Source: Tridacna crocea
Lineage: Eukaryota; Mollusca; Bivalvia; Cardiida; Cardiidae
Assembly: GCA_943736015.1 (NCBI GenBank)
Contig: OX031059.1
Location: 18,042,001 to 18,106,000, forward strand
Reading direction: 5' to 3'
DNA length: 64,000 nt
The notes under the pieces were generated by a model. It ran no database searches. It was not told the origin of the DNA and saw only the letters and a list, made by a program, of their open reading frames with translations. The translations under genes were made by a program, and so were the position numbers. The stretch's first letter is position 1; every line of letters begins with the position of its first letter. Of the stretch, positions 1-64,000 are shown piece by piece.

Positions 1-165
1 CTTCTTTGCTGGCTTTCTCACACATGCTCTTCTTCGCTGGCTTTCTCTCACATGCTCTTCTTCGCTGGCTTTCTCTCACATGCTCTTCTTCGCTGGCTTT
101 CTCACACATTCTCTTCTTTGCTGGATTTCTCACACATGCTCTTCTTTGCTTGCTTTCTCACACTA
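1..165. repeat. Short tandem repeat, ~28-29 bp unit
   Basis: Five to six head-to-tail copies of a unit built on CTTCGCTGGCTTTCTC followed by (TC)ACACATGCTCTT run from the window edge to about position 165; the last copy is degraded. Copies differ by one or two bases (cttcg/ctttg, tctcacaca/tctctcaca). Open frames through it only translate the repeat. It may continue to the left of the window. Confidence 0.85.
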
Positions 166-538
166 GCACTGACACAACTTTCTTTCCAAGTCACTAACTA
201 CTTTTGTCACATACATCAGAGATCAGATGTGAAAAGTCACCTGCAAAAAAGTGTGCCTAATACCCTAACCACTCCGCTATTTGTCCAAGCAAAATTACTC
301 TTGGACTGACTCTAAACCAGTAGGCTGGTATTATTATATTTTCTTGGTTTCATCAGTGCTAGACTGATGAGTCTGTAGAGTCTTGCCCAAGGTCAGCTTG
401 ATTAAAAAAAAAAAAAAACACTGGATTGAGTAAGGCTCAAACCTGTAAGGCTTCCAAGGTCACAAGTCCTACACTTTAGCACTGATCCGCATCCTGGACC
501 CTTTCAAAAACATAATTATTCCATCAGTTGATATACAT
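165..538 (-). repeat. tRNA-like SINE fragments
   Basis: Two minus-strand tRNA-like fragments. Near 243-300 the reverse complement contains an A-box-like stretch (agcggagtggttaggg). Near 370-500 the reverse complement has a weak A box (gatcagtgctaaag) followed by 'gacttgtgacct' and a B-box-like 'aggtttgagcctt', with an A-run at 404-418. The 'gacttgtgacct' core also occurs in the SINE at 28135-28215, so both probably come from one tRNA-derived SINE family. Exact ends are not visible. Confidence 0.45.
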
Positions 539-1281
539 TTAACCCATTACCACTCATTTCATGCTTTTGATGACCCTGAGAAAGTCAAGCTTTTAGAAAG
601 CATTGTGGGAAAAGGAGAAAATGCTGGTGACTCTTCCGAAAACAAATTTAAAATTTTTCAGTCATTTTTATGTTGTCTGCAAATGCTTTTGATTTGGAAA
701 GCCTGAAATATTGTCATTTGGGTATAAATCAATGTGTTGTTTGTAACTTCTGGATTGTCCGAGAATGTTGTCATCTGGCGAAGAGTTTATCTTAACCCTT
801 TACTCCATAAATACTCGTTCCTACGCATTGCTTGTAGGAGCCTTTGGAAAACATTGTGGCAAAAGGTGAAATTGCTTGTGACGAGCAATTTCACCTTTTT
901 CCACAATGTTTTCTATGCTATCAAAAGGTGTCATTTACACATAAGAAACAGCTTCATCCTTGCTGTCATTTATGGTCAATTAAAGATGCCAAGGAAATGC
1001 CATATGGGGTAAAGGGTTAACCACCCAACCAAAAAGAAGACTTAACTAATTACCAAACAACAATATTTTAGGCTCGTCCAAATCGAAAGTATTAATTTTG
1101 CAGACAAGAAAAAGAAAAAATGACTAAAAATTTGAAATCTAATTTGTGAAGGGTAGAAAACATTGTGGGAAAAGGAGAAAATGCTGGTCACCAACATTTT
1201 CTCCTTATCCCACAATGTTTTCTTAAGGCCGCTTTCTCAAGGTCATCAAATGTAGGATATTGTGTGGTAATGGTTGATTAA
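539..1281. mobile_element. TTAA foldback MITE cluster (3 copies)
   Basis: Copies: 539-727 (subfamily A, the right stem arm lost), 792-1020 (subfamily C, complete, TTAA at both ends) and 1042-1281 (subfamily A, nearly complete). A copy consists of TTAA + CYCWTTACCA terminal motif, ~50 bp, a ~64-bp palindrome, ~100 bp, and the inverted terminal motif ending in TTAA. The TTAA ends and the CCC start of the terminal repeat resemble piggyBac-type non-autonomous elements (inference). No coding capacity. Confidence 0.85.
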
Positions 1282-1309
1282 TGTATTTGTATTCTAAGTA
1301 TTTGTTGAC

Positions 1310-2038
1310 AACAACTTAAACACTGTTCAAATGATGGAATTTGCCTTTGATAAAGTAGAAAACATTGTGAGAAAAATAATGATGGTTACCAGCATTTTCT
1401 TTTTTTTCCCACAATGGTTTCAAAAGGCTCCATCCTCTTGAGTTGTTAAAACTGTGAATTACCGGTAGGTGGTAAAGAGTAAAAGAGTGTTTATAGCACA
1501 ATTACAGTTGCTAGACGCTGCTATTATCATGCAGGACGGCCGCAATGGGAAAATAGAAGTCCCAACTTTTACCTTATCCCAGTTGATGAAATTTTAGACT
1601 AAAAACGTTTGAATGTGAAGGATGTCTCGGCCTTTGACTGTTTTCAAATGTGGCTGAAATAATGAAATTTACTTGTAAAAAAGGGTGGAAAACAGTTTTG
1701 GAATAGGAGAAAATTGCTAATTACAAGCAATTTCTCTTTTTCTATAATGATTTTTGAAGGATTTTTCACCCAGGGTCGTTGAAACACAGCTGAGTTGTCC
1801 GATGAAGAGTTAACTCTTTACCACACGAGAAAATTGTAGACTCGTCTAAATTGAAAGCATTTGCAGACAACAAAATAAAGGTGACTGAAAAATAGAAATT
1901 TGTTCTTGGAAGGGTAGAAAACACTGTGGGAAAAGGAGAAAATGCTGGTTACCAGCATTTTCTCCTTTTCCCATAGTGTTTTCGAAAGGCTTCTTTCTCA
2001 GGGGCGTCAAAAGTAGGGATTGAGTGGTAATGGGTTAA
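1310..2038. mobile_element. TTAA foldback MITE cluster (3 copies)
   Basis: Two decayed copies (about 1310-1470 and 1640-1813; the latter has the aaattgct...agcaattt stem tip of subfamily B) are followed by a complete subfamily A copy at 1810-2038 with TTAACTCTTTACCACAC at the left end and GGTAATGGGTTAA at the right. The second and third share the TTAA at 1810-1813, so one was inserted at the edge of the other. Confidence 0.8.
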
Positions 2039-2258
2039 CCCTTCAGTTTCAAAGTGTGACATTTGTTTTTTGTGGTGGAGTAAAACTAGATAAGGCTGTA
2101 CAAAATGTAAATCTGATCATGGATCTACTCTATCCCAATGCTTGAAATGTTAGCCTTTTATGAAGTTTGAAATTTGCAATATTTGTTTTTTTTTATTTGG
2201 GTGGAAATTTCATTTGCTTAGCCTTTAGCAAAAGGAAAAATAATGAAATTTTCAAAAC

Positions 2259-2929
2259 TTAACCCATTACCACACAACCCCCTACTTTTGATGCCCCTGA
2301 GAAAGAATCCTTTTGAAAACACTGTAGGAAAAGGAGAAAATGCTGGTAACCAGCATTTTCTCCTTTTTCCCCCACAATGTTTTCTACCCTTAAAGCTTGC
2401 AAAGCAAATTTCAAATTTACAATCACTTTTATTTTGTCGTCTACAAATGCTTTCAATTTGGAGAAATCTAAAATTTTGTCATCTTGTAAAAGTTAAACCA
2501 GTCAGTTCTTTGGTAAAGTGTTCAATCTTTGCTAAGATCCTATGTTTAACAATCCGGAAGAGGATGGCTTTTGTAAAAACTGCTAGAAAAGCAGACAAGG
2601 CTTGTAACTTTCCTACAATAGAGCAATCAATTGAGCTAGAATTCATTTTTCTCTGCGCAAGTTTTCAAAATGGACAGCTTCACCAATTTTGTCATCTGGT
2701 TAACTCTTTATCACATAATCCAACCTTTTTAATGGCCCAGAGAAAGAAAGCTTATGAGAACATTGCGGAAAATGGAGTAAATGCTGGTTACCAGCATTTT
2801 CTCCTTTTCTCACAATGTTTTCTATTCTTTCAGGAAAAAATTTCAATGTTTGAGTCACATTTATTTTGTTGTCTGCAAATACTTTCAAATTGGACAGGTC
2901 TGAAATTTTGTGGTTTGGCAAAGAGTTAA
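2259..2929. mobile_element. Two complete TTAA foldback MITEs
   Basis: Complete subfamily A copies at 2259-2496 and 2700-2929, both with TTAA ends and the central GCTGGT(A)ACCAGC palindrome. A long open frame on the plus strand (2243-2929) runs through both copies and the unique DNA between them; it is explained by the repeats and is not a gene. Confidence 0.85.
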
Positions 2930-2984
2930 AAAGAGATAATCAGATGTTATCTGACAGTGTCACACAATACTTCTGGGATAGATT

Positions 2985-3520
2985 CATGTGGGTGTCGCAG
3001 ACTGGAAGTGCATGTCGCTGGTGTCAGTAATTTCCCTGATTAACCGTGTTATTTAAGAAGGACATTCTTACTTTATTTAACTGTTTTCTGCGGTCACTGA
3101 CGTCATTTTGTGAATTGATTGTTTTTTTTTTTTATATAAATTAATCGTTTTACCAAGCAATAATTGTGTTAAATGACCTTGGGCAAAGTGCTTTTGAAAA
3201 TATTGGTGGAACAAGAGAAAATGCTGGTGTCGCAGACTGGAAATGCATGTCATTGGTGTCAGTAATCTGTCTGATTAACCATGTTATTTAAGAAGGACAT
3301 TCTTATTTTTTTAACACTTTTCTGTGCTCATTGACGTCATTTTGTGATACTTTTTTTCTTCTGGAAATAATTAACCCTTTAAAAGGAGAAAATGCTGGTG
3401 TTGCAGACTTGAATTACTTGTTGCTGGTGTCAATATTTTTTCTAATTAACTGTATTTTTTAAGATGGACATTCACATTATGTCATTTAGTGATATGATTT
3501 CTTGTGTATACCTATAATAA
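2985..3520 (+). repeat. Three direct copies of a compound repeat
   Basis: A ~120-bp segment starting GTGTCGCAGACTGGAA and containing 'ttatttaagaaggacattc' occurs at about 2990-3115, 3225-3350 and 3395-3500. Copies two and three are preceded by a piece of MITE left arm (…agagaaaatgctg or aaaggagaaaatgctg) fused directly to the GTGTCGCAGACTGG/GTTGCAGACTTG start. The repeated unit is therefore a chimera of MITE half plus unrelated DNA, amplified in tandem and then diverged. Confidence 0.75.
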
Positions 3521-3923
3521 TTAACCTTTTACCAAACAATCACGTGTGAATGACCTTGAGGTAGAAGGCATTGTAGGAAAAAGAGAAAATAATGGTAATC
3601 AGGACTTTCTCCTTTTTCCACAAATTTTTCTTGACTTCTCCCATATTCAATTTTTAGGCTATATTCAATTTGTTGTCTGCAAATGTTAGCTCTCATTAAG
3701 GGCAAGTATAAAATTTTAAGGTGTGGTCAAAAGAGTGTAATGGTTTATCAAACAGGACTGAATTTTAACGACCCTAAAAGCATAGGCTTTCGAAAACATA
3801 GCGGGAAAAGGAAACAATGCGGGTAACCAACATTTTCTCCTTTCCCTACAATGTTTTCTTTTCTATCAAAGACAAAACTCATCATAGAGTTGAATATAAT
3901 TTGTCATCTGCAAATTAAGGCTT
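3521..3923. mobile_element. Two diverged TTAA foldback MITEs
   Basis: About 3521-3742 (left end TTAACCTTTTACCAAAC; stem present but with mismatches) and 3743-3923 (no clean TTAA ends, stem gcgggaaaagg...ctttccctacaatg). They adjoin the left end of the element at 3922. Confidence 0.7.
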
Positions 3924-4480
3924 TAAAGGCGGGTATTTAGATTTTTCACATCTCATCAAAATTGAAAAATATATGTATCACTGGAATTTATATGAAAAAC
4001 TAATACAAATCATCAATTATGAAGAATCATAAAATAATTAAAAAAAAGATTTTTTTGATGGTGTTCCCTTACTAGGCTATGTAGCCTCTTGAGGTATTTT
4101 TAGATTTCATGCCAGAAATCAAAAAAAGCATTGTGGGAATGTCAAGTGACTGGCATGTGACTAAATGACACTTTAATTCCATAACATAACAAACATGTAA
4201 TTATTTTCATGATGTCTTCTTCAGATGCTATGTTTGAAGCTTCCTCTGTGTATTTCCAGTATAGAAATGAGAGAGTTGCTCATGTAAATATAAACCGTGT
4301 TTGCGGTTGAAGTGCGCTGCAGTAGACGACAATCATTATGTATAAAAGTAAACATCTTATCATTGTTATTTTGATTATCTAGCTCCCTATATTGACATTT
4401 ATATTTTGTATGTATCTTCAAAGCTATTTCTTCTTGCTTAGATGTTTAGGAAGAAAAAAATTTTAGGAAGCGGAATAGTC
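3922..4480 (-). mobile_element. ~550-bp TIR element, minus-strand relative of 12182-12729
   Basis: Begins with TTAAAGGCGGGTATTTAG and continues as a diverged reverse-complement counterpart of 12182-12729: both contain the A/T stretch beside 'ggtgttccctta', 'ggctatgtagcct', the 'ggtatttttagattt' motif and the 'gtcaagtgactggca' block. The distal end (near 4440-4480) is blurred by divergence and I cannot place it. Non-coding. Its superfamily is not recognised. Confidence 0.6.
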
Positions 4481-4543
4481 TTGTCTTCTGCATCATTGTT
4501 GCCATGTGACTTTTTGTCATAATATCTCTATCATTACAGAATA

Positions 4544-5093
4544 TTAACTCTTTACCATACAATGCCAGATTTGGATGATCCTAGGAAAGAGGCCTTTTGA
4601 AAACATTATGGGAAAAGGAGAAAATGCTAGTAACCAGCTTTTTCTCCTTTTCTCAAAATGTTTTCTACCCTATCAAAGAGAAATTTCACCTTTTGTGCTG
4701 CATTGAAATCGTCGTTTGCTAATGATTTCAATTTGGACAAGGCTAAAATTATGTCGTCTAGTATAGAGTTATCTCGTAGAGTTCTGAAAATAAACTGGCT
4801 GAAAATAAGAACAAAGTAATTGAAATGTACATGTAATACTTGCGTTTGTTTTTCATGAGAGTGTCCTTAACCCTTTCCAAAACAAGCCCTTGTTTTTAGA
4901 TGTCTGCAGTTCAAGTCTTTTGAAAACACTGTGGGAAAAGGGGAAATTGCTGATAACGAGCAATTTCTCCTTTTCCCACAGTGTTTTCTACCCATTTGGA
5001 CAACTTTCTGAAATTTTTGTCAAATTTGAAATTGTCATCTGCAAACTCTTGGGTTTGGAAGAGTCTAAAATTTCTCATTTGGGAAAGGGTTGA
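4544..5093. mobile_element. Foldback MITEs: one subfamily A, one subfamily B
   Basis: 4544-4772 is a subfamily A copy. 4867-5093 is a well-preserved subfamily B copy: left end TTAACCCTTTCCaAAACAAG, stem from AAAACACTGTGGGAAAAGG to the tip GAAATTGCT...AGCAATTTC, and the mirror arm ending CCCACAGTGTTTTC, then GGGAAAGGGTTgA on the right. B differs from A in having TTTCCC rather than TTTACC in the terminal repeats and ACTGTG rather than ATTGTG in the stem, changed on both arms. Confidence 0.85.
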
Positions 5094-5239
5094 GAAAGAC
5101 ATCTTAGGGCCCTAGCCCAAAACCAACAAAACCAAGGGTATGTGTGGATATATGACTGTGTGATGTCGCGATAATGTGACTGATTCATACTGTTGAAAGC
5201 TGCATAAATGTAATACTTGCTTTTGTGTTTAAAAATTGC

Positions 5240-5370
5240 AGTAAGTTGCTGCTTTTGTTTAGTGATTCAGGAGAGCAGACAGAGTAAATTAAATATCAGA
5301 GATCAGACTGCATTTTTTGTGCAGTCTGATCTTGATCTTAACTGATGGCAAAGGAAACTATAATTGTGAA
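5240..5370. mobile_element. GATCAGACTGCA palindromic element, copy 1
   Basis: A foldback centred near 5318: GATCAGACTGCA on the left arm and TGCAGTCTGATC on the right, separated by a short TTTTTTG loop, with further weak pairing outwards (gcttttgttt... / ...ggcaaaggaaac). Related palindromes are at 45185-45315 and 59915-60010. Confidence 0.7.
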
Positions 5371-5574
5371 AGGGGCCCTAAGGATTGATATCAAACTCTG
5401 GCTCAAAAAGTATCTAAAAGATTAGAGCCAAGAAGGGCAGATAACCATCAAATGTGTCTTCTCTCTGTTATGCCCCTTTTCTACATCTGTGTTTTCTGGG
5501 AAAAAGGTCTGGATGTGTAAGTGATGCACTTAATCTTTTTTTTTATAAGTGTTTTGTTCAAAAGCTACTTGTCT

Positions 5575-6927
5575 ATGATAAGGTAGTATAAATTGTGGAA
5601 AAAGGAGAAAATGCCTTTTCTCCTTTTCCTTGCAAGGTTTTCAAAAGTTTTTTTTTTGGTCTTCAGGGTCATTTAAACTCTAGATTTTGTGATAAAGGGT
5701 TAGATAAGAATAGGTAGATGCTAGATCAGATTTTCAGATAGAACATAATTTCTACAAAGGTTTCCACAGGATGTCTGATGTTTCATAATTGGATCAGACA
5801 ATAGGTCAAGTTTGTATTTGCTGGTGGCACCTTGATTAGTTTCTGGTAATATGAAACAGTTGTCGAACACAAACAGTGTTAGAGTGTTTTCTCTCTATTG
5901 GATAGACAGTAAAGCAACTTGTGCTTGTTGATCAATCTGTCACAGATTAAGTCTTTACCAGACGACAAAATTTTAGTCTTGTCTAAATTGAAAACATTTG
6001 CAGACGAAATTTTCAGTATGCCTCAAATTTGCAATTTTTCTTTGATAGGGTAGAAAACTTTGAAGGTAAAAGAGAAAATGCTGGTTACCAGCATTTTCTC
6101 CTTTTACCACAATGTTTTCAAAAGGCTTCTTTCCCAGGGTTGGCATTGTGTGGTAAAGGATTAATAGGTTCTTTGTGCTTTAGATCATGGTGGCTTATTA
6201 TTATTGTTTTTGGAGTGGACACAGAAAATTACTGTTATGGAGTGTTGACTCATTACCAAACAACAATACATGTATATTTGTCCAAATCGAAGCATTTGCA
6301 GACGACAAAATAAAAGTGGCTGAAAACTTGAAATTTGTTTTGTAAAGGGTAGGAAAACCTTGAGGGAAAAGGAGAAAATGCTGGTTACCAGCATTTTCTC
6401 CTATTCCCACAATGTTTTCGTTGTTTTCAGCGGCGTCAAAAGTAGGGATTGTGTGGTAATGGGTTAATCATCACCATAGTGAGCTTATCCAATTACCAGT
6501 CAACCAAAACTTTAGGTTTTACCAAATTGAAAGCATTAGCAGACGGCAAATCAAATGTGACTCAAATGATAGGATTTTTCCACTATGGAGTAGAAAACAA
6601 AGTGGAAAAAGGAGAAAACAAAGTGGAAAAAGGAGAAAATGCTGGTTTCCAGCATTTTCTCCTCTATCCACTTTGTTAACAGGGTCATGAAAACCTGGGA
6701 TTTTTTTCGTAACTTTTTACCAAACGACAACATTTTGGACTGAATGAAATTGAAAGTATTAGCAGGCAACAAATTAAAATCTATATGTTGCTAAAATGAT
6801 ATTTCTGTCATTGATAGGGTAGGTAATTGTTGGATAAAGGAGAAAATTCTAGTTACCAGCCAATTCTCCTTTTACCACAATGCTTTCACAAGGATTGTCT
6901 GTCAGGATTTTTGTGGTAAAGGGTCAA
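5575..6927. mobile_element. TTAA foldback MITE cluster (5 copies)
   Basis: Copies at about 5575-5702 (left end lost), 5947-6164 (TTAA both ends), 6244-6467 (TTGA/TTAA), 6485-6712 and 6711-6927. The fourth contains a small tandem duplication of its left stem arm (aacaaagtggaaaaaggag twice, 6597-6635), which unbalances the palindrome. The region between 5705 and 5945 shows no gene or recognised repeat. Confidence 0.8.
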
Positions 6928-7050
6928 ATTTTTTTTTTTTTGTGATGGGATGGGTCATTATTGATGTTACTATTGTTTTGGGACTGGACACTGAATACAG
7001 TTTATAAGGAGTTAATCATTGCCATAGCAATATTATCTAGTCTAACACCT

Positions 7051-7280
7051 TTAACCTTTTACCAACCTACAAAATTGTAGACTCAGTCCGAACTGTAGGG
7101 ATTTGCAGAGAACAAAGTATTTGTGTCTCAAAAACTGAAATTTCTCTTTCGGTGTTGAAAACATTGTGGGAGAAGCAGTAAAGGCTGGTTTTAAGCATGT
7201 ACTCCTTTTTGTCCCCATAAGTTTTTCAAAAGGCTTCTCCCTGTGGGGTTTTTAAAACTGGATTGTGTTGGAAAGTTTTA
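7051..7280. mobile_element. TTAA foldback MITE, diverged
   Basis: TTAACCTTTTACCAACCTAC left end; stem with several mismatches (gagaagcagtaaaggctgg / ttaagcatgtactcc); right end near TTAA 7277-7280. An older copy than its neighbours. Confidence 0.7.
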
Positions 7281-7862
7281 AATGCTGAAATATCATTGTG
7301 TGGTCTGAATTTGCTGTAAATTGATCAGTGATTAATGTGCAATGCCAACTTCTTCGTATGAAAGCTAGCGAATGCTCTGACAAACTGTGATACTTGTGGC
7401 CCCAGTTTTGTGATAACATGTACTGTGATTGAAGTGCTTGAGGAGAAATAAATCAAAATTATCACACTTGTGTTTGAAAATATTAAAATTTAAACAGGCA
7501 TAATGGAGTATTGCTGTGATTGTCCAAGATGTATTCAGGTAGGTTTAAGTCTTATATAAATGAATCAAAAATTCCATAATATCTCTTTTTATTTCTTTAT
7601 GAATACATACCGGTACATACAAGCTATGAGCTGTGAAAAGGGAGCTTATAGCATCCGCGAAAAATATAGACCCAGGTAAGCATGCATACTCTGCACAGGC
7701 TGACCTAGGTACATGTAGATCAAAAGTTTTTCGCTTTTGGTAAATTTTCGGCATGTTTCAAGGACCAATCTAACCCTTGATTAAACCAGTGGCTGGATAA
7801 AATCTAATTACAAATTCATAATTGTATTAAGACTTGCTTGGTATAATGCATCAAGGAAATGT
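7281..7862. repeat. Intergenic/intronic DNA with one degenerate foldback end
   Basis: No exon recognised. Around 7630-7715 the sequence 'gggagcttatagcatccg...gacccaggtaagcatgcat...ctgcacaggctgacctagg' resembles degraded ends of the abundant bivalve foldback repeat that also appears near 44190-44405 and 57735-57830. The open frame at 7545-7754 (minus) overlaps it and has no recognisable domain. Confidence 0.35.
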
Positions 7863-8299
7863 ATAAACCCATTACCACACAATTCCTACTTTTGACGACC
7901 CTGAGAAAGAAGCTTTTAGAAAATATTGTGGGAAATGGAGAAAATGCTCCTTTTCCCACAATGTTTTCTACTCTTCACAAAACAAATTTCAAAGTTTTAG
8001 TCAGTTTTAGTTTGTCGTCTTCAAATACTTTCAAATTTGGATAGACCTAAAACATTGTCGTTTGATAATGAGGTAACTCTTTACCACACAATCACTACTT
8101 TTAACAACCCCGAGAAAGAAGTTTTTAGAAAACATTGTGGGAAAAGGAGAAAATGCTGTTAACCAGCATTTTCTCCTTTTCCCACAATGTTTTCTACTCT
8201 TCACAAAACAAATTTCAAATTTTTAGTCACTTTTATTTTGTTGTCTGCAAATACTTTCGATTTGGACAAGCCTAAAATATTGTTTTGGTAATGACTTAA
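7863..8299. mobile_element. Two abutting TTAA foldback MITEs
   Basis: 7863-8076 and 8073-8299, subfamily A, same orientation, sharing the junction tetramer (GTAA, one change from TTAA). The first lost the tip of its left arm; the second is nearly intact. Scraps of further copies follow at about 8420-8480 and 8530-8575. Confidence 0.8.
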
Positions 8300-9103
8300 G
8301 CCCCATACGCAAGTTGAAATCATTTTCATGTACCCACACGGGCATAGTGGTTTGGAAAATGAGAATTGCAAAATTGCTGGGTCCTGCGTGGCAAAGTGTA
8401 GGGTTTGTAAACTAGAGGTCCCAATGTTTTCCAAAGGCTTCTTCCTCAGGGTCATTAAAACTTGGGATTGTGTGGTTATAGTAGGTTCTGGCTTGCAACT
8501 GGTGTAAACCATATACTAGAGAAAAAAATTTGGGACAAGTCCATATTCAAAGCATTTGCAGATGACAAAGCGTGTCAAGTGAAATTTTCCTGTTTTATAA
8601 TCTCACAAATCGAGTATACTGACGAAATAGAAATTCCCTTCAGAGTGGCCCAATTCAATGAAAACTGATGTCTCTGGAAACTGACGTCACTAAAATATGC
8701 AGTTTGGTGCAGTCTAGGTATCGACTGGCGTTGCCATTTTGGATGTTGCGTTGCATGTGTAGTGATGTTTACGGGGCACTCAAAAGGGAAACTGGCTTTT
8801 CGTGGTTTTTGCCAGGGTACATGATATATAATGTTCCAGCATGTTAACCAATCAGATCACGAGAAATTTCTTTGCAGTATAATGATAAAACCCCTTTTGG
8901 CAAAGCATAGCTCAAACATAACTGGAGGATACAACCATGTAAATAATGATGGTGGTTGTACATCAATATTGTCCATATTAGACCCGATTATCTGCCTATT
9001 ATCAGCCATTTTCCAACCAATCTGCTCATGAAATATTAATATCAGGTTATTCTGATAAGGTTTCACTGGAACTAATCAGGCATTGAATCAGGAAACAATA
9101 ATG
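8300..9103. other. Stretch without supported gene
   Basis: Apart from MITE scraps at about 8420-8575 I see no repeat boundary or splice-bounded exon. Two overlapping frames on opposite strands (8831-9031 plus and 8857-9066 minus) have no recognisable motif. A short 'aaaaccccttttggcaaagcatagctcaaac' block near 8887 resembles the end motif of the bivalve foldback repeat. Confidence 0.3.
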
Positions 9104-9250
9104 TTAACTCTTTACCAAACGACAAAATGTTATACTGGTCCAAATTCAAAGCATCAGCAGACGTCAAATAAATGTAACTCAAAAATTGACATATGTTTCC
9201 AGAAGGGAAGAAAACATTGTGGGAAATGGTAGAAAATGCTGGTTACCAGC

Positions 9251-9458
9251 TGTTACGGGAGACCACTCCTTCCTGCATGGCATATACTCCCGATTTAAAT
9301 ACAATACCTGGCTACTGCGTCAGGGAGATATCTCTTTGGCTCAGTGGTTAGGGTATTGGCTTTGCGTCCGGGAGTTCGGAGTTCGAATCCCGCTCCGATC
9401 CTTATTTCTGCCATGCATTTATTCATTTGTTTCTTTGTTACGGACTTCGTTCGTAAGA
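9251..9458 (+). repeat. 5' LTR of the TRIM
   Basis: 208 bp, identical to 9575-9782 but for two substitutions. TATA-like TTTAAATA at 9294-9301. A tRNA-like segment follows: A-box-like TGGCTCAGTGGTTAGGG at 9337-9353 and B-box-like AGTTCGAATCC at 9380-9390. The LTR begins TG and ends GA rather than the usual CA, judged from the target duplication and the position of the PBS. Confidence 0.88.
9331..9400 (+). promoter_or_regulatory. tRNA-like pol III promoter-type segment in the 5' LTR
   Basis: About 70 bp with the layout of a tRNA gene: an A box (TGGCTCAGTGGTTAGG) and a B box (AGTTCGAATCC) about 43 bp apart. The sequence flanking the B box does not form a proper five-pair T stem, so this is a tRNA-derived promoter relic or module, not a working tRNA gene. 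The second LTR carries the same segment at 9655-9724. Pol III use is an inference. Confidence 0.7.
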
Positions 9459-9476
9459 TGGGGGCTCGTCCGGGAT
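9459..9476 (+). promoter_or_regulatory. Primer-binding site, tRNA-Pro type
   Basis: TGGGGGCTCGTCCGGGAT directly follows the 5' LTR. It equals the complement of the last 18 nt of tRNA-Pro, the primer type known from gammaretroviruses and some LTR retrotransposons. Its position next to the LTR is what identifies the element as a retrotransposon rather than a duplicated SINE. Confidence 0.88.
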
Positions 9477-9563
9477 TGGCCATGGAGCCATAAATCCCAT
9501 TTGTTGTCCAAAATCGGATTCCCTGCCTAATAAGGCTTCGAGTCATCAATAAATGATGACTTT

Positions 9564-9574
9564 AAGAGGGGGTG
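9564..9574 (+). promoter_or_regulatory. Polypurine tract
   Basis: AAGAGGGGG followed by TG, immediately before the 3' LTR, the expected place of the plus-strand primer. The intervening TG is unusual; the LTR start was fixed from the left copy, where TGTTACGG follows the target duplication. Confidence 0.75.
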
Positions 9575-9782
9575 TGTTACGGGAGACCACTCCTTCCTGC
9601 ATGGCATATACTCCCGATTTAAATACAATACCTGGCTACTGCGTCAGAGAGATATCTCTTTGGCTCAGTGGTTAGGGTATTGGCTTTGCGTCCGGGAGTT
9701 CGGAGTTCGAATCCCGCTCCGATCCTTATTTCTGCCATGCATTTATTCATTTGATTCTTTGTTACGGACTTCGTTCGTAAGA
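9575..9782 (+). repeat. 3' LTR of the TRIM
   Basis: 208-bp direct repeat of 9251-9458 with two substitutions. It also holds the tRNA-like segment (A box 9661-9677, B box 9704-9714). The flanking CAGT duplicates CAGC before the left LTR with one change. Confidence 0.88.
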
Positions 9783-9869
9783 CAGTATTTTCTCCGTTTC
9801 CCACAATGTTTTTAAAAGGCTTCTATCTCAGGGTTGTAAAAACTGCATGGGGATTGTTTGGCAAAGGGG

Positions 9870-11163
9870 TAAACCCTTTACTAAATTATTCCGAGTTTTT
9901 TTCACGTTCCCATGGAGGAAACCCTTTGCAAACGTTTAGAGATAACAAGAAAATTCTGGTCATCCTCTTTTTCTCACAATGTTTTTTCATAAACAAACTC
10001 CTTCATTTGAGCTGCTTGAAATTTGTGGTCCGCAAGTACTTTCGGTAAGGACCAATATTAAAGTTTGTAATCTTTTGTAATGCAGACTTTTTTCCCAAAA
10101 TACAATTTTCAGACTTGTCCAAATTTAAAGCATGTGCAGACAACATAATTATCAAATGTGACTCATATCGAAGGATTAGTCTTTGATAGGGAAACACCTT
10201 GGAAAAAGGAAGAAATACTGGTAACCAGAATTGTTTTCTTTTCCCACAATGTTTTAAAAGTCTCCTTCATCAGTGACATTAAGAATCGGGATCATGTTGT
10301 ATACAGTTAACCTGTTACCACACAATGACAACTTTTAAGACCTCTGACAGAGAAGGCTTTTGAAAACATTGTGAGAAAAGGAGAAAATGCTGGTTACCAG
10401 CATTTTCTCCTTTTCCCACAATGTTTTCTGTCCTGTCATAGAAAAACCATTTCATATGTGCCACATTGAAACTGTCATCTGCAAATGCTTTCAATTCGGA
10501 CAGTTCTAAAATTTTGTCATGCAGTAATGAGTTAAGTCACCAGCCTCCTTAACCCACTACTCAACAGATACTCATTTCTACGCATTGCTTGTAGGAGACT
10601 TTGGAAAACACTGTGGCAAAAGGTGAAACTGCTCGTGATGAGCAATATCACCTTTTGTCAGAATGTATTCTATGCTATCAAAAGGTATCATATACACATA
10701 AGAAACGGCTTCATCCTTGCTGTTATTTAGGGTCAATTAGAGATACCATAGGAATGCCTTATGGGGTAAAGGGTTATTGTAGGCTCAAACTGTCTCAAAA
10801 ACTTAGCAAAGATGGATATTATTGGGACAATGAAAACAGTGGAACTTAACAAGGATAATAGAAGCATTGAAAAACTTGTATTAGTGCATCTTTAGCCGTT
10901 AAATGCATTTTTACTTGGTTCTGGATTTGAATGGCTGTCATTTCACTGGATAAAAATTTATCCCATGTTTTCACGACTGTCACAAAGAAGCTTTTTAAAA
11001 ACATTGTGGGAAAAAAAGAAATTGCTTTTGACCAGCATTTTCTCTTTTTTCCCCCGATGTTTTCTGCCCTTCCCCAAACAAATTTTGGGTCTAATTAATT
11101 TTGTCTGCAAAATGCTTTCCATTAGGAGCAGCCTAACATTTCATTGTTTGGTAAAGAGATAAA
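9870..11163. mobile_element. TTAA foldback MITE cluster (5 copies)
   Basis: Copies at about 9870-10050 (diverged), 10090-10310 (diverged), 10307-10535 (subfamily A, complete), 10549-10777 (subfamily C, complete, right end TTAT) and 10950-11163 (diverged). The second and third share their TTAA. The C copy has the TGGCAAAAGGTGAAA arm and a CGTGATGAGCA tip. Confidence 0.8.
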
Positions 11164-11189
11164 TTTTGTCATCTGACAATGAGTTAATT

Positions 11190-11860
11190 ATTTACAAGAC
11201 CTCAAAAGTTCAGATTGGTCAATCAATACCAAGTGCATTAGATTTTGCAGATGATAAAATTTAATGTTGTTTAAATGATTGGATCTTTTTTTGAATATTT
11301 AACTCATTACCAAACGACAAAATTTTAGGCTTGTCCAAATCGAAAGCATTTGCAGACGATAAAATAAAAGTGACTGAAAATTTGAAATTTGTTTTGTGAA
11401 GGGTAGAAAACATTGTGGGGAAAAAAAGAAAATGCTGTTTACCAGCATTTTCTCCTTTTCCCACAATGTTTTCTAAAGACCTATATCCCAGGGTCGTCAA
11501 CAGTAGGGATTGTGTGGTAATGGGTTAAGAGGAAACATTGTTGGAAAAATAGAAATGGCTCATCACCAGCTTTAATTTTCTTTCCCTTCCAATGATTTTT
11601 TCAAAAGCCTTCTCTTTACCAAAAACAAAATATTCTAAAGTGGTCCGAATTGAAAGCAGGTGCAGATGACTATTGTAATGAGGCTCAAATGGAGAAAATT
11701 GTCTTAGAAAGAATAGAAAACATTGAGGGAAAAGGAGAAAATGCTGGTTACCAGCATTTTCTCCTTTTCCCACAATGTTTTCTGAAGCTTTTTTTCTCCT
11801 TTTTTTCTGAAGCTTTTTTTCTTCAGGGTCGTTAAAACCCAGGACTATGTAGTAAATATC
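11190..11860. mobile_element. TTAA foldback MITE cluster
   Basis: Fragment at about 11190-11270, complete subfamily A copy at 11299-11528 (TTAACTCATTACCAAACGAC ... GGTAATGGGTTAA), fragment 11530-11612 and a copy at about 11613-11858 whose right side carries a small internal duplication (gaagctttttttct... twice, about 11783-11825). Confidence 0.75.
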
Positions 11861-12181
11861 TTACTTGTCTATATATTTATATCAAACTTGTTGATAAAAT
11901 TGTGTGACATGAGCCTTGGCAAGCCTTGACGAACATCATACACATTGTTGTCAACGAGTTTGATAAACATGATTTTTCAAACATATACCGGTAAATCAAA
12001 ATTTTTCCAGGCATATACATCTTGGCAACAGTGACATCATTTTTCCCAATAACTGTGTTATAGTACAAATTCCCACACAAAGTGTGGTTGTTTCTCTGGC
12101 TTAAGGTGCTGATCAGAACAGGGGCCCAAAAAACAGTACCGGTAATAGAATATAGTGTGTTGTCAAAAATCAGTCATGGGT

Positions 12182-12729
12182 TTAAAGGTGGCCCTTCAGA
12201 TCTTGGGACGAAAATTTGAAAAAAATGCAAAAAAATCATCCTTATACTCCCCAAGCCTTTTAATTTGCCTTCATAAAACCCCAGTAGTCGAAAACCATCC
12301 GACAGCACGAGAAATTACAGATTTACTACGGCCCAGGTTGACACCGACGGGAGACACGTTCTATTTTTAGATGATCAATTCGCTCATTTATATACAGGAA
12401 TACACAGACAAAGTTTCAAATATAGGGTCCGAAGAAGACATTATGGAAAATAATTATTACATGTTTGTTATGTAATGGAATTTAAGCGCTATAAGTCACG
12501 TGCCAGTGACTTGACATTCCCAAAATGGTTTATTGATTTTTGGCGGGAAATCTAAAAATACCTTAAGAGGCTACGTAGCCTTTTAAGGGAACACCATCAA
12601 AAAAAATTTTTTTTGTAATGTTATGAGTCTTACTTATTGATGATTTGTATTATTTTTTCATATAAATTTTAGTGATATATATGTTTTTTAATTTGGTGAG
12701 ATGAAAAAATTCTAAATACCCACCTTTAA
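12182..12729 (+). mobile_element. 548-bp TIR element (TTAAAGGTGG ends)
   Basis: Starts TTAAAGGTGGCCCTTC and ends CCCACCTTTAA, giving a short inverted terminal repeat of about 10 bp. No coding capacity; the frame at 12155-12370 lies in it without recognisable motifs. A diverged relative in the opposite orientation is at 3922-4480. I infer a non-autonomous DNA transposon; superfamily unknown. Confidence 0.65.
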
Positions 12730-12810
12730 TACATTGCCAGAGGAGGTTTTATGGGATAAAGAATTTTAATGGTTATTTGAAATAAAAGGATTGTTTCGTT
12801 AAGTGCATGT

Positions 12811-13990
12811 TTAACTCTTTAATACACAATCCAAACTTTTAACAACTCTGATAAAGAAGGCTTTTGAAAACATTGTGGAAAAAAGAGAAAATTCAGGTAA
12901 TCAGCACTTTATCCTTTTCCAATAATGTTTTCTTCGCTTTCTGAACAAATTACTAACCTTATACGAGATGACAAAATGTTAGCTTTGTAAGCTCTTGTAG
13001 ACAACAATCCCACAGTTCAAATCATACAGTCTTGCTTTGATTGGGTAGAAAACATTGTGAAGAAAGGAGAAAATTTTGGTTACCAGCATTTTAGCCTTTT
13101 CCCACAATGATTTCAAAATACTTTTACTTAGGGTCATAAAAACCAGGGTTTGTTTGGTAAAGGCTTAATTTGTCTCCGAAAAAGGAAACAATGTCACAAC
13201 AAGGTGTGTAATTAAAAGTGGTAAGGAGACTCACGTCCTGCACTTACCATTTTGCAAAACATCGTAATTTGAAATCAGATCAGTAATTATTAGATTCCGA
13301 TTTAACCCTGATTAAACAAATGATTGCAGGATTTTAAAACCATAATAATCAAGGCTTTTGAAAACATTGTGGGAAAAGGAGAAAATACTGGTAACCAGCA
13401 TTTTCTCCTTTTTCTCACAATATTTTCTATGCTATCAGATACCTGAAGGTCATTTGTAGCAATTCCAAATTTGTCGTCTGATTTTGTTTTGAAATTGATA
13501 GGGTCCAGAATTTGTTGTATGGGAATTAGGTATTAAGTAAAGGAGACTATTTGTTTTCTGTTGTTCAAAATACATGGACTGGTACTGACACTTTTCAGCC
13601 ATAAACTTTCAAACACAGCTTTCATACCCTTTTACCACACAATTAAGAATTTTTATGAGCTGGGCAGGCAATGCTTTTGAAAACTTTTTACAGAAAGGAC
13701 AAAGTGCAAGCATCCAGTGTTTTTTCCTTTTTGCAAAATTTTTAAAACCAGTTTTCAAGACATAACCCAAAGTCTGAGTCTTATTTAACTTGTCGTCTGG
13801 AAATGTTTTCAGTTTGGGCATGTCTAGAATTTTTTTTACCAGACGCCAACAGATTTTAATCAGCTGATCTGATAGCATCATTCTGTAGATATCAAATAAA
13901 ATGTGGTTGAAATGATGGAATACTGAAAAAAACTGTGAGAAAGAAAGCCAATGCTAGTTGCTGATTTGTTTTCCCATATGCCCTTAAACT
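12811..13990. mobile_element. Cluster of decayed TTAA foldback MITEs
   Basis: Copies or fragments at about 12811-12950, 12950-13168 (right end AAGGCTTAA), 13330-13530 (good stem at 13369-13425), 13626-13840 and 13835-13990. All are more diverged than the copies around 8-11 kb. The stretch 13170-13330 shows nothing recognisable. Confidence 0.65.
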
Positions 13991-14510
13991 ATAAAGCATA
14001 CAAAAACACATCTTCGCAAGCCAAGGTTACAATCACTACATGGATCTTACCTTGGCTGATTGAGCCCAGTTTCGAGATTCCTGCGATGCGCCCTCTATTG
14101 GATGATAGTTTTACCCCCCTTTACATCATATTTCTAAAAGCCAATGAAATATGGTTTTACAAACTGCTTATGAATACACATGAAGCAATAAGTAGACATC
14201 TACGTGGGTTTCCATGTTTATCTTCTATTCGAAAGGTAGCTTATTCTCTTTTTATCAAAGATGAAATGCTATGAGCGATTTCATTTGTTGCAATTAGAGC
14301 TGGCTGCATCCAATGAAAAAGCGTATCGGGGGAATGTAAAAATCAAGCTCGATCTGCCAAGGGTAGAGTAGCGTAGTGAATCATCAGCCTTGGTTGCGAA
14401 GATGACAAAAACATGCATACTGAAAACTATACAGTAGTGAGAAAGAAAGCCAATGCTAGTTGTTGATTTGTTTTCCCATATACCCTTCAACTATTAAACT
14501 CACAAAAACA
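13920..14510. repeat. ~85-bp tandem duplication around a transposon
   Basis: The segment containing 'gagaaagaaagccaatgcta', 'gttttcccata' and ending 'acaaaaaca' appears at 13920-14008 and again at about 14414-14503, on either side of the element at 14009-14404. The copies differ at several positions. The simplest order is duplication first, with later insertion of the element at the junction. Confidence 0.75.
14009..14404. mobile_element. 396-bp TIR transposon with 9-bp target duplication
   Basis: Begins CATCTTCGCAAGCCAAGG and ends, on the other strand, with CATCTTCGCAACCAAGG; the similarity continues for about 30 bp. It is bordered by ACAAAAACA at 14000-14008 and again at 14405-14413. A perfect 9-bp duplication is typical of Mutator-like elements, so I infer a non-autonomous MULE. 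The open frame at 13951-14274 crosses its left end and has no transposase motif. Confidence 0.8.
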
Positions 14511-14529
14511 TGGATTAAGTCGACAAATA

Positions 14530-14980
14530 GATTGGTCCATATTGAAAGCACTTGCAGACAACAAAGTAAAAGTGACTGAAAAATCGAAATTTGATTTGGG
14601 AAAGGTAGAAAACATTGTGGGAAAAGGAGAAAATGCTGGTTACCAGCATTTTCTCCTTTTCCCACAATGTTTTCCAAAGGCTTCTACCTAAGGGTCATCA
14701 AAAGTCATCACTGTGTGGGAGCGCTATTAAAAAAAAAAATAATTGTAAACTTATCTTAACTCTACCAAGCAACAAAATTTTAGACTGGTGCAGATTGAAA
14801 GCACTTGCAGACTACAAAATATATGAAACTCTAAAACTGAAATGTGTTTCCAGCAGAGTAGAAAACATTGTGGGAAGGAGATAATGCTGGTTACCAGCAT
14901 TTTCTCCTTTTCCTACAGTGTTTTCCAAAAGGCTTCTTTCTCAGGGTCATTAAAAGTCAGGTGGTATGGTAAGGGGTTAA
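14530..14980. mobile_element. Two TTAA foldback MITEs
   Basis: About 14530-14730 (left terminal repeat lost; perfect central stem) and 14757-14980 (TTAA both ends). They lie just upstream of the first dystrobrevin exon in the window. Confidence 0.8.
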
Positions 14981-15092
14981 GCAACTGCTCCTTTTCAGCA
15001 TTGTTTTAAGAAATCGTATGATGCAGTGTGCAGTAATGTAATTAGGTACATGTAATTTGCTCTGCAAAAAAATGAATAATGTATATTTTCAG

Positions 15093-15178
15093 GCTAGAAG
15101 CCCGGTGGAGTTGAATTTCTCGCTGGATGCTCACAGTGCCCAAAGAGAGTTAATTTCACAACTTGAAGCGAAAAACAG
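15093..15178 (+). CDS. DTNA/DTNB-like: Dystrobrevin, coiled-coil exon 1 (partial gene)
   Basis: First recognisable exon of a plus-strand dystrobrevin, a cytoplasmic protein that binds dystrophin and syntrophins in the membrane-associated dystrophin complex. The acceptor is tattttcAG before 15093 and the donor AACAG|GTCAGT after 15178. It encodes residues 1-29 of the segment found here, from ARSPVELNFSLD to QLEAKNR; vertebrate dystrobrevins have DLSFNFDAN...LIAELENKNR at this place, the start of the first coiled-coil helix. 86 bp, ending with two bases of a codon completed at 17583. Upstream exons (EF-hand, ZZ) were not found in the window. Confidence 0.9.
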
Positions 15179-15184
15179 GTCAGT

Positions 15185-16347
15185 ACTAATTCTTTACTAG
15201 ATGTGAAAATTGCAGACTAGACTGAATTCGAAGCATTTGCAGAAGACAAAATAAATGTGGCTAAGATGTCATTGTGACTTCTGTCTTTGGCTCTTTACCA
15301 ATGTTTTAGGCTTGTCCAAATCGAAAGCATTTGCAAACGACAAAATAAAAGTGACTGAAAATTTGAAATATGTTTTGTGAAGGGTAGAAAACATTGTGGG
15401 AAAAGGAGAAAATGCTGGTTACCAGCATTTTCCACTTTTCCCACCATGTTTTGTAAAGGCTTCTTTCTCAGGGTTGTCAAAAGTAGGGAATGTGTGTGAT
15501 TCTTCTTTTTCCACAATGTTTTCTACTCCTTTTAGGACAAACTAATACGTGAAAAACATTTGAAATGTTATTTGTAAATTCCCTCAATTTAGTCAAGTCT
15601 AAAATTTTGCTGTGTGGTAGAATGTGAGGCAGTAATTCTATGAACAATTGAATTAGACTGTCATTATCCAGTAAAATTATTTAGCAGTAGACAACTTTTG
15701 AAAGCTTCTCTATAAATTATAGATAATCGTCATGAAATATGGTACAATAAGCAAATATACCGGTATGTGAAAACAGAAGGAAAAAGGACAAATACTGTTT
15801 ATCATGAGCAATTTCTTCTTTTACCCAATGGATTTTAACCCTTTCCCAAACGACAAACTTTTGGACTACGCCAAATTGAAAGCATTTGCAGACGACAATT
15901 CAACTCTTGCTGAAAAGATGATTTCTGTCTATAATAGGGTATAAAACATTGTGGGAAAAGGAGAAAATGCTGGTTACCAGCATTTTCTCCTTTTCCCACA
16001 ATGTTTTCTAAAGGCTACTATCCTAGACCTGTATAAACCAGGGATTGTTTGGGAAAGGGTTAATGGCTATCTGTAGGAAGACAAAATAAGGATTGAAAAA
16101 TATCCACAATTTTCTAAAATATCAAATGTTTTCATAAACTGCTCATCCTTAACAGCTTACTACACAGTTCTGAGTTTTAACAACCCTAACAGAGAAGACT
16201 TTTTGGAACAAGCGATTTGTTCTTTTCCCTCAATGTTTCCTACATTTTCAAAGACAAATCCCAATATTTGTGCCATATTTAATTTGTCTTCTGCAAATGC
16301 TTTCAGTTTCAACAAGTTTAAAATTTTGTCCATTTGTAAAGAGTCAA
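15185..16347. mobile_element. TTAA foldback MITEs within a dystrobrevin intron
   Basis: Fragments at about 15185-15270 and 15500-15630, copies at about 15289-15505 (subfamily A), 15835-16063 (TTTCCC-type ends with an A-type GCTGGTTACCAGC centre, a hybrid of A and B features) and 16149-16347 (diverged). An older scrap lies at 15770-15834. Confidence 0.8.
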
Positions 16348-16438
16348 AAGTTTCTGAGATTATGATAGTGTAATTGCATACACCCTTTTCAGTCTGATAT
16401 TGTGGTAAAACCTAATGGAACCACTTCTAGTTTCATCC

Positions 16439-17420
16439 TTAAACTGTTTAGCACACGACAAAAATGTAGACTGGTCGGAATTAAAAACGTTTGCAGACAA
16501 ACAATACATTATGTTGCTTAAATAATAGAATAATGTCTTTGATAGGTTGGAAATTATGTTTTGCTATCTGCATACATACTGAATTTCATACAAATGTAGC
16601 CCTTTCCCAAACCACAAATTTTAGACTCTTCCAAACTAAAAGAGTTTGCAGACGACAATTTAAGATTTGGAGAAAATGGCAGAAAGTTCTCGAAAAAGGG
16701 TAGAAAATACTGTGGGAAAAGGAGAAATTGCTCGGTATGAGCAATTTCTTCTTTTCCCACAGTGTTTTCAAAAGACTTTTACTGCAGACACGTAAAAACC
16801 AGGGCATGTTAATGGGAAAGGGTTAAACTGTTACCAAACAATTACTGGTTTCCACAGCCCAGAGGAAGCAGACATCTAAAAACAGGAGAAAAAAACAGGA
16901 GAAAATGTGGAAAACCTGCATTTTCTCCTTTTCCCACAAAGTATTCTACTCTTCTGAAGTCAAGTTTCAATTTTTGAGCCATGTTTATTTTGTCAGATGC
17001 AAATGCTTTCAATTTGGACAAGTCTAGAATTTTGTTGTTTGGTAAAGAGTTAAAACTAGATCAACTACCTGTTAAGGCTTTTAAAAACATTTCGGGTGAG
17101 TCAAAAAATGCTTGAAAATTTGAAAATGATGGTAACCAGTGTTTTATTTTTTTTACATGATCCTTTTTATTCTTTTAAAAATTTTATTTGTTTAACCCTT
17201 TACTACATAGATACTCGTTTCTATGCATTGCTTGTAGGAGTCTTTGGAAAACATTGTGGCAAAAGGTGAAATTGCCCGTGACGAGCAATTTCACCTTTTG
17301 CCACAATGTTTTCTATGCTATCAATAGGTGTCATATACACATAAGAAACAGCTTTATCCTTGCTGTTATTTGGGGTCAGTTAGAGATACCATAAAAATTC
17401 TTTATGGGGTAAAGGGTTAA
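16439..17420. mobile_element. TTAA foldback MITEs incl. subfamilies B and C
   Basis: 16439-16560 (truncated), 16596-16826 (subfamily B, stem ACTGTGGGAAAAGGAGAAATTGCT), 16823-17053 (subfamily A, shares TTAA with the previous one), 17060-17190 (scrap) and 17192-17420 (subfamily C, complete, TTAA both ends, the best-preserved C copy: the arm TGTGGCAAAAGGTGAAATTG is mirrored by CAATTTCACCTTTTGCCACA). Confidence 0.85.
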
Positions 17421-17582
17421 AAACAAGCCTATATTTTTCAACATCTGAACTAAGAAGTCTTAAAAAGGGTAGAGAACTTGTGAGAAAACTCAAGATTAAG
17501 TGGTAAAGGGTTGGTGTAGCCTAATAACGAGTTCATGAATTATAGCTAACTGACTTTTCATGCATTATAATTTGATCCCCAG

Positions 17583-17790
17583 GGAGATAATGCATGAAAT
17601 TCAACGCTTACGGATGGAACAAGAGGCTCATGCGAAAAGTGCATCCAATGCTGAATACAACCCAACTTTAATGGCAGAGTTAAGGTTGCTACGACAACGC
17701 AAAGATGAGCTAGAGTCTAGGATGACAGCTCTGCAGGACAGTCGAAAGGACCTTGTGATGCAATTGGAAACTTTAATGAAATTGTTAAAG
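17583..17790 (+). CDS. DTNA/DTNB-like: Dystrobrevin, main coiled-coil exon
   Basis: Residues 29-98 of the segment. Contains EIxxEIQRLRxE at the end of the first helix, then [19 protein letters not shown] and a stretch ending [13 protein letters not shown]; vertebrate dystrobrevins have nearly the same [19 protein letters not shown] and GLMKLLK. This is the most conserved part in the window and identifies the gene. The family uses these heptads to pair with the matching coiled coil of dystrophin. Acceptor gatccccAG before 17583, donor AAAG|GTAGTT after 17790; the exon starts with the last base of an Arg codon and ends in phase 0. Confidence 0.97.
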
Positions 17791-17866
17791 GTAGTTTTGA
17801 TATTCAATTACAGAATATACATATTTCATGAATTCTGGTAAGAATTGCACGTTGTCAAAAGAGGGT

Positions 17867-19765
17867 TTAACTAATTGCCAAACAACAAAATTTTAGGTTT
17901 GTCCAAATCGAAAGCATTTGCAGAGGACAAATTAAAAGTAACTAAATTTCAAATTTGTTTTGTGAAAGGTAGAAAACATTGTGAAAAAAGGAGAAAAGGC
18001 TGGTTGCCAGAAGTTGTCTTACTTTCATATTTAGAAAATCTTCGAGAACAAGACAAAGAATGTTTTTAACCCTTTCCCAGATAAGTCCTGGTTTTTACAG
18101 CTCTGAGGTTGAAAGCAATTGAAAATACTGTAGAAAAAAGGAAAATTGCTCACAGTTAGCATTTTCTCCTTTTTAGCTCACCGGAGCACGTAGTGCTCAG
18201 GGTGAGCTATTGTGATCGGTTGTCGTCCGTCAACCGTCCGTCCGTAAACAATTACTAAAAAAATTTTCTCCTCTGAAACTGCCCATCAGATTTCAATGAA
18301 ACTTCACAGAAATGATCCTTAGGTGATGCACTTTCAAAATACTTCAAAGATTTGAATTCCATGAAGAACTCTGGTTGCCATGGCAACCAAAAGAAAAAAC
18401 TTTAAAAATCTTCTTGCCCCAAACTGTAAGGGCTAGAGCTTTCATATTTGGCATGTAGCATCATCTAGTGGTCCTCTACCAAAATACTTCAAATTATGGC
18501 CCTGGTGTTGAAAATGGCCCTATGTTGTGGGTTCTCGGATTTCACATAGAAATAAAGAAGGAAATCTTTAAAAATCTTCTTGTCCCAAACTGTAAGGGCT
18601 AGAGCTTTCATATTTGGCATGTAGCATCATCTAGTGGCCCTCTACCAAAATACTTCAAATTATGGGCCTAGTATTGAAAATAGTCCTATGTCGTGGGGTC
18701 TCAGATTTCACAAAGAGATAAAGAAGGAAACCTTTAAATATCTTCTTGTCCCAAACCGTAAGGGCTAGAGCTTTCATATATTTGGTATGCAGCAGTATCT
18801 CGTGACCCTCTACTGAAATACTTCAAATTATGGTCCTGCTTTGAAAATTAGTCCTTTGTTGTTGGTCTTGGAATTCACATAGAGACAAGGAAGGAAATCT
18901 TTAAAAATATTCTTGTCCCAAATGGTAATGGCCAGAGCTCTTATATGTGGCATGTATTATCATCTAGTAGCCCTCTACCAAAATACTTCATATGGCCCTG
19001 ATGTAAAAGATTGGCCCTATGTTGTGGGTCTTCGGAAAGTCTTCAGAAATCTCTTTGTCACAAATGGTAATGGCCAGAGCTTTCATATTTGGTATGTAGC
19101 ATCATCTAGTAGCCCTCTACCAAAATCCCTTAAATTATTACCCTAGTGTCGAAAATGGCCCTATGTTGTGGGTTCTCGGATTTCACGTAGTGATAAAGAA
19201 GGAAATCTTGGAAAATCTTCTTGTCCCAAACCATAAAGGCTAGAGCTTTCATATTTGGCATGTAGCATCATCTAGTGGCCCTCTACCAAAATTCTTCAAA
19301 ATATGGCCCTGGTATGAAAGTTAGCCCTATGTTGTTGGTCTCAATAATTCTACCTAGGACGGATTTTGAATAATTTCACTTTGATCTTCATTCTTACAGT
19401 AGGTTTTGCTTGTCCAGTGTGAAATTTTGAAGTCTCAAGTCAAATTGACTTTAGACTTGGTAAACATGTTTGTTACATTGACTGCTCTTTGCAACTATTA
19501 TACCTCCTTGACAACTGGCGGTGGGATTGCATATCTTGCGACAATTTTCTGTTCTTGTTTCATTATCATTTGCCCTTAAACCTCAGTGTTTGGTAGTTAT
19601 CTTCATTGTAGACCTTTAATGCTTAGTACTCAGGTGAGCGATATAGGACCATCATGGTCCTCTTGTTTCCACAATGTTTTCTTCCCTTACAGATGAAGAT
19701 ACCACCTTTTTAGCCACTTTAAATTTGTTGTCTGCAAATTCTTTCCCAAACAATCCCTGCTTTTT
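17867..19765. mobile_element. Foldback MITEs, the second split by another element
   Basis: 17867-18015 is a right-truncated subfamily A copy. A second MITE starts with TTAACCCTTTCCCAG at 18066 and breaks off in its stem (…CATTTTCTCCTTTTT) near 18172; its remaining arm (CCACAATGTTTTCTTCCC...) resumes at about 19669-19765. The AGCTCACC element at 18172-19668 is inserted between. Confidence 0.8.
18172..19668 (+). mobile_element. AGCTCACC element, copy 1 (internal tandem repeats)
   Basis: Left end AGCTCACCGGAGCACGTAGT, followed by GCTCAGGGTGAGCTATTGTG and GTCCGTCC repeats; right end CAGGTGAGCGATATAGGACC, then ATCATGGTCCTCTTGTTT. The left tip is itself a small palindrome around GAGCAC..GTGCTC, and GGACCATcATGGTCC forms one on the right. 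The body has six or more diverged ~150-bp direct repeats, each with 'aatcttcttgtcccaaa' and 'agctttcatatttggca'. No coding. Copies 2-4 are at 30607, 32631 and 41641. The type is common in mollusc genomes; its transposition mechanism is unknown to me. Confidence 0.85.
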
Positions 19766-19949
19766 ATGTTGCCTTTTGAAAACAATGTGGGTAAAGAAGA
19801 AAATGCTGGTAACCAGCATTTTCTCCTTTTCTCACAATGTTTCTACCCTATCATAGACAGAAATCATCTTTTCAGCAGGAGTTGAATTGTCGTCTAAAAT
19901 ACTTTCAATTTGGTCTCGTCCAAAAGTTTGTCATTTGGGAAAGGGTTAA
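19740..19949. mobile_element. TTAA foldback MITE
   Basis: Starts near 'ttcccaaacaatccctgc', has a good stem (GAAAATGCTGGTAACCAGC) and ends GGGAAAGGGTTAA; subfamily A centre with B-type GGGAAAGGG end. Confidence 0.75.
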
Positions 19950-20129
19950 GTTTCAGCAGACCAAAATTATCTCATCTGGTAAAGAGCTAAGAATGATTGG
20001 TGATCATCATCAGCCAAGATAAACACAGTGCATAGCGGCATATCTTGTTTTAGAATCAAGTAAAACAACAGTGTATGGAACCGCAGTGAAGTATTGCTAC
20101 ATTTGTATAACAATATATTTCATTTACAG

Positions 20130-20607
20130 AACCAGCCTACCTCACCAAGGATGACACCCCAAGACAGCCCACGTAGTTACAGTGCCTATTCCCCCACAAC
20201 TATCCCGACCCCAATACGCTCTAGTGATGCCCTGATGACCCCAAACACCCCTAGTGGTGACTCCTATATGAGCAGTCTAGGTTACCAACATGGCAGATCA
20301 AGTGTTCCACTAATGAACCAAAATGCATACTACTCGGACACGACCAATACCAGTACAAGTAGTTACAATAACCATGGACGTTTGAGTGCCCCTATTATTT
20401 CCCCTAGTCCCAGTAACACTCATATAACCCCCAATACCCCAGCTATGGAATCATCGACACTACTAGGACTTGAGGGCGATGTTCAACTGGCTTTCAGTCA
20501 ACCCTCAACTTCAGCTATAAGTGTGAAAAATTTACGAAATGATCTTTTGTCAGCTGCAGACAATATAACCGGTGCCATGTCCTCTTTAGTGAGAGAACTG
20601 AATTCTG
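20130..20607 (+). CDS. DTNA/DTNB-like: Dystrobrevin, Ser/Thr/Pro-rich linker and NLRNDLL exon
   Basis: Residues 99-258. After acceptor cattta-cAG it opens [20 protein letters not shown] and continues as a low-complexity linker rich in S, T, P and N (for example [29 protein letters not shown]), probably disordered with many SP/TP sites. The exon closes with GDVQLAFSQ and [19 protein letters not shown] followed by LVRELNS, matching GDVQEAFAQ and NLRNDLLVAADSITNTMSS of vertebrate dystrobrevins. Donor TTCTG|GTAGGT. The linker is longer than in the vertebrate proteins as I remember them. The next MITE starts about 27 bp past the donor. Confidence 0.95.
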
Positions 20608-20633
20608 GTAGGTTTTTATTTGTAATCTTTGTT

Positions 20634-21085
20634 TTTACCCTTTGGCTCACAATCCCAACTTTTGATGACCCTGAGAAAAAAAGCCTTTGAAAGTATTGAG
20701 GAAAAAGGAGAAAATACTAGTAACCATCATTTTCTCCTTTTCCCACAATGCTCTCTGTCCTTACAAAAAGAAATTTACATCTTTGATCTCCTTCTAGTTT
20801 GCTGTCCACAAAAAAATAGGCATGGACAAGTCTAGAATTTTGTTGTGTAGTAAAGGCTTAACCCATTACCACACAATCCCTACTTTTGACGCCCCTGAGA
20901 AAGAAGCCTTTAGAAAACATTGTGGGAAAAGGAGAAAATGCTGGTAACCAGCATTTTCTCCTTTTCCCACAATGTTTCTACCCTTCACAAAACAAATTTC
21001 AAATTTTCAGTCACTTTTATTTTGTCGTCTGCAAATGCTTTCAATTTGGACCAGTCTAGAATATTGTCGTTTGGTAATGGGTTAA
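20634..21085. mobile_element. Two abutting TTAA foldback MITEs
   Basis: 20634-20861 and 20858-21085, subfamily A, sharing the TTAA at 20858-20861. The second is near-consensus: TTAACCCATTACCACACAAT left, TTGTCGTTTGGTAATGGGTT-AA right. Confidence 0.85.
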
Positions 21086-21155
21086 CAATGAAAACCTGGG
21101 ATTGTTTGGTAAAGGATTACAGTCATTGTTACATACCTTCAACAATCCCTGACCT

Positions 21156-21353
21156 GGGCCCGTATTCACCAACCATTCTCAAGAACGTTCTTGGTCTTAT
21201 TCTTCAAGATTTCCTGACTGTGAAAGTAACAGAACATCTGATTGGCTAAACCGGATGGTTTAGCCAATCAGATGTTCTGTTACTTTCACATTGGCAAAAT
21301 TCTGAAGAATAAGCCTAAGAATATTCTCAAGAATGGTTGGTGAATATGGGCCC
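21156..21353. mobile_element. ~198-bp foldback element (GGGCCCgTATTCACCAACC ends)
   Basis: A near-perfect hairpin: the left arm from GGGCCCGTATTCACCAACCA to GATTGGCTAAACC is mirrored by GGTTTAGCCAATC to TGGTTGGTGAATATGGGCCC with a 3-4 base loop. Arms of about 97 bp differ by some mismatches and a short gap. Relatives: 21541-21917 (split by a MITE), 28704-28860, 29370-29600 and a half copy near 37937. No coding capacity; class not recognised. Confidence 0.85.
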
Positions 21354-21540
21354 TGGGTTTATGAAACATTGCTTGATGATAAAGAGAACATGATATGCAG
21401 ATTTATGCACCGCAATTTTAAGTTCAGCTAAACTTGCATTTTATGGTAAATTGTAAAGGTCAAGGTCATTATTGCTAAAAATAGAACTATAGTTCCTAGC
21501 CCTAAAATGGTAGGGGCTTCTCTATTGCCATTTGAAAGTC

Positions 21541-21917
21541 CAGGGTCTGTATTTGTCAATGTGAAAGTAACAAAACTTCTGATTGGTTAACTCATTACCA
21601 AATGATAAAATTTTAGGCTTGTCCAAATCAAAAGCATTTGCAGACGACAAAAGTCACTGAAAATTTGAAATTTGTTTTGTGAAGGGAAGAAAACATTGTG
21701 GGAAAAGAGAAAATGCTGGTTACCAGCATTTTCTCCTTTTCGTACAATGTTTTCTAAAGGCTTCTTATTCAGGGTTGTCAAAAGGTGGGATTGTGTGGTA
21801 ATGAGTCAAACCATTTGGTTTATAATTTAGCCAATCAGAAGTTTTGTTATTTTCAGTGTCAGAAAATCTTGAAAATGACAAAAAATTTTCTTAAGAATGA
21901 TTGGTGAATGTGAACCT
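21541..21917. mobile_element. Second foldback of the GATTGGCTAAACC family, split by a MITE
   Basis: Left arm 21541-21586 (ctgtatttgtcaatgtgaaagtaac...cttctgattgg), right arm 21810-21917 (ccatttggtt...agccaatcagaag...attggtgaatgtgaac). Between them lies the subfamily A MITE 21587-21809. The unoccupied site can be read from the first copy as GATTGG(C/T)TAAACC, so the MITE entered at a TTAA. Confidence 0.85.
21587..21809. mobile_element. TTAA foldback MITE with readable insertion site
   Basis: TTAACTCATTACCAAATGAT left end; right end GTGTGGTAATGAGTCAA. The TTAA/TCAA pair surrounds the element and only one copy is expected in the host foldback, so this copy directly supports TTAA as a target duplication. 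Confidence 0.88.
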
Positions 21918-21940
21918 ACATCTTCTTATTATATTTTCAG

Positions 21941-21979
21941 AACACAGTGCCAGTGATGATGAAGATGACAATATCAATG
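21941..21979 (+). CDS. DTNA/DTNB-like: Dystrobrevin, 39-bp acidic microexon
   Basis: Encodes EHSASDDEDDNIN between acceptor atattttcAG and donor CAATG|GTAAGA. Phases fit: the exon supplies two bases to finish the Glu codon begun at 20607 and leaves one base for the Gly completed at 22970. Highly acidic with Ser in a casein-kinase-2-like context. Such a small in-frame exon (13 codons' worth) could be skipped without changing the frame. Confidence 0.85.
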
Positions 21980-22144
21980 GTAAGATAATTTTTTTGTACA
22001 AATTAGAGCCTAGTCGATGTTACTTGATTAACCATATTGACAGCTTGTTTACATTATTCATGATTAACATTGTATATTCATGTATATTATCATGTAGTAT
22101 CCTACCCTGGCTGCAATAATAAAGACTAAATGTGACAAGGTATC

Positions 22145-22734
22145 AATTCTATTTTCTCCTGTTTCCACAATGTTTTCTAACTTTGCATAGAAAAAGTTCA
22201 GCAAATTCACAAACATTAACTGTAATTTATCATTTCTGAATCTCATCAGTTTGGACTAGTCTACAGTTTTGTCATATTGGTAAAGGCTTAACAGATGAAC
22301 GTAATTATGAGCTATTCTTTTTTCTTTGTCACACTACTAACTTGTTCAGTTGCCAAAAAAGGGGAAATCATTGCGGGAAAAGGAGAAAATGCTGGTAACC
22401 AGCATTTTCTCCTTTTCTCACAGTGTTTTCTACCCTTCACAAAACAAATTTCAAATTTTCAGACACTTTTATTTGTGGTCTGCAAATGCTTTCGATTTGG
22501 ACAAACCTAAAATATTGTTGTCTGGTAATGAGTTAAAGACCTAGCAAAGAAGGCTTTTTAAAAAAAAGTGAGAAGAAGAAGAAAATGACACTTACTAGCA
22601 TTTTCTCCTTATTCTACAATATTTCTGTCCTTTCCTAGACAAATCTCATCCTTTTAGCAATACCAACTGTTTTGTCAGCAAAATGATTTCAATTTTGATT
22701 AGTCAAAAAGTTCCTTATTTGTGAAAAGGGTTAA
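22145..22734. mobile_element. TTAA foldback MITE cluster (3 copies)
   Basis: About 22145-22291 (left end lost, ends AAGGCTTAA), 22350-22536 (left terminal repeat replaced; stem and right half good) and 22536-22734 (diverged; ends AAAAGGGTTAA). All are in the intron between the microexon and 22970. A short stem scrap (ggagaaagattgctcataatgagcagtttctcc) is at 22841-22873. Confidence 0.75.
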
Positions 22735-22969
22735 CTTTTTGCCTCCTGATACAAAAATTGCCCGCAGTTGACTGCATAAATTATTGATAATTTATATAAG
22801 CTAAGGTTAAAATGAAATGTGTGAAGGCATTATTACACAGGAGAAAGATTGCTCATAATGAGCAGTTTCTCCTTGCATTTTGTGCTTCCGCACCAAGAAA
22901 GAAAAATCATCTTCAGACGCTAATTATCATCCATGGGTATTATTTACTGTGTAATTATGTTCCCTGCAG

Positions 22970-23147
22970 GTGAGCTAGAAATTGCAGAGAATTACATGAT
23001 GCAGACTAGAGAAGATCTCGAATCCTGGCAAAAAGAAGTTCAGAAACGGTTGGACCAAGAGACAAAGTTTATCGCAGAACTTAGATCCAAACAGCCTCGA
23101 AGTGGATATAGCAGCAGTAACCATAGCGAGGAAGATGAGAGAGACAG
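22970..23147 (+). CDS. DTNA/DTNB-like: Dystrobrevin, C-terminal helical exon
   Basis: Residues 271-330: starts GELEIAENYMMQTREDLES and runs through a charged helix (QKEVQKRLDQETKFIAELRSK) into a Ser-rich, acidic stretch (SSSNHSEEDERD). Acceptor ccctgcAG, donor GACAG|GTGAAA; phases match both neighbours. The helix likely forms a further coiled coil. This tail does not resemble the tyrosine-phosphorylated tail of vertebrate alpha-dystrobrevin-1 and may be specific to invertebrates or molluscs. A MITE begins 13 bp after the exon, inside the donor region. Confidence 0.9.
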
Positions 23148-23159
23148 GTGAAATTTTTG

Positions 23160-23385
23160 TTAACCCATTACCACACAATCCCTACTTTTGACGCCCCTGA
23201 GAAAGAAGCCTTTAGAAAACATTGTGGGAAAAGGAGAAAATGCTGGTAACCAGCATTTTCTCCTTTTCCCACAATGTTTCCTATCCTTCACAAAACAAAT
23301 TTCAAATTTTCAGTCACTTTTATTTTGTCGTCTGCTAATGCTTTCAATTTGGATGTCTAAATATTGTCGTGTGGTAATGGGTTAA
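23160..23385. mobile_element. Near-consensus TTAA foldback MITE beside a splice donor
   Basis: TTAACCCATTACCACACAAT left, GTGTGGTAATGGGTTAA right, with a perfect central stem (GAAAACATTGTGGGAAAAGG ... CCTTTTCCCACAATGTTTc). It begins 13 bp after the exon ending at 23147, so a hairpin in the pre-mRNA would lie close to the U1 binding site. Confidence 0.9.
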
Positions 23386-23404
23386 CTTTGGAAGTAGTAA
23401 TACT

Positions 23405-25005
23405 TATCCCTTTACCTCGTGGCAAAATTTTAGACCTAAACAAATGAAAGCATTTGCAGAGGACAATTTCATATTGGCTCACATGACGCAACTTCCTTTT
23501 GATAGGGTAGAAAAATGGTTATCAGCATTTTCTCCTTTTCCCACAATGTTTTCAAAAGGCTTCTTCCTCTGGGTTGTCAAATTCAAATATTTTATTCAAA
23601 TATTTAGGCCATTGGCCCATAATATATAAATAATTTTACCATACATTCCCTCACAAGATCTAATCTATTACATCTAGGAGATACTTGAATTCACAATTAT
23701 TAAACTGTTTTCACCTTCCCGCTTTACCAGATTTTAGCCTTGTCCAAAAGTAAAACATCTATAGTCTGCAGTCGACATTGTTCGAAACGGAGAAAATGCC
23801 ATCAGCGTACATTTCCTCTGTTTAACTTATTACCAAACGACAACACCCTACGCTTGTCCAAATCAAAAGCATTTACAGTCGATGAATTAAAAGTGACTGA
23901 AAATTGGAAATTTGTTTTATGAAGGGTAGAAAACAATGTAGGAAAAGGAGAAAACGTTGGTTACCAGCATTTTCTCCTTTTCCCACAATCCCCTCTAGAG
24001 GTTTCTTTCTCAGGGTATTCAAAAGTAGGGATTGTGTGGTAATGGGTTAACTCTTTACCAAATGACAACATTTCGAGTATGTTCAAACTGAAAGCGCATG
24101 CAGATGACAATTTCAGCATTACTCAGATGATGAGGTTAGTCCCTGGAAGGGGAGAAATCATTGTGAGAAAAGGAGAAAAAGCTGATTACCAGTGTTTTCT
24201 CCTTTGCCCACAATGCTGTCCAGAGCCTTCTTCGTCAAGGAAGGTCGTTAAAAGTTGGATTATGTGGTAAAGGGTTACCACAATGTTCAACTTATGATAA
24301 CTTCTTACATTGAAAATTATTATGCTAAAATATAAAAATAAAGGCTGCAGGCCTTTGGTTCAAACAGTTTATGTTACTAACACCTACCATAAAAATTTCT
24401 AGTCTAGTCCAGATTCAATACACTCAGCGGTTGTCAAAAGTTGTCATTGTGTGGTAAAGGGAGATTGTTTAGTAAAGTATTAAATGACAGGAAGCTAAAG
24501 CTCTAGTTTGAAATCTTTACAGATATATACATAGCTTGCATTCAAGGTCAGAGTATGTGACAGATGATGGAGAGTCATTTGTACGCACTGATGATGAAAG
24601 TGTCGTCAGGACTGACGATGAAGATGCGGAGTTATATGATAACCATCCAAAGGTAGGCTGAGGTTTAACTCTTTACTATATGACAAAATTCTGGACTTGT
24701 CTAAATTGAAAGCATTTGCAGACAACAAAAACAATATGACTCAATAAATTGAAATTTAATTTAGGAAGGGTAGAAAACATTGTGGGAAAATGAGAAAATG
24801 CTGGCTTGAAGACCCTGAGAGAGAAGGCTTTTGAAAAAAATGCTGGAAAAGGAGAATATGCTGATAACCAGCATTTTCTTTCCCAACAAGTTTTCTACCC
24901 TATAGAAGACAGAAATCATCACTTTAGCTATGTTTAATTTGTCATAGAAAGATGCTTTCAGATTAGTCCAGTTCAAAATTTTGGCATTTAGTAAGGAATC
25001 AGCTG
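23405..25005. mobile_element. TTAA foldback MITE cluster around exon 24523-24652
   Basis: 23405-23585 (left stem arm deleted), scraps at 23720-23820, 23822-24050 (subfamily A, complete), 24047-24277 (shares TTAA; diverged), 24370-24480 (right-end scrap), 24665-24800 joined at 24800 to 24800-25003, two incomplete copies fused near the stem tip. 24280-24370 shows nothing recognisable. Confidence 0.75.
24523..24652 (+). CDS. DTNA/DTNB-like: Dystrobrevin, RTDDE-repeat exon
   Basis: Residues 330-373, from YIHSLHSRSEYVTDDGES to LYDNHPK. Contains the tandem motif SFVRTDDE-SVVRTDDE; a third copy, SYIRTDDE, is in the next exon. Threonine followed by DDE is a good casein kinase 2 context. Acceptor atctttacAG, donor CCAAAG|GTAGGC; phases agree with neighbours. 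Frame continuity and the shared motif with the last exon support inclusion in this gene. Confidence 0.88.
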
Positions 25006-25277
25006 TGTCCAGAATAATAACCCATTCCAGATATAGCTGAAAGCATTATCTTAAGACATGTGATCTGATTGGCTAATCAGAGAGCTAGTCTTTAAATAGG
25101 GAAATGATATTTTGGCTTAGACAAGAAGAAAGTTTATGGTGAAATGAAATGATACCTCTTCTGAGTAACTTGCAGCAATTGACTATGGAGGCATTTTGAT
25201 TAAACAGGATGAACCAACATTAATGAAAATTCAATTGACTGATTGTACTGGAGTTTAGCATCAGTTTAACAGCTTGG

Positions 25278-27713
25278 GTGATATCTTGGCATTCAGTGCA
25301 CCTACACTTGTATTTCTTGGCTTTTTCACACAAATACAGACACAACTCATTTTCCAAGTCACATACAACTTTTCTCAAAAATATTACTGACAAGATCATT
25401 TCAGTCGCCTCTAAAACCATTCCTAACAAAACAATCACTGTCAGACCAAACGATATTCCATGGATGAACATTGAAATACGCAAACTTATTAGAACACGCA
25501 AAAGATTACATAAAGAAGCCAAACGGCTAAACAATGTTGAAACATGGTCAAAGTTTAGAGAAGCGCGAAATACTGTAACAAAACATATACGCAAAGCCAA
25601 ATTAAACTACCAAAATAAATTAGTTGAAATAATCAATTCATCCAGTACTTCACCAAAGACATGGTTCAAAGTCGCTAAACGACTAACACAAAAGCAAACA
25701 ACATGCACCATTCCAACTCTTTATGATAACAATATGGAAGCATCTACAGACATATCCAAAGCAGAACTTTTGAATTCGTATTTTTCTAGATAATCGACAC
25801 TGGACGATCACGATCAACAACTACCACACAACATAACATTTATCGAATCTACCTTGTCGCATCTCACTATTACTCCATGCGATGTAAAAGACGCAATTTC
25901 TCTCATTGATTCCTCTAAGGCTAGTGGTCCTGACTTTGTTAGCCCAAAACTTCTGTGTGAAGGGTCTACAGAATAATGTACTGTCTTATCTCACCTATTT
26001 AATTCACTTCTTGCCTTATCTTACTTCCCCAGTGCTTGGAAACTAGCAAATGTTACACCTATATTTAAAAAGGGTGATCCATCCAAGCCATCTAACTATC
26101 GACCAATTTCTCTGCTTAGTTGTCTTGGTAAATTATTTGAAAGATGTGTCCACAAATATTTATACAACTACCTGAATGATAACAGACTTTTGACGAAGTA
26201 TCAGTCCGGATTTATCAAAGGTGACTCGACTACTAACCAATTAATTTTTATCTATGATGACATAAACCGAGCTTTGGACGAAGGACTTGAGGTCCGTGCC
26301 GTGTTCTGTGACATCTCCAAAGCGTTTGATCGAGTGTGGCACAGAGGTCTCCTCCACAAACTGTCTTCGCTTGGTATCTGTGGACCTCTCCTCAAATGGT
26401 TTTCTTCTTACTTAACATTACGGAAACAACGTGTTGTTTGCTCTAACGTTTCGTCAGACTGGTCTATTATCAATGCTGGTGTCCCCCAGGGCTCCATTTT
26501 TGGGCCTTTATTATTCCTAATTTATATAAACGACATAGTGTCCCAAATCAACACTAACGTTCACCTTTTTGCCGACGATACCAGTTTGTATGTAATTGTG
26601 GAAACACCAGATCAGGCAGCGACAGCTCTTAACACAGACCTTGAAGCTGTTCATTGTTGGTCTAAAACCTGGCTAGTTTCTTTCAATCCTTCAAAAACAG
26701 AGTCTATTATATTTTCAAGGAAACGAAAGAAACCTGAACATCCTTCCCTTTACATGAATAATGTGGCTATAAAAAATGTATCCTCACATATGCATCTTGG
26801 TGTTACTTTTTCTGAAGACCTGAAATGGTCATCCCATATATCTTTTATACTTAAGAAAGCTTGGCAGAGAATTGGAATGATGAAAACTGTCAAACATTTC
26901 TTAAATAGGTCTAGCCTCGAACGAATGTACTTTTCTTTTATTCGACCTCTCTTAGAATATTCAGATGTCGTCTGGGATAATTGCACAGAAACCTTAAAAC
27001 ATGAAATCGAGGCAGTACACAACGAAGCAGCTAGAATTGTTACTGGTGCTACTAAATATTGTAACATCCAGAAACTCCTATGCGATCTTAAGTGGGAAAC
27101 ACTAGCAGCAAGAAGATGTAAACATAGACTCATTTTACTTTATAAAATGTTAAACGGTCTATCACCCACGTACCTGTCAAATCTTATCCCTGGGCGTGAT
27201 CAAACCGATCCTGGAAGATACAATTTAAGGAGTATCAGGTGTGTAAACGCAAGGACCCAATCCTACAGCTCTTCTTTTTTACCTCGCACAATTCGGGAAT
27301 GGAATACCTTGCCACAAAGTACAAGAAACGCCGCGTCCTTATCACAGTTTAAATCAGTATTAAACCGCACCTTACAAAAATCATCTCCATTGCTTAATTT
27401 TGGGACACGAAAGGGACAGATCTTACATGCACGCTTACACTTAGGATGTAGTTCGCTTAACCATGATCTACACAGACGATCTCTAATCGACTCACCATTA
27501 TGTTCCTGTGGCCAAATCGAACTTGTAGATCACTACCTTCTTTATTGTCCTAAGTATCATCAGCTACGTAATCAAAATTTTTATGATATTCCATGTCCGC
27601 TTATCACCTCCAATTTATTAAATGGAAACAAACACCTTACCTTTGAACAAAACAAGTACATATTTGCTTGTGTCCATCACTTTATTTTAGCGTCAAAAAG
27701 ATTTTCTTCATAG
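25278..27713 (+). pseudogene. Non-LTR retrotransposon reverse transcriptase, two in-frame stops
   Basis: One frame runs from 25278 to 27713 with only two stops, TAA at 25791-25793 and TAA at 25974-25976, and no frameshift. Before the stops is a basic linker (IRTRKRLHKEAKRL) typical of the region after the endonuclease; the endonuclease is missing, so the copy is 5'-truncated. Reverse transcriptase blocks follow: NYRPISLLSCLGKLFE, FCDISKAFDRVWH, AGVPQGSIFGPLLFLIYIND and the catalytic FADD. The C-terminal part carries a Cys-His motif (SPLCSCG...DHYLLYCP). The layout suits the Jockey/CR1/I group; I cannot choose the clade. It lies in the last dystrobrevin intron. The uninterrupted part from 26190 is 507 codons. 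Confidence 0.95.
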
Positions 27714-28080
27714 GCTGGGTGTCTGGAGCCAGTCGTCATCTCAATCTCCGTTGCTATGATTCAATAACCTAAATCCACCTGTATATTACGCTTTGTGAAC
27801 TCCCAAGTGAAGGGAGAAGAAAACAGGAAGTGGTTATCATTTCTATATTTTTTGTCTTTATTTCCGGTATCATATCTACTTTCTTTACTTTAAAGCTATG
27901 GCATCTCAATATGTGGTATTTTTTAATAAGTATGAAAACATCTTTAGGAGAGAAATTAATATAAGTTATTCTTAGCTTGTTTTCCAATCCTACCTATCAA
28001 CCTTTGAAACTTGTTATACCATGTATCATTTCTTTTATTTTACATGTGTATTTGTATCAACATAATAAATAAAGTTTAAA
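27714..28080 (+). mobile_element. 3' untranslated part of the non-LTR retrotransposon
   Basis: Downstream of the TAG at 27711-27713 the sequence runs without other recognisable repeats to an AATAAATAAAG near 28064-28074, probably the element's polyadenylation signal and 3' terminus. I could not find clear target-site duplications with the 5' end, which is near 25366 or earlier. Confidence 0.6.
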
Positions 28081-28134
28081 CTAACTTTTCTCACCTGCAT
28101 GAGAGGTGAGAGAGAAAAAATTGTTGGAAACAAA

Positions 28135-28215
28135 AGTTTGCCTTAACTGGGTATTGAACTCAAACCACCAGGTCACAAGTCAGATGCTCTAACCACCCAG
28201 CTACCTGGCTTGGCC
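28135..28215 (-). repeat. tRNA-like SINE segment
   Basis: On the minus strand, an A-box-like TAGCTGGGTGGTTAGAG (around 28188-28203) is followed by GCATCTGACTTGTGACCTGG and the B-box-like GGTTTGAGTTCAATACCC (28149-28166). The arrangement is tRNA-like but stems are imperfect. It shares 'gacttgtgacct' with the fragment at 370-500. Located directly after the retrotransposon's end. Confidence 0.6.
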
Positions 28216-28499
28216 ATAAAAATTTGATATTAGAAAACTTACATAAAAAAAAAAAGAAACAAGGTGAACCAACGTTGTATGAAAATATGCATTTGGAATT
28301 TCATTTCTCCTTTTGTCTTGGTGTCTACATTGTTTTTAATACTGTTGAAAAGCAGTACTTTCCTAACCTTGTTTTGTTATGTGATATGTATGTGAAGCAG
28401 GTTCTTGCATGTCTGAAAATAGCTGGTATACCGGTAGTATTAGGTTTAGAAAGGGAAAAACATCATTCATTCAATAGATCACATTTTTCATTGCATTAG

Positions 28500-28655
28500 G
28501 AACTACCCAATGAGATGTCATCTAGTCGTTACTCTACTGAAGAAGAAGGCTATTTACAATCAGATGCGGAATCTTACATTCGGACAGATGATGAAGATGG
28601 TGCCAATACAGAGTCAGATTGGGAAGAATCAATGAAACGTTGGATTAATAGATAG
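28500..28655 (+). CDS. DTNA/DTNB-like: Dystrobrevin, last coding exon
   Basis: Residues 374-424 and the TAG stop at 28653-28655. Acceptor ttgcattAG. Opens ELPNEMSSSRYSTEEEGYLQ, repeats SYIRTDDEDG and ends in SDWEESMKRWINR. Acidic tail with a basic-aromatic end. The motif RTDDED links it to the exon 24523-24652 across the retrotransposon-bearing intron, and the phase-0 junction gives an unbroken reading frame. I could not place a polyadenylation signal with confidence. Confidence 0.9.
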   Translation, partial: ELPNEMSSSRYSTEEEGYLQSDAESYIRTDDEDGANTESDWEESMKRWINR

Positions 28656-28703
28656 ATTTATAATCTGTGATATGTGATCAGAAGTGACAGACTGAACTTA
28701 CCT

Positions 28704-29229
28704 GGAGCCGTATTTCACCAACCAGTCCGAGTCATCCAGAGACTAGACATCTGATTGGGTTAGACATTTTTGACAAAATGTCCCAGTCAGTCAGATAACA
28801 AGTCTTTTTAGAATTTAGGAATTCGAAAAGACTTCAGAAAGTTTGTTGAATACAGTCCCTAGATATTTGCAGGCAACCATTGAAGTTTCATTGTATGAGC
28901 AAGTTGTTATCTGTGTTGTTAAGAGGATTTATGTTTTGTACATGATTGGTATGGATGAAAGCTTTTACTTAGACCCTGATGGGGGTCACACCAACAATTC
29001 TAACACAGTCACCTGCATACAACTTTTTCATCTTAATGTGTTGCACCCAAGTTTGAAAACAATGTGGTTAAAAGAGAATATTTACCCTATGAATGTTTTC
29101 ACCTTTTGCCGCAACACTTTCTATGGTATGATCTATTTCATCAAAATCCATATATCTTTTTTCCATGTAAACTCTTTGTGGAACAGTCTAGAGTTTAAAC
29201 AGTTGTGATAAACAAGACTTTTAAGGATT
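28704..29229. repeat. Decayed foldbacks downstream of dystrobrevin
   Basis: 28704-28860 resembles the 21156 foldback (cgtatttcaccaacc ... ttgttgaatacagtccc) with a rearranged middle. At 29040-29110 there is a degraded MITE stem (gaaaacaatgtgg... / ...gttttcaccttttgccgcaac). No exon recognised. Confidence 0.5.
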
Positions 29230-29960
29230 TTGTTTGAAAAGGAGGAAATGTTAGTAGCCAATATTTTCCTTCAATATTTACTAACCTTTTATGAACAACT
29301 TAAATTAGTTAAACTGTATTTAATATGTCATCTGCAAATTCTTTCAAATTGGACAAATCTAAGATTTTGTCATCTTGGTCTGTATTCATCAACCATTCTT
29401 AAGAGTGTCCTTATTCTCAAGAATTTTCTATATTAAAGGTAACAACCATTCTTAAGAGTGTCCTTATTCTCAAGAATTTTCTATATTAAAGGTAACACAA
29501 CTTCTGATCAGCTAAACCAAATGGTTTAGCCAATCAGAAGTTGTGTTACTTTTTAAAGCTATCATCAGACCATAGTTGTTCTTAGATTGGTTGTGATAAT
29601 GGGTAGCCTGGAAGATGTGAAGCAAAGGGAAAAAAATTGCTATGAACTGGAGGTAATGCAGTGGGCAGCTTTTAAAAGAGATGAGAATTTGTAACATGTA
29701 GCTGTTTCTTATCATCACTTTTTTTCCGTGTAATTTAGCTCTTTACCACAAGACAACAAAGTAGACTTTTTCATATTGAGAAGACTTGCAGACTACAAAT
29801 TGAATGTGGCTCAACAGACAGAAAATTTCTTTTAATGTGTAAGAAATTTTGGGGGAAAGGAGAAAATCCTGGTGACCAGCATTTTTTTCCTTTTCTCACA
29901 ATGTTTTCCAAAGCCTTTTACCCCAGGGTCAACTTAAGTCGGGATTGTGTGGTAAGGTGC
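29230..29960. mobile_element. MITE remnants and a foldback with internal duplication
   Basis: 29230-29375 is a MITE right half. 29376-29600 is a copy of the 21156 foldback family; its left arm contains an exact 53-bp direct duplication (29391-29443 and 29444-29496). 29734-29960 is a diverged MITE (left end lacks TTAA). Confidence 0.7.
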
Positions 29961-30606
29961 TACAGCAGGTATCATTTCCTTCAGGTTTTCTCCTTGTTGT
30001 GCTAAATGTCATTTATGGAAATTCTAAGGTCAAAATTTCGCCTATGCTATTCTTATTTGCCATAATGGTCATATTATGTTTTGGCCCCAGTTGTCTGTCT
30101 GTTAGTTCGTCAGCAATTTCTTGTGTGCACAACTCCTCCAATAGTTTTCATAGGAATATGTTCCAATTTACCACAATAAAGTCTTATGATGTGAAGTTGG
30201 GAATGTTAGTTTTAAAATTTGAATATCTACAGGCTTCCTGATTTTAACCCATTTTACTGACAAGCCGCTTCAGGTATATATGTGCCACTTTGTGAAGCTG
30301 TTGTTTGTTTTAAATGAGCAGTGACAATGATTATTTATTTAGGGTTTAGGCTTTATTACTTCTTACAAAGGTTGTAATTGTTTTAACATTTTCATCATTT
30401 TTTTTTCCTGTAAGTATTAATTTTCAGATTACAAATGTAAAATATTTTGATGTGCAATAGTTTTTCTTTTTTTCTGGCATCCATCATTTATTCTTATGGG
30501 TATAGGTGGTTATTTTTTTTCTATGTTACTTTTGTTTTGTCTTTTCTTTCTTTTTTGTTTTTCTTTGTTTTTCTTTTTTCATATGTTAATCTAAAGCTAT
30601 TTGATT
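29961..30606. other. Stretch without supported feature
   Basis: No exon or repeat boundary recognised; 30500-30600 is pyrimidine-rich low complexity (runs of ttttctttctt). The frame at 29945-30241 has hydrophobic stretches but no domain, start context or splice support. Confidence 0.3.
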
Positions 30607-32318
30607 TTTAGCTCACCTGAGCACAATGTGCTCAAGGGGAGCTTTTAGGGTCACTGGCTGTCCGTCGTGCGTCGTCAACAATTCTTTAAACATCAACTCC
30701 TCCTAAACTGCTGGGCCAATTTGGACCAAACTTGGCAGGAATGTTCCTTGGGAGGTCCTCTTTAAAAATTGTTCACAGAATTTGATTCCGTCAAAAACTC
30801 TGGTTGCCATGGCAACCAAATGGAATTTTTTAGCAAATTCTTTAAAAATCTTCTCCTCTGAAACCACTGGTCAGATTTTGAAATTATTTCACAGATATGT
30901 TCCTTGGGTGACCCTCTTCAAAAATTGTTCGTGAAATTCTGATCCCTCAAAAATCATGGCTCTGATGAATGGGGGCTACTTGCGCTATACAGAAATCAAG
31001 GAATTCTTTAAAAATCTTCTCCTCTGAAACCCCTGGTCGGATTTTGAAATTATTTCACAGATATGTTCCTTGGGTGACCCTTTTCAAAAGTTGTTTGTGA
31101 AATTTTGATCCGTCAAAAATTGTGGCTCTGGTGAATGGGGGCTACAAGTTTGCACTATACAGAAATCAAGGAATTCTTTAAAAATCTTCTCCTCTGAAAC
31201 CGCTGGTCGGATTTTAAAATTATTTCACAGATATGTTCCTTGGGTGACCCTTTTCAAAAATTGTTCGCGAAATTTTGATCCATCAAAAAATGTGGCTCTG
31301 GTGAATGGGGGCTACTTGCACTATACAGAAAAATGAAGGAATTCTTAAAAAATCTTCTTCTCTGAAACCGCTGGTCAGATTTTGAAATAATTTCACAGAG
31401 TTGTTCCTTGGGTGACCCTTTTAAAAAATTGTTCCTGAAATTTTGATTTGTCAAGAAACATGGCTCTGGTGAATGGGGGCTACTTGCACCATAGGGAAAT
31501 GAGGAAATTCTTAAAAAATTTTCTTCTATGAAACTGATGGTCAGATTTTGAAAGAATTTCTCAGGGAAGTTCCTTGGGTGACCCTTTTCAAACAGTTTTC
31601 GCGAAATTTTGATTGGTCAAGAAACATGGCTCTGGTGAATGGGGGCTACTTGCACTATAGGAAAATGAAGAAATTCTTAAAAATTCTTCTTCTCTGAAAC
31701 GGCAGGACAGATTTTGAAATGATTTCACAGGGATGATCCTTGGGTGACCCTTTTCAAAAATTGTTCACAAAATTGTGATCCGTCAAGAAACATGGCTCTG
31801 GTGAATGGGGGCTACTTGCACTAAAAGAAAATGAAGAAATTCTTGAAAGTTCTTCTTCTCTGAAACCCCTAGTTGGATTTTAAAATAATTTGACAGGGAT
31901 GTTCCTTGGGTGATCCTTGCTCTTGTGAATGGGAGCTACTTGCACTATATGGACATGATGAAATTCTTGAAAATTCTCTTTCTCTGAAACCCCTGGTCAG
32001 ATTTTAAAACAAAATTTCCGAAATGTTCCTTGGGTGACCCTTTTGAAAACTTGTTTGTAAATTTTGATCCGTCAAGAAACATGGCTCTCGTGGATGGGGG
32101 ATACTTGCTCTTATACAGAAATGGAAGAATTCTTAAAAATTCTTCTTTTTGAAACTGATGGTCAGATTTCGAAATGAATTTTACAGGTGACCTTTTGAAA
32201 ATTGCTTAGCAAAATTATATGTATGGTTCCAATGTTTCAATACCTCAAAAAAGAAATAGGCTATGGTCATCTCAAAAATTCAGGTGAGCGATCCAGGGCC
32301 ATCTTGGCCCTCTTGTTT
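30607..32318 (+). mobile_element. AGCTCACC element, copy 2
   Basis: AGCTCACCTGAGCACAATGT left, then GCTCAAGGGGAGC; right end CAGGTGAGCGATCCAGGGCC, then ATCTTGGCCCTCTTGTTT. The body holds about nine diverged direct repeats of ~150 bp, each with 'ttccttgggtgaccct' and 'ggctctggtgaatggggg' motifs. No coding. Confidence 0.85.
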
Positions 32319-32474
32319 GTAATTGCCATAAAAGTCAGGATTTATGAAAATCCAGCTGCCTCAATACATGTATGCAAAAAGTGGTGATAGTAATATGTAT
32401 AAGACCTGTCACTGGCCGCTATAGCCATTTGCTATTTGAATATAGCTGGAAACCTGTTGGATCTGGTGTTTCAA

Positions 32475-34406
32475 TTAAGTCTTTACAAGACTACAAAATT
32501 TTAGATTTGTGCAAATTTAAAGTAGCAGACAACCAGTTGAATATGACTGAAATAATGAATTATGTTTCAAAATATGCAGAAAATATTTATGGGAAAAGAA
32601 GAAAGTGCTGATTGTCAGCATTTTCTCTTTTTAGCTCACCTGAGCACAACGTGCTCAAGGGAAGCTTTTAGGATCACCCGGTGTTTGCGTGCGTCGTCCA
32701 CAATTCTTTAAACATCAACTCCTCCTAAACCGCTGGGTGGACTTGGACCAAACTTGGCAGGAATGTTCCTTGGGAGGTCCTCTTTAAAAATTGTTCACTG
32801 AATTTGATTCCATCAAAAACTCTGGTTGCCATGGCAACCAAATGGAATTTTTTAGCAAATTCTTTAAAAATCTTCTCTTCTGAAACCGCTGGTCAGATTT
32901 TGAAATAATTTCACAGATATGTTCCTTGGGTGACCCTTTTCAAAAAATGTTAGTGAAATTTTGATTCGTCAAAAACTGTAGCTCTGGTGAATGGGGGCTA
33001 CTTGCACTATACAGAAATGAAGGAATTCTTTAAAAATCTTCTCCCCTGAAACCGCTGGTCGGATTTTGAAATAATTTCACAGATATGTTCCTTGGGTGAC
33101 CCTTTTCAAAAGGTGTTCGTGAAATTTTGATGCGTCAAAAAATGTGGCTCTGGTGAATGGGGGCTACTTGCACTATATGGAAATGAAGGAATTCTGGAAA
33201 AATTCTTCTTCTCTGAAACTGCTAGTCAGATTTTGAAATAATTTCACAGAGTTGCTCCTTTGGTGACCCTCTTCAAAAATTGTTCGCGAAATTTTGATTG
33301 GTCAAGAAACATGGCACTGGTGAATGGGGGCTACTTGCATTATAGGGAAATGAAGAAATTCTTAAAAATTCTTCTTCTCTGAAACAACTGGTTAGATTTT
33401 GAAATAATTTCACCGAGTTGCTCCTTTGGTGACGCTTTTCAAAAGGTGTTCACGAAATTTTTGATTGGTCAAGAAACATGGCTGTGGTGAATGGGGGCTA
33501 CTTGCACTATACAGAAATGAAGAAATTCTTAAAAATTCTTCTTCTCTAAAACTGTTGGTCAGATTTTGAAATAATTTAACAGACTTGTTCCTTGGGTGAC
33601 CCATTTCAAGAAACATGGCTGTGGTGAATGGGGGCTACTTGCACTATACAGAAATGAAGAAATTCTTAAAAATTCTTCTTCTCTGAAACAGCTGGTTAGA
33701 TTTTGAAATAATTTCACAGACTTATTCCTTGGGTTACCCTTTTCAAAAATTGTTCGCGAAATTATGATTGGTCAAGAAACATGGCTCTGGTGAATGGGGG
33801 CTACTTGTACTATATGGAAATGAAGAAATTCTTGAAAATTCTTCTTCTCTGAAACCCGTACTCAGATTTTAAAATAATCTGACAGAGATGTTCCTTGGGT
33901 GACCCTTTTCAAAAGCTGTACATTTAATTTTGATCCATCGAGAAACATGGCTCTTGTGAATGGGGGCTACTTGCACTATACGGACATGATGAAATTCTTG
34001 AAAATTCTCTTTCTCTGAAACCCCTGGTCACTTTTTTTTTAAAAGAAATTTTCCGAAATGTTCCTTGGGTGACCCTTTTCAAAACTTGTTCGTATATTTT
34101 ATCCATCAAGAAACATGGCTCTCATGGATGGGGGCTACATGCTCTTATACAGAAATGAAGAATTCTTAAAAATTCTTCTTTTTGAAACTGATGGTCAGAT
34201 TTCGAAATGACTTTTACAGGTGACCTTTTGAAAATTGCTTGGCAAAATTATAAATTTGGTTCCAATGTTTCAATACCTCAAAAAAAAAAAAAAAAAAAAA
34301 AAAAAAGACTATGGTCATCTCAAAAATTCAGGTGAGCAATCCAGGGCCATCTTGGCCCTCTTGTTACTCAATGTTTTCAAAAGCCTTTTTTCTGAAGGTC
34401 ATCTAA
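32475..34406. mobile_element. TTAA foldback MITE split by AGCTCACC copy 3
   Basis: Left part 32475-32630 (TTAAGTCTTTACaAgac ... cagcattttctcttttt) and right part 34366-34406 (actcaatgttttcaaaagcc...). The break is in the second stem arm between CTCTTTTT and the CAATGTTTTC, the same position as in the MITE split at 18172. Confidence 0.8.
32631..34365 (+). mobile_element. AGCTCACC element, copy 3
   Basis: Close relative of copy 2 in the same orientation, 313 bp further on: AGCTCACCTGAGCACAACGT left, CAGGTGAGCAATCCAGGGCC and CTTGGCCCTCTTGTT right, with ~150-bp internal repeats. It contains a ~29-bp A-run near 34278-34306. Copies 2 and 3 share even their right-hand regions (tttcaatacctcaaaa). 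Confidence 0.85.
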
Positions 34407-35506
34407 CCCATTACCACTCAATCCTTGCTTTTAATAAGAAGTCTGTGGAAAAAGAAAATGCTGATAATGCTTAGATGTGGCAAAGTATAAAGCTATGATT
34501 GTTTGCTAAAAGGTTAACTTCAGATATTGGTGTTCAGAAAAAAAACCTGAACCCTTCACCACACAATCTTGAGTTTTATTGATGATCATTCTTGGAAAAG
34601 AAGAAAATACTGATAAACAGATTTGTCCAAATTGAAGTATTTGGAAAAGTCGGAGTGGATGTGACTTTAAAACGAAAAAGGGTTTTCAAGAGTCTTCTAA
34701 AGATCTTTAAAATTCAGGATCATGTGGGAAAGTGTTTAGTAGTAAATTCTTGTGTATGTAGCATTTGGAATGCTGTTTTCCTTGGTAGCATTTTATCGAT
34801 GTTTTGCACAGTAGTTTGCTTGTAGTTATTCTTGAATTCTTGTCTTTACCAAAAGACAACATTTTTGGACTTGTCCACTTGAACTGTAAACCCTCTAACA
34901 AAATCCAAAGTTTTAACAGCCCTTAAGAAAAAGCCACAATGAAATAATGTTGGAACAGGAGAAAATGCTGGTAATCAGCATGTTCCCCTTTTTCCAATGA
35001 TATTTTGTACCCTATCAAACTCAACCTTCACATTTGTCATCTGCAAATACCTTCAATGTGGACAAACCTTAAATTTTGTCATTGGGTAAAGACTTAATAC
35101 AGATGATTATGATTAATTCTATTATTTATTTCATCTCTATATTTAAAATCACGTCATCATGTTTAAATATCTGTGGAATTATGTTTCATTCTAGACATAC
35201 TTTCAAAGAAGAGACTTTGTATATTTTAATCTAGGCCAATGTCACCATGGTTCTCGAGTATAGTTACTGTTTTGTGATTAACCCTTTCCCAAACAAGCCC
35301 TGGTTTTTATGTGTCTGCAGTAGAAGTCTTTTGAAAAGACTGTGGGAAAAGGAGAAATTGCTCAAAACAAGCAATTTCTCCTTTTACCACAGTGTTTCCT
35401 ACCCTTTTTGAAAACTTTCTGCCATTTTCTCAAAATCTAAAATTGTAGTCTGCAAACTCTTTCAATTTGGAAATGACCAATTTTTTTTTTTTTTGGAAAG
35501 GGTTAA
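34400..35506. mobile_element. MITE remnants plus one good subfamily B copy
   Basis: Scraps at about 34403-34510, 34550-34630 and 34845-34885; a diverged copy at 34887-35097; a complete subfamily B copy at 35278-35506 (TTAACCCTTTCCCAAACAAG ... GGAAAGGGTTAA) with the GAAATTGCT tip. 35100-35277 has nothing recognisable. Confidence 0.75.
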
Positions 35507-35744
35507 GCAAAATTGACTATTCTTCGGCTTTGAGGTAAACTTTCAATAAACCAGTTCAGGAAACAAGTAATGAAGGCTCGCTCAAAAAATATTTTTTTCT
35601 TGACTTCTTTGAGTATTGTCTCAACTGTTAGCTCATGTTAGATTTTACATATTGGGAACTTTCTTTTTCAGCTTGTGCCATACTGTACTGACACTCATGC
35701 CTTGTGAGCCATTTTTAATGATTGATAATATGTTTATGTGTTTA

Positions 35745-36154
35745 CCTCTTCACCAAACAATAAAATTTGAGAGTTGTCGAAATTGAAAGCTCTTGCAGAA
35801 CATAAATCCATTGTGACCTAAATGGTTGGAATTGTTTCCAGAAGGATTGGAACATTGTGGTAAAAGTAGAAAATGCTAGCAACCAGCATTTTGTTATTGA
35901 AGTTAGCATTTCTATTCCTATTCCCTTAACCCTTTCCCAAACAATCCCTGGTTTTTACGGGTCTGGAATAGTAGCCTTTTGAAAACATTGTGGGAAAAGG
36001 GGAAAATGCTGGTAACCAGCATTTTCTCCTTTTCCCACAATGCTTTCGACCCTATCATAGACAGAAATCGTCTTTTCAGCAAGAGTTGAATTGTCGTCTG
36101 CAAATGCTTTCAATTTGGTCTTGTCCAAAAGTTTGTCGTTTGGGAAAGGGTTAA
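35745..36154. mobile_element. Two TTAA foldback MITEs
   Basis: 35745-35890 (right half lost) and 35926-36154 (complete; TTAACCCTTTCCCAAACAAT ... TTTGGGAAAGGGTTAA, A-type stem tip GCTGGTAACCAGC). The latter is a close relative of 15835-16063, defining a hybrid group with B-type ends and A-type centre. Confidence 0.85.
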
Positions 36155-36880
36155 TGTTAAAAATCGAATCTTCATTTAAGTCTTTATAACTAGACTTGTG
36201 GAACATAAACTATAGTTTTATACATGAAAACTTATAGAGTACAATTGAAATTGTTGTATCAAAAGGGAAAACTCCCCTCATTGAGAAACCCTCGTCTTTG
36301 CCAAAATTTCTGTTAAAAGCAGATCTTTTGCAAGATGAAAAAACTTTTCCATAAGAAATAATAAATTTGTTGTAGACCTTTTTGAATGATTTTGCAGGAG
36401 ACAATTTGTATAATCATATACCCTTGAAACTGTCTATACATCATTTTTCTCATGTTGTATTTCTTGATGAATCAATATTAAAAAATGGGTAAAAATAAGA
36501 TACATGTACATGTAGTTGACAGTCATTTAGCTTATATTCTTACTGATTATATTTATATTTTATCATTGTTGTAATTTTTTCCCTTTTTTGTTTTCTTTTT
36601 AAACATTTCTTTTCTATCTTTACATCTTTCATGTGTGCTTTGATAATCAAGTGTTCAACTACATGTATCTTACAAATAATTGTGTACTTCTTTAACAGTT
36701 TTTATTTTGCCATATTTCTGCTTTTTGTTTACTTTGCATTTGTTTTATCTTTATTTATGGTTGTGTTTGTTTGGACCCTTTCATCAAGTACGGTTTTATA
36801 TTGTGTTTCATTAAGCTTTTATTTTAGAATGTAGAAATGTCTTGGCAGCTGGATGTATGGTTTAAGAGCACTGAAAAAGT
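36155..36880. other. AT-rich stretch without supported feature
   Basis: No repeat boundary or exon. The frame at 36631-36834 is almost all F/L/V/I/Y because the region is T-rich; this is not evidence of a membrane protein. Confidence 0.3.
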
Positions 36881-37107
36881 TTAACTCATTACCAACGGCA
36901 CTATTTTAGGCTTGTCCAAATCAAAAGCATTTGCAGACGACAAAATAAAAGTGACTGAAAATTTGAATCCTGTTTTGTGAAGGGTAGAAAACATTATGGG
37001 AATAGGAGAAAATGCTGGTTACCAGCATTTTCTCCTTTTCCCATAACATTTTCTAAAGGTTTCTGTCTCAGGGTCGTCAAAAGTAGGGATTGTGTGGTAT
37101 TGAGTTA
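36881..37107. mobile_element. TTAA foldback MITE
   Basis: Subfamily A, TTAA at both ends; the stem arms read AACATTATGGGAA.. and ..CCCATAACATTTT: a G-to-A change in the left arm (ATTGTGGG to ATTATGGG) is matched on the right (CCCACAAT to CCCATAAc). Conserved pairing despite substitution. Confidence 0.85.
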
Positions 37108-37275
37108 ATTTACTGGTAGTAAAACATGATCTTGTGAAAACATTTTTTGGACATGAGGTAATGTTTTTGTGTTTTGTTATTAAATGATAAGTTTTATGTT
37201 CCTTTCCTGCAAACATTTATCCTTTGTGTCACATGGTAACTGGTAAAAAAAGCCTATAAGATAGGCAAAATGGAG

Positions 37276-37858
37276 TTAACCCTTTATGAGACAACAAAAT
37301 TTCAGCCCTACCTAGATTGATAACATCTGTGGAAGGCAATTTTGATTTGGCTCAAGTGATGCAATCTTTCTTAGATAGGGCAGAAAACATAAAGGAAAAT
37401 GGGGAAAATGCTTGTTACAAGCATTTTCTCCTTGTACTAAAATGTTTTCTAAAGCCTGCTTTTCCATGATTGTCAAGTTGGCATTTTGCATTAAAGGGTT
37501 GAACTGTTGAAAGGCACAGTTGTTGACCTCTATGACAGAGTATAGGAGAGGCAGAGGAAAATTGTGCATTAGATTGTGTTGCTAAGAGATGAAGTAGCAG
37601 CTCATATGAAATGGTCATGTTGTTTTCATTGTGTATATCTTTTTTTACCAAATGACAAAAACTTAAGACTCGTCAAGTTGAAGGCTTTTGTTGACAACAA
37701 AATATGAAACTTGGAAATTCTTTTCTATAGGAATACTCAACAGTGCCACCAGAAAAAGAGAAAATGCCTGAAACCATCATTTTCTCCTTTTCCCACAATG
37801 TTTTGAAAAGCTTATTTTCCAAGGGTCATTTAAACTCAGGATTGAGTCATAAAGGGCA
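37276..37858. mobile_element. Two diverged TTAA foldback MITEs
   Basis: 37276-37502 (TTAACCCTTTATGAGAC; tip GCTTGTTACAAGC, compensatory T/A pair) and about 37643-37858. 37503-37642 is unassigned. Confidence 0.7.
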
Positions 37859-37929
37859 AAGAGAAAAAAAAAGACATTTAAGATCTAGTTAGTATTTTTG
37901 GTGGTGAAGACAGTTGGATAATTAAAATG

Positions 37930-38460
37930 ACCAAGTCAGGGGCCATATTCACCAATCTTTCTAAAATTCTGTGTTTAGATACCTGGAATAGCTGTTTTTT
38001 CTGTTAAGAAAAAGGCCTCTTATTACATTAATAACTACATGTAGTATATTCTTTATAAATAATACATACATTTTCTATATGAATTTTTTCTATAGATTTG
38101 TTGCTACATGTCCATTCTCCGTGTAGTACTTTGCAATTGATAAAAAGCTACCATTTATAAATTTTCTATATGTAGCAGGTTACTTAAGATGAATTCCTAC
38201 ATGTACATTCTATATGTATGTGTAATACTTTTGTATTGGTAAATACCAGTACATACATTAAGCTCTATGTTCTACATGTAACACTTCTTCAGATAATTAC
38301 TTACATATACATGTAGTTCTCTATTCTATATGCAACACTTTTCTATAGATGGAATACCTACATGTACATTCTGCATTTAATATTTTTCTATAGTTAAATA
38401 CCTACATATAGTTTAATATTCCATATGTAAAACTTTTCTGTAGGTCCAAAGGAGGTAAAA
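37930..38460. repeat. Foldback half copy and degenerate ~60-80 bp tandem repeats
   Basis: 37937-37960 has 'ggccatattcaccaatc', half of the 21156-type foldback. From about 38035 to 38450 the motifs 'acctacatgtacattct', 'atatgtaa-acttttctatag' and 'taaatac' recur five or six times with variable spacing, a decayed tandem array. Confidence 0.6.
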
Positions 38461-38530
38461 TACCAATCGGTAAGATGGTTGTGAGTAGTTAATGTAGTCA
38501 TTATACATCACATGTCCATTGTAAATGTCA

Positions 38531-39560
38531 TTAACCCTTTACCAGACGACAAAATTTCAGCCTTGTCCAAATTGAAACTGTTTGCAGACGACAAAATTAA
38601 AGTGACTCAAAAAGTGAAACTTGTCCTGTAGGGGCAGAGAACATTTTGGGAACAGGGGAAAATGCTGGTTACCAGCATTTTCTCCTTTTACTACAGTATT
38701 TTCAAAAGGCTTCTTTCCCAGGATCATTAAAAGTCAGGATTGTGTGGTAAAGAGTTAACCCTTTACCCTACAATCCCATGTTTTCACCACCCAAAAGAAA
38801 AGACCTTTTGAAAACTTTGTAGGAAAAGGAGTAAATGATGGTAACCAGCATTTTCTCCTTTTACCACAATGTTTTCCACCCTGTCAAAAAATTTCAGTTC
38901 ATTCACACCCCTTTCACTTTTTTCACCAACATATTCACTCTCTTTGGAAGAGTGTATACATTGTTGTTAAGATAAGAGTAAATGATGTGTTTGAAATAAT
39001 TTTGATCATTTTTCATGAAGTAATTTTGACCATTTTTCATGAAATAATTTTGATCATTTTGAAAATGAGGGCTTGAGTGGAACCAAAAACTTAGCCTATA
39101 CCAAGTTATTCCTTAAGTTTACAACTTTGATCAAAAAAGATTATGTAATTATCACAACAAAAAGAAAAAAGTGCTGGTACCTAGCATTTTTCTCCTTTTT
39201 AAGTCTTTACCACACAATCTTTTAACACCCCTGTGAAAGAAGCCTTTTGAAAACATTGGAAAAGGAGAAAATGCTGGTTCTCAAATGACAAAATTTTGGA
39301 CTAGACCATATTGAAAAGCATTTACAGATGACACAATAAATGTGAATCAAAAATTGAAATTTGATTTGGAAAGGCTAGAAAACATTGTGGGAAAAGGAGA
39401 AAATGGTAACTAGCATTTTCTCCTTTTCCCACAATGTTTTCAAAGGCTTTCTTTCTCAGGGTCCGTCAAAAGTCGGGATCGTGTGGTAAAGGGTTAACCA
39501 CCTTTATTTTGTCTGCAAATGCTTTCAATTTGGACCAGTCTAAAATTTTGTTGTTTGGTG
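38531..39560. mobile_element. TTAA foldback MITE cluster
   Basis: 38531-38758 (complete A), 38755-38905 (shares TTAA; right part lost), 39199-39496 (two incomplete copies fused: left arm of one runs into a second complete copy) and a right-end scrap at 39497-39560. A short 'taattttgatcatttttcatg' motif repeats two to three times near 38990-39062. Confidence 0.75.
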
Positions 39561-39697
39561 AAGACACAGCCTGCCATTTACTCCATATTTGAATTTGTCA
39601 TCTGCAAATTCCTTTAATATGACTGTGTTAGTCTTTAATTTTATTTTCCAGTGGAGGCAGATATGAATCATGTATGATTATAAAAGTTATACTGTAT

Positions 39698-40110
39698 TTA
39701 ACTCATTACCTAAGTTTGTCCATATCGAAAGCATTTGCAGACGACAAAATAAAAGTAACTGAAAATTTGAAATCTATTTTGTGAAGGGTAGAAAACATTG
39801 TAGGAAAAGGAGAAAATGCTGGTTACCAACATTTTCTCCTTTTCTCACAATGTTTTCGAAAGGTTTCTTTCTCAGGGTCGTCAAAAGTAGGCATCGTATG
39901 GTAATGGGTTAACCCAGCTCTTTCTTAAACAGTACTGAATATGTACTACCCTGAGGAAAAAGAAACTTTTTGAAAACCTTGTGGCAAACAAAGTTTTCTA
40001 CAGTTTCACAGACAATGACATCATTTCGGCTTACTTCAAAATATTGTAAGCAAATGCTTACCAATTAGACCAGTCTAAAACATTGTCATGTGTCAAAGAC
40101 TGGAACTGTT
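39698..40110. mobile_element. TTAA foldback MITEs
   Basis: 39698-39912 (subfamily A, complete, TTAACTCATTACC with a short deletion, right end GGTAATGGGTTAA) and about 39912-40110 (diverged, stem mostly lost). Confidence 0.75.
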
Positions 40111-40236
40111 TATTACATGTGCCCTATTTCACAGCAGATAGAGTGTCTTGTTTGCTTGTTAGCTTGTTTAATATTGTCAGCTGTTATCAAAAAAATGATA
40201 ATAAACACAGATGATACACATTTTGCTTCTTGTTAG

Positions 40237-40499
40237 TGTTACTTCGTCTTGATTTACATACAATACCAAATAGCCGTGTTGGGGAGATATATCTCTTTAG
40301 CTCATTTGTTAAGCTGTTGGTCTTTTAAATATCGAAAAACAAGGAAATTCTCTGCCTAGGTTCGAATCTCATGAAATTTGGTTCGTCTTTCAGTTATGCA
40401 TTTGTTGGGAGCTTTCATGATTGTAAGATGGGGCCTTATTTGGGATTGGCCACTGAGCCATTAATCTCATTTATTGTCCAAAAATGGACTCCCTGCCTT
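40237..40499 (+). mobile_element. Diverged TRIM relative: one LTR plus interior
   Basis: Aligns with the TRIM at 9251: TGTTACttcg..., then ATTTACATACAATACC, GGGGAGATATATCTCTTTAG, CTCAttTGTTAagcTgTTGG (A box region), GGTTCGAATCTC (B box, 40359-40370), TTATGCATTTgTT, TGATTGTAAGA, then a decayed PBS TGGGGCCTTATTTGGGAT (40429-40446) and interior CCACTGAGCCATTAATCTCA to GGACTCCCTGCCTT. A and B boxes are further apart than in the young copy owing to an insertion. No second LTR: the sequence runs into a MITE at 40498. Confidence 0.8.
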
Positions 40500-41115
40500 A
40501 ACCTATTACCACACAATTCCTACTTTTGACGCCCCTGAGAAATAAGCCTTTAGAAAACATTGTGGGAAAAGGAGAAAATATATCATCAATTAATTTAATC
40601 CACAACAGTGAAGTTGTCTTGCATTTGGAAGTTGTAACTCCAGTTGTCTACTGTCCAGTAAAGTTGGGTGTGGGTGGGGGTTGTCTGAAGGCCTCTGGAG
40701 TAAGTAATATAGTAGGAATTACTACTAACAGTGAGGCAGCATCAATTAGGTGAAATAATGGTACATCAAACTTTCACATATTTACTTTGTGAAGCTTTCA
40801 CATATCTATGGCTGATTATGATTGCTTAGTATGTGAAATTTTCACAAATGTCTGGCTGAGGACTTGTGCATTTTGTGAGACTTTAACTTGTCTATGGCTG
40901 ATCATAATTGCATACATCCAACTTCCACATAATTATGTCTGTGGCTTCTGACTTGTGCCTTTTGTGAGACTTTTGCATTGCCCATGTGAAATTTTCACAC
41001 ATATCAGTGGCTGATGATTGGTGCATTTTATAAAACTTTCGATTGTGTCTACATGTATTATTGTTGCATTAACCCTTTACCAGACGACAAAATTTTAGCC
41101 CTGTCCAGATTGAGA
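40498..41115. repeat. Truncated MITE, then degenerate tandem motifs
   Basis: 40498-40580 is the left half of a subfamily A MITE (TTAACCTATTACCACACAAT ... GGAAAAGGAGAAAATA) cut at the stem. About 40770-41060 has loosely repeated 'tatggctgatcatgattg' and 'gtgcattttgtgagactttt' motifs. 41069-41115 is another MITE left end. Confidence 0.65.
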
Positions 41116-41640
41116 GTGAAGTGCACTGAGGAACAGTAAAAAAACGATATACTGGCCTATCATTAACTTTAAACTTTATTATATAAATATTTAAACATAC
41201 AATATATGTATACAATCATACATTTAAAGAAATTCCAACTTAAGAACAAAGAAAATATATTTTTATATAGTTGCTCCTTTTAAAAACAGATTTTTCAAGA
41301 GGGTAATAGTTTTTTGTAGGTCTAAAATGAGATGTAGTCAATGAACACTTGAAACATTTTAAATTTTTTACTCTTATCCACATCAAAAATGTTGCCAATG
41401 AAAAACAAAATGTTGGTAGAATGAAGAGCTTGCCACAGAGAGGATAAAAGACATGGTGGAAAAATTTTAAAAATGCTGATTACTAAACATTTCTCATTTT
41501 CCCTGTCTCTTTTTCATAGAATTTGACTAATATTCAAAAGATATTTGTAACATTTGCTGCAAAGACTTTTCAAACTCCTTTGTAAAATATAAAAAGGCTT
41601 GCAGGTGGTCTCATGACCACTGATACAAGTGTACAATTTA
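41116..41640. other. Stretch with only weak MITE traces
   Basis: Around 41330-41530 'gacatggtggaaaaattttaaaaatgctg' and 'catttctcattttccctg' may be a very old MITE. Otherwise AT-rich with nothing recognisable. Confidence 0.3.
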
Positions 41641-43445
41641 AACAAGAGGACCATGATGGTCCTATATCGCTCACCTGAGTATATTTGTAACTTATATGGT
41701 TTATCAAGGGCAGGCTATTAATTCTTTTCAAATAAGGCATACCCTGGGGTTTGTCACAAAAATATGTTTACAGATTTCCTTCTTTGTCTTTGGCCAGTGG
41801 AGCTAAAAGCTGCTGCTTATCATCAATTTTTCTCTTCACAGTGTCTTGTTCCCTTTTTGACTTGTAGTTTAGCCATTACCAGACGACAAAATTTTAGACC
41901 GTTCCAAATTGAAACAAATTGCAGACGACATTTTAAAATGTATCTAAAATGAAAAATAAGTGATCTATATGGTAGAAAAGATTGTGAGAAAGGAGAAATT
42001 GCTTGTTACAAACAATTTCTCCTTTTTAGATGGAAGTGATTTTAAAAGATTTCCTTCTATGATTCTATGTGAAATAGTGTGCACCAGGGCACAGAGCCAA
42101 AATATGACCCCAAGGGGATAATTTTAATTACTTTTATAAAGGGTCACTAGATGATGCTACATGCAAAATATGAATGCTCTAGCCTTTATGGTTTGTCACA
42201 AGTAGATTTTTAAAAGATTTCCTTCTTTGTTTCTATGTAAAATAGGGTGCGCCCGGGCAGAGCCCAAATATGACCGCAGAGGGATAATTCTAGCAATTTT
42301 GGTAGAAGATTATCAGATTTTGCTACATAGCAAATATGAATGCTCTAGCCATAATACGGTTTGTCAGAAAAAGATTTATTAAAGGTTTCCTTCTTTGTTT
42401 CTATGTAAAATAGGGTGTGCCCAGGCAAAGCCCAAATATGACCCAAGGGGAATAATTTTAACAATTTTGGTAAGGGGTCACCCAATGATGCTTCAAACAA
42501 AATATGAATGCCCTCCGCCTTATGGTTTGTCACAAGAAGATTTTTAAATATTGTAAAATAGGGTGTGCCCGGGCAGAGCCCAAATATGACCGCAGAAGGA
42601 TAATTTCAACAATTTTGGTAGAAGATCATCAGTTAATGCTACACACTAAATAGGAATGTTCTAGCCATTATGATTTGTCACCAGAAGAAGATTTAAAGAT
42701 TTCCTTCTAAATTTCTATGTAAAATAGGGTGCGCCCGGGCAAAGCCCAAATATGACCCCATGGGGATGATTTTAACAATTTTGGTGAGGGGTCACCCAAT
42801 GATGTTTCAAACAAAATATGAATGCTCCCAACCTTATGTTTTGTCACAAGAAGATTTTTAAAATAGGGTGCGCCCGGGCAGAGCTCAAATATGACAGCTG
42901 AGGAATAATTTAAACAATTTTGGTAGAGGATCATCAGATAATGCTACATACCAAATATGAATGCTCTAGCCATTATGGTTTGTCAGAAGAAGATTTTTTA
43001 AAGCTTTCCTTCTTTGTTTCTATGTAAAATAGGGTGCGCCCGGGCAAAGCCCAAATATGACCCCAGGGGAATAATTTTAACAATTTTGGTAAAGGGTCAC
43101 CCAATGATGCTTCATACAAAATATGAATGCTCCCGGCCTTATGGTTTGTCACAAGAAGATTTTTAAAGATTTTTCCATTTTCAGCCATTTTGTTGCCATG
43201 GCAACCAGAGTTTTTGTTGGAATTAAATTCTTTTAACAATTTTTGTAGAGCTTCACCCAAGGAACATTCCTGCCAAGTTTTATTAAGATTGGCCTTCTGG
43301 TTTTGGAGGAGAAGATTTTTAAAGAAATTGTTAACGGACGGACGGACAGATGGACGGACCGACGGACGGACGGACGGACGGACGCCGGACGATGACCGGT
43401 CACAATAGCTCCCCCTGAGCACGTTGTGCTCAGGTGAGCTAAAAA
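41641..43445 (-). mobile_element. AGCTCACC element, copy 4 (minus strand) with an old MITE inside
   Basis: Right end on the minus strand is AACAAGAGGACCATGATGGT (41641) and the left end AGCTCACCTGAGCACAACGT (near 43440 on the reverse). The internal repeats carry 'gggtgcgcccgggcaaagcc' and 'ttttggtaaggggtcaccca'; the GGAC tetranucleotide array at 43334-43385 is the terminal GTCC repeat of the family expanded. A MITE copy is inserted at about 41875-42035 (left end lost the first TTAA base; tip AAATTGCTTGTTACAAACAATT). Open frames here (42973-43470) are translations of the repeats. Confidence 0.8.
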
Positions 43446-43657
43446 CATAAACGCAAATTATCACAGACATTAAGTGAGAGAGAGTTAACCCATTTCCTCA
43501 TATTAGGGACAATGACAATATTCTTACCCACAAGGAAATCCCAATTCGTCAAAATACTTCTGTATGTCCTATTTGTAGTTCATATCTTATTTTCATGCCA
43601 AATCTCAACACTTTTCTGGAGGCTATCAAAGAAAGCCCTGTTGTGACCTTTCTGGTT

Positions 43658-43875
43658 TTAACTCTTTACAAAACAAGAAAGTTTGGAACTAGTGCAAGTA
43701 TTTGCAGACGATAAAATAAATGTAAATCAAAAATTGAAATTTAACTTGGCAAGGTTAGAAAACCTTGTGGAAAAGGTAGAAAATGCTGGTTACCAGCATT
43801 TTCTACTTTTCCCACAATGTTTTTAAAAGGCTTCTTTCTCAGGGTCGTGGTAAAGACTGTGTGGTAAAAAGTTAA
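43658..43875. mobile_element. TTAA foldback MITE
   Basis: TTAACTCTTTACaAAACAAG left, GTGTGGTAAAAAGTTAA right; good stem with GTAGAAAATGCTGG / CCAGCATTTTCTAC, a paired change from GGAG/CTCC. Confidence 0.85.
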
Positions 43876-44189
43876 ATCAACTATTTCTGATATATACGTG
43901 AATCCCTTACTCTGTATTTGCCGGTAATTTATTGTTAGCAGCTGACTAAATTCTGAAAAATATTCTACAGTCTATCAAATTTTAAAAGCATTATTTTTCT
44001 GCAGCTGCAAGAATGTATCTTTAACTTTGGAAACTAACATACCTTGACAGACTTTCCACAATCCTTCCAATACATATTAAAATGTCAAAATAACACAACT
44101 CATTTTTTTTCTGTGTTCCATATGAGTTAATGGGTTAAACACTAAGGACTAGTAAGTGAGTTATAAAATGAGCAATACTCTGTGAAATG

Positions 44190-44405
44190 GGGGCTTAATG
44201 TATCTGCAAGTAAATATCAACCCAGGTCAGCAGGTGCTGTCTGTCTCGCAATGTTCAGCTATCAGTCAACTACTTGTAAGGACCCTCACAATTCCGTTGC
44301 CTTTTAGACAAAACGGATTTATGGTTCCACAATATTGTAATAAACTGTTTGATAGAGTGCATCAGAAAGTTGCATTAAGCCCCCTTTGCCAGAGCATGGC
44401 TTAAA
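44190..44405. repeat. Degenerate bivalve foldback repeat
   Basis: 'gggggcttaatgtat...aacccaggtcagcaggtgctgtctg' near the left and 'gcattaagccccctttgccagagcatggctt' at the right. These end motifs resemble a foldback repeat that is very abundant in several bivalve genomes (from memory). The middle is lost or diverged. Confidence 0.5.
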
Positions 44406-44499
44406 CAATTATAACATCATAACATTAAAATATAAAAAGACATATAATTTCATAAAATACCCTAAAGTCTTCTTAATTCCCTAACAAACAATCCCATTT

Positions 44500-45055
44500 T
44501 AATCCTTTATAAAACAATGGATTTGGTCTCAAACTAAATTAAAAGCAATTTTTTTGTAGACAACAAATTAAAGCAGCACAAATAATGAATTCTGTCTTTG
44601 ATTTGGAAGAAAACTTTGCAGAAAAGGAGGAAAATGCAGTGTATTTTCTATTTTCTCCAAAATGTTTCTTGAGGGTTGATAAAACTCGGGAATGTGTAGT
44701 TAAGGGTTAACAACTCACATGAAGAAAGCTTTTGAAAACACTATCAGAAAATGCTGCATTAACTCTTTACCACATACCGCCAAATGAAAAAGAAGCCTTT
44801 TGAAAACAATGTGAGAAAAGGACACCAGCATTTCCTCCTTTTCCAACAAAGTTTTCTACCCATCCCAAGACGAACTTCAGTTTTTGAGTCAAAATAATTT
44901 TATCATCTGCAAATGCTTTCAATTTGGATGAGTTAAAAAAAATTGGCCTTTGGAAAGAGAGTTAAAAGACATCTAACAATTTCAGTGAAATCTGTTGTCT
45001 GCAGATGCCTGAATTCGGATAAGTCCAAAACTTTGTTGTTTGGTAAAAAGTTATA
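44500..45055. mobile_element. Decayed TTAA foldback MITEs
   Basis: About 44500-44712 (right end GTTAAGGGTTAA), 44759-44965 (TTAACTCTTTACCACAtAcc ... GAGAGTTAA, left stem arm shortened) and a right-end scrap at 44990-45055. Confidence 0.7.
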
Positions 45056-45184
45056 TGACCTCATTACCTTTGATAAAAAGTCTACAGCAGATGATTTAAG
45101 CCATGTTGTAAAATGTTAGCTGTCGTATCAAGTCTGACCTCTTAAAGCACCCAATAAATCAATCGGATATTTTCAGTTTAGAAT

Positions 45185-45315
45185 CAAGACCAAAGTTCCA
45201 AGTTGCCCTTTTCTGGAGTGTTTCAGCAAATCAGAAAGTGTAGATTAAAGATCAGGCTGCATGAAATGTGCAGCCTGATCTTGTCTACACTGGCTGAAAA
45301 GGCAACTAAAGTTAT
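45185..45315. mobile_element. GATCAGACTGCA palindromic element, copy 2
   Basis: A ~130-bp foldback: left 'caagttgcccttttctgg...aaagtgtagatta', centre AGATCAGGCTGCA-tgaaatg-TGCAGCCTGATCT, right 'tgtctacactggctgaaaaggcaact'. Arms pair over most of the length. Related to 5240-5370 and 59915-60010; here the core is CAGGCTG rather than CAGACTG, changed on both arms. Confidence 0.8.
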
Positions 45316-45654
45316 GAAGGATGTATTAAGGGTTAATATAAGAAATTATTGTGGGAAAAGGAGATACTGCTTTCGCAAAACAATTCGTCCTTCTGTTTTA
45401 TGACTTTATATGCGTGACTAAAGATTAAGGACCATCACGTCTTGTCCACACACACAGACACTCAATAAACATATATAAAAAAGGTCATCCACAGAACAGA
45501 CATGTGATGGGTTAAATACAAAACATATACCGGTAAATGAACAGACAACATAAATATTAAGAAACAGTATTTCTTTCATAACATGTCTACATATGAGTAC
45601 ATAACAGTTCATGATGCAGAACCATAAAACTTAATAACATATTCCAACCTGTAT

Positions 45655-46745
45655 TGACCTCTTACCACACAATCCTTAACTTTAACGACCCTGAGGAAGA
45701 AGGCTTCTCAAAACATTGTGGGAAGAGGAGAAAATGCTGGAAAATAGCATTTTCTCCTTTTCCCAAAACTTTATTTTTTATTTTATCCTACTTTATTAAC
45801 CCTTTACCACATAATCCGGAGTTTTGACAACCATAGAAAATGTTTTGGAAGCATTGTGAGTGAAGGAAAAATCGCTGATAGCCTGCGTTTTCTCTGCACT
45901 CAATGTTTTTTACTTTATCAAAGGCAAGTTTGAGCATTTGGGCCCCTCTGATTTGTTGTCTGCAGTTGTTTTGAATTTGGACTAAAAGTTTAACATTTTG
46001 TCACATGGTACAGAGCACAAGGAACATTCAAAGCCAGCCTTTTTGGCCTTGTGTTTGCTTTGACCAGGCATAATTCAACATATTTGCATTATCAGCTCAA
46101 TCTATACAATCTTAACCCTTTCCCAAACAACAAATTTTGGACTCTTTCGAATTGAAAAAGTTTGCAGAGACAATTTTAGATTTTGAGAAAATGGCAGCAA
46201 GTTCTCAAAAAGGGTAGAAAACACTGTGGGAAAAGGAGAAATTGCTCGTTACGAACAATTTCTCCTTTTCCCACAGTGTTTTCAAAAGACTTTTACTGCA
46301 GACACGTAAAAACCAGGGCTTGTTTGGGAAAGGGTTAAACCTGTACAAAACATTCCCTGGATTTTAACACCCTGAGATAGAAGCGTTTAGAAAACATTGT
46401 GGGAAAAGAAGAAAATGCTGATAACCAGGATTTTTTCTTTTCTCAAAATCTTTTCTACCCTGCAGGAAACAAAATTTGTTTTTTGAGTAACGTTTATTTT
46501 TTGTTTGCAAGTGATTTCAATTTGGACAGGTCTAAAATTTTGTTTTTTGGTAAAGTGTTCACCCGTTACCAAACGGTCACATGTTCTAAGTACTCATACA
46601 AAGAAGACTTCAGAAAACATAGGAGAATATGCTTGTAACCAGCATCTATCACTTTTCCAGCATTTTCTCCTTTTCCCACAATGTTTTCAAAAGGGTTCTT
46701 TCTCACGGTCGTAAAAAACCAAGGATTGTTTGGGAAAGGGTTAAA
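45655..46745. mobile_element. TTAA foldback MITE cluster (5 copies)
   Basis: 45655-45795 (right half lost), 45796-46015 (diverged), 46112-46338 (subfamily B, complete; stem ACTGTGGGAAAAGGAGAAATTG with tip CTCGTTACGAG), 46335-46560 (diverged A) and 46557-46744. Consecutive copies from 46112 share TTAA junctions. Confidence 0.8.
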
Positions 46746-47375
46746 CAAGTCTAATACATGTATTTTGTTTTTTGGGAAACCTAATATTTCTCTATCTTAT
46801 GGCACTGACAAAATGATGAAAAAGTACATAACATATCTCAGCAATGAGAAATACATGTAGTAAGATTTCATGGTACAAGTTCACATACAATTCTACATTC
46901 AGATTTATTTCTGTATCCAAAGAATAGGTGCCCGATTGGCTGATGCATCATCTCATCAAATCATGTGACTAGCCAAGAACTAGAAGCAAAGTACTGAGGT
47001 ACTCTCATGAAGTGTAAAACTAAAATACTGATACAAAGTTAATCTATTGCTTTTTGAAAAATCCAATAATATAACAATCATTTATTACTTATCTTAGTGA
47101 TATAGCTTCTATCCATCTGAAAATGAGAGGAAGAATTTACTCAAACCTGCCTGAAGACAACCTTTTTTTCCATGCAGCAGACCTAATTGGGAAATATGAC
47201 AAAAGTAGGAATTGGGGCCATGACATGAAATCCCTACTTTCCTGCCCCTATCAAGCCTTTTTTTTTCCCATTAGCATATAGTACATGTATATTATGGCTT
47301 CATACCTGTTGAGTATCTTCATTCCACATTGAGTTAGCTTTTTTCAAAATTCTAGACCTGCAAATTTGTTTTAAA
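46746..47375. other. Stretch without supported feature
   Basis: No exon or repeat recognised. TTTATT at 47091-47096 would read AATAAA on the minus strand about 880 bp past the stop at 47975; whether it is used is unknown. Confidence 0.25.
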
Positions 47376-47567
47376 CCTTAACCACACAATGACGACTTTT
47401 GACAACCCTGTGATAAAAACCTTGGGATCCAGCAGTTTTTCCTTTTCTCACAATGTTTTCTACCCTTCCCAAATCAAATTTCGTTATTTTAGTCACTTTT
47501 ATTTTGTCGTCTGCAAATGATTTCAATTTGGACCACTCTATAAATTTGCCATTTGGTAAAGAGTTAA
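47376..47567. mobile_element. TTAA foldback MITE, left stem arm mostly deleted
   Basis: Left end 'ttaaccacacaatgacg', right half good (TTTTGTCGTCTGCAAATGAT ... GGTAAAGAGTTAA). The palindrome is lost. Confidence 0.7.
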
Positions 47568-47974
47568 GGAGGAAAGAAAGTCTAGCCAGATTGTACAAGG
47601 GTAGAACTGTTAGACTTGAAAGTGCTCAACTTTTCTCATTAAAATTTTGCAAAAAAAAAGATGGTTAGTGAGTTGTAGGTGAAAGGCGACATCTGTGTGT
47701 AAATAAATACAGCAGATATCCCCTATTATTTGTAAACACCACTATATGAATATTGTGAAACAAAGTAAAAACTGGACAAGTTTATCATAAACAATATCAA
47801 CTGCTTAAAGCTATTAAAACCAATCAGATCTAGAACCAGACTTTCACATGTCAAACAAGACTGCAACAACAATAGGAAATATCATAGCTGCATTGGTGCT
47901 ATCAATAACATTCTGAAAAGCTACATCAAGGTATTATCAATGGCCAACTGATGTCACATCTATTTCCTTCATGG

Positions 47975-48072
47975 TCAGGATAGCGCAGCATTCTCCAAGG
48001 GTTCATCTAAAGAAAGCTGGGACAAATTATCATCATCATCACTCAGGTCAAGGTCGTCTATATTAAGGTCAT
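47975..48072 (-). CDS. Unrecognised coiled-coil protein, last exon
   Basis: Minus-strand exon after acceptor tttttcaAG, encoding D-DLNIDDLDLSDDDDNLSQLS and ending in PLENAALS with a TGA at 47975-47977. Extremely acidic. It repeats the DLDLSD motif of the previous exon (49254-49412). Frame and phase fit the upstream exon (one base carried over). I do not recognise the protein; an acidic tail like this could serve as an interaction tail. Confidence 0.85.
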
Positions 48073-48099
48073 CTTGAAAAACAAAACAAAGACATACAA

Positions 48100-49222
48100 T
48101 TAGATATTAACTTGTTACCAGGATTTTCTCATTTTCCCAGTGTTTTCCGAAGGTTTCCTTTTCAGGGTCATTAAAAGCTGGGACTGTGTGGTAAAGGGTT
48201 AAATATTCTCAGGGTGTTTTTTTTTGCTGTGACAATGACGGTTCTAAAAGAAACTGAATTCTATAGATTAGATAAGACTTTAACTATTAACCAAAGGACA
48301 AATTATAGACTGGTCCAAATTGAAAGCATTTGCAGACGAAAAAATAAATGTGACAGAAAAATCAAAATTTGTGCTAGGAAAGGTAAAAAAAACATTGTGG
48401 AAAAAGGAGAAAATGCTGGTTACCAGCATTTTCTACTTTTCCCACAATGTTTTTAGAAGGCATCTTTCGCAGGGTTGTTATAAGTCGGGATTGTGTGGTA
48501 AAGGGTTAAGAAAAATATTCATACTGTTTAACCCTTTACCAAACACCAAAATTTGAGACTGGCCCGAAATGAAAGCCCTAGCAGACGACAAAATGATGGT
48601 AACTCAAAAATTGAAATTTTTTTCCAGGTGGGTAGAAAACATTGTGGGAAAAGTAGGAAATGCTGGTTATCAGCATTTTCTCCTTTTCACGTTATGTTTT
48701 CAAAAGGCCTCTGTCTCTGGGTCGTAAAAAACAGGGATTGTTTGGTAAAGGGTTAAGACTTATTACAAATTGGTTCAGCAATTTCCAGAAGAGACTAATG
48801 AAATGGAAAATTAACAGATTGGTAACTTGCCATTATTGATCCTAAAGGACAAAAGCTTTTAAAAATCTTGACGGAAAAGAAGAAAATACTGGTAACCAGC
48901 ATTCATTTGTTGTCTCACTCTCTTTTCTACCCACAATGTTTTCAAAAGCCCTCTTCTTCAGGGTTGTTTAAATTCATGATTGTGTGGTAAATGGTTAACT
49001 CATTACCGAACGACAAAATTTTAGGTTTGTCCAAATTGAAAGCATTTGCAGACAACAAAATAAAAGTGCATGAAAATTTGAAATTTGTTTGTGAAGGGTA
49101 GAAATCATTGTGGGAAAAGGAGAAAATGCTGGTTACCAGCATTTTCTTTTTTTCCCACAATGTTTTCTAAAGGCTTATTTCTCAGGAGCGTCAAAAGTAG
49201 GGATTGTGTGGTATTGGGTTAA
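48100..49222. mobile_element. TTAA foldback MITEs in the last intron of the coiled-coil gene
   Basis: 48100-48203 (left half lost), 48280-48509 (complete A), 48530-48756 (complete A), about 48841-48997 (diverged) and 48994-49222 (complete A, TTAACTCATTACC ... GGTATTGGGTTAA). The last ends about 30 bp from exon 49254-49412. Confidence 0.85.
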
Positions 49223-49253
49223 AGAAAATTTGTACTGGTAAAACAAAATATAC

Positions 49254-49412
49254 CTGCATCATCAATATCATCATCATCTTTGTCCTCGTTAAATGTCTGC
49301 TTTTTGTTTGCATCAAGTTCAAATTCTGTGAAGTCTGAACTCTCGGAGTCATTGTCTGACAGATCTAAATCTTCAAGAGTGTCGTTCATGGTCGCCTTTG
49401 CTATGGCAGGTG
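49254..49412 (-). CDS. Unrecognised coiled-coil protein, acidic exon
   Basis: Minus strand, acceptor gttacAG, donor GATGCAG|GTATAT. Encodes APAIAKATMNDTLEDLDLSD followed by NDSESSDFTEFELDANKKQ and an acidic end (EDKDDDDIDDA). Starts by completing the Ala codon left by 51005 and passes one base to 48072. TLEDLDLSD is echoed by NIDDLDLSD in the last exon, suggesting an old internal duplication of an acidic motif. Confidence 0.85.
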
Positions 49413-49499
49413 CTGTAACATTACACAAGCTCAAAAGTAATGTTGATTTGCCACCAATCTGTTATGGAATAGGCTATTAATTACCTCATGATTCTGTGT

Positions 49500-50655
49500 T
49501 TATCTACCCTGTGCAAGAACCCTTTTGAAAACAATGTGAGAAAAGGAGAAAATGCTGGTAACCAGCATTTTCTCCTTTTCCCACAACCTTTTCTACCCCC
49601 ATGGAAGAGAAATTGAATCATCTGCGCCAAAATCAAATTGTTCTCTGCAAATGTTTGCAATTAGGAAAGGTCTAAAACTGTTCTGTAATAAAGAATTATT
49701 TATTTACCACACAATTCTGTGTTATAACGATCCTAGGGAAAAGGCCTTTTGAAAACAATGACTGTACCCAGCATTTTCTCCTTTTCTCATAATGTTTTCT
49801 ACCTTTAGGAGAACAAATTCTATCATATGAATCACATAATTATGCTTTGCTGTATGAAAATGCCTCCAATTTCTACACACCTAAAATTCTTACATCTGGA
49901 AAGGCATAAAGATTTCCCAAATTGTATATGTCATCCATTTCTGACCAACTGTTTTAACCCTTTACCACACAATGCCACTTTTTTACTACCCTGCAAAAGC
50001 AGCCTTTTGAATATATTGTAGGAAAAGGAGAAAATGCTGGAAACTAGCATTTTCTCCTTTTCCCCACAATGTTTTTTAACATTATCAAAGAAAATTGCAC
50101 CATTGGAGCTTATTGAAACTGTCGTCTGCTTTCAATATGGACAAGGATACAAATTTGTAGTCTGGTGAAGGGTTTATATCCAAGTTTCACTTTCTTTACA
50201 AAATGATCTTCTGTCTCACAAGTATGAAGAAGGGGGCCTTTAAAATCACTGAAATAATGACTGGCAATTTCTCTTGTGTCTACAATGTTTCCACTCTTTC
50301 AAAGAAGATACTTTTCATTTGTCACTTGAAAAAAAACTATTGCTTGCTTTTTTTGTGATTTATAGAGAAATGACAGTGGATTATGATCTAATATTTCATA
50401 GTTAGGACCAGTGAACAATACCAATTTCATACTTTGTGACTTTACAATTAACCCTTTACCACATAATGATGAATTTTAACAACACTTCGAAAGAAGCCTT
50501 TTGAAAAAACACTGTGGGAAAAGGAGAAAAATGCTGGTAACCAGCATTTTCTCCTTTTCCCACAAAAGTTTTCCCAGCTTTCAATAATGAAATTGTCTTC
50601 TGCAAATGCCTTCAATTTGGATAGGTCTAATATTCTGCTGTGTGGTAATGGTTAA
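49500..50655. mobile_element. TTAA foldback MITE cluster
   Basis: About 49500-49690 and 49700-49815 (diverged), 49954-50177 (A, GTAGGAAAAGGAGAAAATGCTGG), a scrap near 50210-50320 and 50448-50655 (complete A, TTAACCCTTTACCACATAAT ... GGTAATGGTTAA). Confidence 0.75.
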
Positions 50656-51004
50656 AGGGGGAAAGAGTAGTTCCTGTGCACTAGTTACCTAGGTAGACAC
50701 TGCATGCCGTTCAACCATGTGACGTAATTTATGTCTATGTTTTTTAACCTTTATGTAAGCTCCACAGGGAAGTACCAAAAAAAAATTGTACAAGATTTTT
50801 ATGCAAGTAAAAAGAAGGAGATTTTGAAGAATGAAATAAATAAAATATTACTTATTTTAGTGAAAGATGAAAATTTATTTCATCTTATGAACATCATAAG
50901 TAAAACTGTACCACTCCTGAAAATATTACCATTGGTATTCATTAGATGAAATGATTTTGATCATTCACTGAAAAACTCAAATAGCTTCTGTTTTTGTATG
51001 TTAC

Positions 51005-51117
51005 CATTTTGAAACATTGTTTTCTTTGGACTTGTTGTTGGAAGAGGAGTACTTGAACTGTAAAGTTGTGACTGTTCTACATTGTCTATCTTATCTTTTA
51101 AAGCATCTAATGTTCTC
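51005..51117 (-). CDS. Unrecognised coiled-coil protein, exon 7 of 9
   Basis: Minus strand, acceptor cttttcAG, donor CAAAATG|GTAACA. Encodes RRTLDALKDKIDNVEQSQLY then a Ser/Thr/Pro stretch (SSSTPLPTTSPKKTMFQNG). This is where the helical part ends and the disordered C-terminal part begins. Without splicing, the frame would end at a TGA near 50958, so reading through gives an alternative short tail. Confidence 0.83.
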
Positions 51118-51168
51118 CTGAAAAGTATATAAAATGCATATATTAATATTAATTCTATATACTTTAAC

Positions 51169-51290
51169 ACTTTCCCAAACAATCCATGGTTTCATGACGC
51201 TGAAAAAGAGGTATTTTCTCCTTTTCCCAAAATGTTTTCTACCCTCTCAGAACAAACTTCAGTTTTTGAGTCACGTTAATTTTGTATGCC
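51169..51290. mobile_element. Truncated TTAA foldback MITE
   Basis: Left end 'taacactttcccaaacaatcc', then the second stem arm (ATTTTCTCCTTTTCCcAAAATG); the first stem arm and right end are missing. Confidence 0.6.
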
Positions 51291-51766
51291 TGCTATACCT
51301 TTTAAGTGGCCAGTGCATCTATCAATGCATGCAGTGTTCATTCGCAGATTTTAGTTACAATACCCTTTTTAAATCAATCGTTACTTTCCCCAACGCAAAG
51401 TCAAAAAAGTAACTAATTTCCTCACACAAAGTCAAAAAAGTAAAGGAAGTGTGTAAGGGTTATTCAAAAACAAGTTCTGCCAAAATCTAAGACTTTCTTC
51501 AATCCTCAGAGAAAAACTTAGAACAAATTAGAACTCCATGTTTCAACTCCTAATTTTCAAGCACTATCCCTTGGTCTTGCATCAGAAAATGACAGCCAAC
51601 CAAAAATACAAATTTTTTGATCAAGTTATCTATAACTATGAAGTTTTTCTGATCAAGTTACATATGACTGAGCCAAGCTCAGTGATAAGGATATTTAATG
51701 CATCTCTGTAGTGCACTAGAGTAAGCATGGTATCAGTTAACTATAGATCCTCAACATCCATTTTTG
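51291..51766. other. Stretch without supported feature
   Basis: Intron DNA. A short direct repeat 'caaagtcaaaaaagtaa' occurs twice (51397-51413 and 51427-51443). No other structure seen. Confidence 0.3.
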
Positions 51767-52330
51767 TTAACCCATTTACACACAAAACCCTACTTTTGAT
51801 GACCCTGAGAAAGAGACCTTTGGAAAACATTCTAGGAAAAGGAGAAAATGCTGGTAACCAGCATTTTCTCCTTTTCCCACAATGTTTTCTACCCTGCACA
51901 AAACAAATTTCAAATTTTTAGTCACTTTTATTTTGTCGTCTGCAAATGCTTTCGATTTGGACAAACCTAAAATATTGCTGTTTGGCAACGAGATAACCAT
52001 TACCAAACAATCCCTTCTTTTGATGCCTGTGAGAAAGAAGCGTTTGGAAAACATTCTTGGAAAAGGAGAAAATGCATTTTCAGTCACTTTTCTATTGTCG
52101 GCTGCAAATGCTTTCGATTTGGACAAACCGAAAATTTTGGTGTTTGGTAATGGGTTAAGCAACCAACTAAATCATGTGATTTGGCTAGTGATTTAACCCT
52201 TACCACTCAATGATGACTTTTAACACTCATGAAAGACAAAGCTTTTGAAAACATTGTGGGAAAAGGAGAAAATGCTGGTTACCAGCTTTTTATCAGGGGC
52301 GTCGAAAGTAGGGATTGTGTTATGGGTTAA
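51767..52330. mobile_element. Three TTAA foldback MITEs
   Basis: 51767-51996 (A, near-complete), 51993-52158 (shares the junction; central palindrome deleted between AAAATGC and ATTTTCAGTCAC) and 52193-52330 (right-half deleted). Two internally deleted copies side by side show that loss often occurs through the stem. Confidence 0.8.
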
Positions 52331-52499
52331 TACAGTGCAAAGCATGCCATTTTCCCACTGGTCAGATACACTGGTAAAAGAGATGCACAGGAAAAACTTT
52401 TAAGGAAAAGGAAGATGTCTCCTGATCAAAATATGAAAAACACAGAGGAGAGCAGATTAACTAATTGTCACAATATCAGGCAGTTTAAGGCTTTCCCAA

Positions 52500-52760
52500 A
52501 AAATCTCAAGTTTAGAAAACTCGAGAGAAGACATCTGAAAACAATGGTAAACAGTATTTTCTCCTTTTCCCACTGTTTTCTACTTTTTCAGAGCATTTAT
52601 AGACAACAAATTAAGTGTCACCCAAAGACTAAAATTAGTCTTTTGGAAGGGTATAAAAACATTGTGGGAAAAAGGATAAAACACTTTTTCTCTTTTCCAA
52701 CAAAGTTTTAAAAGGCTTTTTCTTTAGGGTCAAAGAAAAACTGAATTGTGTGGCAAAGAA
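52500..52760. mobile_element. Decayed, fused MITE remnants
   Basis: Pieces of at least two copies (aacagtattttctccttttcccac at 52551; aaacattgtgggaaaaaggata at 52657) with rearranged flanks. Confidence 0.6.
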
Positions 52761-52804
52761 ATAAATGTGGCACTGTATGTAATTTTGACCAATAAGATAA
52801 ATAC

Positions 52805-52914
52805 CTAAGTTCACTAATCTGTAACTGTTCCAATTGTCTGTTTGTGTTCATAATGGCCACTGTGGATGAAGGCAACTGGGTTTTCTGTTGGTTCAGGGAG
52901 AGAGAATTTAAAGT
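52805..52914 (-). CDS. Unrecognised coiled-coil protein, exon 6 of 9
   Basis: Minus strand, acceptor tttctttccAG, donor CTTAG|GTATTT. Encodes TLNSLSLNQQKTQLPSSTVA and then NTNRQLEQLQISEL(R). Heptad-like pattern after a short break. Phase 0 at its start and two bases carried to 51117, where AGG is completed. Confidence 0.83.
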
Positions 52915-52969
52915 CTGGAAAGAAAACATAAACTATCTATATTTTCAACTTGTTTAGTTCAGACTGAAT

Positions 52970-53780
52970 GAACACATACCAAACAACAAAATTTTAGACT
53001 GGTTCAAGTTAAAAGCACTTGCAGACGACAAAATAAACGTAACTCAAAAATTGAAGTTGGTTTCCAGCAGGGTAGAAAAGGAGAAAATGCTTGTAACTGG
53101 TATTTTCTCCTTTTCCCACAATGTTTTCAAAATGCTGAGTAATGAGGTGTTGGCTCATACAAGCTGATCATTCATTACAACTATTCAACTATTGGACATC
53201 TTCATGTGAACCTCCACACAACAAATATTTTGCAACAGTTTCTAAGAAATTGAGAATGTAACAGTGCCATACTAGTCTATTTTGGTTCCTCCACAGTTGT
53301 AGAATTAACCCTTGAACCTCTCACCAAACAACAATATTTTAGACTGGTCCTAATTGTAAGCATTTGCAGATGACAAAATAAAAGTAACTGAAAATTTGAA
53401 ATTAATTTTGTGGTTACCAGCATTTTCTCCTTTTCCCAACAATGTTTTCTCAAGGCTTCTTTCTCAGAGGCATCAAAAGTAGGGATTGAATGAATGAAAA
53501 CTTTTAATGCCCCCTGACAGAGAAGGCTTTTGAAAACATTGTGGGAAAAGAAGATAATGCTGGTTACCAGCACTTTCTCCTTTTCTACTCTTTTACAGAA
53601 AAATCATTTCATATGAGCCACATTAAAACTGTTATCTACACATGCTTTTGATTTGGACTTGTCTACAATTTTGTCATGATCAACAGCATTTTCTCCTTTT
53701 TCCGCTTTGTTTTCAAAAGCCTTGTTCTTCTGGATTGTTAAAAACTTGGATTGTGCGGCAAAGTTTTTAATCATACTTGA
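52970..53780. mobile_element. Decayed TTAA foldback MITEs
   Basis: Partial copies at about 52970-53130, 53310-53490 and 53500-53685, and a right-end scrap at 53688-53770; several have short stem deletions. 53131-53300 is unassigned. Confidence 0.65.
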
Positions 53781-53802
53781 CTTTTTTATCATAAATACTT
53801 AC

Positions 53803-53879
53803 CCTATCTAGATGATCTTGGCGTCTTTCTACCTGTCTTCTCTCTGATAGCACACTGGCAAGTTCAAGCTCAACTTTGG
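53803..53879 (-). CDS. Unrecognised coiled-coil protein, exon 5 of 9
   Basis: Minus strand, acceptor aatttcAG, donor GATAGG|GTAAGT. Encodes (A)KVELELASVLSERRQVERR then QDHLDR, a clear amphipathic, charged helix. Completes the codon left by 55459 and ends in phase 0. Confidence 0.85.
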
Positions 53880-53999
53880 CTGAAATTGAAAGCACTTTGT
53901 AGACAAGAAATAAATTTGTGGCTTACCAAAGTATCCAAACAACCCGAAGGAGAAAACAACCATAACAACCCTATTTTGAAAACAAAGTGAACCTATTTT

Positions 54000-54646
54000 G
54001 AAAACAAAGTGAAAACCTGCGCATGCTGGTAACTAGCATTTTCTCCTTTTCCCACATTTTCCACCCTTTAAAAGAAATTTTATGTTTCAAGCAACATGAT
54101 ACAATCTGTCTACTGCTAAGATGCATAACCTATTACCATATAATCCCAAGTTGTAGCGACCCTGTAAAAGAAAGCTTTTGAAAACATGATGGGAAAAGGA
54201 GAACATGCTGGTTACCACAATGTTTCCTACCAGATCCAAAAGAAAAATCATTTTATTTGTTGTCTGCAAACACTTTGTTTTTGGACCACTCTAAATTTTT
54301 GTCATTTGGTATAGAGTTAATCTGACCAACCATGCTAAGACTTGGTCACCTTGCAAAAAATTAATCATCACCAAACAACAAAATTTGTTTCCTCCTCCAT
54401 ATTGAGAGTATTAAGCTCTTTACCAAAGGAGAAAATTATGGTACCATCCAAATTGAAAGCATTTATAAGCAGACAACAATTCAAATGTGGCTAGGATTAT
54501 GAGATTTGGCTGTGAAAGAGTAGAAAATATCGTTAGAAAGGGAGAAGATACTGGTTATCAGCTTTTTCTCCTTTCCTCACAATATTTTCAAAAGGTTTCT
54601 TTTTTCCAGGGTCCTTTAAAGTCAGGATTGTGTGGTAAAGGGTTAA
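54000..54646. mobile_element. TTAA foldback MITE cluster
   Basis: About 54000-54125 (left part lost; preceded by a 25-bp direct repeat 'acctattttgaaaacaaagtgaa'), 54127-54318 (stem shortened) and 54411-54646 (TTAA both ends, diverged stem). Confidence 0.7.
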
Positions 54647-54924
54647 AGACAACCATAATTATGTTGCTGGAAATATAGAACTTGTATCTGAAAAATTAGA
54701 AAAAAAATTGTGAAAAATGGATTTTTTGTTCTCAAGGTTATAAAATCAAAGAGCTGTGTGGTAAAGAGTCAAAGGGTGGAAAAATTCATAGAAACAGAAA
54801 AAAAAAAGTTTGCAAATTACCAGAATTTCCTCCATTTTTTCGCATTTTTTTTTTTTCTGGATACCCCTTTATTAAGTTCCATTAATATAAACATTCCATT
54901 AACTACTGGTTATCATTTTGTTGA

Positions 54925-55138
54925 ACTCTGTACCACACGATGACGACTTTCAATGCCCCTAGGAAGAAGTCTTTTGAAAACATTGTGGGAAAAGGAATCA
55001 GCATTTTCTCCTTTTCCCACAAAGTTTCCTACCCCATCACAGCATAATTGCATCATCTGGACCACTTTGAAATTGTTGTCTGCAAATGCTTTAAATTTGG
55101 ATATGTCTAAAATTTTGCTGTGTGTTAATGGGTTAAAA
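54925..55138. mobile_element. TTAA foldback MITE
   Basis: Left end 'actctgtaccacacgatgac', shortened stem (GTGGGAAAAGGAatcAGCATTTTCTCC) and right end GTGTGTTAATGGGTTAA. Its right end is the start of the tandem duplication that follows. Confidence 0.75.
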
Positions 55139-55322
55139 ATAGATAATTATGGACAAAGCTTATGCTGTGTGTTAATGGGTTAAAAATAGATAATTATGGC
55201 CAACTACCACAGGCTGATCCAAGATGACACTTTAGGCAAGCTTATGCTGTGTGTTAATGGGTTAAAAATAGATAATTATGGTCAACTACCACAGGCTGAT
55301 CCAAGATGACACTTTAGGCAAT
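55115..55322 (+). repeat. ~80-bp tandem duplication seeded by a MITE end
   Basis: 'gctgtgtgttaatgggttaa' followed by 'aaatagataattatgg' occurs at about 55119, 55163 and 55244; the second and third also share 'caactaccacaggctgatcc' and 'aagatgacactttaggca'. The last two copies are almost identical, so the event is recent. Confidence 0.85.
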
Positions 55323-55458
55323 GTCCAAATGCCCTTTTTTGCATGTTGAAAGCGATCTGTTCTTCTTAAAGGCAATGCTTGAATCCCCACTGCTGTCAAA
55401 TTAATACAGCTTCATTGGAACAGAGAAAAATGTCAGATATTATAAAGAATCATATTAC

Positions 55459-55526
55459 CTATTCTAGATCTAACAACTTCCATATCTCTTCTGAAATTCT
55501 CTAGCTCATCTCTATATGCATGTTTT
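55459..55526 (-). CDS. Unrecognised coiled-coil protein, exon 4 of 9
   Basis: Minus strand, acceptor tctttttcAG, donor AATAG|GTAATA. Encodes KHAYRDELENFRRDMEVVRS-RI, only one frame is open. It needs two bases from the previous exon, which agrees with the donor chosen at 59396, and passes one base on. A missing small exon between 55526 and 59396 cannot be excluded. Confidence 0.78.
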
Positions 55527-55691
55527 CTGAAAAAGATATATAGCTATGATAAGCATATTTGAATACAAATTTGATTACTATCAATCTACAGCTTTCTTGA
55601 TAGAAATAAAATTTTTAAATTCAAAGAGCAGAGTAAAAAAAATACAGTCAGAAATTGCAGATTTTTTTCCAGATGCTTTTCCAATTCTTTT

Positions 55692-56201
55692 CTTATCCCT
55701 TTACCACACAATCCCGAGTTCTAGTGAACCTGGAAAAGAAAAGTTTTTGAAAATTTTGTAGGACAAGGACAAAATGCTGGTATTCAGCATCTTCTCCTTT
55801 CCTCACATTTTTTTCAACCCTTCCCATAATAATTATTAATTTCTGAATCACAGTTATTCTATCATCTACATTTACTTCCAATCTGGACAAGTTTAGTATT
55901 TCATCATTTGATAAAGAGTTAACAAGCTTCACGATATCAAAAATGCAATTTTCTATTCTAGTTGCAAAAATATAACAGTTTAACGACACAGAAAAATTTT
56001 AGACCTAGCCAAACTGAAAGCTTTTGCAGATGACAATTTACCTGTGGCTCAAATGGTGCAATTGTTAATTGATAGAGCAGAAAACATTGTGGGAAAAGGA
56101 AAAAATGCTGGTTACCAGCATTTTCTCCTTTTCCCACAATGTTTTCAAAAGGCTTCTATCCAGGGGTCGTCAAAAGTAGAGATTGTGTGGTAATGGGTTA
56201 A
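55692..56201. mobile_element. Two TTAA foldback MITEs
   Basis: 55692-55922 (diverged) and 55980-56201 (A, complete: TTAACGACACAGAAAAATTT ... GTGTGGTAATGGGTTAA). Confidence 0.8.
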
Positions 56202-56864
56202 GGTGATTTTTTATGCATTATTCATATCAATACCAAAAATATCCATGTAATATAATGTACCATTATACAATATCCCCTTTCATGTACTATCTGTTGTGAG
56301 CTTACACTACTATGGGAGGGAATGAAAACAAATACCATTCTAAAATCAAAAAGAAAAACAAAACTGGAACCTCTGACCTACTGTCTATACAATGTAGCAA
56401 TAAAAATTGTAAGAAATCTAAAAAAGAAAGTCTTTATGGGAGGAGTCCAAGTACCAATACTATATTTGATAGTGATAATGAAAACAGGAATGTTGTGCAA
56501 TTTATAAAGGGACCAAACACTGTTGAAAGAAAAAAACTGATTTCCAGAGAAGATTTAAATCTTATCAAAAATCTCAGTACAAAGTTTTGAACGGTATACC
56601 CACAGATGAAAACCAGTACTTTATATGAAGAGTTCTAAAGCCCTGCTCAGGTAAAATAAAAGGTACAAATAATTTCCCACTTCATTTATAATTACAGTAG
56701 TTGATCTTTTTTCATTATTCATCTGAAATCCTTACAAAATTTGAAGATTTAGAGCATTTAGTAGCAAATGGTAATTTTCAGTGAAAAACGAGATTGAAAA
56801 ACCTTTATACTTCTTTGCAAAATAAAATGCCTGACTCATTACATTCTAAAACAAATTTTCAGAG
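56202..56864. other. Stretch with an unexplained plus-strand open frame
   Basis: A 92-codon frame (56312-56590) opens MGGNENKYHSKIKKKNKTGT and is rich in K, N and S. No domain, no splice-site support and no repeat boundary. It lies antisense in an intron of the coiled-coil gene. I do not call it a gene. Confidence 0.2.
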
Positions 56865-57092
56865 TTAAATATGTTTACAAAATGACATTTTAGACTGGTC
56901 CAAACTAAAAGCATTAGCAGATGTCAAAACTAAAGTGACTCAAAAACTCAAGTTTGTTTAGGGAAGAGCAGAAAATATTGTTGGAAAAGGAGAAAATGCT
57001 AGTTATCAGCATTTTCTCCTTTTCCCATAATGTTTTCAACAGGCTTCTTTTTAAGAGTCAAGAAAACCCAGGATTGTTTAGTAAAGAGTTAA
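56865..57092. mobile_element. TTAA foldback MITE
   Basis: TTAAATATGTTTACAAAATG left, GTTTAGTAAAGAGTTAA right; stem good (GTTGGAAAAGGAGAAAATGC / GCATTTTCTCCTTTTCCcAT). Confidence 0.8.
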
Positions 57093-57440
57093 GTCTGAGA
57101 GGTAACATGCTGAATGTTTGCATGTGAAAATGTATTTGATCTTTATTTTGAATTAAAAGAAAAAAAATAATGATTCTATAATCTAATGGATAAAATAAAA
57201 CTTTAACAAATGACTATAAAATACTAAATGTAATGAAATAAAAATAAATCAGTGTGTATGATGGCTTACTATGTTACATGTTTCTATCAACATCTACCCT
57301 GAAACAAGATTTTAATTTCTTTTGAACTCTATCATTCATCTTATTATTAAGAATATGTGACCTGTCACGCCAAGAAGGGACAATATGGGAATTCTATACA
57401 TCAGTTAGATGAAAACAGATCAAAGATAGTGCAGGTCAAT

Positions 57441-57668
57441 TTAACCCTTTACCCCATAAGGCATTCCTATGGCATTCATAATTGAGCATAAATAAAAGCA
57501 AGGATGAAGCCGTTTCTTACCTGTAAATGACACCTTTTGATAGCATAGAAAACATTATGACAAAAGGTGAAATTGCTCTTCACGAGCAATTTCACCTTTT
57601 GCCACAATGTTTTCCAAAGGCTCCTACAAGCAATGTGTAGAAATGAATATTTATGGAGTAAAGGGTTA
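57441..57668. mobile_element. Subfamily C foldback MITE, reverse orientation
   Basis: TTAACCCTTTACCCCATAAG left, GGAGTAAAGGGTTAA right. Same element as 17192-17420 read from the other strand: stem ATGACAAAAGGTGAAATTGC / GCAATTTCACCTTTTGCCAC. The fourth C copy in the window (with 792, 10549 and 17192). Confidence 0.88.
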
Positions 57669-57734
57669 AAGTTGATAGTTAAAATTGATTGTATAATAGG
57701 GTAGAGTGACTACTTTGCATCCAGAAAATACCAT

Positions 57735-57840
57735 AAATGCATAAAGTATCAACCCAGGTCAGCCTGCACAGTCCGTTCAGGGTCAACACTTTTTGCAGTT
57801 CCCAGATGGTCCCTTTTTGTGAGATGGGTCACATAAATAT
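57735..57840. repeat. Degenerate bivalve foldback repeat
   Basis: 'gcataaagtatcaacccagg' then 'tcagcctgcacagtccg' and 'gggtcaacactttttgcag', one end of the abundant bivalve foldback family suspected at 44190 and 62560. Only one arm is recognisable. Confidence 0.5.
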
Positions 57841-58534
57841 GATATATATTAAAATTGTGCTTATTTGTACAGATATCTACAGGAATCATGATGACTGAAA
57901 GTGAAAATAATTTAATTATAAAAATCAATCTTTTATGAAAATTTTCCTTGAAACTTGAAAATGCCTGACTTCTTATCTTCTTTCCACAATGATCTACAAC
58001 AAAGTTTTCCACTCCTGTTGTTCATGTGCTCAAAAGGAAACATTTATTTTGTCTTCTTTTTTTTTTTCTTTCTTTTTCACCAATACTTCACAGAAAGAGT
58101 GTTTTTTAACATCTTTACCCACCAACCAAATTTCACACTTGGCCAAACTTTACAAAGTGTTTACACACAAGCATTTTACTTTTTCCACAATGTTTTCAAA
58201 AGCCATCTTCATCCAGGTCTATAAAGTTAGCATTATCAATATGTTATACAGAAAAAAACATAACTGCAGCTTCCTTTGTTTCATATGTTCTTTCATAGAT
58301 TAAAATCATACATCTATGGCTAAAATCTCATTGTAAGCCCAGTCTAATATATATAATGGTCTAACATTTATCAAATTACAACAACAGTCAATACAATTAT
58401 CAAATAAACTTGCTGTTTCATTTCTACTGCCACGTATTATGTTCTCATACGTAAGTCTAATCACGTGATATCCATATTATTATATTATATCCATATAAAC
58501 CAACCATTCTATAAATTTTTCATGCCTCTATGTA
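57841..58534. other. AT-rich stretch without supported feature
   Basis: A short MITE right-arm trace (tttttccacaatgttttcaaaagcc) at 58177-58204. Otherwise no exon or repeat recognised; the frames here are T-rich. Confidence 0.3.
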
Positions 58535-59312
58535 TTAACTCTTTACCACACAATCCTGAGAAAGAAGCCTTTTGAAAACATTGTGGGAAAAGGAGAAAAT
58601 GCTGGTAACCAAATTTTAATTTTTCATTCACCTTAATTTTGTCCTTTGCAAATGCTTGTAATTTGGATCAGTCTAAAATTTTCTTATGTGGTAAAGAGTC
58701 AAAGCAGTGTTTATAAACTTTAATGAAAAAGTGGAAATTGCATATAAAAAGCACTTTGGTCTTTATTCCTCCAATTTTCTATACCATAATAAAAGACCAA
58801 TACTTTCCTTAACCTAATTTTTTTTTTTATCATGTTTATCATTAAATATTTCCAAGTAATCACAAATTAGCTCGTACAACAAAGTGTTACCTCATTACAT
58901 AAAGAACAAAACATTAGACATGTCAAAATGAAAGCAACAGCAGACATCAAATCCAATCTACCATAAACTTGTAGATTTGTTTTTTCAAAGGATAAAAATT
59001 ATTGTGGGAAAAGCAGAAATTGCTAGTAATCAGCATATTCTTCTTTTTACACGATATTTGCAAAAGCCTCCTTCCTGGAATACAAATACAGATCTCTTTA
59101 GGGAAATGGAGACTTTTCCGAAATGAAAGTATTAGCAGACAACAATTTAAATAAGACTCAAGTGATGGACTTCGTCTTTAATAGCTTAGAAAATATATAA
59201 TGGATTTAGGAGAAAATGGTGGCGACCAGCATTGTGTCGTTCTCCCATGTCTTCGAAATTCTTCTTTCTCAGGGTAGTTACAACTCTGGATTGTGTGGTA
59301 AATGGGTTTATG
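58535..59312. mobile_element. Decayed TTAA foldback MITEs
   Basis: 58535-58702 (second stem arm deleted), about 58890-59080 and 59110-59312 (both strongly diverged). Confidence 0.65.
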
Positions 59313-59395
59313 GGTTTAGTAAAAGTAGATACAGTAAAAGAAAATCCTACATTTCTAAGATATCCCTGTTCATCGACATTAACTGTGTGTCTGAC

Positions 59396-59552
59396 ATATG
59401 AGCATTGTTTCCTTTTGCAGAACTGATCTGCAGCTGACTCTGTAAAAGCTGTATTTCACCAAGCAATTCTCTTCGTATTCCTTCCACCCGCCTTTCTGTA
59501 GAGGGATCTGGGTGTCTCGCACCAGCCTTCTCAGTTAGTTGAAATATTTCAT
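59396..59552 (-). CDS. Unrecognised coiled-coil protein, exon 3 of 9
   Basis: Minus strand, acceptor gttatgtAG. Encodes NEIFQLTEKAGARHPDPSTE then RRVEGIRRELLGEIQLLQSQ and LQISSAKGNNAHM, a helix broken by a PDP segment. The 3' boundary is uncertain: CATAT|GTCAGA is weak but leaves the two bases that the next exon needs; an alternative with the same phase is about 18 bases further on (TTAAT|GTCGAT). Confidence 0.78.
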
Positions 59553-59613
59553 CTACATAACAAAATGAAAATACAGTTGGTGATTAAGTTTTGCACATAA
59601 AAGTTTACCAGAC

Positions 59614-59842
59614 TTAACCCTTTACAAAACCACAAAACTTTAGCCCTATCCAAATTGAAAGCATTTGCAGATGACAATTTCAATGTAGCTTAAATGATGC
59701 AATTGTTTATTGATAGGGTAGAAAATATTGTGGGAAAAGGAGAAAATGCTGGTTACCAGCATTTTCTCCTTTTCCCACAACATTTTCAAAAGGCTTCTTT
59801 CCTAGGGGTGTTAAAAGTCATCATTGTGTGGTAAGGGTTTAA
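59614..59842. mobile_element. TTAA foldback MITE
   Basis: Complete subfamily A copy: TTAACCCTTTACAAAACCAC left, GTGTGGTAAGGGTTTAA right, perfect stem centre GCTGGTTACCAGC. Confidence 0.88.
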
Positions 59843-59914
59843 CTCTTTATCAGTTGATACCATAGATGTGCTCCAACTGAAAAGATTTGATGACAAATAA
59901 CCCTTAAAGTGCCT

Positions 59915-60010
59915 TTCACTTTTAGTTGCTTTTGTGGCCAGTGTAGATTAAGATCAAATTTCACAAAACATGTAGTCTGATCACTGATCTACACTGTTGG
60001 CTTTGCAGAA
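59915..60010. mobile_element. GATCAGACTGCA palindromic element, copy 3
   Basis: Diverged copy: 'gccagtgtagattaagatca' ... 'gtagtctgatcactgatctacactg'. The outer arms (agtgtagat / atctacact) still pair; the centre is degraded. Confidence 0.65.
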
Positions 60011-60334
60011 ACATTGTGGAAAAGGGCAACCCTGAAATTATTCTTATAAATGTTTAATTTCTAAAATGAAAATGTGTGTAGGATTTATTGGGTGGTCTAC
60101 AGGCTGATTAAAATATGACACTTATGATGAAATTTCTGTAACGTTAACTCTTTTTCAGTAAAAGATCAAAATTTATTTCATCTTGTAAACATCATCAGTA
60201 ATCTTTTCACTCAATAAAATAAATTCCAATCGTTCACTGAAAAAAAAGAGTTGTTTATACAGTCGTATATATTATGTCCTCAATAAAATTCCTTGATCCT
60301 TAGAGCGCATTTATAACAAACCCAACTAAAACTT

Positions 60335-60525
60335 TCACTCATTACCACACAATCACTAATTTTGATGATCCTGAGAAAGAACCCTTTAGAAAACATTGTG
60401 GGAAAATGAGAAATTGCTGGTAATCAGTATTATCTCCTTTTCCCACAATGTTTTCTACCCTTCACAAAACAAGTTTTAAATTTTCAGTCACTTTCATTTA
60501 GTCGTTTTGGTAAATAGTTTAGTCT
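60335..60525. mobile_element. TTAA foldback MITE, right end deleted
   Basis: 'cactcattaccacacaatcac' left, good stem with GAGAAATTGCTGGTAATCAG, then truncated after 'gtcactttcatttagtcg'. Confidence 0.7.
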
Positions 60526-60949
60526 AAAAGTAAGATTCAGGTAAAACCAAATGAACATGAATCAGGGTGATGTGCAGTGTCTGCACTCAATCAACCTCAG
60601 TCAAATAGCCATTAACATTACATGGTCTTGAATCATTTGAAATCTGCAATCAATAAATGGGAAGGAAATCTGGTAACATCACATGAAAAAGTCTGGAAAT
60701 TCGAAGGAACTACTTAAAAAGTATGCCAAAGAGGGTTAACTTGTCACAGATACCCATCCAGAGGCCTGATTATTGAAGCAAATTGAGTCTGACAATACTT
60801 TTACAGATTAAAATGGAAACATTTTCTTGTCTTTAAAGAAACAGAGACCTGCATAGGCTTTAAAGTAAAGAGTTCCATACCAACCCAAAATGTTCCAATT
60901 TCATGGGAATTTCCTTTGGCAAGACATTTTAGGCCCTGATTGTAGATAT
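60526..60949. other. Stretch without supported feature
   Basis: Intron DNA of the coiled-coil gene; I see no repeat boundary or exon in it. Confidence 0.3.
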
Positions 60950-61556
60950 GTTGACTCTACCAAATGACAACATTTTAGACTTTTCTGCTATTTGTCAGCT
61001 TTTTTTCTTTTTCCCACAGTGTTTTCAAAAGGTTTCTTCCTAGGGGTTGTTAAAACCAGGAATTGTTTGGTAAAGGGTTTAACTCAGGATGAACATGATT
61101 AAGTTTGCTAAAATGAGCTAATGATACAATTAAAATAATGTTGAGAGCGACATGAAACACTATTCAATCCATCAACCATTAAAAACCCATGTCACAAAAA
61201 GGTCTTACGTTAATCTTTGATAAATAACTCCCTTGTTTTTTGTCGATATCGGTGTATTTCTGGCCATTTTTTGTGTTTGTTTAAAAATGACTGGACTATT
61301 GCAAGAAAAAGATTGCAGGGGCTAAGCTTTGACCAATTACCACAAAATCCCTACTTTTGATGACCCTGGGAAAGAAGCCTTTCGAAAACAATGTGGGAAA
61401 AGGAGAAAATGCTGGTCACCAGCATTTTCTCCTTTTCTCACAATTTTTTCTACTCTTCCCAAAAACAAATTTCAAATTTTCAGTCACTTTTGTTTTTGTC
61501 GTCTGCAAATGTTTTAGATGTGGGCAAACCTAAAATTTTGTCGTTTGGTAATGAGT
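60950..61556. mobile_element. Two TTAA foldback MITEs
   Basis: About 60950-61082 (first stem arm deleted, ends GGTAAAGGGTTTAA) and 61329-61556 (A; tip GCTGGTCACCAGC, a changed centre that is still palindromic outside it). 61083-61328 is unassigned. Confidence 0.75.
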
Positions 61557-61758
61557 ATTTTGCCAAAATAGCTAAAATTAAAAGGTGTATACTTTCTTTT
61601 GCCTCTGAGTATATTTGTACAAGTCTACAATTTTGTTGTGTAGTTAAAAGTTAAACATTTCATTAACCTTGCCACATTTAAAAGTAAGGCCTTTCCCCTT
61701 AGAAAGCAAGAAAATACAACACTATTAAATAAAATATCAAAATAAAGACATCACATAC

Positions 61759-61840
61759 TTCTAAGGTCTCTTATTTGCTCCTTGTAGTTATGCCTATCTG
61801 TCTCCAGTCTGTGAACAATGCTTGTTAAATGATCTATTGC
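61759..61840 (-). CDS. Unrecognised coiled-coil protein, exon 2 of 9
   Basis: Minus strand, acceptor tatatttcAG, donor TTAGAA|GTATGT. Encodes AIDHLTSIVHRLETDRHNYK then EQIRDLR, with hydrophobic residues in a heptad pattern. It follows LQDKIDQQSL of exon 1 in phase 0 and leaves one base for the Asn at 59552. Confidence 0.87.
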
Positions 61841-61856
61841 CTGAAATATAAATACA

Positions 61857-62040
61857 GTTAAGCCTTTACCAGATGACAATAAGTTTAGACTTGCAGAAAC
61901 TGAAAGCATTTCCAGGCGATAACTTCAATGTAGTCTAAATGACTGGATTTTTCTTTGAAGAGTTAGAAAACATTGTGGGAAAAGGAGAAAATAATGCTGG
62001 TTACCAGCATTTTCTCCTCTTTCCACAAGGATTTCTGTAC
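61857..62040. mobile_element. TTAA foldback MITE, right end diverged
   Basis: 'ttaagcctttaccagatgac' left end, good stem (TGTGGGAAAAGGAGAAAAtaATGCTGGTTACCAGC with a 3-base insertion in the left arm), then lost beyond 62040. Confidence 0.75.
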
Positions 62041-62260
62041 TTTTAAAAACTTTCCTTCAAACTGCACATGTTGAACTGGTTAATACTTTGGGCAAATATA
62101 CATTAAAGCCCCTTTTTATAGAAAGTGGCTCATATTAATCGTGCATTGGGACCTTGATAATTATGTACTCTAACAAACAGGTCAGCATATGCAGTCCCAG
62201 GCTGAATTTCTTTGCTACTGGTCATGTGTCTGTATGTCCACAGACCAATTTACCTCATGA
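62041..62260. repeat. Degenerate foldback end motif
   Basis: 'acattaaagccccttttt...aaagtggctcatatt' at about 62100-62137 resembles the bivalve foldback end. No exon. Confidence 0.35.
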
Positions 62261-62488
62261 TTAACTCTTTACCACACAAGAAAATTTTAGACTGGTCCAT
62301 ATTGAAAGCATTTGCAGACAACAAAATAAAGGTGATTGAAAAATTGAACTTTGGTCAGGGAGGGATAGAAAACACTGTGAAAAAAGGAGAAAATGCTGGT
62401 ATTAGCATTTTCTCCTTTTTCCACAGTGTTTTCAAAAGGCTTCTTTCTCAGGAGTGTCAAAAGTAGGGATTGTGTGGTAATGGGTTAA
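62261..62488. mobile_element. TTAA foldback MITE
   Basis: Complete: TTAACTCTTTACCACACAAG left, GTGTGGTAATGGGTTAA right; stem with ACTGTG/CACAGT outer pair (B-like) and A-like ATGCTGGtATtAGCAT tip. Confidence 0.88.
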
Positions 62489-63198
62489 GTAATTTCTCTA
62501 AAAAAATGGATATTATGAATCTATCAGTATGTGATGGTTTGCTTAGTACCATGGATCATGCAAATGCACTAAGCTCCCTTTTGTCTGAGCATGACTCATA
62601 TCTATAGATCTACATCAAGTCAGAAGGAGAAAAAATGAAATAAAAGCTTCTTAATTGATTGCAGGGTGGTGATTAATGTCATTTTCAATACTATTTCAAT
62701 CATACTGCAGCAGCAAGTGCACCTATGTATGCTTTCCTGGAGTTTCCTTGACCAGTACTCTGCACAATATTTATTCCAAGCCACCAGCTGCTTTCCTACA
62801 TAACCATTGTAAAAAAAATTGGTCAGTGCTGAGAGAGGAATGAATCCTGTCGCAATGACTATCATTACTCCTTGGAAAGAAATTGGCAGAGGCAGAGATC
62901 AAACCAGCAACCTTGTATTCTGAAATCCTGCAGACTTAGATACTGCAGACTTAGACAGAGCTACTGATAAGAGGAAGTAATGGTATTCCAAATCCTTTAT
63001 TTCTCTTCCGAACCCTATGTTGTGGGTACTCATTAGAATCGTCTCGACAAGACGATTCTAATGAGTACCCACAACATAGGGTTTAGTGGAGAATAATTAA
63101 TTTTTCAATTTTGAAATCAAAATCAATCCCTCTATCTCCAGCTCTGTTAGATACTGGGACTTGCCAAGGTTTGTTTCTAACTGTCACTATTAGAAGGA
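62489..63198. repeat. Intron stretch with a degenerate foldback end and a perfect hairpin
   Basis: 'caaatgcactaagctccctt' then 'ttgtctgagcatgactcata' at 62563-62602 is a degenerate bivalve foldback end. A perfect hairpin lies at 63011-63083 (separate entry). The minus-strand frame 62620-62865 has no domain. Confidence 0.4.
63011..63083. repeat. Perfect 34-bp inverted repeat, 5-base loop
   Basis: Left arm 63011-63044 (starts AACCCTATGTTGTGGGTACT), loop CGACA, right arm 63050-63083 (ends AGTACCCACAACATAGGGTT). Every base pairs. Pairing continues imperfectly outwards (tttctcttccg / agtggagaata). The arms are unrelated to the MITE stem. Confidence 0.92.
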
Positions 63199-63435
63199 TT
63201 AACCCTTTACCACACAATCCCCACAAGTAAGGACCCTGAGAAAGAAACCTTTTGAAAACACTGTGGGAAAAGGAGAAAATGCTGGTAACCAGCATTTTCT
63301 CCTATTCCCACAGTGTTTTCTACCCTTCCCAAACCAAATTTCAACTTTTCAGTCACCTTTATTTTGTTGTCTCCAAATCATGAAATGCTTTCAATTTGGA
63401 CCGGTCTAAAATTTTCTCGTGTGGTAAAGAGGTAA
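63199..63435. mobile_element. TTAA foldback MITE beside exon 1 of the coiled-coil gene
   Basis: TTAACCCTTTACCACACAAT left; right end GTGTGGTAAAGAGGTAA; stem with ACTGTG outer pair. It ends about 15 bp from the exon's donor side (63450). Confidence 0.85.
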
Positions 63436-63449
63436 TAAGGTAATCTTAC

Positions 63450-63637
63450 CAAACTTTGTTGATCTATTTTATCCTGAAGGACTTGGGTTGAAGGAAATGG
63501 CGTAAGAGTCTGTTTAAATGTATCTGTTCCATTTTGATATCCATTCATCTGTAGGCCATTATGTGGATAGTTTGTCAGTGGTGTGGAATACATTGGGATA
63601 TCCAAGAGTGATGAACTTTTCTTCATTGGCGTAGAGT
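63450..63637 (-). CDS. Unrecognised coiled-coil protein, first exon in window
   Basis: Minus strand, acceptor ttttctctccAG, donor AGTTTG|GTAAGA. Encodes STPMKKSSSLLDIPMYSTPL, a polar low-complexity part (NGLQMNGYQNG), then FPSTQVLQDKIDQQSL where a helix starts. Begins with the last two bases of a codon, so more exons lie to the right of 63637 and outside the window. Together the nine exons give about 349 residues: Ser-rich start, ~200 residues of interrupted coiled coil, acidic tail. A centrosomal or ciliary role would be a guess. Confidence 0.85.
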
Positions 63638-63699
63638 CTGGAGAGAAAAATAAACGTGTCAAACAATGATTCTGAAAGACACTACATAAATTTAACTCA

Positions 63700-64000
63700 T
63701 CTGCTGAATCTTCAGAAAACAACAAAATTTTTTCCTCAACCAAATTGAAAGTATTTGTAGACAACACCATAATTTGATAAATGAAGTTAAAATGATTTCT
63801 GGCTAAGACAGGATAGAAAACATTAAGGGAAATGGAGAAAATGCTGGTTACAAGCATTTTCTCCTTTTTCCACATTATTTTCAAAATCCTTCTTTCTCAG
63901 AGTTGTCAAAACTTGTGATTGTGTGGTAAAGGTTTTAAGGGCATATTAAAATCTGTGGTAAAAGATTATTCTTTTCTCATAACCAGTTACCACACAATCC
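63700..64000. mobile_element. TTAA foldback MITEs at the window edge
   Basis: About 63710-63935 (diverged A; stem CATTAAGGGAAATGGAGAAAATGCTGG; tip GGTTACAAG) and the start of another copy at 63983 (ccagttaccacacaatcc) cut by the window end. Confidence 0.75.

Follow-up and report, generated by a model that had tools for sequence, protein, structure and literature searches.

A miniature LTR element with a tRNA-like promoter module in a probably heterodont bivalve genome

Anatomy and insertion site of the element

The window analyzed here (the whole stretch of DNA, 64,000 nucleotides long) carries a short element of 532 bp, which is bounded by two long terminal repeats (LTRs) and lies within a repeat of the host. 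Its structural features and target site are as follows:

9247..9250, strand not assigned: left target-site duplication CAGC; the joined flanks match uninterrupted repeat copies
9251..9458, plus strand: 5' LTR, 208 bp, 206/208 identical to the right LTR
9294..9300, plus strand: TATA-like TTTAAAT, 5' of the A box
9325..9334, plus strand: perfect palindrome GAGATATCTC, just 5' of the A box
9438..9456, plus strand: 8-bp hairpin at the U5 end, adjoining the primer-binding site, not exceptional
9459..9476, plus strand: primer-binding site (PBS), 18 nt complementary to the tRNA-Pro 3' end
9541..9561, plus strand: hairpin AGTCATCA-ATAAA-TGATGACT, 21 nt, shortly upstream of the polypurine tract and containing the only AATAAA of the interior
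9564..9572, plus strand: polypurine tract (PPT) AAGAGGGGG
9575..9782, plus strand: 3' LTR, 208 bp
9783..9786, strand not assigned: right target-site duplication CAGT, one base off

The first-pass annotation had described two 208-bp LTRs with two differences, a 116-bp interior, and an 18-nt tRNA-Pro primer site right after the left LTR, and all of these were recovered. The LTRs (9251–9458 and 9575–9782) differ at LTR positions 74 (G/A) and 180 (T/A), which corresponds to 2/208 or about 1% divergence. The PBS TGGGGGCTCGTCCGGGAT (9459–9476) is perfectly complementary to the 18 nt at the 3' end of human tRNA-Pro(TGG), CCA included; the tRNA sequence was that given in excerpts of PMC12217144. The same 18 letters occur in a probe printed in PMC4587795 (in the portion available), which describes the PBS for proline tRNA in murine leukaemia virus. 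The PPT had been placed directly before the right LTR; the tract itself is present, but two bases (TG) separate it from the LTR. The interior (9459–9574) is too small for gag or pol, and no capacity to encode mobility proteins is expected (open frames were defined from stop to stop with a length of at least 110 aa). The element is real, and its LTR-PBS-PPT-LTR layout is confirmed. Its insertion was, in our judgement, probably recent.

Three stretches were folded and compared with 200 shuffles each; as they were chosen by eye, the z-scores are uncorrected for this choice. The stretch with the hairpin before the PPT (9530–9580) gave a z-score of -3.0 with 2/200 shuffles equally stable, 9300–9345 gave -2.42 (5/200), and the U5-end hairpin (9425–9480) gave -0.77 (38/200).

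The element sits inside a palindromic host repeat, which made an empty-site test possible within the 64-kb window. The flanks were joined without the right CAGT and produced 224 alignments, 176 of them spanning the joint. When one base less was required on the right and the locus itself was excluded, 175 alignments spanned the joint; 164 were gap-free there and 11 were not (3/11 with extra bases), while 87/175 read exactly CAGCATTT, all counts taking in both strands of the palindromic repeat. These uninterrupted paralogous empty sites support an insertion with a 4-bp duplication, and the CAGC/CAGT pair proposed at the outset, alike in 3/4 bases, is borne out by them.

Merged, the 224 matches (the two flanks of the locus included) cover 120 places and 12,566 of the 64,000 bases. 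The host repeat is MITE-like, with the core AAAACATTGTGGGAAAAGGAGAAAATGCTGGTTACCAGCATTTTCTCC..., and occurs window-wide, for example at 15343–15482, 20852–21022, and 48342–48756; a 20-base piece of it was not found in open-licence literature text. Among the 60 longest self-matches listed, we also observed long tandem-like arrays at 18170–19341, 30605–34365, and 42038–43172, whose internal copies are about 70 to 86% alike. The first and the last of these arrays are related and lie in opposite orientation.

A tRNA-like module in both LTRs

Within the LTRs, and in a decayed relative elsewhere in the window, the following features were located:

9337..9347, plus strand: A box TGGCTCAGTGG (5' LTR)
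9338..9392, plus strand: tRNA-like stretch, 55 bp, with tRNA-Pro as the best of 10 human tRNAs
9380..9390, plus strand: B box AGTTCGAATCC (5' LTR)
9661..9671, plus strand: A box (3' LTR)
9704..9714, plus strand: B box (3' LTR)
40237..40500 (ends set by eye), plus strand: decayed relative with one LTR-like stretch, a PBS-like site, and a partial interior

The A-box-like and B-box-like sequences that had been reported about 43 bp apart in each LTR are indeed found at 9337/9380 (spacing 43 bp) and 9661/9704. A strict A+B pattern, composed after the sequence had been inspected, was scanned against both strands of the window and matched only at 9337 and 9661, in the two LTRs; 100 dinucleotide shuffles, made for one strand, gave a single match. 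By itself, the B-box pattern occurred five times on the plus strand (in the two LTRs and once in the relic among others) and never on the minus strand, compared to a shuffle mean of 1.16 per strand.

Alignment of the LTR stretch 9338–9392 with tRNA-Pro scored 46, while the maximum among 300 mononucleotide shuffles of the left LTR was 27 (0/300). For seven of the 10 human tRNAs (Pro, Arg, Lys, Gln, Ser, Asp, and Glu), none of the 300 shuffles reached the observed score; the remaining scores were reached by 2 (His), 24 (Gly), and 63 (Val). When the comparison was repeated with two gap costs and 200 shuffles, Pro ranked first both times. No shuffle reached the scores of Pro, Arg, Lys, Gln, and Asp at either cost; the counts for Ser were 1 and 2, and those for Glu 0 and 8. 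The two LTRs do not differ over the tRNA-like stretch. A check of the LTR for a tRNA gene, which the first-pass annotation had suggested, came out negative: Neither Rfam, even at E 10, nor ARAGORN found a tRNA in the LTR. Since the stretch also folds no better than shuffles (131/200 equally stable), the module is a promoter remnant at most and not a tRNA. A sub-threshold riboswitch match in Rfam at E 10 (9205–9273), which spans the host flank into the LTR start, was taken as chance.

The tRNA that is closest to the LTR stretch (9338–9392) is also the tRNA of the primer site (9459–9476), which may be a coincidence. Capture of the primer tRNA as the source of the module was not adopted. The module lies in sense orientation, and the isotype ranking is limited to 10 human tRNAs. 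For the relic, Ser comes out on top, sharing this rank with His at the second gap cost, and Pro is ninth or tied last.

The relic retains several parts of the element. Its LTR-like stretch is 73% identical over 75 bp by BLAST, interior bases 1 to 70 are 81% identical, and the PBS-like site at 40429 is mismatched at 5/18 positions; the right half of the relic was not found in the BLAST list of the window, and the first 27 LTR bases are without a partner in the alignment. The palindrome GAGATATCTC matches at 10/10 bases and, with two bases (TA) inserted, is still palindromic. The relic keeps 8/11 bases of the A box, and its B box at 40359 begins with GGTTC, as compared to AGTTC in the element. 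The global alignment of element and relic pairs GTTCGAATC with itself. A MAFFT alignment of the two copies misplaced the relic B box (3/11 identical), and the segment identities that it gave for the A–B spacer were set aside.

T-runs, poly(A) signals, and the choice of polymerase

RNA polymerase III (pol III) terminates at runs of at least four T. We found no TTTT in the 532-bp sense strand; the nearest downstream run lies in the host:

9788..9791, plus strand: first TTTT 3' of the element, located in host DNA and a putative stop for pol III; the T-run starts 6 nt past the element

Among the TTTT-free gaps of the window, which have a median of 39, the one that contains the element (9009–9788) is exceeded in length only by 18264–19364 (1100 bp). 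Segments of 532 bp taken every 50 bases lacked TTTT in 18/1270 cases, those over the element included. The 324-bp unit of LTR plus interior has 10 T-runs of three, 0/10 reaching four, whereas 1009/2175 T-runs of at least three do so in the rest of the window. The capping of T-runs in the unit has a P of 0.002 by the window rate and of 0.016 to 0.022 when the composition of the unit itself is used. For the absence of TTTT, dinucleotide shuffles give a P of 0.0275 and mononucleotide shuffles one of 0.086. A whole-element shuffle value of 0.0005 was discarded, as it counted the duplicated LTR twice. For comparison, 1/4 A-runs of at least three in the unit reaches four, and there is one TTTT among 10 T-runs of the relic. 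Capping of sense-strand T-runs at three is thus a suggestive signal of moderate size, based on one 324-bp unit. With no TTTT in the sense strand, pol III could continue to the host T-run 6 nt beyond the element.

The motif A[AT]TAAA is absent from the left LTR, and a single AATAAA is found in the interior, at 9548, where it would harm a template of RNA polymerase II (pol II). This bears on the strongest competing explanation, in which the element is an ordinary TRIM transcribed by pol II from the TATA-like motif at 9294, and the tRNA-like stretch is a passenger from a SINE insertion into an ancestral LTR. TTTAAAT lies some 30 bp 5' of the GGGAGATATCTC region, which would suit such a start, as would the presence of TTTACATA at the corresponding position of the relic and the 10/10 conservation of the palindrome that lies between TTTAAAT and the A box. 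However, the distribution of poly(A) signals (none in the left LTR, one in the interior), the T-runs capped at three, and the occurrence of A and B boxes in both LTRs all argue against it, and we consider this explanation unlikely. From these sequence features, we infer that the element uses pol III. Points against it, besides the negative tRNA searches and folding, are the B box, which begins with AGTTC rather than the GGTTC reported as conserved, the single TTTT and the 8/11 A box of the relic, and the TATA-like motif, from which pol II may start.

Relation to Helenus and a proposed replication cycle

The combination of a SINE-like pol III promoter in the LTR with the layout of an animal TRIM had been put forward as new, with no described mollusc family of such kind known. 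The anatomy and the tRNA-like module stand, but the novelty does not: Kojima 2024 (PMC10886601, in the parts available, as throughout) names Helenus, a group of TRIMs with tRNA-derived sequence in their LTRs from fungi, plants, and six animal phyla, including 51 molluscan (bivalve) families with hosts in five orders of Pteriomorphia (Table 1 therein). Helenus elements are 311 to 1263 bp long with 4-bp duplications in animals; bivalve primers include tRNA-Pro, Gypsy is the likely helper in animals, and a Gypsy-13_CGi counterpart is described. Most families have a box A with TRGCY and YGG and a box B with GGTTC, and pol III use is stated to be unvalidated for Helenus (PMC10886601). Among the papers listed in searches of the open-licence literature for later work, no other one on Helenus was found.

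The present element shares with Helenus the TRIM structure, a tRNA-derived A/B stretch in both LTRs, the PBS and PPT, the 4-bp duplication, and the tRNA-Pro primer. Its A box TGGCTCAGTGG fits the Helenus box A, while its B box has AGTTC in place of GGTTC. By its description, the element is best filed as a new member of Helenus. It differs in that the molluscan hosts of Helenus belong to Pteriomorphia, while the host here is probably heterodont, and in its terminator-free sense strand, a feature not discussed in the main text of PMC10886601, as far as available, in which Heterodonta and "TTTT" have 0 occurrences and "terminat" has 2.

The affinity of the host was judged from two neighboring coding regions. 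C-terminal exons of a dystrobrevin lie on the plus strand (20127–20606, 21940–21981, 22972–23148, 24524–24652, and 28500–28652, with the stop at 28653–28655) and match PDB chain 9c3c_V with an E value of 1.4e-7. Over 81% of the joined exons, the nearest named protein, from Dreissena polymorpha, is 64% identical, as compared to 53% over 44% for Tegillarca granosa and 42% over 100% for the gastropod Batillaria. A tree was built from the host sequence and 16 further rows hand-picked from lists of 17 and 52. In this tree, the host, Dreissena, and three unnamed proteins form a group (support 100/99), apart from Tegillarca and the gastropods; the three unnamed rows are less than half filled, one has a long branch, and named dystrobrevins of oysters, mussels, or scallops are absent from the comparison. 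A 578-codon frame of a non-LTR element (25977–27713, plus strand), which is located in the intron before the final dystrobrevin exon, contains RVT_1 (E 2.3e-32). Among the best 120 of 6836 matches, its reverse transcriptase is closest, of the named entries, to that of Mercenaria mercenaria, a heterodont (65% over 87%), followed by Candidatus Thiodiazotropha entries at about 55% and Pinctada imbricata at 52%. Dreissena is placed in Heterodonta and the order of Tegillarca in Pteriomorphia (excerpts of PMC6934838 and PMC10886601). Together, these affinities point to a heterodont bivalve as the likely host.

Membership in the published bivalve biv-TRIM family (PMC6934838, in the portion available) is very unlikely. 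Its direct repeats of 202 to 218 bp are comparable in length to the 208 bp found here, but its interior measures 77 to 80 bp as opposed to 116 bp, its PPT is GGGGAGA in most copies, no canonical PBS was identified there, and the conserved TGATCCCAAAGGAC is, by eye, absent from the interior of our element; the comparison covers the published description of biv-TRIM. The phrase "polymerase III" has 0 occurrences in the available main text of that paper. Less credible still is a pair of tRNA-related SINEs or a tandem duplication mimicking an LTR element, which would account for the A/B boxes but not for the exact 18-nt PBS after the left repeat, the PPT before the right one, or the 4-bp duplication backed by uninterrupted repeat copies.

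Two other groups of TRIMs carry small-RNA-gene promoters. Cassandra of plants (PMC7215508, in part) likewise has a pol III promoter in its LTR; according to PMC10886601, this promoter stems from 5S rRNA, the Cassandra LTR contains a terminator, and the terminal redundancy is 18 bp, in contrast to the tRNA-derived module, the lack of TTTT, and the long predicted redundancy of our element. Ajax of nemerteans is also 5S-derived and generates 5-bp duplications (PMC10886601). No 5S rRNA match, the feature of Cassandra and Ajax, was found by Rfam in the LTR. Exact patterns of the LTR, the interior, or the PBS plus interior had 0 matches in viral contigs and 0 in genome contigs, which means little because these collections hold only viral, bacterial, and archaeal DNA; a tRNA-Pro gene-end pattern also had 0 matches in viral contigs.

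The best explanation overall, and one we hold to be very probable, is a Helenus-type element that combines LTR replication with putative transcription from the LTR by pol III and that would depend on an autonomous partner. Pol III would start slightly 5' of the A box, at about 9325–9335, pass through the interior and the 3' LTR, which offer no TTTT on the sense strand, and stop at the host T-run at 9788. In the predicted RNA of about 460 nt, the portion of the LTR that lies 3' of the start would occur twice, which would make a poly(A) signal unnecessary. Minus-strand synthesis would be primed by tRNA-Pro, the first strand transfer would proceed via the stretch present twice, and the PPT would prime plus-strand synthesis. 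For copying and integration, the element would rely on enzymes supplied by an autonomous LTR element, probably a Gypsy primed by tRNA-Pro.

Our analysis corrects the claim of novelty and contributes a Helenus copy that is well preserved and has many paralogous empty sites. What is new is modest: a probable extension of the Helenus range to heterodont bivalves and the testable idea of terminator avoidance. We put forward only tentatively that a Helenus lineage of heterodont bivalves has been cleared of pol III terminators on its sense strand, so that pol III reads through the whole element, stops in host DNA, and yields a long terminal redundancy without an LTR-encoded 3' end. If true, this would be an alternative to the LTR terminator of Cassandra, and molluscan Helenus would predate the split of Pteriomorphia and Heterodonta, or have had a second origin, or have been transferred horizontally. 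The question bears on the origin of the repeated ends that reverse transcription requires when an LTR element is transcribed by pol III, and it could be put to the published families by asking whether their T-runs are capped at three from the A box to the end of the 3' LTR.
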